From: Cloeon dipterum
Lineage: Eukaryota > Arthropoda > Insecta > Ephemeroptera > Baetidae
DNA length: 64,000 nt
Direction of reading: 5' to 3'
NCBI RefSeq assembly: GCF_949628265.1
Contig: NC_088786.1
Span: 2,294,001 to 2,358,000 of the forward strand
This document shows positions 1 through 64,000 of the stretch, piece after piece; the stretch's first letter is position 1, and each line of letters starts with the position of its first letter. Made by a program: the position numbers and the translations under genes. The notes beneath the pieces were generated by a model, which was not told the DNA's origin, made no database searches, and saw only the letters and a program-made list of their open reading frames with translations.

Positions 1-1267
1 ACTCGTTGTACGCCTTCGAGTACAAATGGTTCAACATGGGCTGGGAGCTGCACAAAAGGCTCACTTTCATCGAAACCCAGTGGCCCTACTTCTTGGGATT
101 TGGCTTGCCGCTCACTTTTTGCACATCGATGGCGACCTCTCCTATTATGAAGTAGGATTTGGCCCTTTCAAATTGCAGCGGTGGCTCATATGTCTCTTTT
201 TCAGTGGCTGCTTGTTCTCAATTTTGTTCCCGTGGTTTATCGTCAGTGCCAACGAAGCTCAAGTTGTTGCCAACTCTTGGTGAGTGCTCATTTCCAGATA
301 CACAACATTACTATGTAGCCTGCCTTTAAATTTTGAGGACAGGGAAACTTTAAATTTTGAGATCCAGGTTAAAAAAGGGTATTTTTTGTTGGGGAGAATA
401 TTGTGAGAATCAAAGTGGCACAATTGGTTGACTTTTATCCTCGGAACATGCCCGAGGTGGGATAAGACCATCAGGACAGGTAAGAAATGGAACCCTGGTG
501 TCAGGGTAGCCTCCAAGCAATTGGTAGCCTGATGGATTCCAAAGGGTCGAATTGCACATTTTCTGATAGACTTGGATGTTCAAATTGTGTGCAGATCAAA
601 CCAGTACAGTGCCTTTCAGGCTTCGTTAAAGTGGCTAAACGTGGCATTTAATGAAACAGCTTTTTATAATTTTTGCCAGACATTTAAATTCGCTCAGGAG
701 ATTTATTCAACGTCTTAGACTTTAGAGACAGGGAGGGACTGCTATTTTTTCTGTTGGAAATTTAAAATACGCCTCTCTCAGGGAAACCAATGAATTAACT
801 GCAATCAATCGCTTACAATCGAATTTACTGCAGAAAAAGAAATTTAGCCACAGTGTTTAAAATTTAATCATAGCGCAAGACACGTGCTGTTTGCTTGCAC
901 TTTATGTGACTGCTCAATTCAGTCTCCAAAACAAGACAGAAGCCAGATTAAAACATATAACAAGAAGTGTTTTTTTTTACCAGCAGAAAAATGCCATAAA
1001 ATTCTGTGCACACGGCTGAAAAATTCAATAAGTCAATTTTATCTACATGAACCTTGTCTTGGTTTATTTACTCTGTTGCCCTTTCTTCGGGGTCAAATTA
1101 TGAACAAGTAAAAATGTGAAATTGCAATTTTCAGTGATTATCCAATGCAACTCTTCATGCCCGTGATCGCAATTTCCAACTTGGCGTTCAACAAAACTGT
1201 TGGAACTGGTGGAAATGCAGCTGGCGCGAACCCAAAAACAGCATCTGCTAGAGTGCAGAAGTCGTAG
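1..1267 (+). CDS. EI24: EI24-family ER/autophagy membrane protein, C-terminal part (5' end outside window)
   Basis: Three exons are visible: 1-151 (first whole codon at 3), 205-279 and 1135-1267, joined by GT..AG introns with matching phase and ending in TAG. They encode the last 118 residues. The stretch [11 protein letters not shown], then [13 protein letters not shown], then [18 protein letters not shown] is diagnostic of EI24 (etoposide-induced 2.4; PIG8), a multi-pass ER membrane protein. The family is known for roles in autophagy and p53-induced growth suppression. [10 protein letters not shown] and [13 protein letters not shown] are hydrophobic segments. The C-terminal tail after the last membrane segment is short and rich in small polar residues, ending RVQKS, as in other EI24 proteins with variable tails. 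The first intron is only 53 bp and the second is 855 bp. A polyadenylation signal AATAAA lies at 1503-1508. The N-terminal half lies upstream of the window. Identity is confident; its exact cellular role here is inferred from the family. Confidence 0.9.
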
Positions 1268-1502
1268 AGGAGGCTGATGTCCAAACGCCGACTACCGGAG
1301 CACCCATCAATATACATTCATATTTTTGCTGCATATTGAAATGATGACAAAAGTGACTCAATTGAACCATCATAAAAAATACCACAAGACTGATGCATTA
1401 CTTGCAACATATTGACCGTTTTCAAGGATCACGCAAACTTTTTGTTCAATTTTCATTTTGGATAATGTTTGATTTTCAAGTGAATGGCTGTGATTGATTT
1501 AA

Positions 1503-1508
1503 AATAAA
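1503..1508 (+). other. Polyadenylation signal of the EI24 gene
   Basis: AATAAA lies about 235 bp after the EI24 stop codon, on the same strand and in AT-rich sequence. It is the first exact match downstream of the gene. Confidence 0.5.
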
Positions 1509-3017
1509 GCATGAATAGCCACTTAACTAATTGCGTCGTAATTATATTTGTACACGTGCAGTGAATGTACATTTCAGCAACGCTGCTTTCATCAGAAATC
1601 TAGTGCGTGTTAATTTTTTCAATAACTTGGGGTTGATATTGACTATCAAAAAATTATGTTGAGCGGTTTTTTTCTGCCTACAGTGTAATCATTTCTCGCC
1701 ACAATTTCACTTTTAAAAATGTATGATTATCTGACGACGAATGGTGCGGAATAAAAACAATTAACAAAATGTAACACTTTTCCTGGTCCAAATTATTTCT
1801 GCAAAATCTGTCAATTTTAGTTAAAAATCAAATCGGCCAAATTTATTGTCAATTCGAGCCCAGCAACTGAAAGTATGAATTTTTGGAAGAATTTCCAGAA
1901 GGATATTTGTGTATTATTAACAGGACAAAACGGCATTTCTCAAAGAGTCGCATCGTTGTTGCGAGGGTGATGCATGGTCTGGGGTAAAAAATGAGCCTCG
2001 GTGGATGACACGTAAGAGATGACCTGTGACACTGCTAGCTGCTGGCCAAGACCGACTCCATTTAACTGTCCTGTCCGGGTAATTTAGTGGCTGTATTGTG
2101 CAGTCCGGCCCGCCCCTTGCTCCCTAGTTGTGCATCGATATCAACAGAAGAGAACAGCACAAAGCCGCGGAAAGAGAAGAAAAACAAATTTCTGGCCATT
2201 ATATGTATAGCAAGAAATATCCTCTCGTTCTTAGAAATATTTCATTTTTAGTGAAATCACGGGTTGCTGGACGGTTTTACGGTTTTAGCGGTGTCGCCAA
2301 ATTCGTCGATGGGTCTTACTTCAATTTAAATTGTTATGGCAAAAAAATTCAAATTTTTAAATTTTATTTGCAGGTTTACGGGACATATTTGGTGAATTTT
2401 GAAAATGCATTAAATAAATTCAAAACTCGTCAAGCCCGATCAAATGATCACCAAAATTTGAGGTCATCGGTCAAGGTCAAAGGTTACCAAGGCGCATTTT
2501 CGGAAATTTCCAGGAGTGTTTTGGGATTTTCCCGACAAGTCTGAAACGCCCTTCAAAAGTGCGATTTCAGGGCACGTGTGAACATGAGAGAAAATTTCGG
2601 CTTTGCTCTATTTTTCGTAATTCAAATTTTAAATCTCGAAGAACACAATAAATTGTTCCATTTTTGCAAAGGTTGTGAATGAGCGCCAAATCTCGGGCAA
2701 AAACTGCACACCGTTCGATTTGGCTTGACTTACTCTGGTGAGCTGAATGGTTTTTGGGGTGCTTCTCGCACCCCTAAATCCATACATTTCATTTTAAAGA
2801 TGATATTTTCGTTGTAATTGCAGAAGTGTTCAATTCGTGTTGCTGAAAAGGAAAATTGTATTAAATTTGATTTGATTGCTAAAGCTTTACTTCTTATCGC
2901 TTGGAATTATTATCAATTAAACACTTTGTATGATAAGAACCGTGGATGAGGTCATCGTTATTAACTCTACACTTCTGGAAAAACGAGTATCTAACTGATT
3001 TTCAGTTAAGACCACAA
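1509..3017. other. Intergenic, no gene recognised
   Basis: AT-rich sequence between EI24 and the tRNA. An open frame at 2128-2544 lacks an ATG start, splice support and recognisable motifs, so I do not call it a gene. Confidence 0.5.
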
Positions 3018-3090
3018 GCCTCGATAGCTCAGTTGGGAGAGCGTTAGACTGAAGATCTAAAGGTCCCCGGTTCAATCCCGGGTCTGGGCA
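3018..3090 (+). tRNA. tRNA-Phe (anticodon GAA)
   Basis: A 73-nt intronless tRNA. It has the A box around TAGCTCAGTTGGGAGAG, an anticodon loop CTGAAGA (GAA, Phe) closed by a TTAGA/TCTAA stem, and a T arm CCCGG-TTCAATC-CCGGG. A TTTT pol III terminator follows at 3094-3097. The body matches the usual animal tRNA-Phe very closely. The acceptor stem is unusual: GCCTCGA against TCTGGGC gives one T-G wobble (4-69) and one C-T mismatch (5-68). The rest is intact, so it may be functional or an early pseudogene. Confidence 0.9.
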
Positions 3091-3097
3091 ATCTTTT

Positions 3098-4974
3098 GTA
3101 AAATTTCCTAAACTATTGATCGTTTTGATAATTTTCTTTTGTTTAAATTTGATTCCAAATAAGGAGGAGAATGACTAACAAAATCACTAAATTGGACGCA
3201 TGTGCTCACCACGTGAATTCTTTTCAAAGGAAATGAGTATTTCTTACTGTTAAAAGTGACCCTAAGTGATAATAATGACCTTTATGAGCGGCAATACTGA
3301 TGAGTCCTTTTGCTCACAAATTTTCCAAAAGAAGCCGCCGGCCGGCCGGCAGTAAAAGGGAAAAAAAGCTTCTCATTAGTCACACACAAACAGCCCTCCA
3401 GTAGTTATCGAAGAGTAGAAGCAAAAGCGGCCCAGCGGCGGCAATTCATTTTTTCCCATCAATCGCGCGTCCCAACGACGCGCATTTTGCCAGTTTTTCT
3501 CACCATTAAGCGGCGGTCAATCTATCTCATCGCTCATGAGCGGCATTATTATTGCGCAATAATGGTTATTGCACGGCCTGGCCCAGTCATTTGTATTGCT
3601 TCTGGGTCCGGGGACCGCGACTCGTAATTGAGCCACATGAGTGAGATAGATGGATGGATGAATCCACAAGACGCACGCGTAAAAACAGACGCAGCCGAGC
3701 GCAGAAAATAAATAATGTTATACTTTTGGGGACATTTTTCCTGGCTCCCATATTGTGTAAGTAAGGTCTGTTTCGAATGAAAAAAGACGACGGCATGGTA
3801 ATAATAACGGGCCGAATTGCTTCCTGTTCGTTGTCTCCTTTTCGCAGCAAGACGACCAATTCAACTACCTTAATTAGGGTGGCAACAAGTTTGATTTTAC
3901 GGCAAACGGAAACCACGAGTAATAGACAACGTGTGCTTGGGCAACAGCATGTTGTTGGAATGAGATGGATTGTGTTTCAAAAGCGACAACTTTCTGCTAT
4001 GTGAGGGATTTTTCAGCATTGCTACAATTTTTAAAGCTACTGCTCACGAATCCACATTATTTAAATTGAATTAAAATATTTCTAGCTTTATATTTCAAAG
4101 AAATCAAGATTTCTTAAAACGACTTTAAAAATTACAAGTTTAGCGTCACTATTTGATTCCAACTAAAGGAATTTTACTAGCTTGGAAGTGGTTGATTAAT
4201 CGCTGCTGCTGCTGGAAAGTGGAAACGCGAAGAGCATCTGCCGCGTCTGATCTCATCCCCATTCTCCATTCTTTGCGCTGCGATCCCATTGATCAAAAGG
4301 TGCAAGTCCGTTTTGAGCGGTGCCGCGACAGTTGTTTGCCGGCCTTTTGTCACACTTTTCTGCTCAATTAGTTGAATAATGGATGCCTGCAAACACACAG
4401 ATTCGGATTTGCATGCGGTGTGTGATCGATGGCTTTTTAACGTGTCAAATTATGAGCGGAGCAGAGGCGCGTTCGCTGCTGATGGTAATTTTGTCGAGTG
4501 TCGCGTTGACTGCTGGCATTTACAGGTCAGTGAGCATAAAAGCCAGTGACGATTTCTCTCGGAAAAAGGGGCAGCAAGCCAACAAGCTGAATTGAAGGCC
4601 CACTAATGCTCTGCAAAATCAATCTGCGATGGCCTGGTGCGGGTCCTGCTCAAAAAAAAAAACAATCCACATTTCTTTAAAGGTTAAGGGTTTGGATTTT
4701 GAAGATTTATTTCAGGTCATTTTTTAAATAAAAATGAATTTATTATCAAAAGAAAATTAATTTAGGGTAAAAATTGGCTTTTTTTAGATTCAAATTGATT
4801 TTATTGAGCATGAGTAGGGCAACGGAACCCTAGATTTCCCCAAAGCCAAAAGAAATAAATTAACTAAATAAAAATAGATTCAATCAGAAACAATTAAGGA
4901 ATTCAGTATTTAAAAATTATTTTTGGGTTCCTATAATTCATCCTTAAGGCATCTTTATCCTATTCCATCCTCTC
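3098..4974. other. Intergenic, no gene recognised
   Basis: Mixed composition with a GC-rich patch at about 3330-3500 that includes a short GGCC-rich run. Open frames here overlap on both strands and lack domains or splice context. I see nothing I can support as a gene. Confidence 0.4.
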
Positions 4975-5328
4975 TTAAAGGCCGTCTTTGACAAGGTTTC
5001 TGAGCACACCAATCGATTCTTGAGGGTCGAATTAGGAAAAGTGGATATTTTAAACGTCTAGCGCGACGTGTGAACTTTTTCCCCGCCAAAACGATATGAA
5101 CTGCGCATGCGTCAGAGCTGGATTGAGCACTTGCTGTACTAATCACTTCTTTTTCAGATCCAGCCAGCTCTGACGCATGTGCAGCTCTCGCATTCATATT
5201 GTTATGGCGGGAAAAAAAGTTCGCACATCACGCTGGACTTTTTGGTCGGAAAAAATACCCACTTCACCAAACTCGACCCTCAAGAATCGATTGGTGTGCT
5301 CAGAAACTTCATCAAATACGGTCTTTAA
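4975..5328. repeat. Fold-back MITE family 1, copy 1 (TTAA ends)
   Basis: A near-palindromic element. The left arm begins after TTAA with AAGGCCGTCTTTGAC and runs through GAGCACACCAATCGATTCTT. The right arm carries the reverse complement (AAGAATCGATTGGTGTGCTC) and ends ACGGTCTTTAA. Both outer edges are TTAA, matching the target site used by piggyBac- and Kolobok-type transposons. The arms continue almost to the centre, where a TGCGCATGCG palindrome and GTCAGAGCTGG appear on each side. It encodes no transposase, so it is non-autonomous. Other copies are at 16542, 50573 and 55260. Confidence 0.9.
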
Positions 5329-7339
5329 AAAAGCCGCAATTAAATTTGTAAAAATATGTCAATTTTGTTGCGTTGAAATTGAAATGAAGAAGACCTCTTG
5401 CCGGATTTCGCTCTCAAAATCCGCTCTCTAATCTGTTCCGGGAGTGTGAGAAAAGAATGGTGCTGAGTTTGTCGAGAGCTTGCTTGCTTGACCCTCGATC
5501 AATCATCGGGTGTCAGTGGCTTATGAATTTTACCACCGTGGCCGCGGCGTCCATTTCCATTCGTTCTGCTGATTCTCCAGTCGCGCAGAGATAGCGTAGG
5601 CAAACCGCTGGACGCGGTTGCGGCACTGGCTGCTCGCCGACCAGGAGCAGACAGCATGACTCGGCACGCCGAGTCGCGACTCGTGGGGGAAATTGATTGA
5701 ATATAAATGATGAGACGATTGGAGATGCTCGTCGTCGATAGTGCAGCAAATTCGAATGCAAAGCTGCGACTTTTATCGCCAGCTAATTGAATTTTTCGAG
5801 TTTCCTGCTGCATGACCGCGATCGAAAATTGTTATTTGTGCGCCTCACTTTATCTGATTCCGGTTTTTTCTCGTCCGTGTGCTGTGGCGTCCGACGGGGG
5901 AGGTGATTGATGAATTGGTAATTGTTTCGGGCCATCGAATCACTTAGTGATTTTCAACTTCAACGAGCATGTGCTTTTCGTGAGCGAGCATGTGTTCGGC
6001 ATCACTTTCAAAACTCAGTTTCAACCGTTTCTTTTGATCGGTTTGTCGACAAATTCATTTAATTAAGCACGATGGGATGCTGAGAGAGTTTATCCAGAGG
6101 AGACGAGAGAGGAGAGAGCGAGACGCGCGGGGGTGGCGCAGCAGCAGCAGCTTGTGTAATCTCTATAAACATATTTAAATTTAGTGGACTCTCCCCTGTC
6201 ATATCTTGGGTAAATTTACATACAATTCATTTAAACGCGCACCCTTGACACATCAGCATTAAAATTCATCTCTCTGCTTTGCCTCTTTGACAAACGTAGT
6301 CATAAACTCGGAGAGGATTAAGTATTCATAAACGCAAATGCGACGTCATGCTTTTGCGATCAATATGACTTTGTTAATTTAATAAATTACACTAGGAAAT
6401 TCAACAAGCAAGAGTAATTTGATTCTAGTTTTCAAATTTAATTTTGCCTGATTTTAATGACTATTTGCTGTTAGAACGCCTTCATTCACGTAAAAATAAT
6501 AAATTCGGATTATTTTTAAATCTGCACAATTTATTCATGAGAAGTCATGCACTTTCGAAATTGGTTCAAATCGTGCAAACAAGCAAGATATTTTGTAAAT
6601 CGGACGATCAATCATGGATAGTTGATATAATATTGCGTTGAAGCACACAGCAGTTGCGACGTAATAACACAAGCAAAGCGTGAAACATGGCAGGTTGACT
6701 TAATGAAGCATTAATTGCATAATAATTGCGGTTCGCACGAATCGTCGGTATACCGGCAGCAGTTGTACAGAATGTGTTTGAATAAATATGCATTGTGCCC
6801 GGCATGCAAGGTGTGGTCCGCGTCTGCATTTGGCCAGCAGCTCATTTACCTCTGGCTCATGCCGAAATAAAACACAGGCTACGTGCATTAATTGCGAAAT
6901 GCGCGTCAAGCGCGCAGCAGCAGCAACTCAATTTCTGCGAACAGCTCGGCGGGCAGGGCCAAAATTATTGGCCAACGGCTAATAAAAGTCTGATTGCCCC
7001 GCCGGCTGGCAGAATATGCGTGTGTGTTCTTTGAAGTGGCCGCAGACAATGGCTCTGCTGGCTGCCAATTAGCCTTTCAAGCCTGATTAACGTCTCATCG
7101 CGCATGCACAACGCGTGCACCGAGCGCAGGAAACTCCAGGTGTCGCATCCCAATCACTGCAATAAAAATCATTTCTCCGGCAGTTACAGGGTCACCGATT
7201 TTAACTCAGTTTGGTATTTTTAACTCGCACCTTAATGCTGTCCTTTCAGGGATTATGTAAAATTACTAATTTCATAGTAGGCCACATAGTAATTTTATAA
7301 AACTTTAGTTTAAAAGACTCATTTTTCTCCGAACTCTTT
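5329..7339. other. Intergenic, no gene recognised
   Basis: A non-coding stretch with some purine-rich sequence (about 6090-6150, GAGAGA-type). Overlapping short frames on both strands have no domain content. Confidence 0.4.
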
Positions 7340-7707
7340 CCAATTCACCATTTGCGAAAGCCCTTGGTGTTCGAAACCACCAAAAGATGGCGCCAGCAGC
7401 TATTTTCGATTCGATTTCAGACTCAATTCTGCTGCTGTGCCGTAAAAATGACTTCCGAAAACAAAAATCAGCCAATCATCGTATAGAAGCGTCAGAAAAG
7501 TTTTCTTGTTTAAAAATATAAAAAATGGCCCGGGTTTCACGTCTCCAAGGCAATTGGCTGAACCAATTTTGATTTTCAGCACATCAAAGAGGAATGCAAA
7601 GTGGCAGGATTGAGTCAGAAATCGCAGTGCCATCAAATCGGAAATAGCCGCTGGCGCCTTCTATTGGCGGCCACGAACACCAAGGGCTTTCGCAAATGGT
7701 GAATTGG
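7340..7707. repeat. Fold-back MITE family 2, copy a
   Basis: Terminal inverted repeat: the left end CCAATTCACCATTTGCGAAA is matched in reverse complement by the right end TTTCGCAAATGGTGAATTGG. Inner sections also pair, for example the GGCGCCA motif near each end and the arms flanking the centre with GGCTGAACC and TTTTCAGCACATC. No coding capacity. Related copies are at 30759-31170 and 62694-62960, and a fragment is at 10880-10940. Confidence 0.85.
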
Positions 7708-10700
7708 TATATTTATGAAGAAAAGGGGTGCGTAGATTATTTATAATGATCATCACAGCCGCACAATTGTTTACAATTTCAATGTATTTTTAATTTCCCT
7801 CATTTGAAAGACAAATTGCTGCCCTTCTACTTAGGGAAGGCATTGTGATCGATTAAAATTGACAACCCGATCGTACGAATATACGATCGCCACAGGATGT
7901 GCTTTTCTGCACACAAATGCTGTCCCCCTCTGTAGTTGCGTGTGGCTGCGAATTTTTCTGCTTCTCTCCCCCTTTCTCGAACACCCACGTACTCTCTTTG
8001 TGCGGACGTTTTACCTCTTAATTCAAGCTAAAGAATGCCTTTAAAAATAATCGACGCCGCCTGCACTTTACTAGAAAAGCGCGAGTCGAAATATCTCTGC
8101 TCGTGTTTCCGGCCAGACACGCATTTCGCGGATTCTACGAATTAGGCGCAAAGCAATAAATGCAAATTTCACACCTTCCGGTCCGCTGTCTCCGCAGCTC
8201 GGAGGAAGGGTGGTTCCATAGTCATAAATTTGATTTTATTAGGATGCATTGTCGGAAATTTGGGTCCCAGATTGGAATCACGTTTTGATTTAGACATTTA
8301 GCTAACACAAACAAGGCTCTTCGCGTGATCATATTTGAATATGCTTAACTACCCATTGTCATCCATTTTCGAACGTCATTTGCATAATTTTAACTCAAAC
8401 GCTGCGATTAATAGAAACATATTGTTATAAAGCGAATAATCATAAATTCCAGCGCATAGACGGAGAGCTAAATGTAAATTAAGTGTTGCAAATTCACATT
8501 AAAAAAGAGCGCGATTTTTTATTGCAAAAATTTCATGGTGGAAAGTCTTTAGCATTTTGTCGGATACTGGAGCCAGCTAGTACTTCTCGAGAGCCAATTT
8601 TACGGCCGGCTGCAAAAGACAAGGAAGTTTCACTGCGCTTTCTCGCTTGATTCGGCTGCCACGCCTCCTTGGCCAGTTTTATTTCAAGTGCTGACTTGGC
8701 AGAGGCAATAACCAAAATGACCGGTACTTAAGACGCCGTTCTCCTTTGCGACGCCGAGAAATGCGTGCGTAAATATCGTGCTGCCGCTGGCTGCTGCCCG
8801 AGTTCCCATATTTCAAGAGCAGTGCGCCCGTCGCCGGGGGTGCGAACGGCCTGTCGGCCGGGGGAGCCGCAAATAATGAGACCACTCCAACACGCGGCAG
8901 TGTCAACATCTCGAGGATCAATTCATGCCTTTGACTTTTGACCCAAGTTGCAAGTTCCGACCATGCGAGCTGCCGAGCTGCTTGCAGAGGGAAGCGAAAA
9001 TCTTGATGTTGCGTTGCGTTTCAATTCTATCACACTTCACGCCAACAATTTTCAAGACCGTCTAATTTCATTAAAAATTCAGGAAATAAATTTTTTTCTT
9101 CAAATTTGAACATTTTCTTTTGGCAAACTATTAGCTTGGGCTTGTAATTAGATTTTGTGGCTTGTCTAATTTTACTTTTTTTGTACTCCAATTTACTTCT
9201 CATCCTTGTGGAAAAATTTCTTTTATCTTTCTTCTGTATTTTTAATACGGACAAGTTTATTTTTTCAAATCTTCATTTTGACAAATTTGGTTTTCCAAAC
9301 GGAACAAAATGGAATGCCCTAAACGAAAACCGTATTTTTGTAATTTTATTATTAAGTTATTTATTGCGTTTGGTTAGGCTCAAGGCCATCGAAACATACC
9401 AAATATAAATTCCTCCACGTCTTGAACACATCAACGATGACGTGATTTTTCGAGTTAAACAAAAGGGGTGGGTGCCAAGAACTTTTTGCGGCGGGGGTCC
9501 CGGCCCCCACCAGCCCATATAGAACTAAAACATAGACCGTTTTTTAAAAAATGAAAATTAGAAGTTCCGCCAGGTTTGGGTTGATTTAAACCCATAGGTG
9601 AATTAATATTAATTTTTATCCGTTTTTAGATGTTAACGCACTCAGGGGCGGCAGCGGGGGGGGGGGGGGGGGGCAAACCAACCTTTCCAACGCGGAGTTT
9701 TACGAGACGCATTTTTGTATTTTGGTTGGTTTCTGTGGGACCCCCATAGAACCGGAGCTATAAAATTATAAAATCCAAGAATGGTTCCAGACTCCAAAAT
9801 TTTAGAATTTCGTCACATTTTGCGCTTTTTGTTATACTGCGGCTATATAGGACTATGGCATATTGAAAGGGTGGTAGAAGTATTACAGAAGACGATTAAA
9901 AGAAGAAAATACAAGCCTATTCTTTCAAATATTATTGAACAAATGGTTAACCACAAGTGTTTTTTGCCATTTTTGTGTTACTCATTCCAAATCTGCCTTT
10001 TTGTACCAACAAACCCCGTTCTTGTACATAATTGAATGGTCTGCCACACAGAACTTTAGAGCGGGTTGCATAATCTCGACGACAACATTATTAATTTATT
10101 TTTATTAGATTGATAAAAAAAAATAAAAACATAAAATCACCCGTTGGTAGGCAAACGTTTTGAAATCGTCCAAAAAATCGATCCTTCGTCAATTTTGTCA
10201 ATCTGAAAATGAAAAATAAAATTGTAAGACAGCTAACCGACGCATGTTGCAAATTAAGAAAAATATGTGGAGCAAGCGGGAGAGATGCATCAACGAAAGG
10301 GTAATGACGAGGCGCATGCAATGGAACTGGGCGGAGTCGGCGTCGGTGCTCTAATAAAAGGGAGGAGGCGCCACGGGGGGCGCCTGATTTGCGCTCAGCG
10401 TCCGCCACCACTTTCTCCGCCGAGAGAGGGACAATTATCCTGGTTATTACCACTACTCGCTCCTCTCTCTTGCTCTGACACACTCATTAGCGCTGAATTA
10501 ATCTGGCCCAAGATGGCCGGCGCGCCAAATTGACTGTGCGCACTCGCGCAAATTTGTTCCTCGGCTAACTGCGAGCTTAGCGCTGCGCCCGAGCACCGAG
10601 CACGAGACTTTAATTGTGATGGGCGCTAATTTATTCCCTCTCTCACCGAGCCTTGCGACTTACTTAATCACGACAGCGCAATAAGTCTTTGCGGCTTCCT

Positions 10701-10879
10701 TCGCCAAGAGCAAATAAATAAAGGCCACAAACAGAGGATATATTTTTTGTACAAATATTTATGGATTGTGAGACATACGCGGAAGAAACGAGAAAATGCA
10801 TGTTTATAAATTATTAATTCGTCTACCGTGATTGATTGGGCTGATTTATTTGTAATGCGCGGCAAAAGATGATTGAAAT
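7708..10879. other. Gene-poor DNA with an 18-G homopolymer
   Basis: No gene recognised. Positions 9656-9673 are an uninterrupted run of 18 G. An open frame at 9781-10035 begins with ATG but shows no domain, signal peptide or splice context. Confidence 0.4.
9656..9673 (+). repeat. Poly-G homopolymer (18 G)
   Basis: A continuous G run directly visible, bounded by GCAGC and CAAACC. Such runs can form G-quadruplexes and are also prone to sequencing length error. Confidence 0.95.
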
Positions 10880-10940
10880 CAGTGCGGAAAGTGCCCAAAA
10901 TTATAATTGAACGGTGGCGCCATCTATTAGCTTTCCGGAG
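10880..10940 (+). repeat. Fragment of fold-back family 2
   Basis: Matches the right-hand part of the 30759-31170 copy: CGGAAAGTGCC followed by ACGGTGGCGCCATCTATTAG corresponds to CGGAAGTGCC...ACGGTGGCGCCATCTGTTGG there. No partner arm is seen. Confidence 0.55.
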
Positions 10941-13900
10941 AGGCAAGCATTATTAATGTCTTGGACACGTAGCAGTACTAGTTAAAAGTCACAAACGGAA
11001 AATTTAAAAAGGGTAAACTTTCCAATTATCTTTAAATTAAAAAGGGAAAAAGCAATTTTTTGAAGTCCTGGTAAAAAAATTGATCGGCTTTGTACATCCC
11101 TAGAGATTATTAAAAAATAATCAAATATAAAAATATATATTGCTGAAAACACTCCTGCATTGGAGTGAAATATATCGGTCTCAGTCTGAATATTGATGCT
11201 TTGAAGACTTCAAATCAAATTTGATTTTCCCCTTTTCCATGTGTTTAAATTTAAACTAATTTCATATTCTCAGCAGCACGACGCGTACGTATATTTGAAC
11301 CGCATAAAAAGCAACTAATTTCATCTGGATTCCCCATTGCGTAGTCGTCGTGGGCAGGAGGAGAGAGGAGCATTAGCGCAGGAAAACTGCGTCATAATTT
11401 ATTTTTCTGTTAATAGAGCGTCGGCGGTGGCGAGGAGACGACGACGAAAAAAGTTGCAGTAAAAAAATCAATTTGGCCTGCGCCGTCGTTGGGTCGGTGG
11501 GCCGGTCTGCGGAGTGCAGCGCGCCGCGTTTCCTGCCCCGCTGCACCCGGCTGATGTATGGCCACAGTTTTAATAACACCCTCTTTGTCGTCTTTTCCCG
11601 AATGAATTACGCCGCGGCGTGCACTATATCATTACCGCGAATAAATAAGTGCGCGCGCGTGCAATATTTTTCGTTAGCATGCAGACGAAATATATATACT
11701 CTGCTGTTTTGTATATACGTATACATTATATTGTTGCTTCCACCCTCAGTTATGGGGGAGTTTCAGTATTATTCGATTGAGAAATTGCGAGTTCATATTT
11801 GGTCTCGTTGCGTTTTACTCTCAGTTTTATTCATTGTGTCCAATTAAAGCCAATCGCGAAACAATTGCTTTTTTCTAGTGCAATTCAAAATTGTCCAAAG
11901 ATATCTTTTTACTTCCTAATATAACCAATGGTAAACCCACCCCCTATTACGATGGATCGTCTGATGCTCAAAGACGGTGTTAACTGATGTTAATAAGATC
12001 AAATTAAGGGAGCTAGGGAGATACGATTAAAATTTAAGTCCAGAATTTAGTTTCTCGTGGCGAAAATATGATAAACGTAGCTAATTGTAAGAAAACGCCA
12101 GTTTCTGACTAAGTTGATCGAACTCAGGGGGTGGTTCGACAGGTGGTAGTTCATAGGGGAATATCCCATGACCAAGACCTCAAAAAGTCAAAATTTAGGT
12201 CGAATACGCTCTAAAATGCTATGTTTTAAGAAATCAGGATTTTCAGGGAGCAAACTCATGTTTTTCAGCTTTGAATTCAATTTTCTAAAAAAGGGGATAT
12301 AGGATACCACAAATTTTGCATAAGATATTACCACACGTATATTGGTCACATTTTGGCTATTTTAGATTCTCGAAATTTATGTACCAGGGGATGCCAGATG
12401 TGTTTGAAAAATTCAACCTGATTTAAGTGAAGTTGGTAACCAAGGGCAAATTGTTTGGCGTCAAATGTACAACATTTTGACGCCTCAATTATGAAACCTT
12501 AATTCTCTGAAAAAGATCGCCTTTTCAAAAAAACTGAGCTCGTGTGAAATAGGCAATTCTTGTATTTTTGGCCTAATATTTAAGGGTGCAACTTGAGGTC
12601 TATATTACTCAAGCGAATTTCGCCAACAGGGTGACGACAGTGTTTATTTCAAACCTTTCATTAATTTTTGCATCATTCGGACTGCAGTTTCATTGCGATA
12701 GTTTTCAGAGCACATTTGCGAATTGATTTAGCTCATTTAAATATTATTAGGATTAGAAAATAAAGACAATATATTGCATTACAACAGTTTTTCACTTTAT
12801 TTGTCCGCAGTACAATTCCTATCGAAGTCGGTCCAATTTTATTGCTTTTAATTTACATATTCATAACAATTACCGCGTCGTTTCAAACACCGTACAAATA
12901 TGACATCCTGATTATCATTTCCTTTTCCAATTAACCAAATTTAACGCACGTGTAAATGGCTCCTTGTACGCGCAGTTTGCAGCTACTCTCGACCACACGA
13001 GATGCGGATGAAGCACACATACGTACATTATGAGAGAAAAGGTTTCATCCATCCATCCCTTGCGCATTATGACTGCGAAACAAAAAAGCAGGGAAAAGCG
13101 TGCGCTCGCAAAGTCACAAAAAGGCAGTCGATTTTCATAACAACAATAAAGAGCGGCACGCATTATGTTAATACTAATTTCCAGCATCACCCCTAATGTG
13201 TCCTCGCAAGCTGCTCTTTTGTCCGCTCCCGGGTGCATATTATAAAGCGCGAGCGGGGCTGCATTCACCCCTGTCTCGATTAGCGACAATAATAAAAAGC
13301 GGCCGGCGGCACGGGGACCTTATTGTGGCTTTTAATCCAGAGATTACAGGAATTGGCACGTCTGTTCAGACACTCACTTCACTCTGAATCTGTATACACA
13401 GCGCGGTTTGTTTGCCCGCGCGATTGTGCCGCGGGAAATTGATTGCTCGGAATGAAACGGCCTCCCAGGGAGCCAGCAGTTGATTGCTTCGCACTCGCAT
13501 TTTTATCAATTCAAACGACCAGCAAGCCAACATTTTGTCATTTACATCTCTGCTTTTTTATTTGAACAAAATTAAATTCATTTTACGACTCTGTTTTGAG
13601 CCGGTTTAAGATTTTTTTATTAATATTATGGTAAAGGAATTGAAAGTAGACACAATATATCTGTGGTCTCATTTTGGATGGAAACTAATTCACTGAACAA
13701 AATGCAGTAATTTCCAATTTGAGATAAGCCAATCAGATCGTCAGCGCCCCTTGATGGGTTTGAACCGGCCCATGCGAGGTAGTTAAAATGTTAAACTGCA
13801 CATTTCCCACTCGATCATTATTCAAAGGTGTTTATACGTGGCGGGCAGCATCGATTTCGATTCTCGCTTGAGAATTATGCCAAGTCATGTATCTGTGAAT

Positions 13901-14573
13901 TAATGCTAATGTGAAAGGTCCCGAGCTTGCTAGTGATTTATTTTAAAGAGCCACAGCTGGAGCATTAATAATAAATAGTGACTCGAACCGCTGCTGATAA
14001 TGCGAGGAGGATTGTGCGGAAAACCTTTTCTCATGCGCGCGCGGCGAGAGCAACAAACCGCGCGCGCTTTTCACTCGCATGTGCATGTACACTCTATATA
14101 TATGACAAATTATTCGCGCTCCTATTGACTAAGCGTCCGCTCCCGGGGGGAGACGCCACCGGGGTAATTTATTGGTTTGCATCATTGTGAAGGCTGTCTT
14201 CGGCAAATTACACTATTTACAAACACGCACACCGAATAACGCAGTTTATTATTTGCCAGCCACTCCGGTCGCCGTTCCCATGAAATTGTTTTGCATTGTC
14301 CGCGCTTCCACACTCACTTTTGCACTGTCTGCTGTCACTTTTGGCACAACTGTATAGTTTGTCTGAGGAAATTCGCGTGTTCGCCCCAAAGGAACACGAG
14401 ATGCGAGAGCAGTTTTCTGGCAAGAACAGTTGTTACGATTTCTGAGGCATTTACAGTTCACCTTTGATGCTGTCAGCGCTTAGCAGGAAGAAAAAATAGT
14501 CATTTGGTTTGGTATTTTCTTTGCTTAAACAATTTACACACAAAATACCTGCACCAAATTTAAGAAAGTAAAT
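10941..14573. other. Gene-poor DNA downstream of the unplugged homologue
   Basis: No gene recognised. Short overlapping frames without domains. It may hold regulatory DNA for the neighbouring homeobox gene, which is inference only. Confidence 0.4.
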
Positions 14574-14579
14574 TTTATT
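14574..14579 (-). other. Polyadenylation signal of the unplugged homologue
   Basis: AATAAA on the minus strand (TTTATT on plus), about 125 bp downstream of the homeobox gene stop codon. Confidence 0.5.
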
Positions 14580-14704
14580 CACTGCGACAGCACTCCAGCT
14601 TTCCGCATTCTGTTTTGTTTTATTGTTTTTAATTAAATTTGCTCTCATCTCCGGGCTTTGATATTTTATACAAAGTCAACATTATTGAGTGTCAGTGCAC
14701 AAAT

Positions 14705-17700
14705 TTAGCTGCTCGACGAGACGCTGGGCGTGCTTCCTCCGGTCAGGCTGCGCATGGCACTGCCCGCCGAGTGGTGCAGGAGCCCCGTGGGCGTCAAAGA
14801 GGGCAACCCCGCCAGCTTGAGGGCCGCCCCGCTGCCGGCGGCCGCGGCGGCTGCGGCCGCTTTTTCCAGCTGCTGGTGCTGAGTGCGGACGGCGAAGCGG
14901 TTCACGTGCACCGGGATGGGCACCACGATTTTGCTGTTGCCCTGGGTTCCCACGCCCTGGGCCCCTTGGGTCCCGCGGGTGCCGGAGCCCAGGCCGGCCT
15001 TGACTCGCTTCCACTTGGCGCGTCGGTTTTGGAACCAGATTTTCACCTGCACTTCGCTCAGACGCAGCGAACGTGCGATTTGCGATCGCTCCGTCAGGCT
15101 CAGGTACTTTTTCGCGTGGAACTCCTTCTCCAGTTCGAGCAGTTGTTCGCTGGTGAAAGCGGTGCGTCGGCGCCGGATTTTGCCGCTTGATTTGCCGCCA
15201 GACGAGCCGTCGGTCGGCGAAGTTCCGTCGCCCGTTGCTGAAGTCTCGCTCTCTCCGCATCCAGAGCCTGGACTCGCCGGTTCGGTGCAGTTTCCGCCTG
15301 AAATCATTTTTGAAGCGACAAAATTTAGCTTTCAGCTCTGCTTTCAACACAAATTAAAATATATAGCTTTGTTTTGAATGAAATGGCATGAAAGATATTA
15401 AAAAACGATTAGGATTTTAAGGTGGGATTTGCATTTTATAACTTTTCATCCAACAATTTTCTTAAAAATTTCCTCCGTGGGTGTTTTTTTTCGATTTTTA
15501 TCATTTAAATTTCAAAATAGAATCATAAAATATGAAAATCCTCATAAATCGATAAGAATTGTAAGTCATTTAAGGTTTGGAACAGTTGCAAGAATACCAA
15601 TCTCCTTTTTGGGGGTTGTTACAAGAGCAAACGGGGTATAAAAATTATAAATAATAAAATCAGACTGCCTTGTCAGGTATTTTACGCTATCAAAGCAAGT
15701 AATTAAAGATTTAAAATAATTACACTACCAGGTATAAAAAGAAAATTGTTTAATCTAGATAATTTGCATTCAATTGAGAAACTTCCAGGTCACGCAGCAG
15801 CAAAAAATACTTGGTATAGCAACTCATGTGTATAAGTTTCATGTTGTTTTAATTGAGCCGAAAGCGCGATCGAATTTCATTCATAATTCAGAGCCGCGGG
15901 GGACGAGTGCACACATGCTCGTCAGAGCAATTATAGTTTAGTGCGAAATCATCTCGCGGTTCCCATAAATCTATTTCGCGCCGGCAGTGCTGTGCTGCAA
16001 TTTTAATTGGCAGCGGAATGCTTTTTACGCCACGGCAAAAAACGCGCCGAAAAGAATAACAACGCGGCGTACACACTCACTCTCGCTGGTGCAGATGCGG
16101 CCGCCGCGCGTTCTCAAAACAAGCCAAAGATGCAGGCGATCGCTCTCTGCAGCGATAATTACCAGAGCGAGTGGCTTTTACAGCCACATCTGCTCCTGCT
16201 CACCGCACCCCCTGGGAGCGCGGTCCACGGACCACCCCCTCCTCTGCAAAACTACAATTTTCTGGAAATAATGAAACACGGCGGCGGCGGCGGCGGCAAC
16301 GAGACCCCGGGGACTTTTCGTAATGAGCGGTCTTCCGCCACTTTTTGACCAAATTAGCCAATTTGACGGTGGTAATCTACTCCCATGATTGGTTTTGTTA
16401 TTTATATGTTATATTTATGGTATTCTGGACCAGAGCAGTGTCGGATTAGCTAACAAGCTCATTCGATTGATTAGGCCTGCTGTAGTTCATAATTCTAATT
16501 ATTCTAGATGAAAGATACACTTTATCTTGGATGTAAATTGTTTAAACACCGTCTTTGACGAAGTTTGTGAGCACACCAATCGACTCTTGAGGGTTGAATT
16601 AGGCAAAGTGAATATTTTTTCCGACCAGAAAGTGCAGCGCGACGTGCGAACTATTTTTCCCGCCAAAACAATATGAATGCGAGAAGTGCGCATGCGTTAG
16701 AGTTGGCTGGATCTGTCAAAGAAGTCATTCGTACAGGCGGTCTCTCTGCGAGTGCTCAAACCAGCTCTGACGCATGCGCAGTTCTCACATGTACGTTCAT
16801 ATTGTTTTGGCGGAAAAAACGTCGCGCTGCACATTTTGGTCGGAAAAAATATCCCCTTTACCTAATTCGACCCTCAATAATCGATTGGTGTGCTCAGAAA
16901 CTGCGTCAAAGACGAACTTTAAACTTGCCATTTGGAAAAAAAATCCACTTGAAAAGGGTGAAAACGAAAACGAAACCAGTGTTTGATCTGTTGCGGCACC
17001 ATGTGTGCCTTCTTTTGAAGAAATCCGCTGTTTGGCCACTTACATATTTTGCGTGCTCGTCAAGCAAATAATTCCCCAGCACAAGCGGAGAGCAAAGAGC
17101 AGGCCATGCACTCAAACAGCACACACGCTACCCCTTCTCAAGTGCTCTTCATATAGGGGTTGATCTTGTTAGCAATCAGACCAGACAGACCACCCCACTT
17201 GACATGGTACAAAGTGGTTGCCGCGCGCATCTTTGCTCATAATTGATTGCCACTCTCAGCTGCTCTACTTGGAGCTTAATTCAGGTTTATCACGAATCAC
17301 GCCACATCACCGACTGTTTTCCAAATTGGCTATAGGAAAAATCTGTAAATATGCGGTAACTTCAATCTTTTTATGTTGAATTATATTCAAACTAGCCCAA
17401 AATTACTTGAAAAACTATACAAATTTCAAATACATATTCTTAATGTGTTTTTGAACTCCGAATTGGTACAAAACTGAAGAAAATTATATCAAAACGTTAT
17501 CTATTGGATTGCAGCTGTTTCGGCCCTCAGGCATCATCAACAGTTAACTTGCAAAACAAAATTCATGTAATTAATATACCCCGGAGTAATAACTATATAG
17601 AGAATTCTTAAACTCAAGCTTTGGCAGTAAATTTGTAAATTATTTTTACCCCTTTATACTCAAAATACTATCTAAAAATTAGGAAAAAGCTACAAAATTT

Positions 17701-20700
17701 CCAGGCTGCCGTTTAAATTTTCGAGAAAATCGGCATGTGGTGAACATAAATTGTCGCCTAATTGAAGAGTCAGGATTTGTGTCGAAATTTAGAAATTTTT
17801 TCCTCAAAATTCGCACAACAATGGATATAGATTGCGACGAGAAGGGATCGAAATCAAGCGAAAAATCGATAAATTTATCAAAATCTGAAATCTAACTGTT
17901 CTTCGGTCCTGATTTCGCACTATTGCACACTGTTAAGATAAACTGTTACTTTTAATTTCACAAAGAATAAACTCAATGAATCACTTGTTAAAGCAAACAA
18001 TGCATGCAAAATGCTATTAATTCTTGGCCTCTTCTTTAATACCATCAATGAAAAAGAAAATGAGTGACAAATTTTGCGAATATTGACCACTCAAATTTTT
18101 CTCAGAGCGACACTAAAAATTTATTTTTTGTTCAAAGCAATTTTCTGCATTGCATAATATATATCTAAACTAGTATTTTGTGTACCTCAGCGAGGACCAT
18201 GATGATTTATTTTTAAATATTTTAAATTGATACAAATGTTCTTGAATGAATTATTTTGAAGCTTAATAAAAAAGATAATTTGAAAAATGTTCAAAATTGT
18301 TGCGGAGAGCCTTTTTTTCTTGGCAAGAAGCAATTCACACGCATTTTTCGCAAGTGAATACGTGTACCACTGGCGTGGTAATCATTGACAGACGTGAATA
18401 AATTCCAACCTGTCCAGCAGCGCGGGGTGAGTAACGCGGACGATTTTCGACTGCGGTTGCGGCTATGAGCTCATCGCGCGAGCATGCAAAGCACTCTGCT
18501 CGGAAAGACAATATAATCCACAGCACACAACCACTCAATCGTGTATCGGAGAGTTATTATTATGATTGTTCGGCGGGCGGTGATTTGCATTTAAAACACG
18601 CACAAATGAATGCTATCGCCGATTTCCCATTTGCATCTCATCGCGAGTGAGCAATCACAAAAAGAACACAATTACGTTTTAATGCGGCGTGCAATCGGAC
18701 AGAAAAACAATAACAAACGCGATATTCGATCTCTGTGGCGGCGCATAATCGCCTTTGGGCGTATTACGGGAGCCGACCGACGAATTTATTTACAGCCTGC
18801 CTTGTTTGACACGACAGACAAGTCGCTAAAGAAGCAATTTATTTGTCCTGAGCGGCGCGCCCACTGCGCGCCCGCGAGCAGGAAAGACTTTTCCTTTGCT
18901 CACAATGGGTGCGTGCGCGATTATTGACTGTTTGCACGTGTTTACCTGCTGCCCATGCATATTGCAACGAGATGAGACACTGTCCGTTGTCGTCAAGTGC
19001 TGCTAGCTACTTTTTTGCAAAGTACTTTTTCAAAATTTCTGTATATAATCAATGCATATTTCAACCAAATGTTTTTATAGGCGTGTCGTGATTAAATTAT
19101 ATATGTACAAAAATAAGTACATGACACAAGAAGCGGCAAGTTAGTTGAGGCACCACCCTCTAGCAGAGAGTAATCAGCTTACTGAAAGCGTTGCCGCTGA
19201 TGAGTTCACAAAAGTGATCTCTTTATTATGATTTGGGCCGTCGGGTGCGACTTGTGAATGGCTTTAAAGGAGCCGCTAAAGCAGCACCAAAGTCACAGGC
19301 GCGGCCGCAGTGCGCAGGAATTTTTGCAATTTAAGATCTGTTAAAAAGGATTATGGACTTTCGCAACTCCATCGTTCAAATCACTTATTATTTGAATGGA
19401 AATTGAGCAACCTGATCGGTATTTCCATCCTCCATGCATTGAACTGCCGGAAGACTTAAATTTTAAGTAGAGCTTTTTGCATTATTGGCTTTAACAAGTG
19501 TGGTGCGTCGAGTTTATTGTTTATGTGAGATTTAGCAACAGTTTATCTCTAAAATCAGGGCAGAGGACAAGTTATATTTCAGATTTTCCTGTAAAAATTT
19601 GATGTTTTTCGCTTGATTTCGATTCCTCTTGTCGTGATCTATCAAATGGTGTGCTAATTTTGAGGAAAAATTCACCAAATTGTGAAATAAATCGTGGTTT
19701 TACAGTTGAGAGCAAACTTTTGAGCCGTTTTTCTCACAAATTTAAACACCAACCTGGGAAATTTTTAGCTATGTATTCTCATTTTTTAAATAGTATATTT
19801 AAGTAAAGGCAAAAAGGATTTTTCAATCTTTTTATCTGTAAAGCTTAGAAATATCACCTTTTTTAAACATAAAAAATTAATTCCTATCGAAAACATCTGA
19901 ATACAATTCTGCAATCGTTGTTATTTTCAATTTTAAAACTGAAAAAAACCATATTCTCCTGCAAATTAAGTCATGCGACCTTTGGTTCTCAAAATATTGC
20001 AGGGAAAAGTGTATAGAGGTTGGACAAGAAAAATAGAAAGTGGCTTAGCAGCGAGCAGCGCGAAACATTATTCCAACAGGCGTTTGATCCACATAATTGA
20101 AATTTCATAATCATTCTTTTAATTGTCGCGGCGCAGTAAGCGTGGGTGTTGATGGCGGGCGCAATTCAGCGACCGCACGTCCACTGCTTGATATTGTTAG
20201 CACACCCAGTTTGGACAAGCAGAAGCAAGCGCGGTGCGAAATACAGTGCGAAATGCTAATGGCGGCGCACAATTGAGCGATTGCTATTCGGCTCACATCG
20301 CGTTGGCGAGCCGCGCAGCAACGCGCAGTCAGAGCAATAACTATGCAAGGTGAAATGCACATTTGCCTACTAATTTTGCAACGATCGCGGAATATCAGAT
20401 CAAACGGTGGTGCCGCGCCGCCATTCGACGCGGATTGATGGCGTCTCGTCGCATATATTTATCGCCAAGCCGGTCTTTTGCGGTAATCGAGGGCCCTTTG
20501 TGGCATTATTATGTGCAAATCCAGCTACTGCATGCTCATTTCACATTCCGCGTCCATTCAAACCCGGCGTGCATGCCTTGGCACGCTGTCAAAATATAAC
20601 CCGCTGGCTTTTTAATGTAACTCACCCAATATATACGGCTGATTTGAGATCAATACACTCTTTCTCCCTTGCCCACGATCGATTTCCCCTAATTAGCTTG

Positions 20701-23096
20701 AGTTTAATTGCAAATATATAAATTTGTATCAAATAATGCGTGCATACAGTACAACATTGAAATCTTTGACTTTTTTGTAAAAATTAATGTAAAAACAATT
20801 TTTAACTGGAAAGCTGAATGTTATATACATATGACTCGTCAGCCAAAAAATATTTGGCGTTGAAAATAAATTTTGAAAGCCATTAGCAGGCCATTTGAGC
20901 GAAAGTAGCAAAGTGGCAATTGTAGCAATCCATCACTCGGCGGTGCACGCGTTTTTTCCTCTCACCGACTTGTTTTGAAGATTGTGTTTGGCTGTTATTT
21001 TGAGTTCTCCGCCAGTTCTGCTCGCTCGACTAGCTTCAAAATCCCCGGCGCAGCGGCGGTTACAACTTATTAGTTTTGCCAGTTGTATATTTTAGTAAAT
21101 GTGGTGAGAAATGAGAGGAAATCGTCGCGCTGCCAATGATAATGTTCAAAGCAGTAGCCTGCTCCACCGAGTGCCCAGCGGCACAGTCTCTATTTTGGGC
21201 AATGGAGCAGAAATGATTTGTATGACACCTGCTATTTTCTTTGGCGCACACCGCGAGAAAAACGGCACCCGACGACACCGTAGGTGAAAAATCGCGTTTG
21301 TCGACGCGAGCAGACCCTCATCCCTCGGGTCCACGTGTGCCTTTCAGATCTAATGGGCCCACAAGATACTCATCTGGCAAATTTGAACTTCTCTCATCAC
21401 ATTTTACAAACCTTTCCATGCCTGGCGGATATTGACTTATGAATAAGCTACTTGATAAAGTGATTTTAAATTATTTTTGCAAACAGATACTTATAGCTTA
21501 GCATTATTGATTTATTTACATCTTTTCACCCGTAAAAACCTTTATTTTTTATTAAAGAAAAAAATATAAATATAATTTTATTTATACTGTGCTAAAGTAA
21601 AATCAAACATGAATTTGTATAAAAATAAACAAAACCAACATATTAAAGTGGAGTTTTACATGCAAACAATTAAAGTGGAATGATACTGGGCAACAATTGA
21701 AAATTATTTGAATTGTTGGATGCCATAAACAATTGATCGATAAACAATTTGTTCAACAATTTGCAATAATAAAAAAGGACCTTCCTAAAATAAAAATTCA
21801 AATTTTGCCAATTTTCTCCAAAATGTACAGTGCTTGAACATATTTTCTTGGCAAATTTCGATTCCTCTCGTCGAGATCCGTCCAACGTTGTATTCCACTT
21901 AGTGGGGATGAAACTCTTGGTTTTGAAATTAAATCGGATTTCAAGTAAGGAGACAGCCATTACCATTTGACAAGCACGGTAACTTTCCAGCCAATTTTCT
22001 CAAAAAATTACAGTGCTCCCTTAGGTCAATTTAGGCTTTAACTGAATCCTAAGGGATGATTTTATGCATTGGCAACAAGCATTTTCCAGGCTTTTGCAGT
22101 ATCATTCCTCTTTAAGAACATTCTGTGTTCTTGACTCTAGCAAGAAGTTAATTGAGTTTATTGATTGTTAAATTTAGCAACAATAATGAAATCAGGACCG
22201 AGGAGCAGTTAAATTTCAGATTTTAACAAATTTCTAGATTTTTTTCACTTGATTTCGATCCCTTTTTTGTCGTGCTAAATTTCCCTTTTGGTGGAACAAA
22301 TCATGATTTTCAATAAACTTTTGAGCCGATTTTCTCAAAAAATTTAAGCGGCAACCCGGCAAATTTTAACCTTTTTCTGAATTTTTAGCGGTTGAAATTT
22401 TTTTGTAAAGCTTTACTTTAAATTATCAAGCAGTAAGTCATCACTACCAGACTTTCATCAAACATAAGGGCACTCTTTGTTTAAGAAACAATAATAATTT
22501 AGGGAAACATCAAAAGTTAAGCTATTTCCTGAGAATTATCACCTGCGATTCTTAATATTAACAAACTGCTGCACATGGAAGCTCTTGCTGCTCGCTAAAT
22601 TTATTAAAATTAATCACATGCAGATTTTTTCTCAGATAACAGGTGGAAAATTAATTTATTTTTACTAAATCTGGCAATGAGCTCCTATTTCTTTAGCTTT
22701 TATTTCACTCATTCAGCAACTCGGGGGGAAAAAATAAAAATTCCTGCACTGACCTGTAAAAGAGGCATCGTCCTCCCTGGGCTGCGGCGAGGATCTGGGC
22801 GAAATTTCGTCCTCGTCTTCAGACGAACTTAATCTCTGGGGGCTGAGCGAGGGGTGTGGAGGTGGAGGGTGTAGGGGCAGGAGCCCGTGGGGCGGTATTT
22901 GGGGGTGGTAGAGGCCCTGGTGCTGCAGGTGCAGCATCAGCCAGGGACTGTAGAGGAGACCCCAGGGTGGCGGCGCCAGGGCGGGTGGCGCCGACACATC
23001 TGGCACTGGAGGGGGCGGCCGGTGGGCAGGACGGCCTCCGGCGATTATGGCTTCGATGGAGAAGGGAAGAGGAGGCAGCTCTTTGTACGTCTCCAT
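14705..23096 (-). CDS. unpg: Gbx/unplugged homeobox transcription factor
   Basis: Two coding exons, 23096-22754 and 15297-14705, with a 7456-bp phase-1 intron, give 311 residues. Near the N-terminus (about residues 11-18) PFSIEAII is an engrailed-homology-1 motif, the Groucho-binding repressor motif that also opens GBX proteins; this supports the ATG chosen. A Pro/His-rich stretch and an acidic SSSEDEDE segment follow. The homeodomain spans about residues 155-214, with [19 protein letters not shown], recognition-helix [13 protein letters not shown] and Q50. The GBX signature [15 protein letters not shown] and TQHQQLE sits just after it, then an eight-Ala run and a Ser/Gly tail. Insect Gbx (unplugged) acts in brain patterning and tracheal development. 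The intron contains MITE copies and AT-rich repeats. An upstream non-coding exon is proposed separately. Confidence 0.95.
16542..16922. repeat. Fold-back MITE family 1, copy 2 (in unplugged intron)
   Basis: TTAA at both edges. The left arm has CACCGTCTTTGACGAAG and the right arm ends CGTCAAAGACGAACTTTAA. Long inverted arms carry GAGCACACCAATCGA and its complement, with TGCGCATGCG near the centre. Open frames across this element are artefacts of the arms. Confidence 0.9.
17690..17960 (-). repeat. Dispersed repeat family R4, copy 1
   Basis: The reverse complement reads GAAATCAGGACCGAAGAAC, then ATTTCAGATTTTGATAAATT, then CGCTTGATTTCGATCCCTT, matching the plus-strand copies near 19509 and 22150. 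Boundaries are approximate. Confidence 0.6.
19509..19770 (+). repeat. Dispersed repeat family R4, copy 2
   Basis: Starts AGTTTATTGTTTATGTGAG and includes CGCTTGATTTCGATTCCTCT, CTTTTGAGCCGTTTTTCTCA and ACCTGGGAAATTTTTA, all with counterparts in the 22150 copy. Boundaries are approximate. Confidence 0.65.
21671..22114. repeat. TTAA-flanked MITE family R3, copy 1
   Basis: An 18-bp inverted terminal repeat: the left end TAAAGTGGAATGATACTG corresponds to the reverse complement of the right end CAGTATCATTCCTCTTTA, and TTAA is present at both outer edges. The interior carries ATTTTCTCCAAAATGTACAG and TCTCGTCGAGATC, shared with copies at 40615 and 48840. No coding capacity. It is the only copy here without a nested insertion. 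Confidence 0.8.
22150..22385 (+). repeat. Dispersed repeat family R4, copy 3
   Basis: Follows the R3 element by about 40 bp. Shares AGTTTATTGATTGTTAA, GAAATCAGGACCGAGGAGC, CTTGATTTCGATCCC and CTTTTGAGCCGATTTTCTCA with the other copies. Boundaries are approximate. Confidence 0.65.
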
Positions 23097-23106
23097 GATT
23101 GAGAAA

Positions 23107-23900
23107 CCTGACGCCAGGAATGCAGTTCTTATTAATCGGGTGTAGACCTTACAAAATTTTAGAATGATTTGTAAACGGAATTTACCCCAAACAAAAAATT
23201 TAACGGTTGAGATTTAAATAGAAGGTATTTTTAATCCTTCTTTTCATTTATCAATGTTAAAAATATAAAAAATTGGGGGTTCGAGGAGTATTATTGTAAC
23301 TCGTATTTTAATTTTAGTTGTATTTAAAAAATTCTCTGACCCTTAAAAACTTTAAAAAATGGAATCTTCTCCTTTGGACATAATTTTAGAATAGAAAAGA
23401 AAAATGATTATGGGTTTAAAATAAAACTAAAAAACTAGCTCTTTAAAATTCCAGTCCTATATTTTTCAATTAAATAATTTAATCTTGGATTTTCCTATTA
23501 TCTACGCAATAAGAGACATATGAATATTATTATCTGCGCCCAACCTTCCTCTCTGGCCAGGTTAATTATTATTTGCAATGAATTTTTACAATCAGAAATA
23601 TTTTATTAAAATAAATTAAGCTAAAAAAATTGGATCTTCTTACCTTTGATAATTTTCACAAATTGGCACACAAATAATCCTGATTGCTGCGTTCAACAGA
23701 TGCACTCATGCTTGTGGCTGCGACTGCCGAGCGACAACAACTGGAGGCCGGCGATCGGCGGCAGGGTCCCGGAGGCCGATCGGGGCGGCGTCGCGCGCTC
23801 GCCGGCTCCGCCCCGCACGCCGGCCATTGGCGGCTCCAATTTGTCGGCACTTATTGTTAGCGCTGGATTAGTGCGGCGGAAACGAGCGGGAAATGAGCGG
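23107..23900 (-). promoter_or_regulatory. Probable 5' UTR intron, 5' UTR exon and promoter region of the unplugged homologue
   Basis: On the minus strand an acceptor-like GGCGTCAG lies 11 bp before the unplugged ATG (exon start 23107), and a strong donor CAAAG|GTAAGA lies at 23645/23644. This suggests a 5' UTR exon from 23645 upwards into GC-rich DNA (about 23690-23900). That exon contains an 18-codon upstream ORF, 23709-23656, starting ATGAGTGCATCTG and stopping in TGA before the splice site. The transcription start is not determined. Confidence 0.5.
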
Positions 23901-25928
23901 CCACCGCGGAAATCAATTCATTAGGGCCGCTAATGGGTGGCCGACGTTTGCTATTTTGCGCTCCAGCTTGCCGCCGCGCAAAGTGGCCCCGTTCACATTC
24001 ATTATGCTAATGAGCAGCACAAAACGGCCGCTCTTTCTTAATTCCGTCTGCAAAACGACAATGGATTCAATTTTTTGTTTTATTTTATTTACTGAATGTT
24101 TGCTACGCTATAGAGGTTTTTGAGTGACAGAAAAAAATAGTTGTTAAAATTTTTCGCCTGCGTTTTCCCCGACTTATGCTGTTCCGCGCATCACAGACAT
24201 CATTCCGGTTGCATAATACTTCATGAGTTTTAATCTGGCATTGCTATTTTTTTTTGTTTGATTGAATTCATTTACCCTTTCATTATTCCCTTATTGCTTA
24301 TGAAGAATACAATTTAAAATTGGCAGAGAAAATTAAATAATTTAAATTTAAATCGACTATACCAATGTTGAAGTAACATAAAATTCCCACCATTTTTAAG
24401 TTTAGCAATTTCAACATTTTGGTTTGATAATGGTGTGAATAGAAATTTCAAAGTCACAAAAGTACATTCCTAAATTTAAAAACATTATTATTATTTTTTA
24501 TTTTCACACTTTGTCATAAATACTTTAATGTTATATCACAAATTAAAATCACGTGAGAAAGGGCGAGACACTTTAGGAAATAATTTTCTCCTTCTACTTG
24601 CAGTTTCAATCAGGTCGCAATTTTATTCTTGACGAAGAGACATATCTTCCTGTAAATTAGCACGTGATTTCATTGAACGGCCAATTGGAAAAGAATTATA
24701 AGCACCTTTTGTTTGCTGCGTGGCGCTGGCAGCGCTGCCGAGTTCTAAAAAAACTAGCTCGCACGGAGGGAATTTGGTCGCGACGATGCGACTGAATAAT
24801 CTATTAGAGCCGGGTTAAATTTAAGTGTCTGACGCCATAATGAGAGCGTAGTTTAATTTTTAATTAACTCGCGCTTAATGGAGCGTCACGCGAATGCCGA
24901 GACGCGCTTTCGCTTCTTCGAGTGTGTCGTTCTCACACACGAAGAATGCACCGCTCTGCCTTACAACAAGTCCTGCACTAACGAGCCTTGTTATCCGCTG
25001 AGAGCGCTCTTTTTATCCAGAAAACACGCCTCGCGTTGGCAGAAGTGTTTTATTTTTGGCTGCCTCGAAATTTGAAAACTATTTTTTTTTTTCGAACTGT
25101 CATCAAATGATGACAAGCATTTCAGTGCATTATAATTTCTATTTGTGTGTTTACTGGCCTAGCTTTCACGTCATTCCCGGGTGCCACGATTAATTGACTT
25201 TGACAAGGCGTGTCGATGTGCTGCGCGCACCCCCTATTTTGAATGTTTTTAGGGTTGAGCGCCAGTCATAGCGGTTTCGATGTATAGCAGCCACGAATCC
25301 CAGCGGGCTTTCCGATGAAAACGTTCTCAGAGCCCACTGGGACGCTGCGGATGATATTTGCGTGTGGGATTTGTCACCGAAACAATCGAGCCTAATTGCA
25401 CTAGCATTTAATAGGAGACGCCCGCCCGCAGCGTGGGGACACAACCTGATTAATATGCCATTTACTTTGACACGCATTATCCAATTAGATAATGTCGGTT
25501 GTATATGCAGCGAACCGAATACTGTACGTGCGTAGCAATTTGTCTATCGCACACTTAACAAAAAATATTAAAGCAATTTTTTTGAATTCGTATTTTTTGT
25601 TAATTTTAAATTAATTCCATGTTCACGACCAATAAACTTATAATTATGAATCACTTGCTGTAGTCAAAAATGCAAAATGTCCTTAATTGTTAAGCTCTAC
25701 TTTTTAACAGCTGCACTTTTTTTAGGTTTTAAACGATTAAAATTTAGGAATTCTTCAATTTAAGTAGAAGAGATTCAAGTGGTTGTTTTCAAATGGTGAT
25801 TAAAACTTGGCTGGCTTTGATCTTTTCCTATAAATGCTAACTTTTAAATTAAATTACCGCCAAATAAGTGCGATTTAATCATTAGCACAAGATTTCTCGG
25901 AGGATAAAGAAGAAAATCCGAATAAAAC
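23901..25928. other. Gene-poor DNA upstream of the unplugged homologue
   Basis: No gene recognised. A 65-codon frame at 24878-25075 has no domain or splice support. Confidence 0.4.
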
Positions 25929-26189
25929 TTACATCTTTTGTTCTGTCTTGGAGTTGAGACCAACCATTATGCTTTTTCCTTCATCTTTGCAAATATGTTT
26001 TGCATTTTGAACAGTCCTTTGGCAGCGTCGAAGGTCTCTGCGCACAGCATTTGTAATGGTAATCGCCAATTTGAAGGCAGACAGACCATTGGGAGGCGGA
26101 CGCAATTTGGCAGGCAAGAAACTATTCTCTATGGTGAGTTTGTTGGACAATGAGGCGTGAACAAACCGCGTGACCTGCAATGACACCAT
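25929..26189 (-). CDS. Unrecognised 86-codon ATG-started frame with a donor-like end
   Basis: On the minus strand an ATG at 26189 opens an 86-residue frame that stops at TAA. The last sense codon and the stop coincide with a consensus 5' splice site (GAT|GTAAGT), so this could instead be an exon whose frame continues elsewhere. The protein is basic and polar, with no signal peptide, membrane segment or domain I recognise. It lies alone in the gene-poor region upstream of the homeobox gene. It may be part of a non-coding transcript or chance. Confidence 0.2.
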   Translation of the reverse strand: MVSLQVTRFVHASLSNKLTIENSFLPAKLRPPPNGLSAFKLAITITNAVRRDLRRCQRTVQNAKHICKDEGKSIMVGLNSKTEQKM

Positions 26190-29100
26190 TTATTCTGCTA
26201 TATAAAACAAAACGCATCGGGTCACGTTGATTACGCCTGAGCTGAGCTGAGCCGAGCTGAGGAGATTAATGCCAGCTAAAATTGAACAATGCCACTCGAC
26301 TGGAATGTACTTCAGGTATGCAAATTAAATTGCTTCTGTATCAAGTACTTGGCACGCTGAGCGAACACACACCTTGATGATCATTCTCGACGTGTCGCTT
26401 GCCTCATAAAAGCGCGGACATTTTGTTTCTGATTGCCAGCGCGAATTGTAAATGAGATTTCATCAAATGCGTGTGAAATCATGGACGATCGGATGTCACG
26501 ACTGTCATGAGAAACATGTATAAGTTTAAACACCTCAGACGCAAAATTTTAAACTGAAATTCATTTTGCAACTGTTTTTTAATATATATATGAATAAAAA
26601 TGTTCTAAAATATAATTTTAATCCTTGTTGAAAAATTCAAACCGAACTTCGTCCTCGTTCCTTTTTTGGTTTCGGCGTAATTGGCTATTGTTGCAGTCAG
26701 TTACAGCGTCAATAAAATAACTTGACGCCAAAACTTGTCGGATAAAAAATTAAGATGAAAAATGAATGATAAATTTACAGGAAATGAGGATAGTCATTTT
26801 TATTTTTCAACATGGAAAAACCAACCTTGAGAGTTCACCTTTGAACGAATATTTAACTGTTCAAATGATTTCAAATTGCATGATGGCAGCAACTGATTGC
26901 ATCAACTGGCAAATTTATATAAGCCTTTTATATGACATTTGATTATGAAATAAAATTATCGTAATAAAAGTATATAGTTAATTTCGAATAGCAACGAAAT
27001 TTGCTCTTATGTCAGCATTCTTGAACAAATCACCACCGTCACAATTCGCATATCACTTTTAATGTTATCTTGTTTATTCTCCGCAATATTTATGAGTCTA
27101 TTTTGTTATGATGGTCGTAAAGTTTGAAACAAAAATAAACGACGCTTTGAGCCGTGGAGTATTAATATTAAAGTTATTAAACGCTCGGAATGGGCCCAAA
27201 CGATTATGCAGTACAAAACTTGCTCTCCATTTGTATTTTCACTCCATCCCTTTGAAGTTATCGCGAGAGACACACATGTCGGCGGACAATCAATTTGTCG
27301 TCGCGGTGGCAAGGAAGCAGACTCGCGGTCGACCAGATTGAGTAATGGCCGGACCGCATGGAATGGCACATAATTGTTAATTAGCCCGAATCATCGCCGA
27401 CAGCTGTTTCTGTCATCGTTCGCGCTAGTCATTAGCGCAAATGCCGCGTGCAGGCGTGAGAGATGACACCGCTTTTACCGCACACTTCTTACTTTTAGGG
27501 TCGTGGAAGCTAGACGAGCTTATTTCACTTTCTAATTTTCGCTGAATCTCACAACATTTCGATTCCATCGCAATATCAATTTATTTTCTGATGTGTATTT
27601 ATTATTCTTTAATTGGCTATGGAAATTTGACCCAGACAATGGAAATAGCTAACTGTTAAAGAGAACAAAAATTATGGAAGCATTTTTTATCAGCGGCATC
27701 TGTCTGAAGACAAACAGAGAGCCATATTACCTTTTAGCGATCGAATGTAACAGAGGCTTATTCAAGTATTATTTTCATAGCAAGCTGGTAGCAATTTGGA
27801 TAAACATCTATAGTAATGTTTATAGTTTACCTAGAAATTATATTCTGGGTTAAAAGTTTTAGTTTTGAGGAAAGATTTTTATGCTCACTCGTGTATTTAC
27901 AAAAAATTTACGTGCGAACAACACTTTATGCTTCACTTTATGGTAAATATCGTAAATATATTAAACAAAATAGAGGACTAGAATCGAATACCCACACTTA
28001 TTTCTTTCTCTACTCTGCTTTTTTGCTGCCGATCCGCACGCGGAGCGTACCAATTCAAAAATAACGTGCCCCCGGTGTTTTTCGGCGCGTTTGGCCCTCA
28101 CTTCAAAGATGGCCGACCATGAAAAGGGAATTGGGCGTGCTCGTCGCGTCTTCATTTTCCGCGTGGTCGCGTGTGTGACATTTACATATGCGAAGCCGCC
28201 ACTTTGAGGGAGAGACGCCGCTAAATACCCTTGCTCGCTCGATCTGAGCGAACGACCAGACACAGAGCAACATTATAGAGTAGTCGAGTGCGGCGAGAAA
28301 AAGACGAATTTGTCTCACTCACCAGAGCGGTGTGTGTCTTTTTTCTCTCAGATTGCGTTTAGACTGACAAGATTTAGGATGAGATAAACATGTGTTTCTC
28401 TTCTTTAGAGGCTCGCCTAATTGCCCTCCGAAGTTTTTGGCTAAATTTGAGTGAATTATTTTAAAAATTTCAGCATCTGGAGGATTTTTTAGCCAACAAA
28501 GCGCGTTAAATTTATAGAATGAGACCCCTTTTCCGTTTGCGTCACTTGAGGTTGGCTGGAGGGACGTTCCCTCATTGCTGAGCACTTAACTCTTCATTCT
28601 CTCATGCCCAGCTAAATGCACTCTGAATTCGACGAAATCAGCGAGCGTGTTTCGGCTTTTTAGTCATGCTCTTTACCCGCGCACAAAGCGGGCCATTTCC
28701 ATACATATATCGCCGAGGTATTATTCGCATTGTTATGTGTGTTGCGGCGGTGGCGGCCGCGTTTTGGGACGTGTTAAAAAACATGACGTGCCGTGCACAG
28801 GGCTGAAATTGATGTGCCGAGAGGGGTGAATTCGCTCGAGGGGCTGAGCGCCGCCACTGTCACTCACTCGGTCCACACGTCACTCCGACGTCTTTAACAA
28901 TGAGAGCCATTGTTGCAAATCATATCAGAAAACAAGACACTGCATCTCTATCTGTGCGGCGCAGACAGCTGTCCTCCCACGACGGATGGTCGGCCGGCCG
29001 ACATTATTTCTCTCTCATCTGCGCGCGCTGTTTGTTATTCCAACTGTTATTATGATATTGCTGATCGGGCATTTAGTGATTGTGAAAAATCACTCGCGCG

Positions 29101-30758
29101 TCCTTTGTTGCACACTCGCATGTCCGCTGCCGAGCGGACAGTGATTTTGAATGGCGGCTCGCAATTTTTTTTTTCGCCCTCGACTCACAAAAATATTCAG
29201 AAATATTGCAAAAAATTCGGAATTTACGAAATTTGCACATTGTTATCCTTGGTATAAAAGTGAAGTCAATCCCTCAAAAGTGGCAATCGTGTGTTTACCG
29301 AATCCCCAAAGGCCTCGTCAACGCAGAGAGAAATTTGGGCCAGACATTATCCCAAAACCTCAAACTCTGAAATCAAATTGAAAATCCGGTTCCTATATAT
29401 AACATTAAAAATTTACGAGATGTAAAAATGAATCGTCCGATGTAATTATTTACAATTTTAGTAGCAATTGATGTGCTACAAAATTTTGGCATTTACAAAT
29501 TTGATAAAACAACAAGAAAAAAATGATTAATAAAGAGAAATTGTTGTAAAAATAAATATAAAAAGGTTAGAATGTTCCATCTTTTTGACACTGCAAATTT
29601 TATTTCCCGCTTCATCATTCCTATGAAATGCTTGCAGAAAATCATTTCAAAGGATAGAAACACCACAATTTTAAATTCACATTCAATTCTGTAACTTTGT
29701 GTTGGACGTTGGACGGTCCAAAAATTATAGCTTATCTATTTTAAAAGACCCGTGCGAGCTTCCAGAGAAATATGTTAATTTTAGTCATAAATATGAAAAA
29801 CATTAAAAATATGGCTAACGAGACGGAATAGATTTACTGCAAAAGCTCAGATTCTTCTTGGAATTAAGAACCATTTCACGCAGCACTGAAAATTTGAGTT
29901 GACTGCACACGTATCATGTAATAAGTGGTCGTCCAGACTCCAGACCGAGGCAGGAGGCACGAAATTAACTAATTCCGCGGCGTTGTAATTAATTTTGGGC
30001 TCATGTGTGGCCCGGCGCGAGAGGCGTCAACTCGTGGAGATGAGAGGAAGTGGCGGCGAGGCGTGACCACGCACTACATAACTCTGCTCCCGTCCCGTCG
30101 GCACTTTTGAAGGCACCGAAAATCATGCCCGCTGCAGCAGCAGCAGCCCGATTTGCGCAGCCAGCGGCAATCGTCAAATTGATCGTGTGATCTGCTGTTG
30201 CCCTTGTTTCCTCTCGCCGCGCCGCGCGCTGAAATTACTTCTTCTCCGCAAGCAGGGCAGGAAGGGAATAAGGAGCGACGAGCGAGCGTCGTTTGTCGGT
30301 GCGCCGACTATTTCCAAACTCATTACTCGCTGCTCATCACGCACCATATAGAGTTGCTGTATATTCAGAAAACGGAGCTTTGAGCTGTGCCAAAGCAATC
30401 AGGGTGCCTGATTGTGAGCACCCTGATGGCTTCCAAAGGTCGAACCACACTACTTGTACTGCTAGCTCCAGCCGTTCCAGAAGTGTGCAGAATCAATATA
30501 TGTGGAGCAAGGGTAAAAATCAAATATCCGATCGTGCAATTTTGGAGTTCTCACTATTCACCTGTGAGCTAAAAATACCCTTTTTCAACCATTGACCCTT
30601 CTGTCTTTTGCAAACTTAAAGTTTCACGAAATTTGAACAAATTTGAGCTCCGATCGAGGCTACTTTTCCGGGAAAACGGCCTCACATTTTTCCGTCAAAC
30701 TTGTTTATTTCGAGAATTCCATATAATACCGTTAAACTAAAATGTGCTGAAAATTGTA
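26190..30758. other. Gene-poor DNA
   Basis: No gene recognised. It includes a short GAGCTGAGCT-type run near 26240 and a segment near 30415-30500 resembling 525-600 (CTGATGG.TTCCAAAGG.TCGAA). It may be regulatory DNA for the homeobox gene. Confidence 0.4.
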
Positions 30759-31170
30759 CAACAGATGGCGCAACCACAGACTTTCTTAAAAATTTTGTTT
30801 TAAGCGGTTTTAAGGCATTTCCACTGTGAAAATGAGTCTTGAGTCTTCTGACTCAATCTAGCTATTTTGCTTTTTTTAATTAATTTGCTTTTTTTTGACG
30901 TGCTGAAAACCAAAAGCGGTTCAGCCATTCGCCGTAGAAACATTAGAAAAGATTTTTTTTAGTTCAAAAAATAGTTTTTCACGATTCTACGGCGATTGGC
31001 TGAACTGATTTTGGTTTTCAGCACGTCAAAAAATAGCAAATTAATTGAAGAACGCACAGTAGCTAGATTGAGTCTGAAATCGCAGCGGAAGTGCCTTAAA
31101 ATCGAAAGTCTACGGTGGCGCCATCTGTTGGCGGCTTCGAACACTTAGGGTTTATGCAACTGGTGAATTG
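30759..31170. repeat. Fold-back MITE family 2, copy b
   Basis: A clear inverted structure. The left arm has ACAGATGGCGC and GACGTGCTGAAAACC. The right arm has GGTTTTCAGCACGTC and GGCGCCATCTGTTGG, ending GGTGAATTG. The centre carries CGCCGTAGAAAC and its complement. It is the best-preserved inner palindrome of the family and encodes nothing. Confidence 0.85.
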
Positions 31171-34100
31171 ATTTAAATCTCTCGTAAAAGCAATCATCAA
31201 TAATAAATATAAAGTTCAATTTAAAAATAAATTTTGGATCAATTTGTTAATATGATTATTTAAAACGACATTTTTTTAATATTCGTGAAAAAATTGATTA
31301 TTTAAAAATAAAATTTTTATTTCAAAACTATACAAACTTTTTGTAGACACTGTGGGTTTGAGGAGCCGTGACAGAAATGCGTCTTTTATTATTTATTCTC
31401 GTGGTTAGATTTAGCAAATATCGCAAATAATAATTAAAATAATAAATTAAATAATGTTTAAATGAAAATATCGATTTCAAATATTAACGATTACCACACG
31501 ATTAAAAAAATTATTACCCCGTAAGTAGTGCAGATCTTATTAGTATGAGATCAAAGTTTCTAGAATATTCTCGCACCAAATTTCATCCTATATAGCCGGA
31601 GAGAAAAACATTTTGTTGCGACTGCTGTCGTGCGAGGTTAAAGATGCAGTGGGGGAAAGTGCAGTAAGGGTGCAATGCTTATCACACACCTTTTTACCCT
31701 GCCACCTGGCGATACAGGTTTAACGCAAACTAGTTACTAGGACAGTAGTGGCGAAAAGTACTACTTTTAAAGTAATTTAAGCAGTATTTTTACGTTTATA
31801 TAATATTTTAAAATAAGTTTTAGCTATTTTTAACGTTTGCACATCTGATAATTCTGCGTATCAGACAATAAGTTAATTTTACAATCATGCTGTACTTCTG
31901 GAATTTGGATTATGCGATTACTTTACAATCATTAATTTGTTTTATTAAACAACAATAATATAGCAAAGTACGAGCAGTTAACTTGCTAGGAATATAATCT
32001 CAGGACAAATGCTGACTAGAGATTATGCAAGTATATTCACGTCTATACATTGGATTAGACTGTAATGCAATCAAATATTTGACGCGTGAAATATTCGGTC
32101 GCGGCAAGTGAAGTGGCGAATAATTTACGTGGGAGCAGCACGTTCGCGCACAGTCGAGTGAGCTCGCGGATCAGGCTGAAATGAGCAGCAACAATGGTCA
32201 TTAGGCCGACGGTGTGCTGTGCACGGCAGATTAGCGCTGATGAGAAGTTAGTTTGCGTGTGTATTAAAACATAAATGGCGTGAGCGTTTAGCGCGCATGA
32301 CGAGGGTTGATATTATACGCGAATGCTCGGGCGAGGCGGACGCATTGTCATGCTAATTCGCCAAAAGGCAAAGTGAGTGAGAAAGCCGTGCAGAAGTAAT
32401 CAATTAGCGTCCCTCGGCTGAAAAGCGGCAAACGCCGAGTTTGCTGCTGCGCTGTCAACTGTTTTAATCGAGTTTTGATCTCTCTCCTCTGGAGGGAAAA
32501 TTATTATTGTTATTAATGTGACGAGAGAGAAGTGTGAGGGAGCGCGTATTTTCGGAACAGCGAAAAGCAATTTGTGATGCTGAAATTGTATATGCGTGTG
32601 TGTGTGTGTATTATAGCGCACGGGGAGTTGGCGCGCAGCGAAATTAATTCTTTGTGTTGCTTGCACCCGATCCACTTTTCGTCTCTGTTTGCCAGTGTGT
32701 AACGACGCGTTTATTGCACGCCTTTCAATCGCGACCCAATTTGATTTTCAAGCCGTCACACTCGTCCTGTGATGGTTAAATCCTTCAGTTACACGATATC
32801 ACATTTTGAATAATATTTAACCAAATTTAGTAGATCGAAGCAACACATATTGTTTATTAAAATCACACACTTTTCCTTGACATTTCTGCTGTGCTTTTTT
32901 TTTAAAGTTACAACAAACGCAGCGCAAAAGAAACTATTTTTGCTTGTGGAGTACCGTGAATCTGCGGCAAGGGAAAATTGGGGATCCCCCTCCCCAGTCA
33001 TAGAGCGAAGTGGGCAGTGGAGGGGGAGTGAGCGAGCGACAGAACACGCTCTCGTCCCCCTCCACTCGCGGTGACAGAGGCAAACAGCACACCTTCTCCG
33101 CTTTTCTCGCTACTCCAGAGAAAAATTTGTGGATGCCTCTGATTGGCTGCTCCCCAAAACCACCTGAATAAAGGGTATCAGCTAGAATGCGCATGCGCAT
33201 ATTGACACAAATCTAATGCCCACGTGTGCTTTTTTATCAGAGTAAATTAATTTCAATACAACTATTATTATAATTTTTGCTGTCCACCGCTGCTGTAAAA
33301 TTTGTTCTACTTTTTTCAGAAATAGATGTATGACATGGCTTTTTAAATATTTAAATTAAATAACTGTTGTGTTTTTAAGATTACATCAATGATATAATTA
33401 CCCCTTAAAAACTGAGAAGTTGTCAAAGCACCGTTTTTTAATCGAACAGAGCTCTATTGATAGTCGTCCATTTGTAGATATTACATCATCTGACAACCAG
33501 AAAAAAGCGTTTTAATCGTGAATCACAGAACTCGCGGCTCGTTTTCCCGTAAAAGTCACCCTTTGCCGCGACTGTCGCTGTTTAATCGGGTAATTTAATT
33601 TGGCGCTGGCATGCAGTGTATCTAACGCGCAAACTATGCACGCGACCCGGGGTGCAAAGCAGCGCGAAAAGTCACCCCTGGTCGGCCGTGTGTATGGTGT
33701 GCGTGTGTGAGAGTCGCCGAAAAGAGCAACGAAGCCAAAGCAGTTGGGAGTTGAACGCGGACGCGGGCCATAAAAATAAATAATTTGATATTGCGGTGGC
33801 CGGGAGATGGGTCCAGAGGGTGTCTGGTACACGCCCTCTCGAGATTGCGCCTCCGGGGGTGCCTGGTATTGTCTCGGCGGGGGTGCTCACCACTCGCAGA
33901 TATATCGCTGCGACACACAAACTCAACTCGTCTCATTGCTGCCGTTTACTTTTCCCTTAGTCCTTTTGCTCAGGGGTCGCCAGCGTTTCTCGTGAACTTT
34001 ATTGCGATTGGTCAGAAGTAATCCACAGACTTGAAGGTTAATTTCATCTTCAAAACTGCTTATTTTTTTTAATCTAGAATTCCAAAAGATCGGCAATCAA

Positions 34101-35917
34101 TGATAAAATTTTTGCAAATCTCGAGAGTAGCTTGATATTTTTTCAATAACTAACAATTTAACAAAATATCACTTTTTAAATACGTTTTGAAAACATTTGG
34201 AACGCACAGTAGTTTATTGAACTGGAGCTGAGAGGTTGGGATTAATTTATTTCACAATTTCAGGGTGTGTCCAATTCACTCAACAAAATAGTTATATTTG
34301 GTAACTAAATCAAGATGAGGTAAACGATGGGTCTCCCTGTAACTCATTTTAAAAAATGGTAGCCTGCATGCAATTTCACAAGAGGCCGGCGACGACGAGG
34401 GGGTGTGTTGCGCATTCTTGATTAGTGTGCGACCAGCGCCAGATGAGCTGAGCTGACCCTCGGCTCCAGTTTGTCCGTGATGGCGTGTGATTCTGCGGAC
34501 ACGCAACCCGTTGCTCCCTTAAAAGAGCTCTCCACAATCCGCTCGTGTATTGAACAGCAATAATTTTGTAGAACCACTCATTAGGGGTCTTTTGTCCACC
34601 CAATTTGCTAAATTGCAGCGAGGGTGGCACTATACCATTAAAGTGCAATATATAGTTATACGAGAAATAAAATATAAAATTATTACATTCATTTCCTGTG
34701 TAATTGGTCACTTTTCCAAGCGTTTTGTCCTTTCTCCATGCAATTTTATAGAATTTTTTTTCAATTCAATACTGACTATATATCGAAGGATCAATAAATG
34801 GCCAATGCTTGACGCTGATAAGTCTGTGTATTGGTCAAACAGCCAAATGCGCGCACAGGAAGTAAGGAACAAAGAGACAGCAAAGTAAACTTGTTCAAAA
34901 AGCGAGTGAGCAGAGGGTAGGCGAGCTGAAGTCGAACTGTAATTTATTGCAGCACACTCGACTGGCTCTATGGAGAAATGCGAGCGTGCTGACACACTAT
35001 ACATCTCTCTTGTATCTGCTTCACTGCAAAGCTTTTGGGGCGGAAGAGAGAAATGTGAATGTACAAATAATCTTATTATTGCTTGAAAAGTAGTTTAAAA
35101 AAATACCCCATTCCCCTGCTTTCAATCCCTTAGAGAGCTCTATTTTAATAAATTAATAAAATAGAATTTCCACGCAAAGGTATGTCGTTTGATTAAACCT
35201 GTCATAAAAAATGGGACCGCCACTCAAAAACGGAAACCCGTCTCGCGTGGATAGAGATAAAAGTTAGTAGCGCGATAATCACTCTCGAACGAGCGCAACG
35301 AACCCCTTTTCTGCTCGATTTAGCGACGAAAATGCAAAAAACGAAGCGGCCCTTGCGAACAAATTGATTATGATTTGCTGCTTCACTTTCGTCGTCGTCC
35401 GGGCGCGAACGGCGCGAACTTTTTGTGCGTGAAAACGTCAGGCTGGATCATGCGAGAGGCGAGCTGGAAGATTGTGTGAGTACGCGAGCAAAGCAAAAGC
35501 GAGACTCTCATGAATAATTTATCAGCGGCAGCGCCTCCCTCGCTGCGAAAGGCGGTGCATTTTATTCTTTGATGCCTTTTGCTCATTTCCCAGTAAATAA
35601 TCAGAAACACGCATCAGCGAGCGAAACGACGCGTTGGCGCATTCCTCGCGCCAAACCCCCGTTGAATACGCAATTCGTGTTTTTCTACATCTGCTTTCGC
35701 GGCGGCGATTCGCAATTTGCGCTTTGCACACCTGTAGGTAGGCGCAATAAATCTGCCATTTAGATAGCACGTAGATACAAGTGGTGCCAAATTTGTCACT
35801 CCTCCCACGAATGGCATCGCCATGGGAACACGCAAATTTAGATGTCGCATCATCATACCATCATACGCGTTCGAGAAGGCAAACACTAAAATCTTACTAG
35901 CTGAAAATGACATAATC
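31171..35917. other. Gene-poor DNA between the fold-back element and the FPPS-like gene
   Basis: No gene recognised. It includes a (GT)n run at 32595-32609. Many short overlapping frames are without motif content. Confidence 0.4.
32595..32609 (+). repeat. (GT)n microsatellite
   Basis: About seven uninterrupted GT units, directly visible. Confidence 0.85.
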
Positions 35918-35923
35918 TTTATT
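35918..35923 (-). other. Polyadenylation signal of the FPPS-like gene
   Basis: AATAAA on the minus strand, about 295 bp downstream of the FPPS-like stop codon. Confidence 0.5.
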
Positions 35924-36217
35924 GGAATACAGAGTTTTTTTTGCACGGCATCCATTTGACTTGATTAATATTTCTAACATTACATATGACTGCCTTTGCA
36001 AATTCGACATTTTTCTCATTTAATCAAACCATATTTTTAATCAGTCATCGTGTCCTTAATTTTATCTCAAACATTTGCCGTTCTCGCAAGCATATTTAAA
36101 ATTTATAGAGCACGCAATGCCTTTTTTGTCAACACTTGTTGGTACAGTTTTACAGCGCATTGCAAAAGAGAGATATTTGCTCACTGAAGGGCTGAATTAT
36201 CGTGTCCAAATGAGATA

Positions 36218-39200
36218 TCAGTTCTGGCGTACGTAGGTGCTATCCAGAATTCGGAAGAAGAGTTTGTGCGGCAGCCCTTTGGAGGTTTGTTGGATCTGCC
36301 TGCACAAGAGTTCATAGCTTTGCTCCTCGTAAGTACGGTAGGTCGCCGGCAGGCCCAATTCCCGGTACAGTGTACGCACCTTCTCCACTTTGGCTTGATC
36401 TCTGCTTCCGTAACACTCCTGAAACAGATGCACACAAGATGATAGATATTTATTTTGAGCCTGGCAATTGTCTCAATTAGTCATGAACACCAGAGGAACA
36501 GCTCGCATGGAATTTTAATTTCACTGACAGTCTAGCAATCAACACAGCGATCGTCACCTTTAAATTTTTACAGGTATTCTATTAATCACCATAAAAGTAA
36601 AAAATGTTTGTGCAGTGGAATGGATAGGTAATTGAGTTGATTAGAAGGTAAAAATTAGATACCAAACTCAATACTTCTGCAATGAATAATTAACATTCGA
36701 GGCGATCAGATGTCTTTACAATAACACACGTGGGCAGCCCAGAAAAAAATTATTTATTTTGGAAATGTAACAGAACGTGAAAAAAGGTCAAACGAAAGCA
36801 TCCATTAAGAAAGTTCTATTATATTTGGGACTTGTTCCTTATTTATGTTGTTAAAGGAGAAATAAACCGCCCTAAGCCACCTGTAAACTAAAAAAAAATC
36901 CAACGCGCACATCTGACTGTTTGTTTAAACAAAGATTACAACAATGTAGATTTATGAGAGTGAGTGACCCTTGTAACAGGACGCATCATTAGTGAAGGGA
37001 TGTTACAGGCTTTGTGAGGAAAAATAGTTAAAATTCCGTAATGCATTACCTGCATTATTTGTTTCTGTGCAGGAGTTGCCCTCTGAAGGGCAACCACAGC
37101 CAACCAGGTGCACCTTCCTGTTTCTATGTCTGATGATTCATTTCCAAGAGCGGCAGGGTCGCCGAAGCAGTCCAAATAGTCGGTCTGCAATTAAAAATGA
37201 TGTCATTTGATTCAAAATTGAGATACAATTTTCAAACCTGCACTTGGTAAATTTGTCCCATCTCCATGAGAATCATCTTTGCTTGTCTGTGCAGCTCCAG
37301 GTCATTGTTCTCCACCTACGTGGGAGATAAAAAATGATGATTCATCCAAATCAACAATATTATTTCGCATTTCTGCATAAACAGATTCGCAATTACAAAA
37401 CTTTGAAAATGAATTAATGTATTGTGGCTCTTGCAAAAAATATCACCACAACTAACGAGATCAGTGACCCAATAAATATCTGGCGCGAGATTACGCGAGG
37501 ACCTTGACCCCCGGTTAACCTACTCTCTTGACGTGGAAAATCGATCTCACTGCTGATTCACGTGATTTCGCGAAGCAGAAACAAACAATAATTCGCACTT
37601 ATCAGCGTTAAACAGAGTGTTCGCGGAAAGATTTCACAAACGTGGCAGTGTTGACATGCGTTAATCTGATACCTCTTCTAATTTGCATGCGAAAAATTTG
37701 AATTGATTAGAAGCGCGAGCTGAGTGAATAATAATAACTGTCGCGTCATTAATCCGGTGCGTCGCGGCAGGCTGTTTGTGGCTAACAAGAAAACATGCAT
37801 CTATCATGCGGGCAAGCAAGGTCAAGGCTGTTGTTTCATTCCATTAATGCAAGCAGAAAAGGAAGAGTGCTGGTCGCGCGTCAAGAGTTTGCTGCAACTC
37901 GTCTCGAGGCCTTCCACGTTTCAAATCGGACATATTCATCTTCCCTTCCGTGGAACTGATAGTATAAAGAGATCGCGACTTTTCACCGTCGAGTCATCCA
38001 TGCAATAATGTTGCTTTTCGTGTATGCGCGCTAAGCAGTACAAATTCGCACTCACCAGGTACATGGCGAGAATGACAGGCAGTTGGAATGTGTAGTAAGC
38101 AGTCTTGTATTTAACAATGGCCTGGTACCTCTCCATTGTAAACAACTCGAGGGAGGCATCAGAGCGGGCCTGAATGTCCAGCACTTGGCCCATGATCGCC
38201 TTGTGCGTCACCTTGAATTAATTTAATTTCTTAGAAATATTAGGGGTGAGCGATTGAAATTAATTGGTACGTCGTGGAAGAGCTCCAGGATTTCGACGTA
38301 ATGGGGGTGCGAGCGGAAGTGCGTTTTCAGCAGCTCGTAGAGTCCGGTTTCGAGGAGGGCCGCGTCGTTGACTGCCCTGAGGCCGAGGCCGCAGTGCACC
38401 GGCCAGCTGGGGCGGCCGCGGCGCACCTGCACTCCGTCTAACGCGTCCGCGGCCACCGTCAGAGAGGCGTGCAGCTAGTAGAAATTTTTTGTTTTTCAGA
38501 TTTAATTGGTTCGGTTTGGATCCAGGCAGCCCTACCATTTCCACTGCCCACCCCATGAGGTGCGCCTGCTTGATGCCCTCGGGTGTGAACTCTTGGGCCA
38601 GGTATTTGTACGCCTGCGACACGGCGAGCCCTCTGTTTTTCTTGCCTCCAGGAACGGCGTATTGCAAAACCTGTTCGTTTGCAGACACGCTCTTCATTTG
38701 CACGCCGATTTCAATTCAAATTAATTTGTACCTGAGCGAACCATTTTGTAGCTGCTGGTACTTCAAGGTGCTGTCGTCCTCTCTCGGTCAGGTTGCGGAC
38801 AATGTCGGGGAAGGCGGCATTAAACTGAATCAACTCGGCTTTATTGGTGATTGGGCCGCGCACTGCTGGCGCCGGTTCAGGCTTCCCAAACCAGGAAAAA
38901 CTGGTGGCATGAATGTTAAGTTTAATTGGAATTTTTGGCACAACTTGAGCGGCAAGACCTTTTTCGAAATTCAAGGGCAACTCTTTGCGAAATTCGCTCT
39001 CAGAAAGGAGATGATGGCATTGCGCACTGCGCGGCAGTAATAAAATAAGCGGTTGGATAAATGACCCCTTTGCTCATATGCGATCGTTCCACATACGAAT
39101 TTTTTAAACATTACATACGCATTCATTTTAATTTCAGATTTTTAGCAAACAAGCTTATTTTTTACCTCAAACAGTCGACAGTTTTTAGATTTTATTCAAA

Positions 39201-40067
39201 TTGTAAGAAATTCAACTGAATAAAAGTGTTTGTATTAATGGATGGAATTTATTTTATAGCCGATATTATTATTATTTTGGTCACGGCTATCTCTAGGCAG
39301 ATAAGGCGCGAAAGGCACGCCGCCAACTGAGTGTTAGCAAAGAAATCGATTAAGCACACAATAATTGCTTGAAAATATTATTATACGAAACAAATGAAAA
39401 TAGACTGACCGCAGAATCACACGTTTGTACCCCGCAGACACGTTTTTGTGCGCTCCGTCATCGACAAATTGATAACATAGTTGCACGTGTATGCGCTTTT
39501 TGTTTTGATCTTGGATTATGTTGGAAACGAGGCGTGATTCTAAATTGAGCAGTTAATTGGGCGATTTCTAAAATTCCTCTTAACCATCCTTTTTTTCTAT
39601 CAATTTACGTCATTTTGAAGAAATTTGGGTTTGAGTGTTTATTGCAAATCAATAAGTATTTGTGCCTGCAACACAAACATTTGAAATGTAAACACTATTA
39701 AATTTCTTTTTTCTATTGTAAATTTAAATATTGCTTTTGGCCAATTTTTAAATGCGCGGATATGAATAGAGGAGCTTCAATTTATGAACCCTTGCATGAA
39801 TTCAAATAATTAAATTACACAAAAAAAAACTTGCAATAGAATCAAGTGAAAGCGATATTTGAGACAAAAAGTAAGGATCTTAAAGGAAGTCTAAAAATAT
39901 TAAAAAATGTGCTTATTTCCTAAACATTTGAAATTGTGATGTCAAAGTTAAAAGAGACTACTGTACCTTGCAGACGTGGTGGCGAGCGCCCTTCTGGGGG
40001 GAGCCAGGTCAGGGGTGTGCTGCAGGAAGACCCTTGCGAGGGCCGATCTCGCCTGTCCGGCCAGCAT
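36218..40067 (-). CDS. Fpps: Farnesyl-diphosphate-synthase-like protein, mitochondrial leader, altered FARM and SARM
   Basis: Eight exons: 40067-39967, 39026-38732, 38670-38536, 38474-38271, 38211-38056, 37315-37238, 37184-37050 and 36418-36218, all phase-consistent, 434 residues. Exon 1 encodes an Arg/Ala-rich, acid-poor leader (MLAGQARSALARVF) typical of mitochondrial targeting. The fold follows isoprenyl diphosphate synthases: ATKWFAQVLQY, GGKKNRG (142-146), VRRG (194-197), KYKTAYY and C-terminal LGLPATY. The FARM, normally DDxxD, reads ADALD (186-190). The SARM, normally DDxxD, reads TDYLD (324-328) after IYQVQ, and the lysine usually following it is Asn338. Residues before the FARM are SLTV rather than the FFLV type. 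The family condenses DMAPP/GPP with IPP using Mg2+ bound by these aspartates. Diphosphate-binding Lys/Arg residues remain. It could be a diverged FPPS, a terpene-synthase-like paralogue or a non-catalytic subunit. Confidence 0.9.
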
Positions 40068-40614
40068 GGTGGTTCTGAGCGAAATGCGAGAGATGGACCG
40101 GCGGCGCGTTGTCTTGGTTTACTCTGCTTGTTTTCTCAGCAGCCCCCTCTCATTAGCCGCGAGCTGTTGCCGAGCGGTGATAACGAGCCCCACGCCGGCA
40201 GTGCAACAATGAAAACAGAGGCAGAGCTTGTGCCCTTTCGGAGCACAAGCAGTGCAGGTACACACGTACGCAAAAAGGTTCGCACCTTGCGTTCGGCAAC
40301 AACAAACAAACATCTCCTGTTTTCGTTTGCACAGCCAGCCTCTGAGATAATTGAACTGCTGACCAATCGTCACCCGCACTTTGCCAACAGCAGACCCAGC
40401 TAGGTGACAAACATCGCGCACTTGCTAATGCAAACTGTCACTAAAGTGTTGACATTTTCAAAGCTGTAAAATACCTAAATTTAAGCATCATCTTTTCTTT
40501 GGTTTGTTTAGTTAAAAAGAGCTTTTATTATTTAACAAAAAAGTGTAAAAATATCAGAAATATGCCAAGATTTTTGGCTGATAAATGTTAAGTTAATCAA
40601 ACATGAAGTATCAG
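40068..40614. promoter_or_regulatory. Upstream region of the FPPS-like gene
   Basis: Moderately GC-rich sequence immediately 5' (minus strand) of the FPPS-like ATG; it probably includes the 5' UTR and core promoter. No TATA box stands out. Frames on both strands here lack domains. Confidence 0.35.
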
Positions 40615-41218
40615 TTAAAGTAGATCGATAGAGGGCGAAGGTTGAAAATGATTTGAATTAATGGATTGAACTGAATTGAGTTGGTCAATAATCAATATGT
40701 TTTACGATTTTCAATGGTCAAAATTACAGTGAAAATTCACAATTTTCAAATTTTCTCCAAAATTTACTCGTGTGGGCCCTATTTTCTTGGCAGATTTCGA
40801 TACCTCTCGTCGAGATCTGTCCAACAGCGTACGAAACCTTTGAGGGAAACTCTTTGATGTGAAAATAAATAAGATTTCAAATAATAAGATTATTTCCTAG
40901 TCTGGGCTCACTTCGGCTGTGTTATTCCAACAGAGTCTTATTTACTTGTTTAACAGAAGTGTCGCCCATTCTTACATGCTTCCTTTCTTTGAAATTGACC
41001 TATAATGTATTATTATGACTAAATGTGTGAATAAATAAACAAACAAATAAATAAATAAAATAAAGGAGAGCGTCCTCACCATTTGAAAAGCATGCTAACT
41101 TTGCTGCCGCTTTTTAAAAAAATTAGATCAATTTTGGCTTCAACTGAATCTTAAGGGATGACTTCATGCATTGGTAACAAGCATTTTCCACGGTTTTGCA
41201 GTATCAATCCTCTTTAAT
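40615..41218. repeat. TTAA-flanked MITE family R3, copy 2, interrupted by a retroelement tail
   Basis: Starts at TTAA with AAAGTAGATCGATAGAGGG and ends CAGTATCAATCCTCTTTAA. Shares ATTTTCTCCAAAATTTAC, TCTTGGCAGATTTCGATACC and GGGATGACTTCATGCATTGG with copy 1. Between about 40890 and 41066 it contains non-homologous sequence, a non-LTR 3' end. Confidence 0.8.
40920..41066 (+). mobile_element. Non-LTR retrotransposon 3' end inserted in an R3 copy
   Basis: Contains TTACTTGTTTAACAGAAGTG, TCGCCCATTCTTACA and GTATTATTATGACTAAATGT, and ends in an A-rich tail of AAATA/AAACA units. The same sequence is found in reverse orientation at 63517-63655. A simple A-rich 3' tail and 5' truncation are typical of target-primed non-LTR insertion. 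No coding region remains here. Confidence 0.7.
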
Positions 41219-41249
41219 TGTCACTCACTGCAGAGCTTACCGCGCATAT

Positions 41250-41832
41250 TATAATTTTCAAGCCTTTGTTGTTGTCATGAACACCGCTCTGGTGCTGCAA
41301 AGAGGCCCACATTGTCTCATGACATCAACATTGAGAGCTCACATTTTAATATCGTCACCTTCTTATTTTGGTATAAATTGTACTGAGCAAATTTGCGTTG
41401 TGGTATCGTTTTGAAACTAGCATAAATGGATAGGTAATTAAGTTGATTAGATATCATTTATCAAACTCAATACTTTTGTGCAATGATTATTGAACATCCG
41501 TGGTGACTAGATGTCTATTTATAATAACACAACGTGGGCAGCCCGGAAGAATATAATGTATTTTGGACCGTGAGAATTGGTCAAACGACAGTTTCCCAAT
41601 GGGGATTCATTAAAAAAAAAGCTATTGTATTTTTGGGACAGCGGGAGTTTTAACCATTTATCCCATTTATGTTATTGTTAAGGGATAAAACAGGAAACCT
41701 TTGGTTCTTTTGTAAATTTCAAAAGAACCAAAACCGAGGCACACATTTGGTTTTGTTTGTAAAAGCAACAATTGGATCAATATAGATTTATGACCCACGT
41801 GAGGATGAGTGACCCTTTGTGACAGCACGCTC
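41250..41832 (-). pseudogene. Relic duplicate of the FPPS-like gene's last intron
   Basis: Collinear with 36450-36985, inside intron 7 (36419-37049) of the FPPS-like gene. Shared blocks include GTCATGAACACC, ATGGATAGGTAATT, CAAACTCAATACTT, CGTGGGCAGCCC and GATGAGTGACCC in the same order and orientation. No recognisable exon 7 or exon 8 sequence flanks it: on one side an R3 MITE begins within about 30 bp and on the other similarity stops. It is best explained as the remnant of a tandem duplicate of the locus. Confidence 0.75.
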
Positions 41833-42031
41833 TGTGCTCGGCGGTAGAGAGAGTAGAATAATATCCAGAATATCATTGTTATAGCGAGTGCAAGATTCTC
41901 ACTATTGGCTATTTCTTTCACCAACCATATTTAAGACGTTTTCGGACGTGCAGGAGAGAAAAGCTCCATTCGAGGAAACGACAGTCTTTCGAAACACTCC
42001 AGACTAACAGTGGTTAGTTTAGTCACTCGAA

Positions 42032-42274
42032 ATGCTCAAAATTGCTCAACGGGCTGGTTTGCACCTTTCCAGCATGCGTGATTTGGCTTCACAGGACGAA
42101 TGTCTAGCGTTTCAATGCAGTCCTCGGTGCGGAGGCAAGTGGCCCTTGAGTGGGCTGGGTCCCTGTGCGGCCTGGTGCGCCCATTCAATCCGTTCGCGGT
42201 GTTATTGGCACTCGGAATTCAGCATTCGTGCCAGTGCAGTGCGCGCCCTTCCCGCTCCGAGAGGACAGGGATAA
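42032..42274 (+). CDS. Uncertain small frame, possibly a first exon with a mitochondrial-like leader
   Basis: ATG at 42032 opens an 80-codon frame. The start MLKIAQRAGLHLSSMRDLAS is basic with no acidic residue until the Asp at position 17, and could be a mitochondrial presequence; the rest is Cys/Trp-rich and unrecognised. A plausible acceptor (CTGTTGCCACACAG) and strong donor (AAC|GTAAGT) bound a 32-nt segment at about 42482-42513, hinting at a spliced transcript. No family is recognised. It lies between the FPPS relic and ORC4. It may be chance. Confidence 0.2.
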   Translation: MLKIAQRAGLHLSSMRDLASQDECLAFQCSPRCGGKWPLSGLGPCAAWCAHSIRSRCYWHSEFSIRASAVRALPAPRGQG

Positions 42275-42513
42275 AAAGAGCAAAAAAAGAAGTCACACCT
42301 GATTTCTCAGTCTGTCCCAGTGAAGTGAAATCGTGCTATCTGAGGCCGCAGACTGAGCAATATCAGGCCCGATTAGCACGTGTGATGTAGTGAATTCTGG
42401 ATGCAGAGGTTTTGGTGAATTTCCATGTGCGTCTTCGTCAATCCAAATGGACAGAACCACTTTTCCTGTTGCCACACAGGAAAGGTGTGCAAGACAGCCA
42501 TCGTCTTGAACGT

Positions 42514-43415
42514 AAGTATAGCCATAAGGACATTTATAAATTTAGAAAATTATTCATAAAAATGACAATAGCTCTGGTTTTATGCACGCTAGAGAAAGAT
42601 GGGTTTCGACGAAAAAACTATATTTTTGTGCGTCCTCTAAAGCTTTGAAATTTAAACTAAAATAAAAATCAAACTTAATTTCTCGAAGAAGCCGCTTTAG
42701 TTATAGAAAATAATCGCGTGCGGTGATTTGTTCGCCTTTTTTGGAGACATATAATTTTGTGAAAGACAGCCATAAATCAGGTTTTAGACGTGTTAGAAAT
42801 AATCGTTTTAACGTTCAACTAACTTTTAATTTTTACTGTGAAAATTTCAGGATATGGCATTGTTTTTAGTTTTCGAAATTAAGCGAAAGAAAAGAAAATT
42901 AAATTTGCCATTTTTGGTGTTTAATTGACTTTTATATAAACAATTTTATTCAATTTATATTGAATAAAATAATTAATATGCACAGCCAGCTCGTCAAAAT
43001 GTATTGTTACTCTATTTAGAATCTCATCCTAAATGTAAGGATGGAACCAAGTTTATTGTTTGTGGTGGTATCAAATATCTGCGAGGAAAAAATCAAACAA
43101 ATTAAAGTAAAATCCAAAAGAGGCGAGAAGAGTTCAAGAAGTAAATTGCTTTAAATGAAGCAAATACATTCCATCTGTTGGCAGATTACCAAACTATCCA
43201 GAATTTGATTTGCTCCTCCCCCTCCCTAGACAAACGAATCAGCCGCAGCTGCTCAGCTGCTGCTAAATTGTAAACACAAAAGCGCGCCATTCATTCATTC
43301 ATTCATTGCCTTCTGCCTTGTAGGCTCATACACGGTGTTTACAAATTTTGATGCTACACAAATTCGATAAATTCTATTTAATCCAAATCATTTAATTGAG
43401 CTCAAGTCGAGCATA
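42514..43415. promoter_or_regulatory. Upstream region of ORC4
   Basis: AT-rich, no gene recognised. It contains a (CATT)n run at 43289-43308 and CAGCTGCTCAGCTGCTG near 43250. The ORC4 promoter is presumably here, but I see no TATA box at a usual distance. Confidence 0.35.
43289..43308 (+). repeat. (CATT)5 microsatellite
   Basis: Five uninterrupted CATT units about 110 bp before the ORC4 start codon. Confidence 0.9.
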
Positions 43416-45143
43416 ATGCAATCCGAATCAATTGAGTCGTGCAAACAGTTCATTCGAGAAAAAATTTTGCAACCTGCGGAATTTCGCGGATTTGAAGAGC
43501 AGCGGACAAATCTGCTGAACTTGATGGAAAGGGCCGTTTGGGACCACGACAGCAATTCAGCACTTCTAATTGGGCCTGCTGGAAGTGGAAAGACAACGGT
43601 TTGTTCCATCAAAGTCTGTTCATTCAAAATATAATACATATTTTCAACAGCTTGTCAGGAGCGTTTTAAAAGAGCTCTCTGAAAAGAAGGATTTCGACAA
43701 GAAGGCCCTGGTTATCAACCTGAACGGACTCATCCACACAGACGACAGGCTGTCTCTGAAGTCTATGTGCAAACAAATGAGCTTGCAGAATGTCGTCGAT
43801 GAAAGAGTCACGGGAAATTTTGCAGGTACATATTATAAATTTAATCCTTAATTCCCACAGTGCTTATATTCTGCTCTTAGATAATATGGCCTTGATTTTG
43901 TCTTCTTTACAAAACAGCGACCAGAAAAAAGCTCTGATATTTATCCTTGAAGAGATGGACCTTTTTTGCAACCACCACAATCAGTCGCTGTTGTACAACT
44001 TGTTTGATTTGGCCCATAAAAATGAGGTTTGCTAGCTAAATATTTTTTGAATGCCAACCTTATTTTCAATTATGTTGCCAGAATGCTGTGTTTGTATTGG
44101 GCGTGACCCTGAGGCTTGATGTCATGGACCGAATGGAGAAGAGAGTCAGGTCTCGCTTTTCCTACCGAAGCATATACCTGCTTCCGGTCAACGACGCTGT
44201 CGACTTTGAATCCCGAATAGGCATGTGCCGGCATTGGTTGTCCATAGAAACTTCTTGCTTCAACAGAACGCTGTGCAAAGCGTGGAACAAGCACATCAAC
44301 AAATTGCTAGCTGAAAATGAGGCTGCGTACAATTGCATCAAGCGGCTCTACGATATGCAGAACAACGAAGAATCTACTAAAGAATTGCTTGTAAGTATCA
44401 ATTCTTAAAATTAATGATAGTGATTTTTATATTTTTAAAAATGAGTGAAAGTCGCGATCACAAAATTCCTTGAAGAATTTTATCTTTTTAAAACAATTCA
44501 CTTTCATTCCTCTTAAACTCGTTAATCAATGTTTTATTATTTTGTGTAACAGTTACACACAATCAGCAGACTTGGCGAGGATAACACAACTCTTAGTGGG
44601 CAAGATTTTGAGGAGGCACTCCAGGACGTGATTTCTGATGGGTGGCTACAAATCTTGGACGGTCTCTCGACCCTAGAAATTTGTTTGGTTAGCATATTTA
44701 TTCTTGCTGCTTGATTTGTAACTATTTAAAAAAACGCACGCCTTCAGGTGATTGCAATGAAACAACTAGGAGACGTGTACCAGGGTGATCCAGTGAATTT
44801 TGAAATGGTGTACTCGAGGTACCTGAAATTCGCCAAGAACCATTCCAGTTTCGAAGACTGCAACAGAAATACTGTGATCAAAGCCTTCGAGCACCTCCAG
44901 GTATGTTAAAAAATCAAACTTGAATTATTTAGCAAAGTTCCGTACTCGGATTTTTATTACAAATTAATCGCGATGTAGGCGCTTGAGATCATTCTGCCAG
45001 TGACAGGCCACGGGGCGAAAACACAGAGCCAATATCAACTGTACCACTTTCAACTCTCAGCCCAGCAAGTCAAGAGTGCTGTGAAAAGATTCGAAGAGCT
45101 GCCAACAGAGGTGCAGCAGTGGGCTGAACTCAACTTATTGTAA
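43416..45143 (+). CDS. Orc4: Origin recognition complex subunit 4
   Basis: Seven exons: 43416-43598, 43651-43825, 43881-44026, 44082-44390, 44553-44687, 44748-44900 and 44979-45143, all GT..AG and phase-consistent, giving 421 residues (human ORC4 is 436). ORC4 is an AAA+ subunit of the six-protein complex that binds replication origins and loads MCM helicase. Walker A is GPAGSGKT (53-60), split from the next exon just after it. NLNGLIHTDDRLSLK and LLYNLFD are ORC4-specific. Walker B reads FILEEMD (140-146), where human ORC4 has FILDEFD. The arginine-finger region LRLDVMDRMEKRVRSRF is conserved; it contacts ORC1's nucleotide. The winged-helix part includes GLSTLEICLVIAMK and VIKAFEHLQ. Polyadenylation signal AATAAA is at 45162-45167. 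The gene converges on the neighbouring ammonium transporter, with stop codons 51 bp apart. Confidence 0.96.
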
Positions 45144-45161
45144 CTATATTATTATTTTTTC

Positions 45162-45167
45162 AATAAA
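45162..45167 (+). other. Polyadenylation signal of ORC4
   Basis: AATAAA 19 bp after the ORC4 stop. Transcript cleavage 10-30 nt downstream would fall inside or at the edge of the facing transporter's 3' region. Confidence 0.7.
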
Positions 45168-45194
45168 TCAGGTATATTTTTCAATATTGTTGAT

Positions 45195-48100
45195 TCAATC
45201 CAGCCAAGCATATCGAGGGTAGTAATCGGTGTTGATGGAAATCGTTGGGATGCTAGAAAACGCACCACTGGTTGCATTCTCAGCTTCATTCTGGTCATTA
45301 GGCCGCTCGTTCCTGTTATTATTGTTGTTTCGCATGGTAGAAAGAGCAGATTCTGGCCTCCTGAGGTTCAAAGGGTTCCGCATTTTCCCCGAGAATGATT
45401 TTTTAAAAGGTTGCGAGAGGTTGATCTTCACCTCGTCTCGAGTTGTTTCTATTTCCTTTTGCTTTTCTTTCACATAAAGCTCCAAGTACGCATTGTGACC
45501 TAAAAATTCAACGTTTTAAATAGAAGGTTTGATTCAAAATTGTAAATTGATACCTGGATTGGTGCCAGTGCGTCCAATTGGATCCATCTCATGATAGGGT
45601 CTGAGAGCGGAGACGGCTCTGCTCACTCCAATGTGGCCGCCCTGCATAATTCTGTGCTCGCTGTAATCAGCCCCAAGCAGCTCTTCTATTTCTGTCATCC
45701 TTATTGGGATTATCCAATTAACAACCTGCAATAATTATAGTTTTATCATTTAATAATTTATATTGGGTTTCCTGTTCCTAAATTTTTAAGATTACACTTG
45801 AAAAAATACAGTAGGATGGCGTATTTTTTAATTAGAAAATAATACAAAAATTGTTGACTTGGAATTAAAACCTTGTTGAATTTGAACCCGATTAGTGGTT
45901 TAAATTGAACTATTAAAAACCTACAAAACCCAGATCTAATACTTTCATGAAATTTCTAATTTTTTGGAGGGTTAAAAACAACCAACCGATAGATTTGTTT
46001 CATTAAACAGTGTCTACAAACTAATAATCCAGCTAAAAAGTGAGCAAAAACTGTCTTTGCGTAAGTAAATTTTGAAATTATGGGCCATTTTCTCCAAAAA
46101 TCGGTAAACTGTGCACATCAGGAAAGACGGGTAGAAACTAAAACCTCCAATCCTTAGAGTTTCCTCGTTAGAGTGAGTCAGTTAATATCCCAAATTCATC
46201 CCCAATTTTCTATTTTCGTGTATTTGATAAAATAATCTAATTAAAAATAGTACCATTAAAATGATTGCGGTGCTGACCATGGCCCAAACTGTAAGACACA
46301 AAACACTCAGGGCCTGCACGCCCAACAACTCCCATCCGCCTCCTTTGAAAAGTCCCTTGCGACCTCCTGTGGTGGTCAAGGGCTTGGGGTCCTCCGCGAA
46401 GAGCCCAACAGCCAGCACACCCCACATGGACGCAAGGCCGTGGACTGAACTGGCGCCAACTGGGTCGTCGACGCCCATTTTGTCGAAATAGGGCATTGTT
46501 GTGCAGGCAATCGTGGCGCCTATGGCTCCGACCAGGACAGCTTCATACGTTCGGTACAGAAAGCAACCGGCTGAAAGGGTTGCACATTATTTTTGGTCAG
46601 TAAATGTCGGGACTGCGTACCGGTAATCGACACGAGAGCGCCGAGGACTCCGTTAATGAGATCCATGATGTCAAAGTAGCCGGCTCTGGTCAGACCCGAG
46701 TACAAAAGACCGACAGATCCGCCACCGAACGAGGCCAAAAGAGTCAGTACTGCGGCTGTTGCTGCGTATTGCCACTTTGCTCCAGTTACTCCGTAAGTGC
46801 TAGAACAAAATTTCTAAAAAATGACATGTCGAAAGCAATCATCCTTCAAGCAACTGAATAATTAACAAAGTGGCTCTTGACCTTGCTCTTGTTTTCCGAT
46901 TCTGGAAATGCTCATTCAAAGAGAATAGCAAATTGCTCGCTCTGACATTGACGTGATTTTGGGTCAATGTGTGTCTGGTTCACCCCATCACACTGATTTG
47001 ATAGCACACGCATGATTTTCATCCAATTACGAATGCTGTTCATTTTCGCTTTTGCTGCCGACAGCGTTAATTAGGCCAACTATTAATCAAGTGAGCGCCG
47101 AGTAAGCTCTTGTATATTATTTGCGCTGTGCTTTCTAATTAAAAGTTGATTGATGCAGACGGTTTTTGCGACTTAATCTGAACAGCCCGCTTAATTAAGA
47201 AAACTATAGAATACCATGCAGGTGCTGTTCTACTAATTATCTGCGTTAGAAATAAAATTTATGACAGATTTTCAGTTGCGTCTTAAATCGAAACTGACTC
47301 ACCTGCCGGAGTTGAAGGCCAGCCAGCCCCACCACAGCACAAAGAGTCCCATAATGGCGTTGACGGGACTTCCAAGGGGTAGAGGATCGTTTCCATTTAA
47401 ATACCGCCCCAATCGTGGTCCCAGCATTAATGCTGCTGTGAAAGCTTTTGAAATTCGGAGAGAATAAAGTTATTTGAAACGAATTTTTTCAAAATACCTG
47501 AGGTTCCACCGACAAGGTGAACAGGACCCGAGCCAGCGATGTCCACCACCCCCAAATTGAACAGAAAACCATGCTCGCCCCAAACCCATCCTGCGGGGAT
47601 GCAGTAGACGATTGTATTTATTAAGGAGAAGAGGCAGTAAGCTTTGAAGTTGCACCTGCAGATATACATATTCGATAAAGGAAAAATGCGATATTTATTC
47701 TCCCTTATTAAAATACAATTCATTGTCATTAAAATGACTTTGTTGGAGGGAAAAATGTGAGAAAGGGCACCACTTCTGGCAAAAACCGTGATAGTAAACC
47801 TAAAATAGGCCTATGCTCTAGTTCAAATTAAGCCCTTGCATAATCACGAGGCATATCGTTCCACACACAAACATGGAGTAACAAAAAATTCAAACATTTA
47901 CAAATATTATTATGCTCAACCTTTCTGCCATTGCCCCCGAGACGATCGTGGTAGCTGTAGTTGCGAAAGACAGTTGGAAAAGGAAGGCAGCAAACATCGG
48001 TCCCATCAGCTCGTCCTCAAAGTCTGGATCAAGCATGAAATCACCGAGTGCGTAGAAAGGAGTGTTGAGCGGACTCCGACCGAAACTAAGGCCGAATCCG

Positions 48101-48513
48101 AAGGCCCAGTAGGTTAGACCGCCAAAAACGACGTCCACCACGTTTTTCATCATGATATTCACACCGTTTTTCAAAGACACACAGCCTGATTCAAGAAGAC
48201 CAAATCCTGCGACAAAAAATTGATTTCAAATATAACGGTCACATTCATTAAAAAATATAAGATATTCCTGATCGTTGTAAAAAAGTCGTCATTTACAACG
48301 AGGAATGTTCGAAAAGAAAATGGTTAAAAAAAATTGTAATTGTATATGCCTATTGCACAAATACCCTGCAAAAGTTATATAAATAATTTTTTGGAAGAAA
48401 ATACCTGTTTGCATAGTGAGGATAATGAAGGAAGAAGTCATAACCCAGTTCGAGTCCTCCTGGCCTAGGTCAAAGAGCCAGGGAACGTGTGGTCGGGTCG
48501 CGTTGTCACCCAT
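45195..48513 (-). CDS. Amt: AMT-family ammonium transporter (paralogue A)
   Basis: Eight exons: 48513-48405, 48206-47921, 47655-47498, 47435-47303, 46799-46621, 46570-46254, 45725-45554 and 45499-45195, giving 552 residues. Members of this family are trimeric plasma-membrane proteins with about 11 membrane helices that conduct ammonium or ammonia. The core is intact: FGLLESGCVSLKN, MMKNVVDVVFGGLTYW, WVWGEHGFL, substrate-site Asp170 in VVDIAGSGPVH, first pore His178, LGPRLGRY, FDIMDLINGVLGALV, and second pore His332 in DDPVGASSVHG. The cytosolic tail has VNWIIPIRM, ELLGADYSEH and a polar Asn-rich end (NNNNN near the C-terminus). Start: the first in-frame ATG, MGDNATRP, with an upstream GTG rejected. 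It lies head-to-tail with paralogue B, about 1.7 kb downstream of it, and converges on ORC4. Confidence 0.95.
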
Positions 48514-48839
48514 GGTGCTCTCTGTCGGACTAAACCGTGCCGTCACCCACGCCAGTCGCCAAGCAAATGAGCTTTTAATCCCTCTCCCGATCCACGGGGA
48601 CGCAGCGCCTAAAATCTGGTCACGCAGATTTTTATTATTTAGCCACCTTTGGCCTGCTTCCTTCAGTGGTACAAGGTCCTAAGCAGTCTTTTTGTGGCAG
48701 AGAAATCGTGCATTATTTCCAATTTAGGCTATTTTTGGAGCCTGTATATATAATAGCGTTGATGGTATTTGCGAAATTCCCTTGATGTTTTGGAGACATT
48801 TGGTATATCGGATTCATGTTTGTCGTAATAGCAATTGAA
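48514..48839. promoter_or_regulatory. Upstream region of ammonium transporter A
   Basis: Sequence 5' of the A start codon on the minus strand. No gene seen; presumably the promoter and 5' UTR. No clear TATA box. Confidence 0.3.
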
Positions 48840-49733
48840 TTAAATTGGATCAATAGAGGGCAAAAATTCAAAATTATTTGAATTGTTCGACGCAATAAGC
48901 AGTCGATCGATAAAAAATTTGTTCTAAATAAATACGGATGTGCAAAAATAGTCGATTTAGCAAAGAAATAATCGATTATTATAGTCGGAAATTTAGAGGC
49001 AAATAATTGGTTTTATCTATGTTCCTAAAGGCAAAAAAGTTAAAGTAGAACTTAACAATCCCCTAAAGATTAAAAATATTTTAATTTAAAAAAACGCTGT
49101 TATTCAAGAATACTCGGTGTATTTTATAAAACTGAAATGGGGTGCAGTTCACCCCGTGTCAGAATTTAAAAAAATGCTATTAATCAAGAATTATTTAATA
49201 AATTGGTTTTGGCAACCTCTCTGCTGCTTAAAACATTGAATCACGTTAAGCGGTTTTCGACGAAATAATGAGAAAATCCCCATTTTTTTCAAAATCAGAT
49301 AATAATCGCTTTTTAAATGGGTGATAATAAAAAATACTCGGTTTGGATGAAATATTCGGTTTTGAAAATCAGTCAAAATGCTTAAAAATTGATGATTCTT
49401 ACTCATTGGATAGTCCGGACATCATAAACGCAAAACAAAAAAATCAATCGATAATCGGTTTTGCACACAACCCTATAATAAAATAGTGCCAAAAATGAAC
49501 TTAATCGCTAAAGTAAAAATTCAAATTTTCTCCACAATTTACAGCGCTTGACCACATTTTCTTGGCAGATTTTAAATAAGGAGACATTTATCACCATTTA
49601 AACAGCATGCTAATTTTTCAGCCACTTCTCTTAAAAATATACACTGCCTACTCAGGTAAAATTTGGCTTCGTGTGAATCCTAAGCATTGGCAAAAAGCAT
49701 TGTCCAGGATTTTTCAGTATCAATCCTCTTTTT
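48840..49733. repeat. TTAA-type MITE family R3, copy 3, interrupted by a hAT-like MITE
   Basis: Begins TTAAATTGGATCAATAGAGGG, continues with ATTATTTGAATTGTTCGACG, then resumes after an insertion with ATTCAAATTTTCTCCACAAT, CATTTTCTTGGCAG and CAGTATCAATCCTC. The right-hand TTAA has been lost. Homologous to 21671-22114 and 40615-41218. Confidence 0.75.
48933..49475. mobile_element. hAT-like MITE nested in an R3 copy
   Basis: Sequence absent from the other R3 copies. Its ends are imperfect inverted repeats: the left end TACGGATGTGCAAAA corresponds to the reverse complement of the right end, TAGGGTTGTGTGCAAAA. It is flanked by TAAATAAA and TAATAAAA, an imperfect 8-bp duplication, as expected for hAT. 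Subterminal TCGATT motifs repeat on both sides. 543 bp, no transposase. Confidence 0.65.
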
Positions 49734-50221
49734 GGAAATCTTTGAGAAAATAGTACTGGGTGGTTTACTGTCTAAATTACTGGAGATGAAGAAAGCAATA
49801 ATCCTCAAAAATCGAGATACGATGAATTATTACTAATTAGAAAAGCTGGTGGCAAGAGTTTAAAATGTTTCGAAAATTTGTATTTTATTTTTAATTATTT
49901 TCTTTGGTATAAACTTTCAATAAAATAATTTTTATTTAACTTGGATAATTTTTGAGTTTGATCACAATCATTTTATTGTCCCTAGCTAAAAATTAACCAT
50001 ACATTAAGAACACACATTGATCAAAGACGCATGCATTTCGTATACATTTTTATTTCTTGGCGTTGCTCACACAGATATTTGCGGATAGCTTTTGGAGTGC
50101 TGAACTTTCCTCAAGCAGAAGCCAAACTCAACAGGGACCTGCACCTATCAAACGGAGAAGGCGTTTTAAAATTATTCGTCCCAAATGACATCGAGTGGCA
50201 CCTCTTTGGCTGGCTGCAGGG
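49734..50221. other. Spacer between the two ammonium transporters
   Basis: AT-rich sequence downstream of paralogue B. It presumably includes its 3' UTR; TTTATT (AATAAA on minus) occurs near 50048. No gene recognised. Confidence 0.4.
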
Positions 50222-53200
50222 CTAATGAACTATGCTGCTGTGCCTGCGAGAGCTTGGCAGCAGACCGGCTCCCGCTCCCCCCAGCATCCGACGCCGCGCC
50301 CTGGCAGATGTGGCCCTCGGAGGTTCGGCAGAGGGGGGTTGGCACGATTGTGCAGGGGGCAACGTGAGCCACGCCCCCGAACTGTCGGCCCCCGGGGGAG
50401 CCGCTCGCGTGGCGGGGGCTGGCGCTGGGCGTATCCGGCTTAGCAGCCCCACCTGGCGGCCCGCATGCTGCTCCAGCCCCCTGCTTCGACCTGTGCTGCG
50501 TCCCTGTAGGGATGCAACAAGTTTCTCCAGATATTCCTCGTGGCCTGGAAAGAAAGAGTGTTGTTATCATTCTTAAAAGAGCGTCTGTGGCGAAGTTTCT
50601 GAGCACACCAATCGATTCTTGAGGGTCGAATTAGGTAAAGTGAATATTTTTTGCAACCAAAAAGTGCAGAGGCGACGTGCGAACTTTTTTCCCCGCCAAA
50701 ACAATATGAATGCGAGAAGTGTGCATGCGTCAGAGCTGGCTGGATCTGACAAAGCAGTCATTCGTACAGGCGGTCTCTCTGCAAGTGCTCAAACCAGCTC
50801 TCACGCATGCGCAGTTCATACTGTTTTGGCGGGAAAAAAGTTCAAATATGTCGCGCAAGACTTTTTGGTCGGAAAAAATATCCATTTTCCCTAATTCGAC
50901 CCTCAAGAATCGATTGGTGTGCTCAGAAACTTCGTCAAATACGGTCTTAAACTTTTTTAAAATTGAAATTATGAGTTTTGAGATGACTTGACATTCATAT
51001 CGTTTTTTGTTTTGTTTTTTTAAAAAAACAAAGGACAATTGCACAAGACTACCTTGCTACCATTAAACGCAGTTCAAACCGCAGACTGAGTGTTTCAGGT
51101 GTGGAGCTTCCTGCATTCAAGCAACTGCAACAGCTTTGCTCTTGAATGTCCTCAGCAGAGAAAGGAGTGCTGTTGTGCTCACCAATCTGGTCTTCTACTA
51201 AGTGCAAATTAACTCGTGCAAAAATACTAATTGTACCCTTTCTACTGAATTGTGCGAGGCAATGCGAATATTCCCTTCACCTGTATTGCGGCCAACGACT
51301 GTAATATTCTGCAAACTGACGATCTGGTGTTCATTGTTCTGTTGATTGATGAGGGCTGACAGCACTCTTGAAACGCCAACCCCCTGGTGGCGAATTAGAT
51401 GTTCCGTAAGGTCTGCACCGAGCAGTTCATCGTGTGCTTTCATCCTCAAGGGAATGATTTTGTTGACAATCTGCGAGTCATTCAATTAATTCTACGAACT
51501 TTTCGTAGGAATTAATTTTACCCAAAGAATTATAAAAGTCACGGTCGCTGACCAGGTTATGTAGCATAAAGCGGCCAAAGCTTGAACGCTCAGCAAGTAC
51601 CAACCACCTCCTGTTAATAAAAAAAGGAGATCAGATGACCGTTCCAATTGTTAAATTGATTACTCTAAAATCTTCTTTTCCCAAGCGAAATAATTGAAAA
51701 GAAATTGAAGGCAATGACGCCTTACATTAAAGCGAATGCTGTGCCGCACCACAGCTGAGCTTAGCGGGAGGCATAATTTTATCAACAAGTTACATTGCAG
51801 TAAAATAGCAGTACCGTGAAGAACGCCAGATCTGCCCCTTGTGGTGTTCAACAGTTTGGGGTCGAGTGCGAAGATGCCAACTGCCAGAACACCCCACAAG
51901 CCGGCGCAGCCTGGAACATGCAGCAGAAAAAGAGAGTTTTATTACGAGCCAGATCAAAAAGTGCACCTGTCGCAATGAACACTGCGCACATACCGCGCCT
52001 ACGATGATTTATTATCGCGAGGTTGCTTTGAGGAAAGGCAAAGCTTGCGTGACTCACCGTGCACAGAGGTGGCCCCGACGGGGTCGTCAATCCTCATCCG
52101 ATCCCACAGAGGCATCATCAGACAAGCAATGGCGCCGCCGATGGCGCCAACTACCACTGCCTCCCACGGCCGGTACAAGTAGCAGCCAGCTGTAATTAGT
52201 ATTGCTTTAGTTTCTATCACATCATCTCAATCGAAATTGGCAAAATAATTAATTTCTAGTTTGGCTACACGCGCAATTTTGTGGATTTTTTATTGTTATA
52301 AAAGTTCAGTCACCAATGTCAAGAAAGGCACATAGATTGGTATGATTGCAAAAACGAGTTCATCCATGCACACATTTTGACTTTAATAAATCACCATGCT
52401 CAATTCGCAATACATATATTCCGCGCAGTATTATATAGGGGTGGGAACTACGTCAGAGGTCAATTATCTCATTAGCAGGAGGGGTATAATTGAGCTTTAG
52501 AGCTGATGAGAATTTGTTGGCCAGTGCGCAGCAACTTTCGTGCACACTTTGATGAGCGCGAGTGATGGCTTTCTTTATTACAGATGGTCTCTCGTCAAAA
52601 CGACGCGATTATGACTGGTAGGGTGCCAACGCTCAACCCTTATCCAGTCCGAGCGAATTGAATAAAAACCGCATGGAACCAGAAGTGAAAAAAACGGTTT
52701 GAGTGAAGTTTGCGAATTAAGAGAAATCATTTTTAAAACTCATGATAGTCACAAAATACTTTAAAGGCCTGAGTTTGGCGCTTCACACATTTTTTCCATT
52801 TTTTCCAACAATGATATTTCGAAATAAAGCATTAATTTCATCGTGTTAAATTGAGAGTTGCATCGCAAGCCCGCAACACTCAATCCGCTGAACGCAACTT
52901 ATCAATTTTGGCCGCAAACATACATCCAAAACGCTCCACTATCTTCCATCTGCAGCTTTACAAAAAATCCGACACACTGTTGCGGGAAAACTGTCACGTC
53001 AGCAAGCACTAATTATTTCCCTGCAAAAAACATAGCTTTGCCGTGGATTAACCCTTCTCCGAGATTAAGGCGTCAGGCAGCACGTCTTGTTTCCACCGAC
53101 TTTAGTGGGGTCTCGTGCTGTTACGCGGGTCCAACAGGTACCGCGGGCAGCCGCCTCGCAGAATAATAATCTCCCTCGAGACACGCAAAAGAACGTAAAG

Positions 53201-56200
53201 CAGCAGCAAGGATGATCGGGTTACGCGGAATAAATGAGATTATGCTACGCGACATAGTTGTGGGATGAGAGAAGAGCCGTCACCACGGTTGGATTTCGCG
53301 ACGCTCTCAATCACAGTTATGTCTGCGCAGACCATTCGCTCGAGGTCAATTCAATTTGCGACGGTTGGAAGATGTTTATAAACGAATTGTACCATTCTTT
53401 TTCATACTAGCCATTGCAGGTAATTGGAATAACATCGTGTTTGTTGTCATAAGCTTTGGAAATATTTATTTTATTTTAGTTTATTTTAAAAAGGTTAAAC
53501 ATTTTATTGGCTCTTCTGGTTGCCAATGCACCAAAGTTAATAAAAAAGTAAGAAATATGAATTAAATATATCTAAACGAGGAAAACTTAGCACATTGTAT
53601 TTCCAAATGGCAGTGGGTCGACTTACTAGTTATATTTTCAATTGCTTTCATCGTTATTTTAAAGAATGCCCTCGTATCTAAATAATATTGGCTCAAAGAA
53701 TAGCTACCCAATTTTCAGTTTTCTTCCTTTTATAGCCCATCATTAATTGGCGAGTCATTTTGGTGTCTGCAACTCACACGCAGCATCTCTTCTAGATCTG
53801 CGGTTATTGAAATTGCGTCTGGTTGCCCATGGATACAATCAATGTACACAGAGACCGGCCGGCAGCTATCCAAAGGCAGGGAAATAGGGCCTTTGCTCTC
53901 GTCCCAAGTGGTCTGTGTTGACACTTTTTGCCCGCAGTGTCAATATGCGTGCGTCTTGTCCGGGTGGAAGCGTACGCGGAGCCAAGCAATTAATCACGCG
54001 CCGAGCCCCCCTTCTTTCTCTCCATGTTGTACGAATGATTAAGAGGAGACAGCACGAGAAATGAGCCCGAACTCTTCAATTTGAATGGGAAATTATTTGC
54101 GAATTCGATGTCGTCACGTTTGACCCAGTTATACAGCAAAAGCACCCCCCGTTGCCCGAGCATGAATAGCAAGTAGCTGGAGAGAGAGAGCAAATTGCAA
54201 TTCGCATGCAGTGCCATAATCGCGCAACCACACTTGCATGCTCAGCAAACTTTTAATTAGTTGCTACAGTCTACATTTGAGAGGCTTCGAGCAGCTTGCA
54301 AACGACTTTGCCACGGAAACATAGACGGGGCGGGCGTACGTCTCACCTGTTACTGACACGAGCGACCCGAGCACACCATTGATGAGGTCCATGATGTCGA
54401 AAGTGCCCTTTCGCAGGAAGTACGAGTGCACTAAACCGACGAAGCCGCCGCCGAACGACGAGTTCATTGTAACCACGGCCGCCCTCGCCGAGTACTTCCA
54501 CTTGTGGCCGCTAATGCCGAATGTGCTGACAAAAGGAAATGGCACATATTAAAACATTAATTGTGGCTTTTCCTACTACTAAAAGGATAAAAATATAGAA
54601 AATAGATCGGACCTAAGTCTGACGCCAATTGAAGAAACACACTTTGCAAAATAAACAATACCTGCCGGAATTAAACGCCAGCCACCCCCACCAGAGCATG
54701 AAGAGTCCCATGAGTGCGTTGGTTGGGCTCCCAAGGGGCATTGGGTCAAGGCCGTTGTCATAGCGTCCCAGACGCGGACCGAGCATCGCCGTTGCGACGA
54801 GAGCTGTGCAGGTAAGCAATTTCACACATCCGCACAGAATGTTTCCGCGGGTAAACAAGAAAATGAAATCTCACCAGACGTTCCGCCGACCAGGTGCACC
54901 GGTCCCGAGCCTGCAATATCCACGACGCCCAATTTGTAAAGAAAGCCATGCTCGCCCCACACCCATCCAGCAGGTATGCAGTACACCACGGTGTTCAGCA
55001 TTGAAAAGAGGCAATACGCCTTGAAATTGCACCTGGAAAAATGTCCAAATTATTTCCCTCCAGCATTTCCGTGTGGAGAATAATCATGTTAGCTTAAAAA
55101 ATTAATTTAATTGCCGTCAGAATTGCTATATTAGCAGTTTTAATAAACATACATATATTATTGAAATAAAAGGGAACCTTCAAAGATGAAACAACAAAAC
55201 ATGCAGCTCGTCTCTAAATTACTTTCCAATTTTTTCTTTTTCTCTTTAATCAAAAATGTTTAAAGACCGTCTTTGACGAAGTTTCTGAGCACACCAATCG
55301 ATTCTTGACGGTCGAATTAGGTAAAGTGGTTATTTTTTTCGACCAAAAAGTGCAGCGCGACGTGCGTAGCAAAAGTATAACTTTTTCCCGCCAAAACAAT
55401 ATGAATGCGAGAACTGCGCATGCGTTAGAGCTGGTTTGAGCTTTTTCAGAGACCGCCTGTACGAATGACTTCTTTGTCAAATCCATCCTGCTCTTACGCA
55501 TGCGCAGTTCTCGCATTCATATTATTTTGGCGGGGTAAAAAGTTCGCACGTTGCGCTCGACCTTTTGGTTGCAAAAGATATTCACATTACCTAATTCGAG
55601 CCTCAAGAATCGAGTGGTGTGCTCAGAAACTTCTTCAAAGATGGTATTTAAACTGCTACATGGCTAAAATATTTAAAATTTAAAATGAGCATTTGACAGA
55701 TTCAAATTTCAACCTTTATTCTACTGTGAAAGAGAACTTACCTCTCTGCCATGGCGCCAGACACAATGGTGGTGGCCGTCGTTGCAAACGAGAGCTGGAA
55801 TAGGAAGGCGGCGAAGACGGGACCCATGTGGTCGCCCGTTCCTGGGTCGACCAGAAAGTCGCCGATGCCGATGAAAGGCAAACTCATGTGGCTGCGGCCG
55901 AAACTCAATCCGAAGCCAAAAGCCCAGTAGGTCAGGCCGCCAAAAACAACGTCCACCACGTTTTTCATCATGATGTTGACCTCGTTTTTCAACGACACGC
56001 AGCCTGATTCCAGAAGACCGAAGCCTATGAAAGAACAATAAAGAAGTGCCGCAGCTTCTTTAATCAAGTTGAATGAATAACTGAAACAGATTAAATCAAG
56101 CAGGAATTTTGTGACGAATATTAAAGAGAAATTTAAAAAGTTAAATTTGAGAAGTTTTAAATTTCCTGACATAAAACATCACAATAATTATGCTTTCAAA

Positions 56201-56657
56201 TCAATATATTTTTGGTACAAAAAAGGAATACCATTAAAAAACAAACCAATCGCCATTTATAAGCAAATTCAAATAGTTGCCAATGAGATTAAACCTCGAA
56301 TAAACTGAAGAGTTTAATTTGGATCTGACAGTGAGTGAAATTAAGTGGAATTTGAGCTGCGCCTGCTACTCAGCTATGCATTCCGCTCGCCATCGGCAGT
56401 GTGCGGGTTGCAGCGCCAAACAACTCGATTTTTTCGTTTTCCTCTGGTTTGGTTCACAATTTAAGAGCATCAAATAAAAAAATGTTACCTGTTTGCATGG
56501 TGAATATAATGAAGGATGAGGTCATGACGAACGTGGTGTCATCCACCGTGAGGTCGTACAGCCAAGGCACACTCGTGCTGCTGGCGTTTGTGCCATTTTC
56601 CACTGAGGCCGACGTCAAAATTGCCATCGCGCGAGAAGCTAAAACTGTCGTAGACAT
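50222..56657 (-). CDS. Amt: AMT-family ammonium transporter (paralogue B)
   Basis: Ten exons: 56657-56489, 56024-55742, 55032-54875, 54803-54662, 54525-54347, 52189-52058, 51910-51815, 51610-51522, 51470-51281 and 50544-50222, giving 586 residues with consistent phases. All AMT landmarks match paralogue A: FGLLESGCVSLKN, WVWGEHGFL, Asp189 in VVDIAGSGPVH, pore His197, FDIMDLINGVLGSLV, and second pore His354 in DDPVGATSVHG. The N-terminus is longer and carries possible N-glycosylation sites (NGT, NAS). The cytosolic tail diverges completely from A after GHEEYLE and is Pro/Ala/Arg/Ser-rich and GC-rich. Two introns interrupt the region that is one exon in A. Two family-1 MITEs lie in introns (50573-50950 and 55260-55651), and one intron is 2.2 kb. 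Confidence 0.94.
50573..50950. repeat. Fold-back MITE family 1, copy 3 (intron of transporter B)
   Basis: TTAA at both edges. Arms carry GAGCACACCAATCGATTCTT and its complement, with CGCATGCG near the centre on both sides. It lies in the last intron of the B transporter, about 30 bp from the last exon's acceptor site, whose pyrimidine tract is CTTTCTTTCCAG. Confidence 0.9.
52190..54346 (-). other. 2.2-kb intron of transporter B
   Basis: Lies between exons 5 and 6. No nested gene recognised; frames here are short and overlap on both strands. It is the longest intron of the gene and the sequence is not obviously repetitive. Confidence 0.6.
55260..55651. repeat. Fold-back MITE family 1, copy 4 (intron of transporter B)
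   Basis: TTAA at both edges: TTTAAAGACCGTCTTTGACG on the left and ATGGTATTTAA on the right. Arms pair over most of their length, and CTGCGCATGCG occurs near the centre on both arms. It lies in the intron between exons 2 and 3, about 90 bp from exon 2. Confidence 0.9.
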
Positions 56658-59237
56658 TGTAAGAACAAATCTCCCGCCAAAGAGTATTAAAAATTCCAGC
56701 TCGTGCGGTGACCGAATTCTCTTTCATCGTAAAATTTCCCATCAAACTTATTGTTGTTCCGCGCGGAAATAATTGATTCAATGTATTCTGACCGCAGCCC
56801 TCAGCTTGCGTGGCAGATATAGAGGACAAAAACAAGAATATTAATCAATTATTCAAAAGCTCGCTGATCAGCTTCGGAAATGAGTCTATTAGATCATTCA
56901 TTGGTTGCATGTTCACAGTGGAAACGAGTTGACCATACGCGCACTTCCGGGCCATTCTGTATTCACGTGAATTCTAAAAAACGACGACTACATGAAAAAG
57001 TGCTGAGCTTCGTGCTTTTAAATATATATTTTTGGCTAACGGCGAATTTAATATTCGTTTTATTGGTATAGGTAAAGAGCATCGTAAATATTTCAAAGTT
57101 AAATTAAATAGAAATTACGCATCAGTCTAATTTTTTTCATCCCGGTGGAAAAATGCTTTTTCCGCACTACATTCCTTCAAATTTTCTTTCACTAAAAAGC
57201 GAATGGAGGATAAACTCTTTCTAGAATTTTATTCAGATGAAATATAAAAAATGCCACAATGTTAACAGTTGACTATAACTTTCTACGCAGTAATTGCAGC
57301 TGCGCATTTCAATGATCCGGGGACAAAAGGTCGCTTGTATACACCTGACTGAGATTGCACGCAGGAATGTTTTTTATTGTGCGCAGAAAAGTGCCCGTGC
57401 GCCCCATAAAACTCAATTGCTGCGAGATGTGGAGCAAAGTTAGAAGAGAAGCCATCTTTCAGCCCTACGCCAGTTAAATGAATGTTTATTGGGGACTCGC
57501 CGGATGAATCCGCTCGTTGCGCGGCCACGTTGTTAAATGTTCACCGCGGAGAGCCGTCACACAGAGAACGTGCAAATTTTGATCTTCAGTAAATGAAAGA
57601 GCTCTCCACTTGAACAATATATTAAGTTAAATTCTAAGCAAATAACCTTGTTCTTTTTATATTTTCCAGAAGTTTCTTAAATTTTAAATCAATGTAATAA
57701 TACTTTTTGATAGTTTCCATTTAGGAAGAGAATATTATCAGGTGTGAATGTGCCATAAAATAAATTAAGTTTGAATTTGAATTGAATCAGGGATTTTTTT
57801 TTAATTCCAAGCTCATGTCATTGGAAAAAATCGCTGAGCGAACAAACAGAATGGCGTGTAATGTAAATGTTAACAAACTTGAAACGGTGGGGCGAACCGC
57901 AATAAAATGCAGCAGTCCGCATCATGCTTGTTACAAATAAACATAAGATAGAAAATAGACACGTCAAGCATTTGAAATAGAGCGACGCGAGATCGTGTAT
58001 TTCCAGGTGAACGAGCATTCCAACCTATGCAATGGCTTAATTTATAAAACATTTCAATAATCAATGATAAAAAATGAAATCATAATAAAGAATAGCTGAA
58101 AATAATGCAATTACGTTTTGACACATTAAAATTGCGAATCAATAATTCCTACCGTGACAATTATTTGCTGGCAAACTGGTGACGTCTCTTTGGCGAGCTG
58201 GATGAGATCTTGGGTGTCATCATTTGGTGGTTAGTGATGAACCTTTCGCCCGACTTGCCGCTTTTATATGAGCCGGCAAGAAAAGACTGCGCCAGCGCGC
58301 GCCGCACGGAATATATATATTTCGCCAGGAACACTCACTTTTGCTATCCGGCCCTCGAATCAAACATACACGGGCCAATAATTGTTGTTTGCCCTGCAAA
58401 TAATGTCCCCAAGGAACATGGAAGGATGCTGCTTTTTCAATTACGTATCTTTTTGGTATTTTGAACTGCCGTGCGCCGAATAAGATATTATGTAACGGTT
58501 TTTATCTGTAGTGGCTAAGTAATTTGATCTCTCAACCGAGAGAAGACATTTTATATTCTCCATGATAGGTATCTAAAGAATAAAACACAATTATTTTGGG
58601 CTGATAGATTAGGGAAATATTTTGCAGATTTTGAAATAATGATAGGCATATAATGGTTGAACACCTTGATTCTTACAAATGAGACAATCTACTATTGCGT
58701 TTTTCAAAAATCTTTTTATGACCAGTATATAGTTTTTTCGGTTTTTTCCGTCTCTAGAATTGGTTCTAACGGTTAATTAAATATTCATTGGTAATTTTTA
58801 TTCAGATCAGCATTTAATTAAAAATGCTTGTTTTACACTGCCGCTGTTCCACCGATTTGTATGTGTCTCTCAGACACCACTGAATAAAAGTGTCTATCCT
58901 CTTTTAATCAAGTCAAAATTTGATTTTCATGCAAATATATTAAACGGAATGGGTATCCCAGGCTACGAAAGCTTGGTTGAATTTTAAAGAATTATTATAA
59001 ATATTGTTCTAACCATTTAACAACAATTTTTGGCTAAGAGAGGTACCCTCGTACAAGAGGTAACTTTAAGCCCAAGGTTCGGACTGCAGGCAGGTAAGCC
59101 AAAATTGGCAATCGCGGCTTGGCTGTTCTCCCGCTAGTGGCGCAAGCAGCTTTGCCGACCATGACATCTACCGTTCTTTTGCACAAACTAAAAAGTCATT
59201 CCCAGGCGTTTGCTCCAGTCGACAACTTCGTGTGAAG
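56658..59237. other. Intergenic region between transporter B and the 59.2-kb exon
   Basis: Divergent upstream space: transporter B is transcribed to the left and the 59.2-kb exon to the right. No gene recognised; several short frames lack motifs. Promoters of both neighbours presumably lie here. Confidence 0.4.
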
Positions 59238-59319
59238 ATGGCGACTAGCGATGATGAGCCTATGGCGCTCTATGAAGTTTTTCAAAATTGTTTTAACAAA
59301 ATAGCCAACAAAAATCCAG
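59238..59319 (+). CDS. First coding exon of an unrecognised gene
   Basis: ATG at 59238 in a good context (GAAGATGGCG), followed by 27 codons and a consensus donor CCAG|GTGAGT in phase 1. The peptide starts [19 protein letters not shown] and continues NKIANKNP. It is acidic then amphipathic, with no signal peptide. I cannot assign a family from so short a piece. The gene would continue to the right, possibly past the window end, with the GC-rich 59320-60330 region and the inverted-repeat-bounded segment inside its first intron. Confidence 0.6.
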
Positions 59320-60520
59320 GTGAGTGCCGCACAAGAAGCCCCCCGCCTCCGCCCCCCCGATTCTCGGAGCAGAACGCGCCCCCGCGGCCCCCTCTGGGCC
59401 CCTTCGCATCCCGACGGCGTTTGTTGTCCTGTGGTCCAGGATCTGCTCCGTTGTTAATTTCGCGATTCTCTCAAGGTTCTCCTCGGGGAGACCGTCCAAA
59501 ACGGCGTCAGACGCTTAAATTCGGATGCCGACGCCCGGGCGCCGAATTCTCGGGCCGAACCGAGTGGAGAGGCGAGCGCTCGGCCTGCTGGCCTCGGGAT
59601 CATCCCCTTGGGCGCAACACTCGCGATTTCTCTGATCTGTGTTTGAACGTGATTGAGATGCCGCAGGCTTTGCTCTGCAGTTCCAATTTGGGCTGCCACC
59701 AATTTGCTGCCGATTGCACTCTTTCCCGGCCACTGCATTTCCGACCCGATGGACCGTCATTATTTTTTTTGTTGTTGCCACTGACACTTTCTCTGCGTCC
59801 GATTTTTATTCGCCAATTACGTATGTATCTGTGGAATTGGTCGGAAATTTAACTTTCCTGCGGATGGCACTGCTTTGTTTCGGCAACTGGACCTGGTCGG
59901 GAGTGGATTTGACTAATTTTTGCACTTCATTACCGTTAAAAAGCGGTTGTTTGAATTCTGCTAATGAGGTGCTCAAATTTATTCATCATCTCGTTTGGGT
60001 AGTTTAAATTGTTATGATTTCCGGATTTGTTCACTGTTGTGACACTCTTTGGCCTGTCACTGACCTTAGAGGCGCCAATATCGACAGTCAAGAGCACCGT
60101 ATATTTTACAGAATTAGCATTTATTTTGGAAGCGTGTAAGACGAGCACTGTTTAACTTTAACGTGATTTTCGCGCCAAGCAATTTTGTCAAAGTGCAAAA
60201 TTTCATCTTAATCAGCTCGCAAATGTTTTTCTTGTCCGTTCGCATTTTTTTCGTACAATAGCAAATTTTTCTCGTCAGGGGACCTTCCAAAATGCCACAA
60301 TATTCACCTTTTCGAAATTCAAAATCACCAACTGCCCCAGTGGCCATCCACGTTGCCACCACGAAACCTCGTCCGTGGATTTTACGTGGATGAGTTCCAC
60401 GAACCTATTTTGCCATTTTTTCTGGTGCACTCATTTGGAAATACTTTCCCTTTCGATATTTGACCATTTTTGAGCAGATTTAGTTTGAATTTTTGGGTTT
60501 TTAGGGTAAAATTAACGTCC

Positions 60521-61100
60521 GTGGAACTCACGTGGATGATCCCCAATTTCCCAAATTGAGTTTTTGAAGCTCTTTTTGTGCCTAAATTATCGGTAAATGA
60601 ATTAAATGCTCCTCTAAAGCTGTTTAATTTAATTTTTTTTTAATTTTTTGTAAATTTTACTTCGTGGAAGGGTCTCCGTGGATGCTCCGTGGATGTTCCG
60701 CGGACGATCCACGGAACTCCGTGGATGCTCCGTGGAACTTACGTGGATGATCCCCAATTTCCCCAACTCGTGTTTTTCATTACTCTTTTGTGTCTAAATT
60801 ATCAGTAAATGAATTTTAAGTGCTCATCCAAAACTAGTTCAGTTTTTTTTTTAAATTTTGTAAAATTTCCCATCGTGGAAATTTTTTCGTGGATGCTCCG
60901 TGGAACTCACGTGGATGATCCCCAATTTTCTAAATCGTGTTTTTAAAACACTTTTTGTGTCTAAAAATTATCGGTAAATGAATTAAGTGCTCCTCCAAAG
61001 CTAGTTTATTTAATTTTTTTTATTATTTTTTTAAAATTTTACTTCGTGGAAAAGTCTTCGTGGATGCTCCGTGGATGCTCCGCGAATGATCCACGGAACT
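60521..61100 (+). repeat. Tandem repeat, about three units, CGTGGATGATCCCCAATTT type
   Basis: Units begin near 60521, 60728 and 60893 with CCGTGGAACT.ACGTGGATG and ATCCCCAATTT. Each is followed by a CGTGTTTTT/GAGTTTTTG-like block, TAAATTATCGGTAAATGAAT, GTGCTC.TCCAAA and a T-rich tract, then TTCGTGGAA. Unit length varies from about 165 to 210 bp. Confidence 0.8.
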
Positions 61101-61602
61101 CTCTTAACGCAAAAATGAAAAATAGCATGTATTTGAAGCAAATTGTTCAGTTCATGAGCTGCCCCTTTTCGCTTTTTTAAATTCATTAGTCATGTCATTC
61201 TTGCTTAAATTTCTAAATTTTGGAAATTGGTTAAGTGTCCGTGGAGTTTTCGTGGATGAATCCCCGGACACTTGAAAAATTTTTGGTTCGTTGGTATTTC
61301 CTATAGGTACGTTAAATTGTTAGTATTATTTAATAAACCATCATCAAAGTTTATGGCTAGCTCAGAAAACTCAATATTTCCAAATATATTCCGAAATCTA
61401 CACTCGCCACCTCGCCAGAATAGCCGCAGCCGTGTTTCAAACTTTTGAAAAGCGCGCGCACTCTTACTGGCCGCAGCAAGCCAATGAGCGCTGCCGCTTG
61501 GCCGCTTGCCTGTTGCTGTTTGTTGACAGACGACCGCGAGCGCGCGGACGTGCGAGCCGAGCGCAACAGAAAAAGCCGTTGGACGACGCCGCCGCGTAAT
61601 TA

Positions 61603-62188
61603 ATGTCAGTTTTCGGCCGCAATTTCGCCACTAAGGCGACCAGCATCAATGTCCTTAAGTCGGTGATTGCTGTGAAATCTGAATCCTGTTCAACCCTCCC
61701 AGCAAAGATGCCGCAAATCAAAGGTAAGGACTTAAAATAATTTGTTTGTTACATCATGTTCTCGCCGCTGTTTGAAAGTTCAACTACATAAATATAGTTA
61801 GTTCAGTTTGTTTAAAGCCAATCTGTTCCGTTGTAATTAATTAATTGGCCGTGTTTTTTGCAGACCTGTGCCAGCGGCTGACTTTTAGTGAGACAACAAT
61901 GCAATTCGAGCAAGCTGTGTCCTGAAACTTTGCGATCCCCACGCACTATGTATGTAATTATTGAAAGGATGTCTGGTTTTCAGCTTGGGTGCAAGATCAA
62001 AACAAGCTAACAGGTACACCGACACCAAAATTATCATTTTACATATATTTATAATCATCCTCTCTATGTCTGTGTCTGTAGGCTTGTATACTCTGGCTGT
62101 GGCAGATCAGGCCGAGGATGTCAAGACACGGTCATGGATGGGAAAGATGGGAATAGCTTCCAGCACGATGGATTCCAGCCTGCACTGA
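61603..62188 (+). CDS. Candidate small spliced gene, function unknown
   Basis: ATG at 61603 follows a GC-rich stretch with CCAAT (about 61480) and opens MSVFGRNFATKATSINVLKS, which is basic, acid-poor and mitochondrial-leader-like. Exon 61603-61723 ends in a consensus donor AAAG|GTAAGG, phase 1. Joining 61984-62013 and 62082-62188 (acceptors TTTTCAG and GTCTGTAG) gives 85 codons with a TGA stop. An alternative next exon at about 61864 (TTTTTGCAG) stops after 20 codons. Further splice-like sites occur to 62400, and AATAAA is at 62583-62588. No family is recognised. It lies inside the inverted-repeat-bounded segment. The exon structure is tentative; it could also be a non-coding transcript. Confidence 0.35.
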
Positions 62189-62693
62189 ACTTAAGCTGCA
62201 TTTTCCAGGTAAGCAGTTACATTTTTTGCGCAATAATGAACATGAATACTAACAATTTTAATTTATTTTTCAGTCTTAAGTCTGTTGGTGCTATTTATGA
62301 CTCGGATGGAATCGACGTGACTCCGGAGCTCAAGACGAATAGCTATATAATTATGTGACAGGACTTGGAATGGAATTGCTGGACCACAACTCTGACGAAG
62401 ATTGAGTGGTATTTTTGTTTTTTAGTGAGGCTATTTTCTAGCTCAATTGTTGTACTTCATGTTTAGAACATTCATTTTAAGGCTAATATCTATTGCATAC
62501 ACATACCTGTGTTCACTGTAATGTTGGTATTAAAATTAAATTAAATTCCAAACATTGTTTTAGTGAATACAGGTATGTGTGCAATAAATTTATGTTTAAG
62601 CTGGCATTAATTCATTTAATTTTCTTGCCAGAAACGTTTTGGCAGCTGAAAATTTTAAATTAAATATTTTTGATAGCCATTATAGGTTTTAAA

Positions 62694-62960
62694 TTCACCA
62701 TTTCTGTAAGCCTTTAGTGCTCGAAGTCGGCGTAGCCGTATACTTCCAATTTAAATTCCTATTGACTGAGGTCAAGGATTTAATCCTGCTGATGTATTTT
62801 CTGGGTTTTAAATGATTTATTTTGATTCTGAGAACCAAAATCAGTTCAGCCAATCTCCGAAGAAACATGGAAATAATATTTTTATTAAATCTGACGTTTC
62901 GAAGGTGATTGGCTAGACTGACTTTTGCGTTTAGTACATCAAATCAAATCAATTAACAAG
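62694..62960. repeat. Fold-back MITE family 2, degenerate copy c
   Basis: ATTCACCATTTCTGTAAGCC resembles the left end of the 7340 copy. The inner arms AACCAAAATCAGTTCAGCCA and GGTGATTGGCTAGACTGACT are inverted and match the family's core. The right end is not clear. Confidence 0.6.
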
Positions 62961-63276
62961 CAGAGCACCATTTTTCGGGAGCAGTATTACACTAAGGGGT
63001 TTTCAAAGCTTGTGAATGTTAAAATTTTTCAGCTTTCTTAATTAATTGTCTTCTCTTGTTTCTCATAACCTTATGGACACTACTGTAAATTGATAAAATT
63101 CTTTGTATTGATCTATTGTTACTGTGCATGTGTCATCTTTTTGTAATCAAAATTGAATAAGAAATATATAAAAATTTTAAAATTCCAAAGAATGAATTTC
63201 ATTTGCGATATTATTACCCAGAAAAATGAAACACGATCCACGGAAAATCCCCAGCGATTCCACGTAGCTGTTCCAC

Positions 63277-63350
63277 GGGGAATCTTCATAGATTATCCCC
63301 GTGGAATCTTCATAGATCATCCCCGTGGAATCTTCATAGATCATCCACGT
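63277..63350 (+). repeat. 24-bp minisatellite, about three units
   Basis: CGTGGAATCTTCATAGATCA with CCCC between units, repeated three times and lying inside the CGTGGA-rich right arm. In translation it gives the artefactual repeat RGIFIDHP. Confidence 0.85.
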
Positions 63351-63516
63351 GGATACCACGTATTTCGGGCGGACAATTTCTACGGGGAATCCACGTGGAC
63401 CATCCACGTGGTTTCCACGTGGGATCCGTGGATCATCCACGTAGGATCCCCGTGGAGTCCACGTGGAATGGCCACTGGGGTGTCTGTCAGATTTTTCAGT
63501 ACATAAATAAATCCGA

Positions 63517-63655
63517 TTTATTTATTTTATTTTATTTATTTATTCTCACATTTAGTCATAATAATACATGATAGTATCACAGGTCAATTACAAAGAAAGA
63601 AAGCCTGTGAGAATGGGCGACACTTCTGTTAAACAAGTAAATGAGACTAAAAAGC
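63517..63655 (-). mobile_element. Non-LTR retrotransposon 3' end, minus orientation
   Basis: The reverse complement reads TTACTTGTTTAACAGAAGTG, then TCGCCCATTCTCACAGGC and TATTATTATGACTAAATGTG, followed by an A-rich tail of AAATA units. It is the same sequence as 40920-41066 and sits just outside the right end of the inverted-repeat-bounded segment. Confidence 0.7.
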
Positions 63656-63731
63656 CGCTGTGTGCTAAGAGACCACTTTTTGAGCGGTACAACCTGCTTT
63701 TAGTGTTTTCAGTTTAATTGTTTGAATTAAT

Positions 63732-63944
63732 TTGTTAATTAAATTTGTTAAAAAATACCCCGTCTATTTCAAAATGACCAGGGACGAGCATGGGTACACA
63801 ACGCGCCGCATGCCTGAATTGTATATTGTGCCTCAGACATTAATGATCTCGCAGCAGAATCCATTTTCTAGTGCTGCAAATTTGTACAATGCTTTGCCAG
63901 TTTCACTGCGGCTTGTGTCAGCCTTAAAAGAATTTTGTACTTAA
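63732..63944 (+). pseudogene. Fragment resembling the C-terminal end of a non-LTR reverse transcriptase
   Basis: The translation contains HGYTTRRMPELYIVPQT, then NPFSSAANLYNALPVSLR and LKEF. This spacing (NTR..., basic/aliphatic P..., SF...A..L(W/Y)N.LP...R, LK.FK) is the usual C-terminus of endonuclease/reverse transcriptase non-LTR elements. Only this end is present and the frame stops soon after. It runs opposite to the retroelement tail at 63517-63655, so the two belong to different insertions. Confidence 0.55.
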
Positions 63945-64000
63945 AGAAGTTTTATGATTCAGGTGAATTCTTGGCATTTGTTAAAAATGTATTATTTTTG

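Follow-up and report, generated by a model that had tools for sequence, protein, structure and literature searches.

What is an FPP synthase (FPPS) kept for when the first Asp of both its catalytic motifs has been replaced? At FPPS the pathway divides towards juvenile hormone, ubiquinone and prenylated proteins, and a gene that has lost metal-binding residues and kept most else is a good test case for the question whether prenyltransferase pseudoenzymes act as regulators in insects. Such a gene lies in the 64,000-nucleotide stretch of Cloeon dipterum DNA analysed here (the window; C1:2294001-2358000 in a 190-Mb genome of 10 contigs). A sequence-only reading of the window had proposed that selection has kept the protein while normal FPPS chemistry is likely changed or lost, and had named a terpene-synthase-like enzyme, a regulatory subunit and a specialised paralogue as the options.

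The gene is encoded on the minus strand, from an ATG at 40067 to a stop codon at 36218. The earlier model of an intact frame over eight exons was reproduced exactly: the spliced coding sequence of 1179 nt specifies 392 amino acids with no internal stops, and all seven introns are of the GT-AG type. No stops, frameshifts or broken splice sites, the hallmarks of a pseudogene, were found across the eight exons. Exon 1 (39967-40067) encodes an N-terminal leader which by eye is rich in Arg and poor in acidic residues, in agreement with the mitochondrial type noted earlier, and is followed by a phase-2 intron, as in the canonical FPPS gene of contig C4 described below. The spliced translation continues through exon 2 (38732-38900) into exon 3 (38536-38670), which holds the GGKKNRG of the homoallylic diphosphate site (38649-38629). 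Exon 4 (38271-38474) contains the chain-length region SLTVA, the FARM and the RRG motif, and exon 5 (38056-38211) contains KYKTAYY, so that the three motifs noted as conserved are all found in the protein. Exon 6 (37238-37315), likewise from the spliced translation, is followed by exon 7 (37050-37184), with the SARM and the closing loop, and by exon 8 (36218-36418), with the tail YVRQN, in which the tail Tyr and Arg are kept, and the stop codon. ATTAAA and AATAAA words occur 176-294 nt beyond the stop and are a weak sign of the transcript end.

The protein matches the Pfam polyprenyl synthetase profile PF00348 with a score of 219.2 bits (cut-off, 27); the query used for Pfam and the PDB contained an additional leader Arg, without effect on the domain. 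Matches to NCBIfam profiles were all far under the cut-off. In the PDB the highest scores go to 8wd5, a chain labelled farnesyl pyrophosphate synthase, and to PcIDS1 of Phaedon cochleariae (8A6U series). With FPPS and isoprenyl diphosphate synthase (IDS) chains as its best PDB matches, the protein is of the FPPS type by sequence.

The FARM reads ADALD instead of DDxxD (38436-38450; codons GCG GAC GCG TTA GAC), with Ala at the position of PcIDS1 D179, and is directly preceded by S-L-T-V-A. The SARM reads TDYLD instead of DDxxD (37170-37184; codons ACC GAC TAT TTG GAC), with Thr at the position of D319. The closing-loop segment (37128-37145) is GNESSD where GKxGTD is expected, GKVGTD being the sequence aligned with it, and Asn takes the place of the Lys equivalent to PcIDS1 K333. 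The codons and the alignment to the C4 FPPS bear out both altered motifs as they had been described, and the Asn after the SARM and the SLTV before the FARM are likewise seen in the alignment. Compared with the C4 codons, the change of Asp to Ala in the FARM (GAC to GCG) takes at least two base changes and that of Asp to Thr in the SARM (GAT to ACC) takes three. Because each replacement requires at least two base changes, single sequencing errors are ruled out as their cause. Exon 7 opens with the codon for the SARM Thr; a wrong splice choice there is also ruled out, since inspection of the splice context by eye revealed no alternative GT/AG pair that would restore the Asp. Contamination is unlikely, as the gene lies on a 43-Mb contig and its intron layout is common to the C4 gene.

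A search of the 10 contigs with the PF00348 profile gave 15 exon matches, spread over five places of which the window gene is one. Contig C4 carries a second FPPS with intact DDxxD motifs, a canonical gene (DDVMD, DDYLD and GKVGTD) of 410 amino acids as modelled. Its closest PDB chain is PcIDS1 with 522 bits, and the best chain of the 1fps/1ubx type scores 411 bits, as would suit a gene of an insect or another arthropod. The two places on contig C5 resemble GGPPS (L010) and PDSS1 (L012), as judged by eye from their motifs. The window protein is 57.1% identical to the C4 FPPS and 52.1% identical to PcIDS1 over 336 columns. Six of the seven introns of the C4 and window genes lie at the same alignment column in phase 0, and the first intron is in phase 2 in both, one column apart within the poorly aligned leader. 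This common layout indicates that the window gene is a duplicate made at the DNA level and not a retrocopy. In an unrooted tree of four sequences (window, C4, PcIDS1 and 8wd5) the grouping of the window protein with C4 was best, with 83% ultrafast bootstrap. In the AU test, the grouping with 8wd5 was not rejected (p 0.186) and that with PcIDS1 was rejected (p 0.019); the latter was not rejected by the KH (0.058) or SH (0.060) test.

Several results bear on the constraint of the copy. The pairwise omega between the window gene and C4 is 0.024 in a GY94-type fit over 338 codons, an average over both branches that includes the constrained C4 branch; dN is 0.31, the dS of 12.8 is saturated and not readable as a number, and omega = 1 is rejected for the pair (2 delta lnL 181.3). 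The protein branch of the window gene is about 3.4 times as long as that of C4 (0.60 vs 0.18, LG+G4, four-sequence tree). When neutral change was simulated from the window coding sequence, runs at 0.1 changes per site had 4.2 stops on average, and 1.4% of 500 were stop-free; at 0.25 changes per site the mean was 8.5 stops and none of the 500 runs was stop-free. The GC content at fourfold sites is 69% (134/194), compared with 36% in the introns of the gene. Taken together, omega, branch lengths, stop simulation and fourfold GC show that the window gene is constrained, but less than FPPS. The earlier claim that selection has kept the protein stands on the intact frame, the low omega and the absence of stop-free neutral runs at the higher divergence.

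What has been lost and kept is best described on PcIDS1, for which residue roles are reported. Ala and Thr, which replace the first Asp of the FARM and of the SARM, are poor Mg2+ ligands. In PcIDS1, Mg A and C are coordinated by D179 together with D183, D319 is the ligand of Mg B, and the closed state is anchored by K333, a residue of the flexible loop spanning 327-336; zoledronate stabilised the PcIDS1 variants except D319A (PMC10396970). IPP is bound by K133, R136 and R189, together with F315 and the C-terminal R427, and an allosteric GPP site is formed by R136, R189, F282, F315, V286 and I420 (PMC10396970). Compared with canonical FPPS and PcIDS1, the window protein differs by D179A, D319T, K333N, a largely rewritten closing loop and an altered chain-length region; against PcIDS1, Q172 is His and F315 is Tyr. 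It resembles them in all three residues that bind the IPP diphosphate (K133, R136 and R189) and in the tail residues Y425 and R427, and further matches PcIDS1 at D183, R188, E169, Y280, F282, V286 and I420. The Asp residues that remain in the two motifs are D180, D183, D320 and D323. At the homoallylic residues named for PcIDS1, the window protein is identical to the C4 FPPS in 8/10.

The changes are unevenly distributed. Among 160 columns in which C4, PcIDS1 and 8wd5 agree, the window protein is changed at 38; the corresponding counts are 13/135 for C4, 20/142 for PcIDS1 and 29/151 for 8wd5. With regions limited to residues and stretches specified in the PcIDS1 paper (PMC10396970) and drawn after the sequence had been seen, 8/13 sites of the chain-length, FARM, SARM and loop 327-336 set are changed in the window protein, compared with 1/9 homoallylic and pocket sites and 29/138 elsewhere (p 0.0027). 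In the first of these sets C4 is changed at 0/5 sites (p 1), PcIDS1 at 1/6 (p 1) and 8wd5 at 2/7 (p 0.62). When C4 and PcIDS1 alone are taken as the standard, 11/18 sites are changed in the window protein (p 0.0063) and 5/18 in 8wd5 (p 1). A looser test, which counted F314 and F315 as allylic and R188 as homoallylic, gave 11/23 allylic, 1/18 homoallylic and 26/119 remaining changes for the window protein (p 0.0067), and p values of 0.606 for C4, 0.445 for PcIDS1 and 1 for 8wd5; its stricter version has the same outcome. The sparing of the homoallylic site is common to the four sequences, each of which is changed at 1/9 of the named sites (1/18 in the wider set). As judged from the alignment, what is peculiar to the window gene is the concentration of changes in the allylic elements and not the homoallylic sparing.

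On these grounds the window protein would be an FPPS pseudoenzyme, dead or nearly so, and likely a non-catalytic partner or ligand binder, a reading to which we give slightly better than even chances. Loss of activity is likely because the metal site is damaged on both sides and the closing Lys is gone. A duplicated FPPS would have stayed a selected protein while the apparatus for ionising the allylic diphosphate was partly lost, namely one of the two Asp for Mg A and C, the Mg B ligand and the closing Lys. The homoallylic diphosphate site, the C-terminal Tyr and Arg and the prenyl-diphosphate pocket are largely kept, and the protein may have been retained because of its fold, its dimerisation or its ligand site. 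It could act as a heterodimer with the C4 FPPS, a pairing which we purely infer, or as a homodimer with prenyl diphosphates as its ligands. Perhaps in the mitochondrion, it would tune isoprenoid output rather than make a terpene. The earlier interpretation is partly supported, by the second FPPS with intact motifs, by the constraint on the window copy and by the replacements of D179, D319 and K333, which are predicted to impair the usual FPPS reaction; its terpene-synthase branch is less supported, and its regulatory-subunit branch is the one that we favour.

The closest known kind of protein, likened by description and not residue by residue, is the FPPS-like clade of the Blattodea. In these proteins of cockroaches and termites neither motif is intact, and EneoA, the one that was assayed, had neither IDS nor TPS activity (PMC13143122). 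Like the window gene, they are reported as paralogues beside a canonical FPPS, with FARM and SARM disrupted (PMC13143122). The gene arrangement described for termites suggests a tandem duplication, whereas in C. dipterum tandem duplication is ruled out by the location of the window and C4 copies on different contigs. The window gene probably represents the same kind of protein as in termites and cockroaches, a relative that has been retained without catalytic function. Among the literature matches listed, as titles and abstract beginnings, no report was recognisable as the window gene, which says little on novelty. Decaprenyl-diphosphate synthase subunit 2 offers a reported precedent for a regulatory subunit of the prenyltransferase family without Asp-rich motifs; it belongs to a long-chain synthase, whereas the window protein is of the FPPS type by sequence. 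It is doubtful that the gene represents an old, conserved insect pseudoenzyme, the same as the Blattodean clade and hence older than the Blattodea. Such a protein would be a subunit sensing IPP or GPP through R136, R189, F282, V286 and I420, paired with a working FPPS, and would set the flux into sesquiterpenoid hormone or into the isoprenoids of the mitochondrion.

Alternatively, the protein may still be an active prenyltransferase, weak or altered in its product (for example, GPP-biased or metal-specialised), which works through the remaining Asp residues. We consider this unlikely. FPPS-like transIDS proteins of Planococcus citri resemble the window protein in that the first SARM Asp is replaced. 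Two of the three tested were reported to be without IDS activity, and transIDS11 was weakly active. In transIDS5, the change of the first SARM Asp (D308N) kept GPP formation and hampered that of FPP, the change of the first FARM Asp (D166N) left significantly less activity, and D309N abolished it (PMC10960109). These results are the chief caution against taking all activity as lost in the window protein, which has D180, D183, D320, D323, K133, R136 and R189 in place, and in which SL at positions -5 and -4 before the FARM matches PcIDS1, where the SLxxM motif is stressed (PMC10396970). In the window protein, however, three residues are missing at once: both first Asp residues, at the positions of the PcIDS1 Mg ligands D179 and D319, and K333. 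The FARM, altered in the window protein as well as the SARM, is described as canonical in all seven FPPS-like proteins of P. citri, and no active enzyme with all three changes was seen in the literature compared.

A third reading, an IDS-derived terpene synthase that does not condense IPP and instead ionises GPP, FPP or GGPP to release a terpene, seems improbable. In its favour are the changed chain-length region before the FARM and the changed closing loop; in 8wd5, the PDB chain with the highest score, the FARM is altered as well (NDIME). The replacements by Ala and Thr, poor ligands of the metal, speak against it. Insect terpene synthases did arise from IDS duplicates (PMC10962984), and LlTPS, PsTPS1 and LlTPS2 are, like the window protein, IDS-derived paralogues with changed active-site residues. 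Their reported pattern is the reverse of that in the window protein: of 15 IPP-binding residues, LlFPPS keeps 15, LlTPS 3 and PsTPS1 4 (PMC10962984), and LlTPS2 has substituted 9/15 and kept both FARM and SARM (PMC12376265). The terpene-synthase reading is weaker because the reported enzymes lose IPP-binding residues, whereas the window protein has lost metal ligands, with its FARM not retained, and keeps 8/10 homoallylic residues, a proxy count over the residues named for PcIDS1 and not over the 15-residue list of Rebholz et al. An altered FARM and SARM in an FPPS paralogue should not be equated with a terpene synthase unless the IPP site has been inspected as well.

That the gene has been released from selection and is a pseudogene which has so far acquired no stops is very unlikely: its longer protein branch and the 38 changes at otherwise invariant sites, more than in any of the other three sequences, would agree with release, which may be recent and have followed a long selected period, but the divergence is too great for the frame to have been kept by luck in the neutral simulation, omega is well under 1, the splice sites are intact, fourfold GC is high and the changes are unevenly spread in the region tests. 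An unselected FPPS copy in this genome is pictured by the PF00348 place on contig C3, a degenerate copy of the C4 FPPS region with four aligned pieces 68-81% identical. Five coding pieces of 29-176 nt, 80-90% identical to C4, are recognised in it, with exons 1, 2 and 8 unrepresented. Three in-frame stops lie within its exon-4 and exon-7 sequence, and a short deletion in the FARM is seen by eye.

The chain-length region of the FPPS-like gene, which directly precedes the first Asp-rich motif (FARM), lies at 38451-38465 on the minus strand. The residues at positions -5 and -4 before the FARM are SL, as in PcIDS1, the FPPS-type enzyme of Phaedon cochleariae, whose SLxxM motif is stressed in PMC10396970, whereas the canonical FPPS of the same genome on contig C4 has FF at these positions. 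The SL common to the window protein and PcIDS1 is perhaps convergent. In PDB entry 8wd5, a solved chain labelled as FPPS, the FARM reads NDIME and the second Asp-rich motif is intact; this chain and the window gene both carry His at the position of PcIDS1 Q172.

Outside the window, a locus on contig C3 (L011) contains a decayed copy of the C4 FPPS, introns included, on the minus strand at about 3136-3845 of the locus (C3:5471630-5472196 and upstream). Stops fall within exons 4 and 7, and comparison with the C4 FPPS sequence found no counterpart of exons 1, 2 and 8 at L011. By eye, the DNA immediately upstream of the copy is packed with a short repeated segment.

The window also contains a minus-strand homeodomain gene exon (14708-15331; Pfam Homeodomain, 83.9 bits), apparently Gbx/unplugged-like in sequence, and exons of an Ammonium/Rh-type transporter (46185-46586 and 47430-47810, minus; Pfam PF00909). 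A weak match to the ORC4 C-terminus (44040-44405, plus) scores 25.3 bits, exactly the cut-off. ARAGORN places a tRNA-Phe (gaa) at 3018-3090 on the plus strand. Tandem arrays occupy 60518-61075 and 63272-63353; their units, 211, 167 and 24 bases long, have the word CACGTGGA in common.
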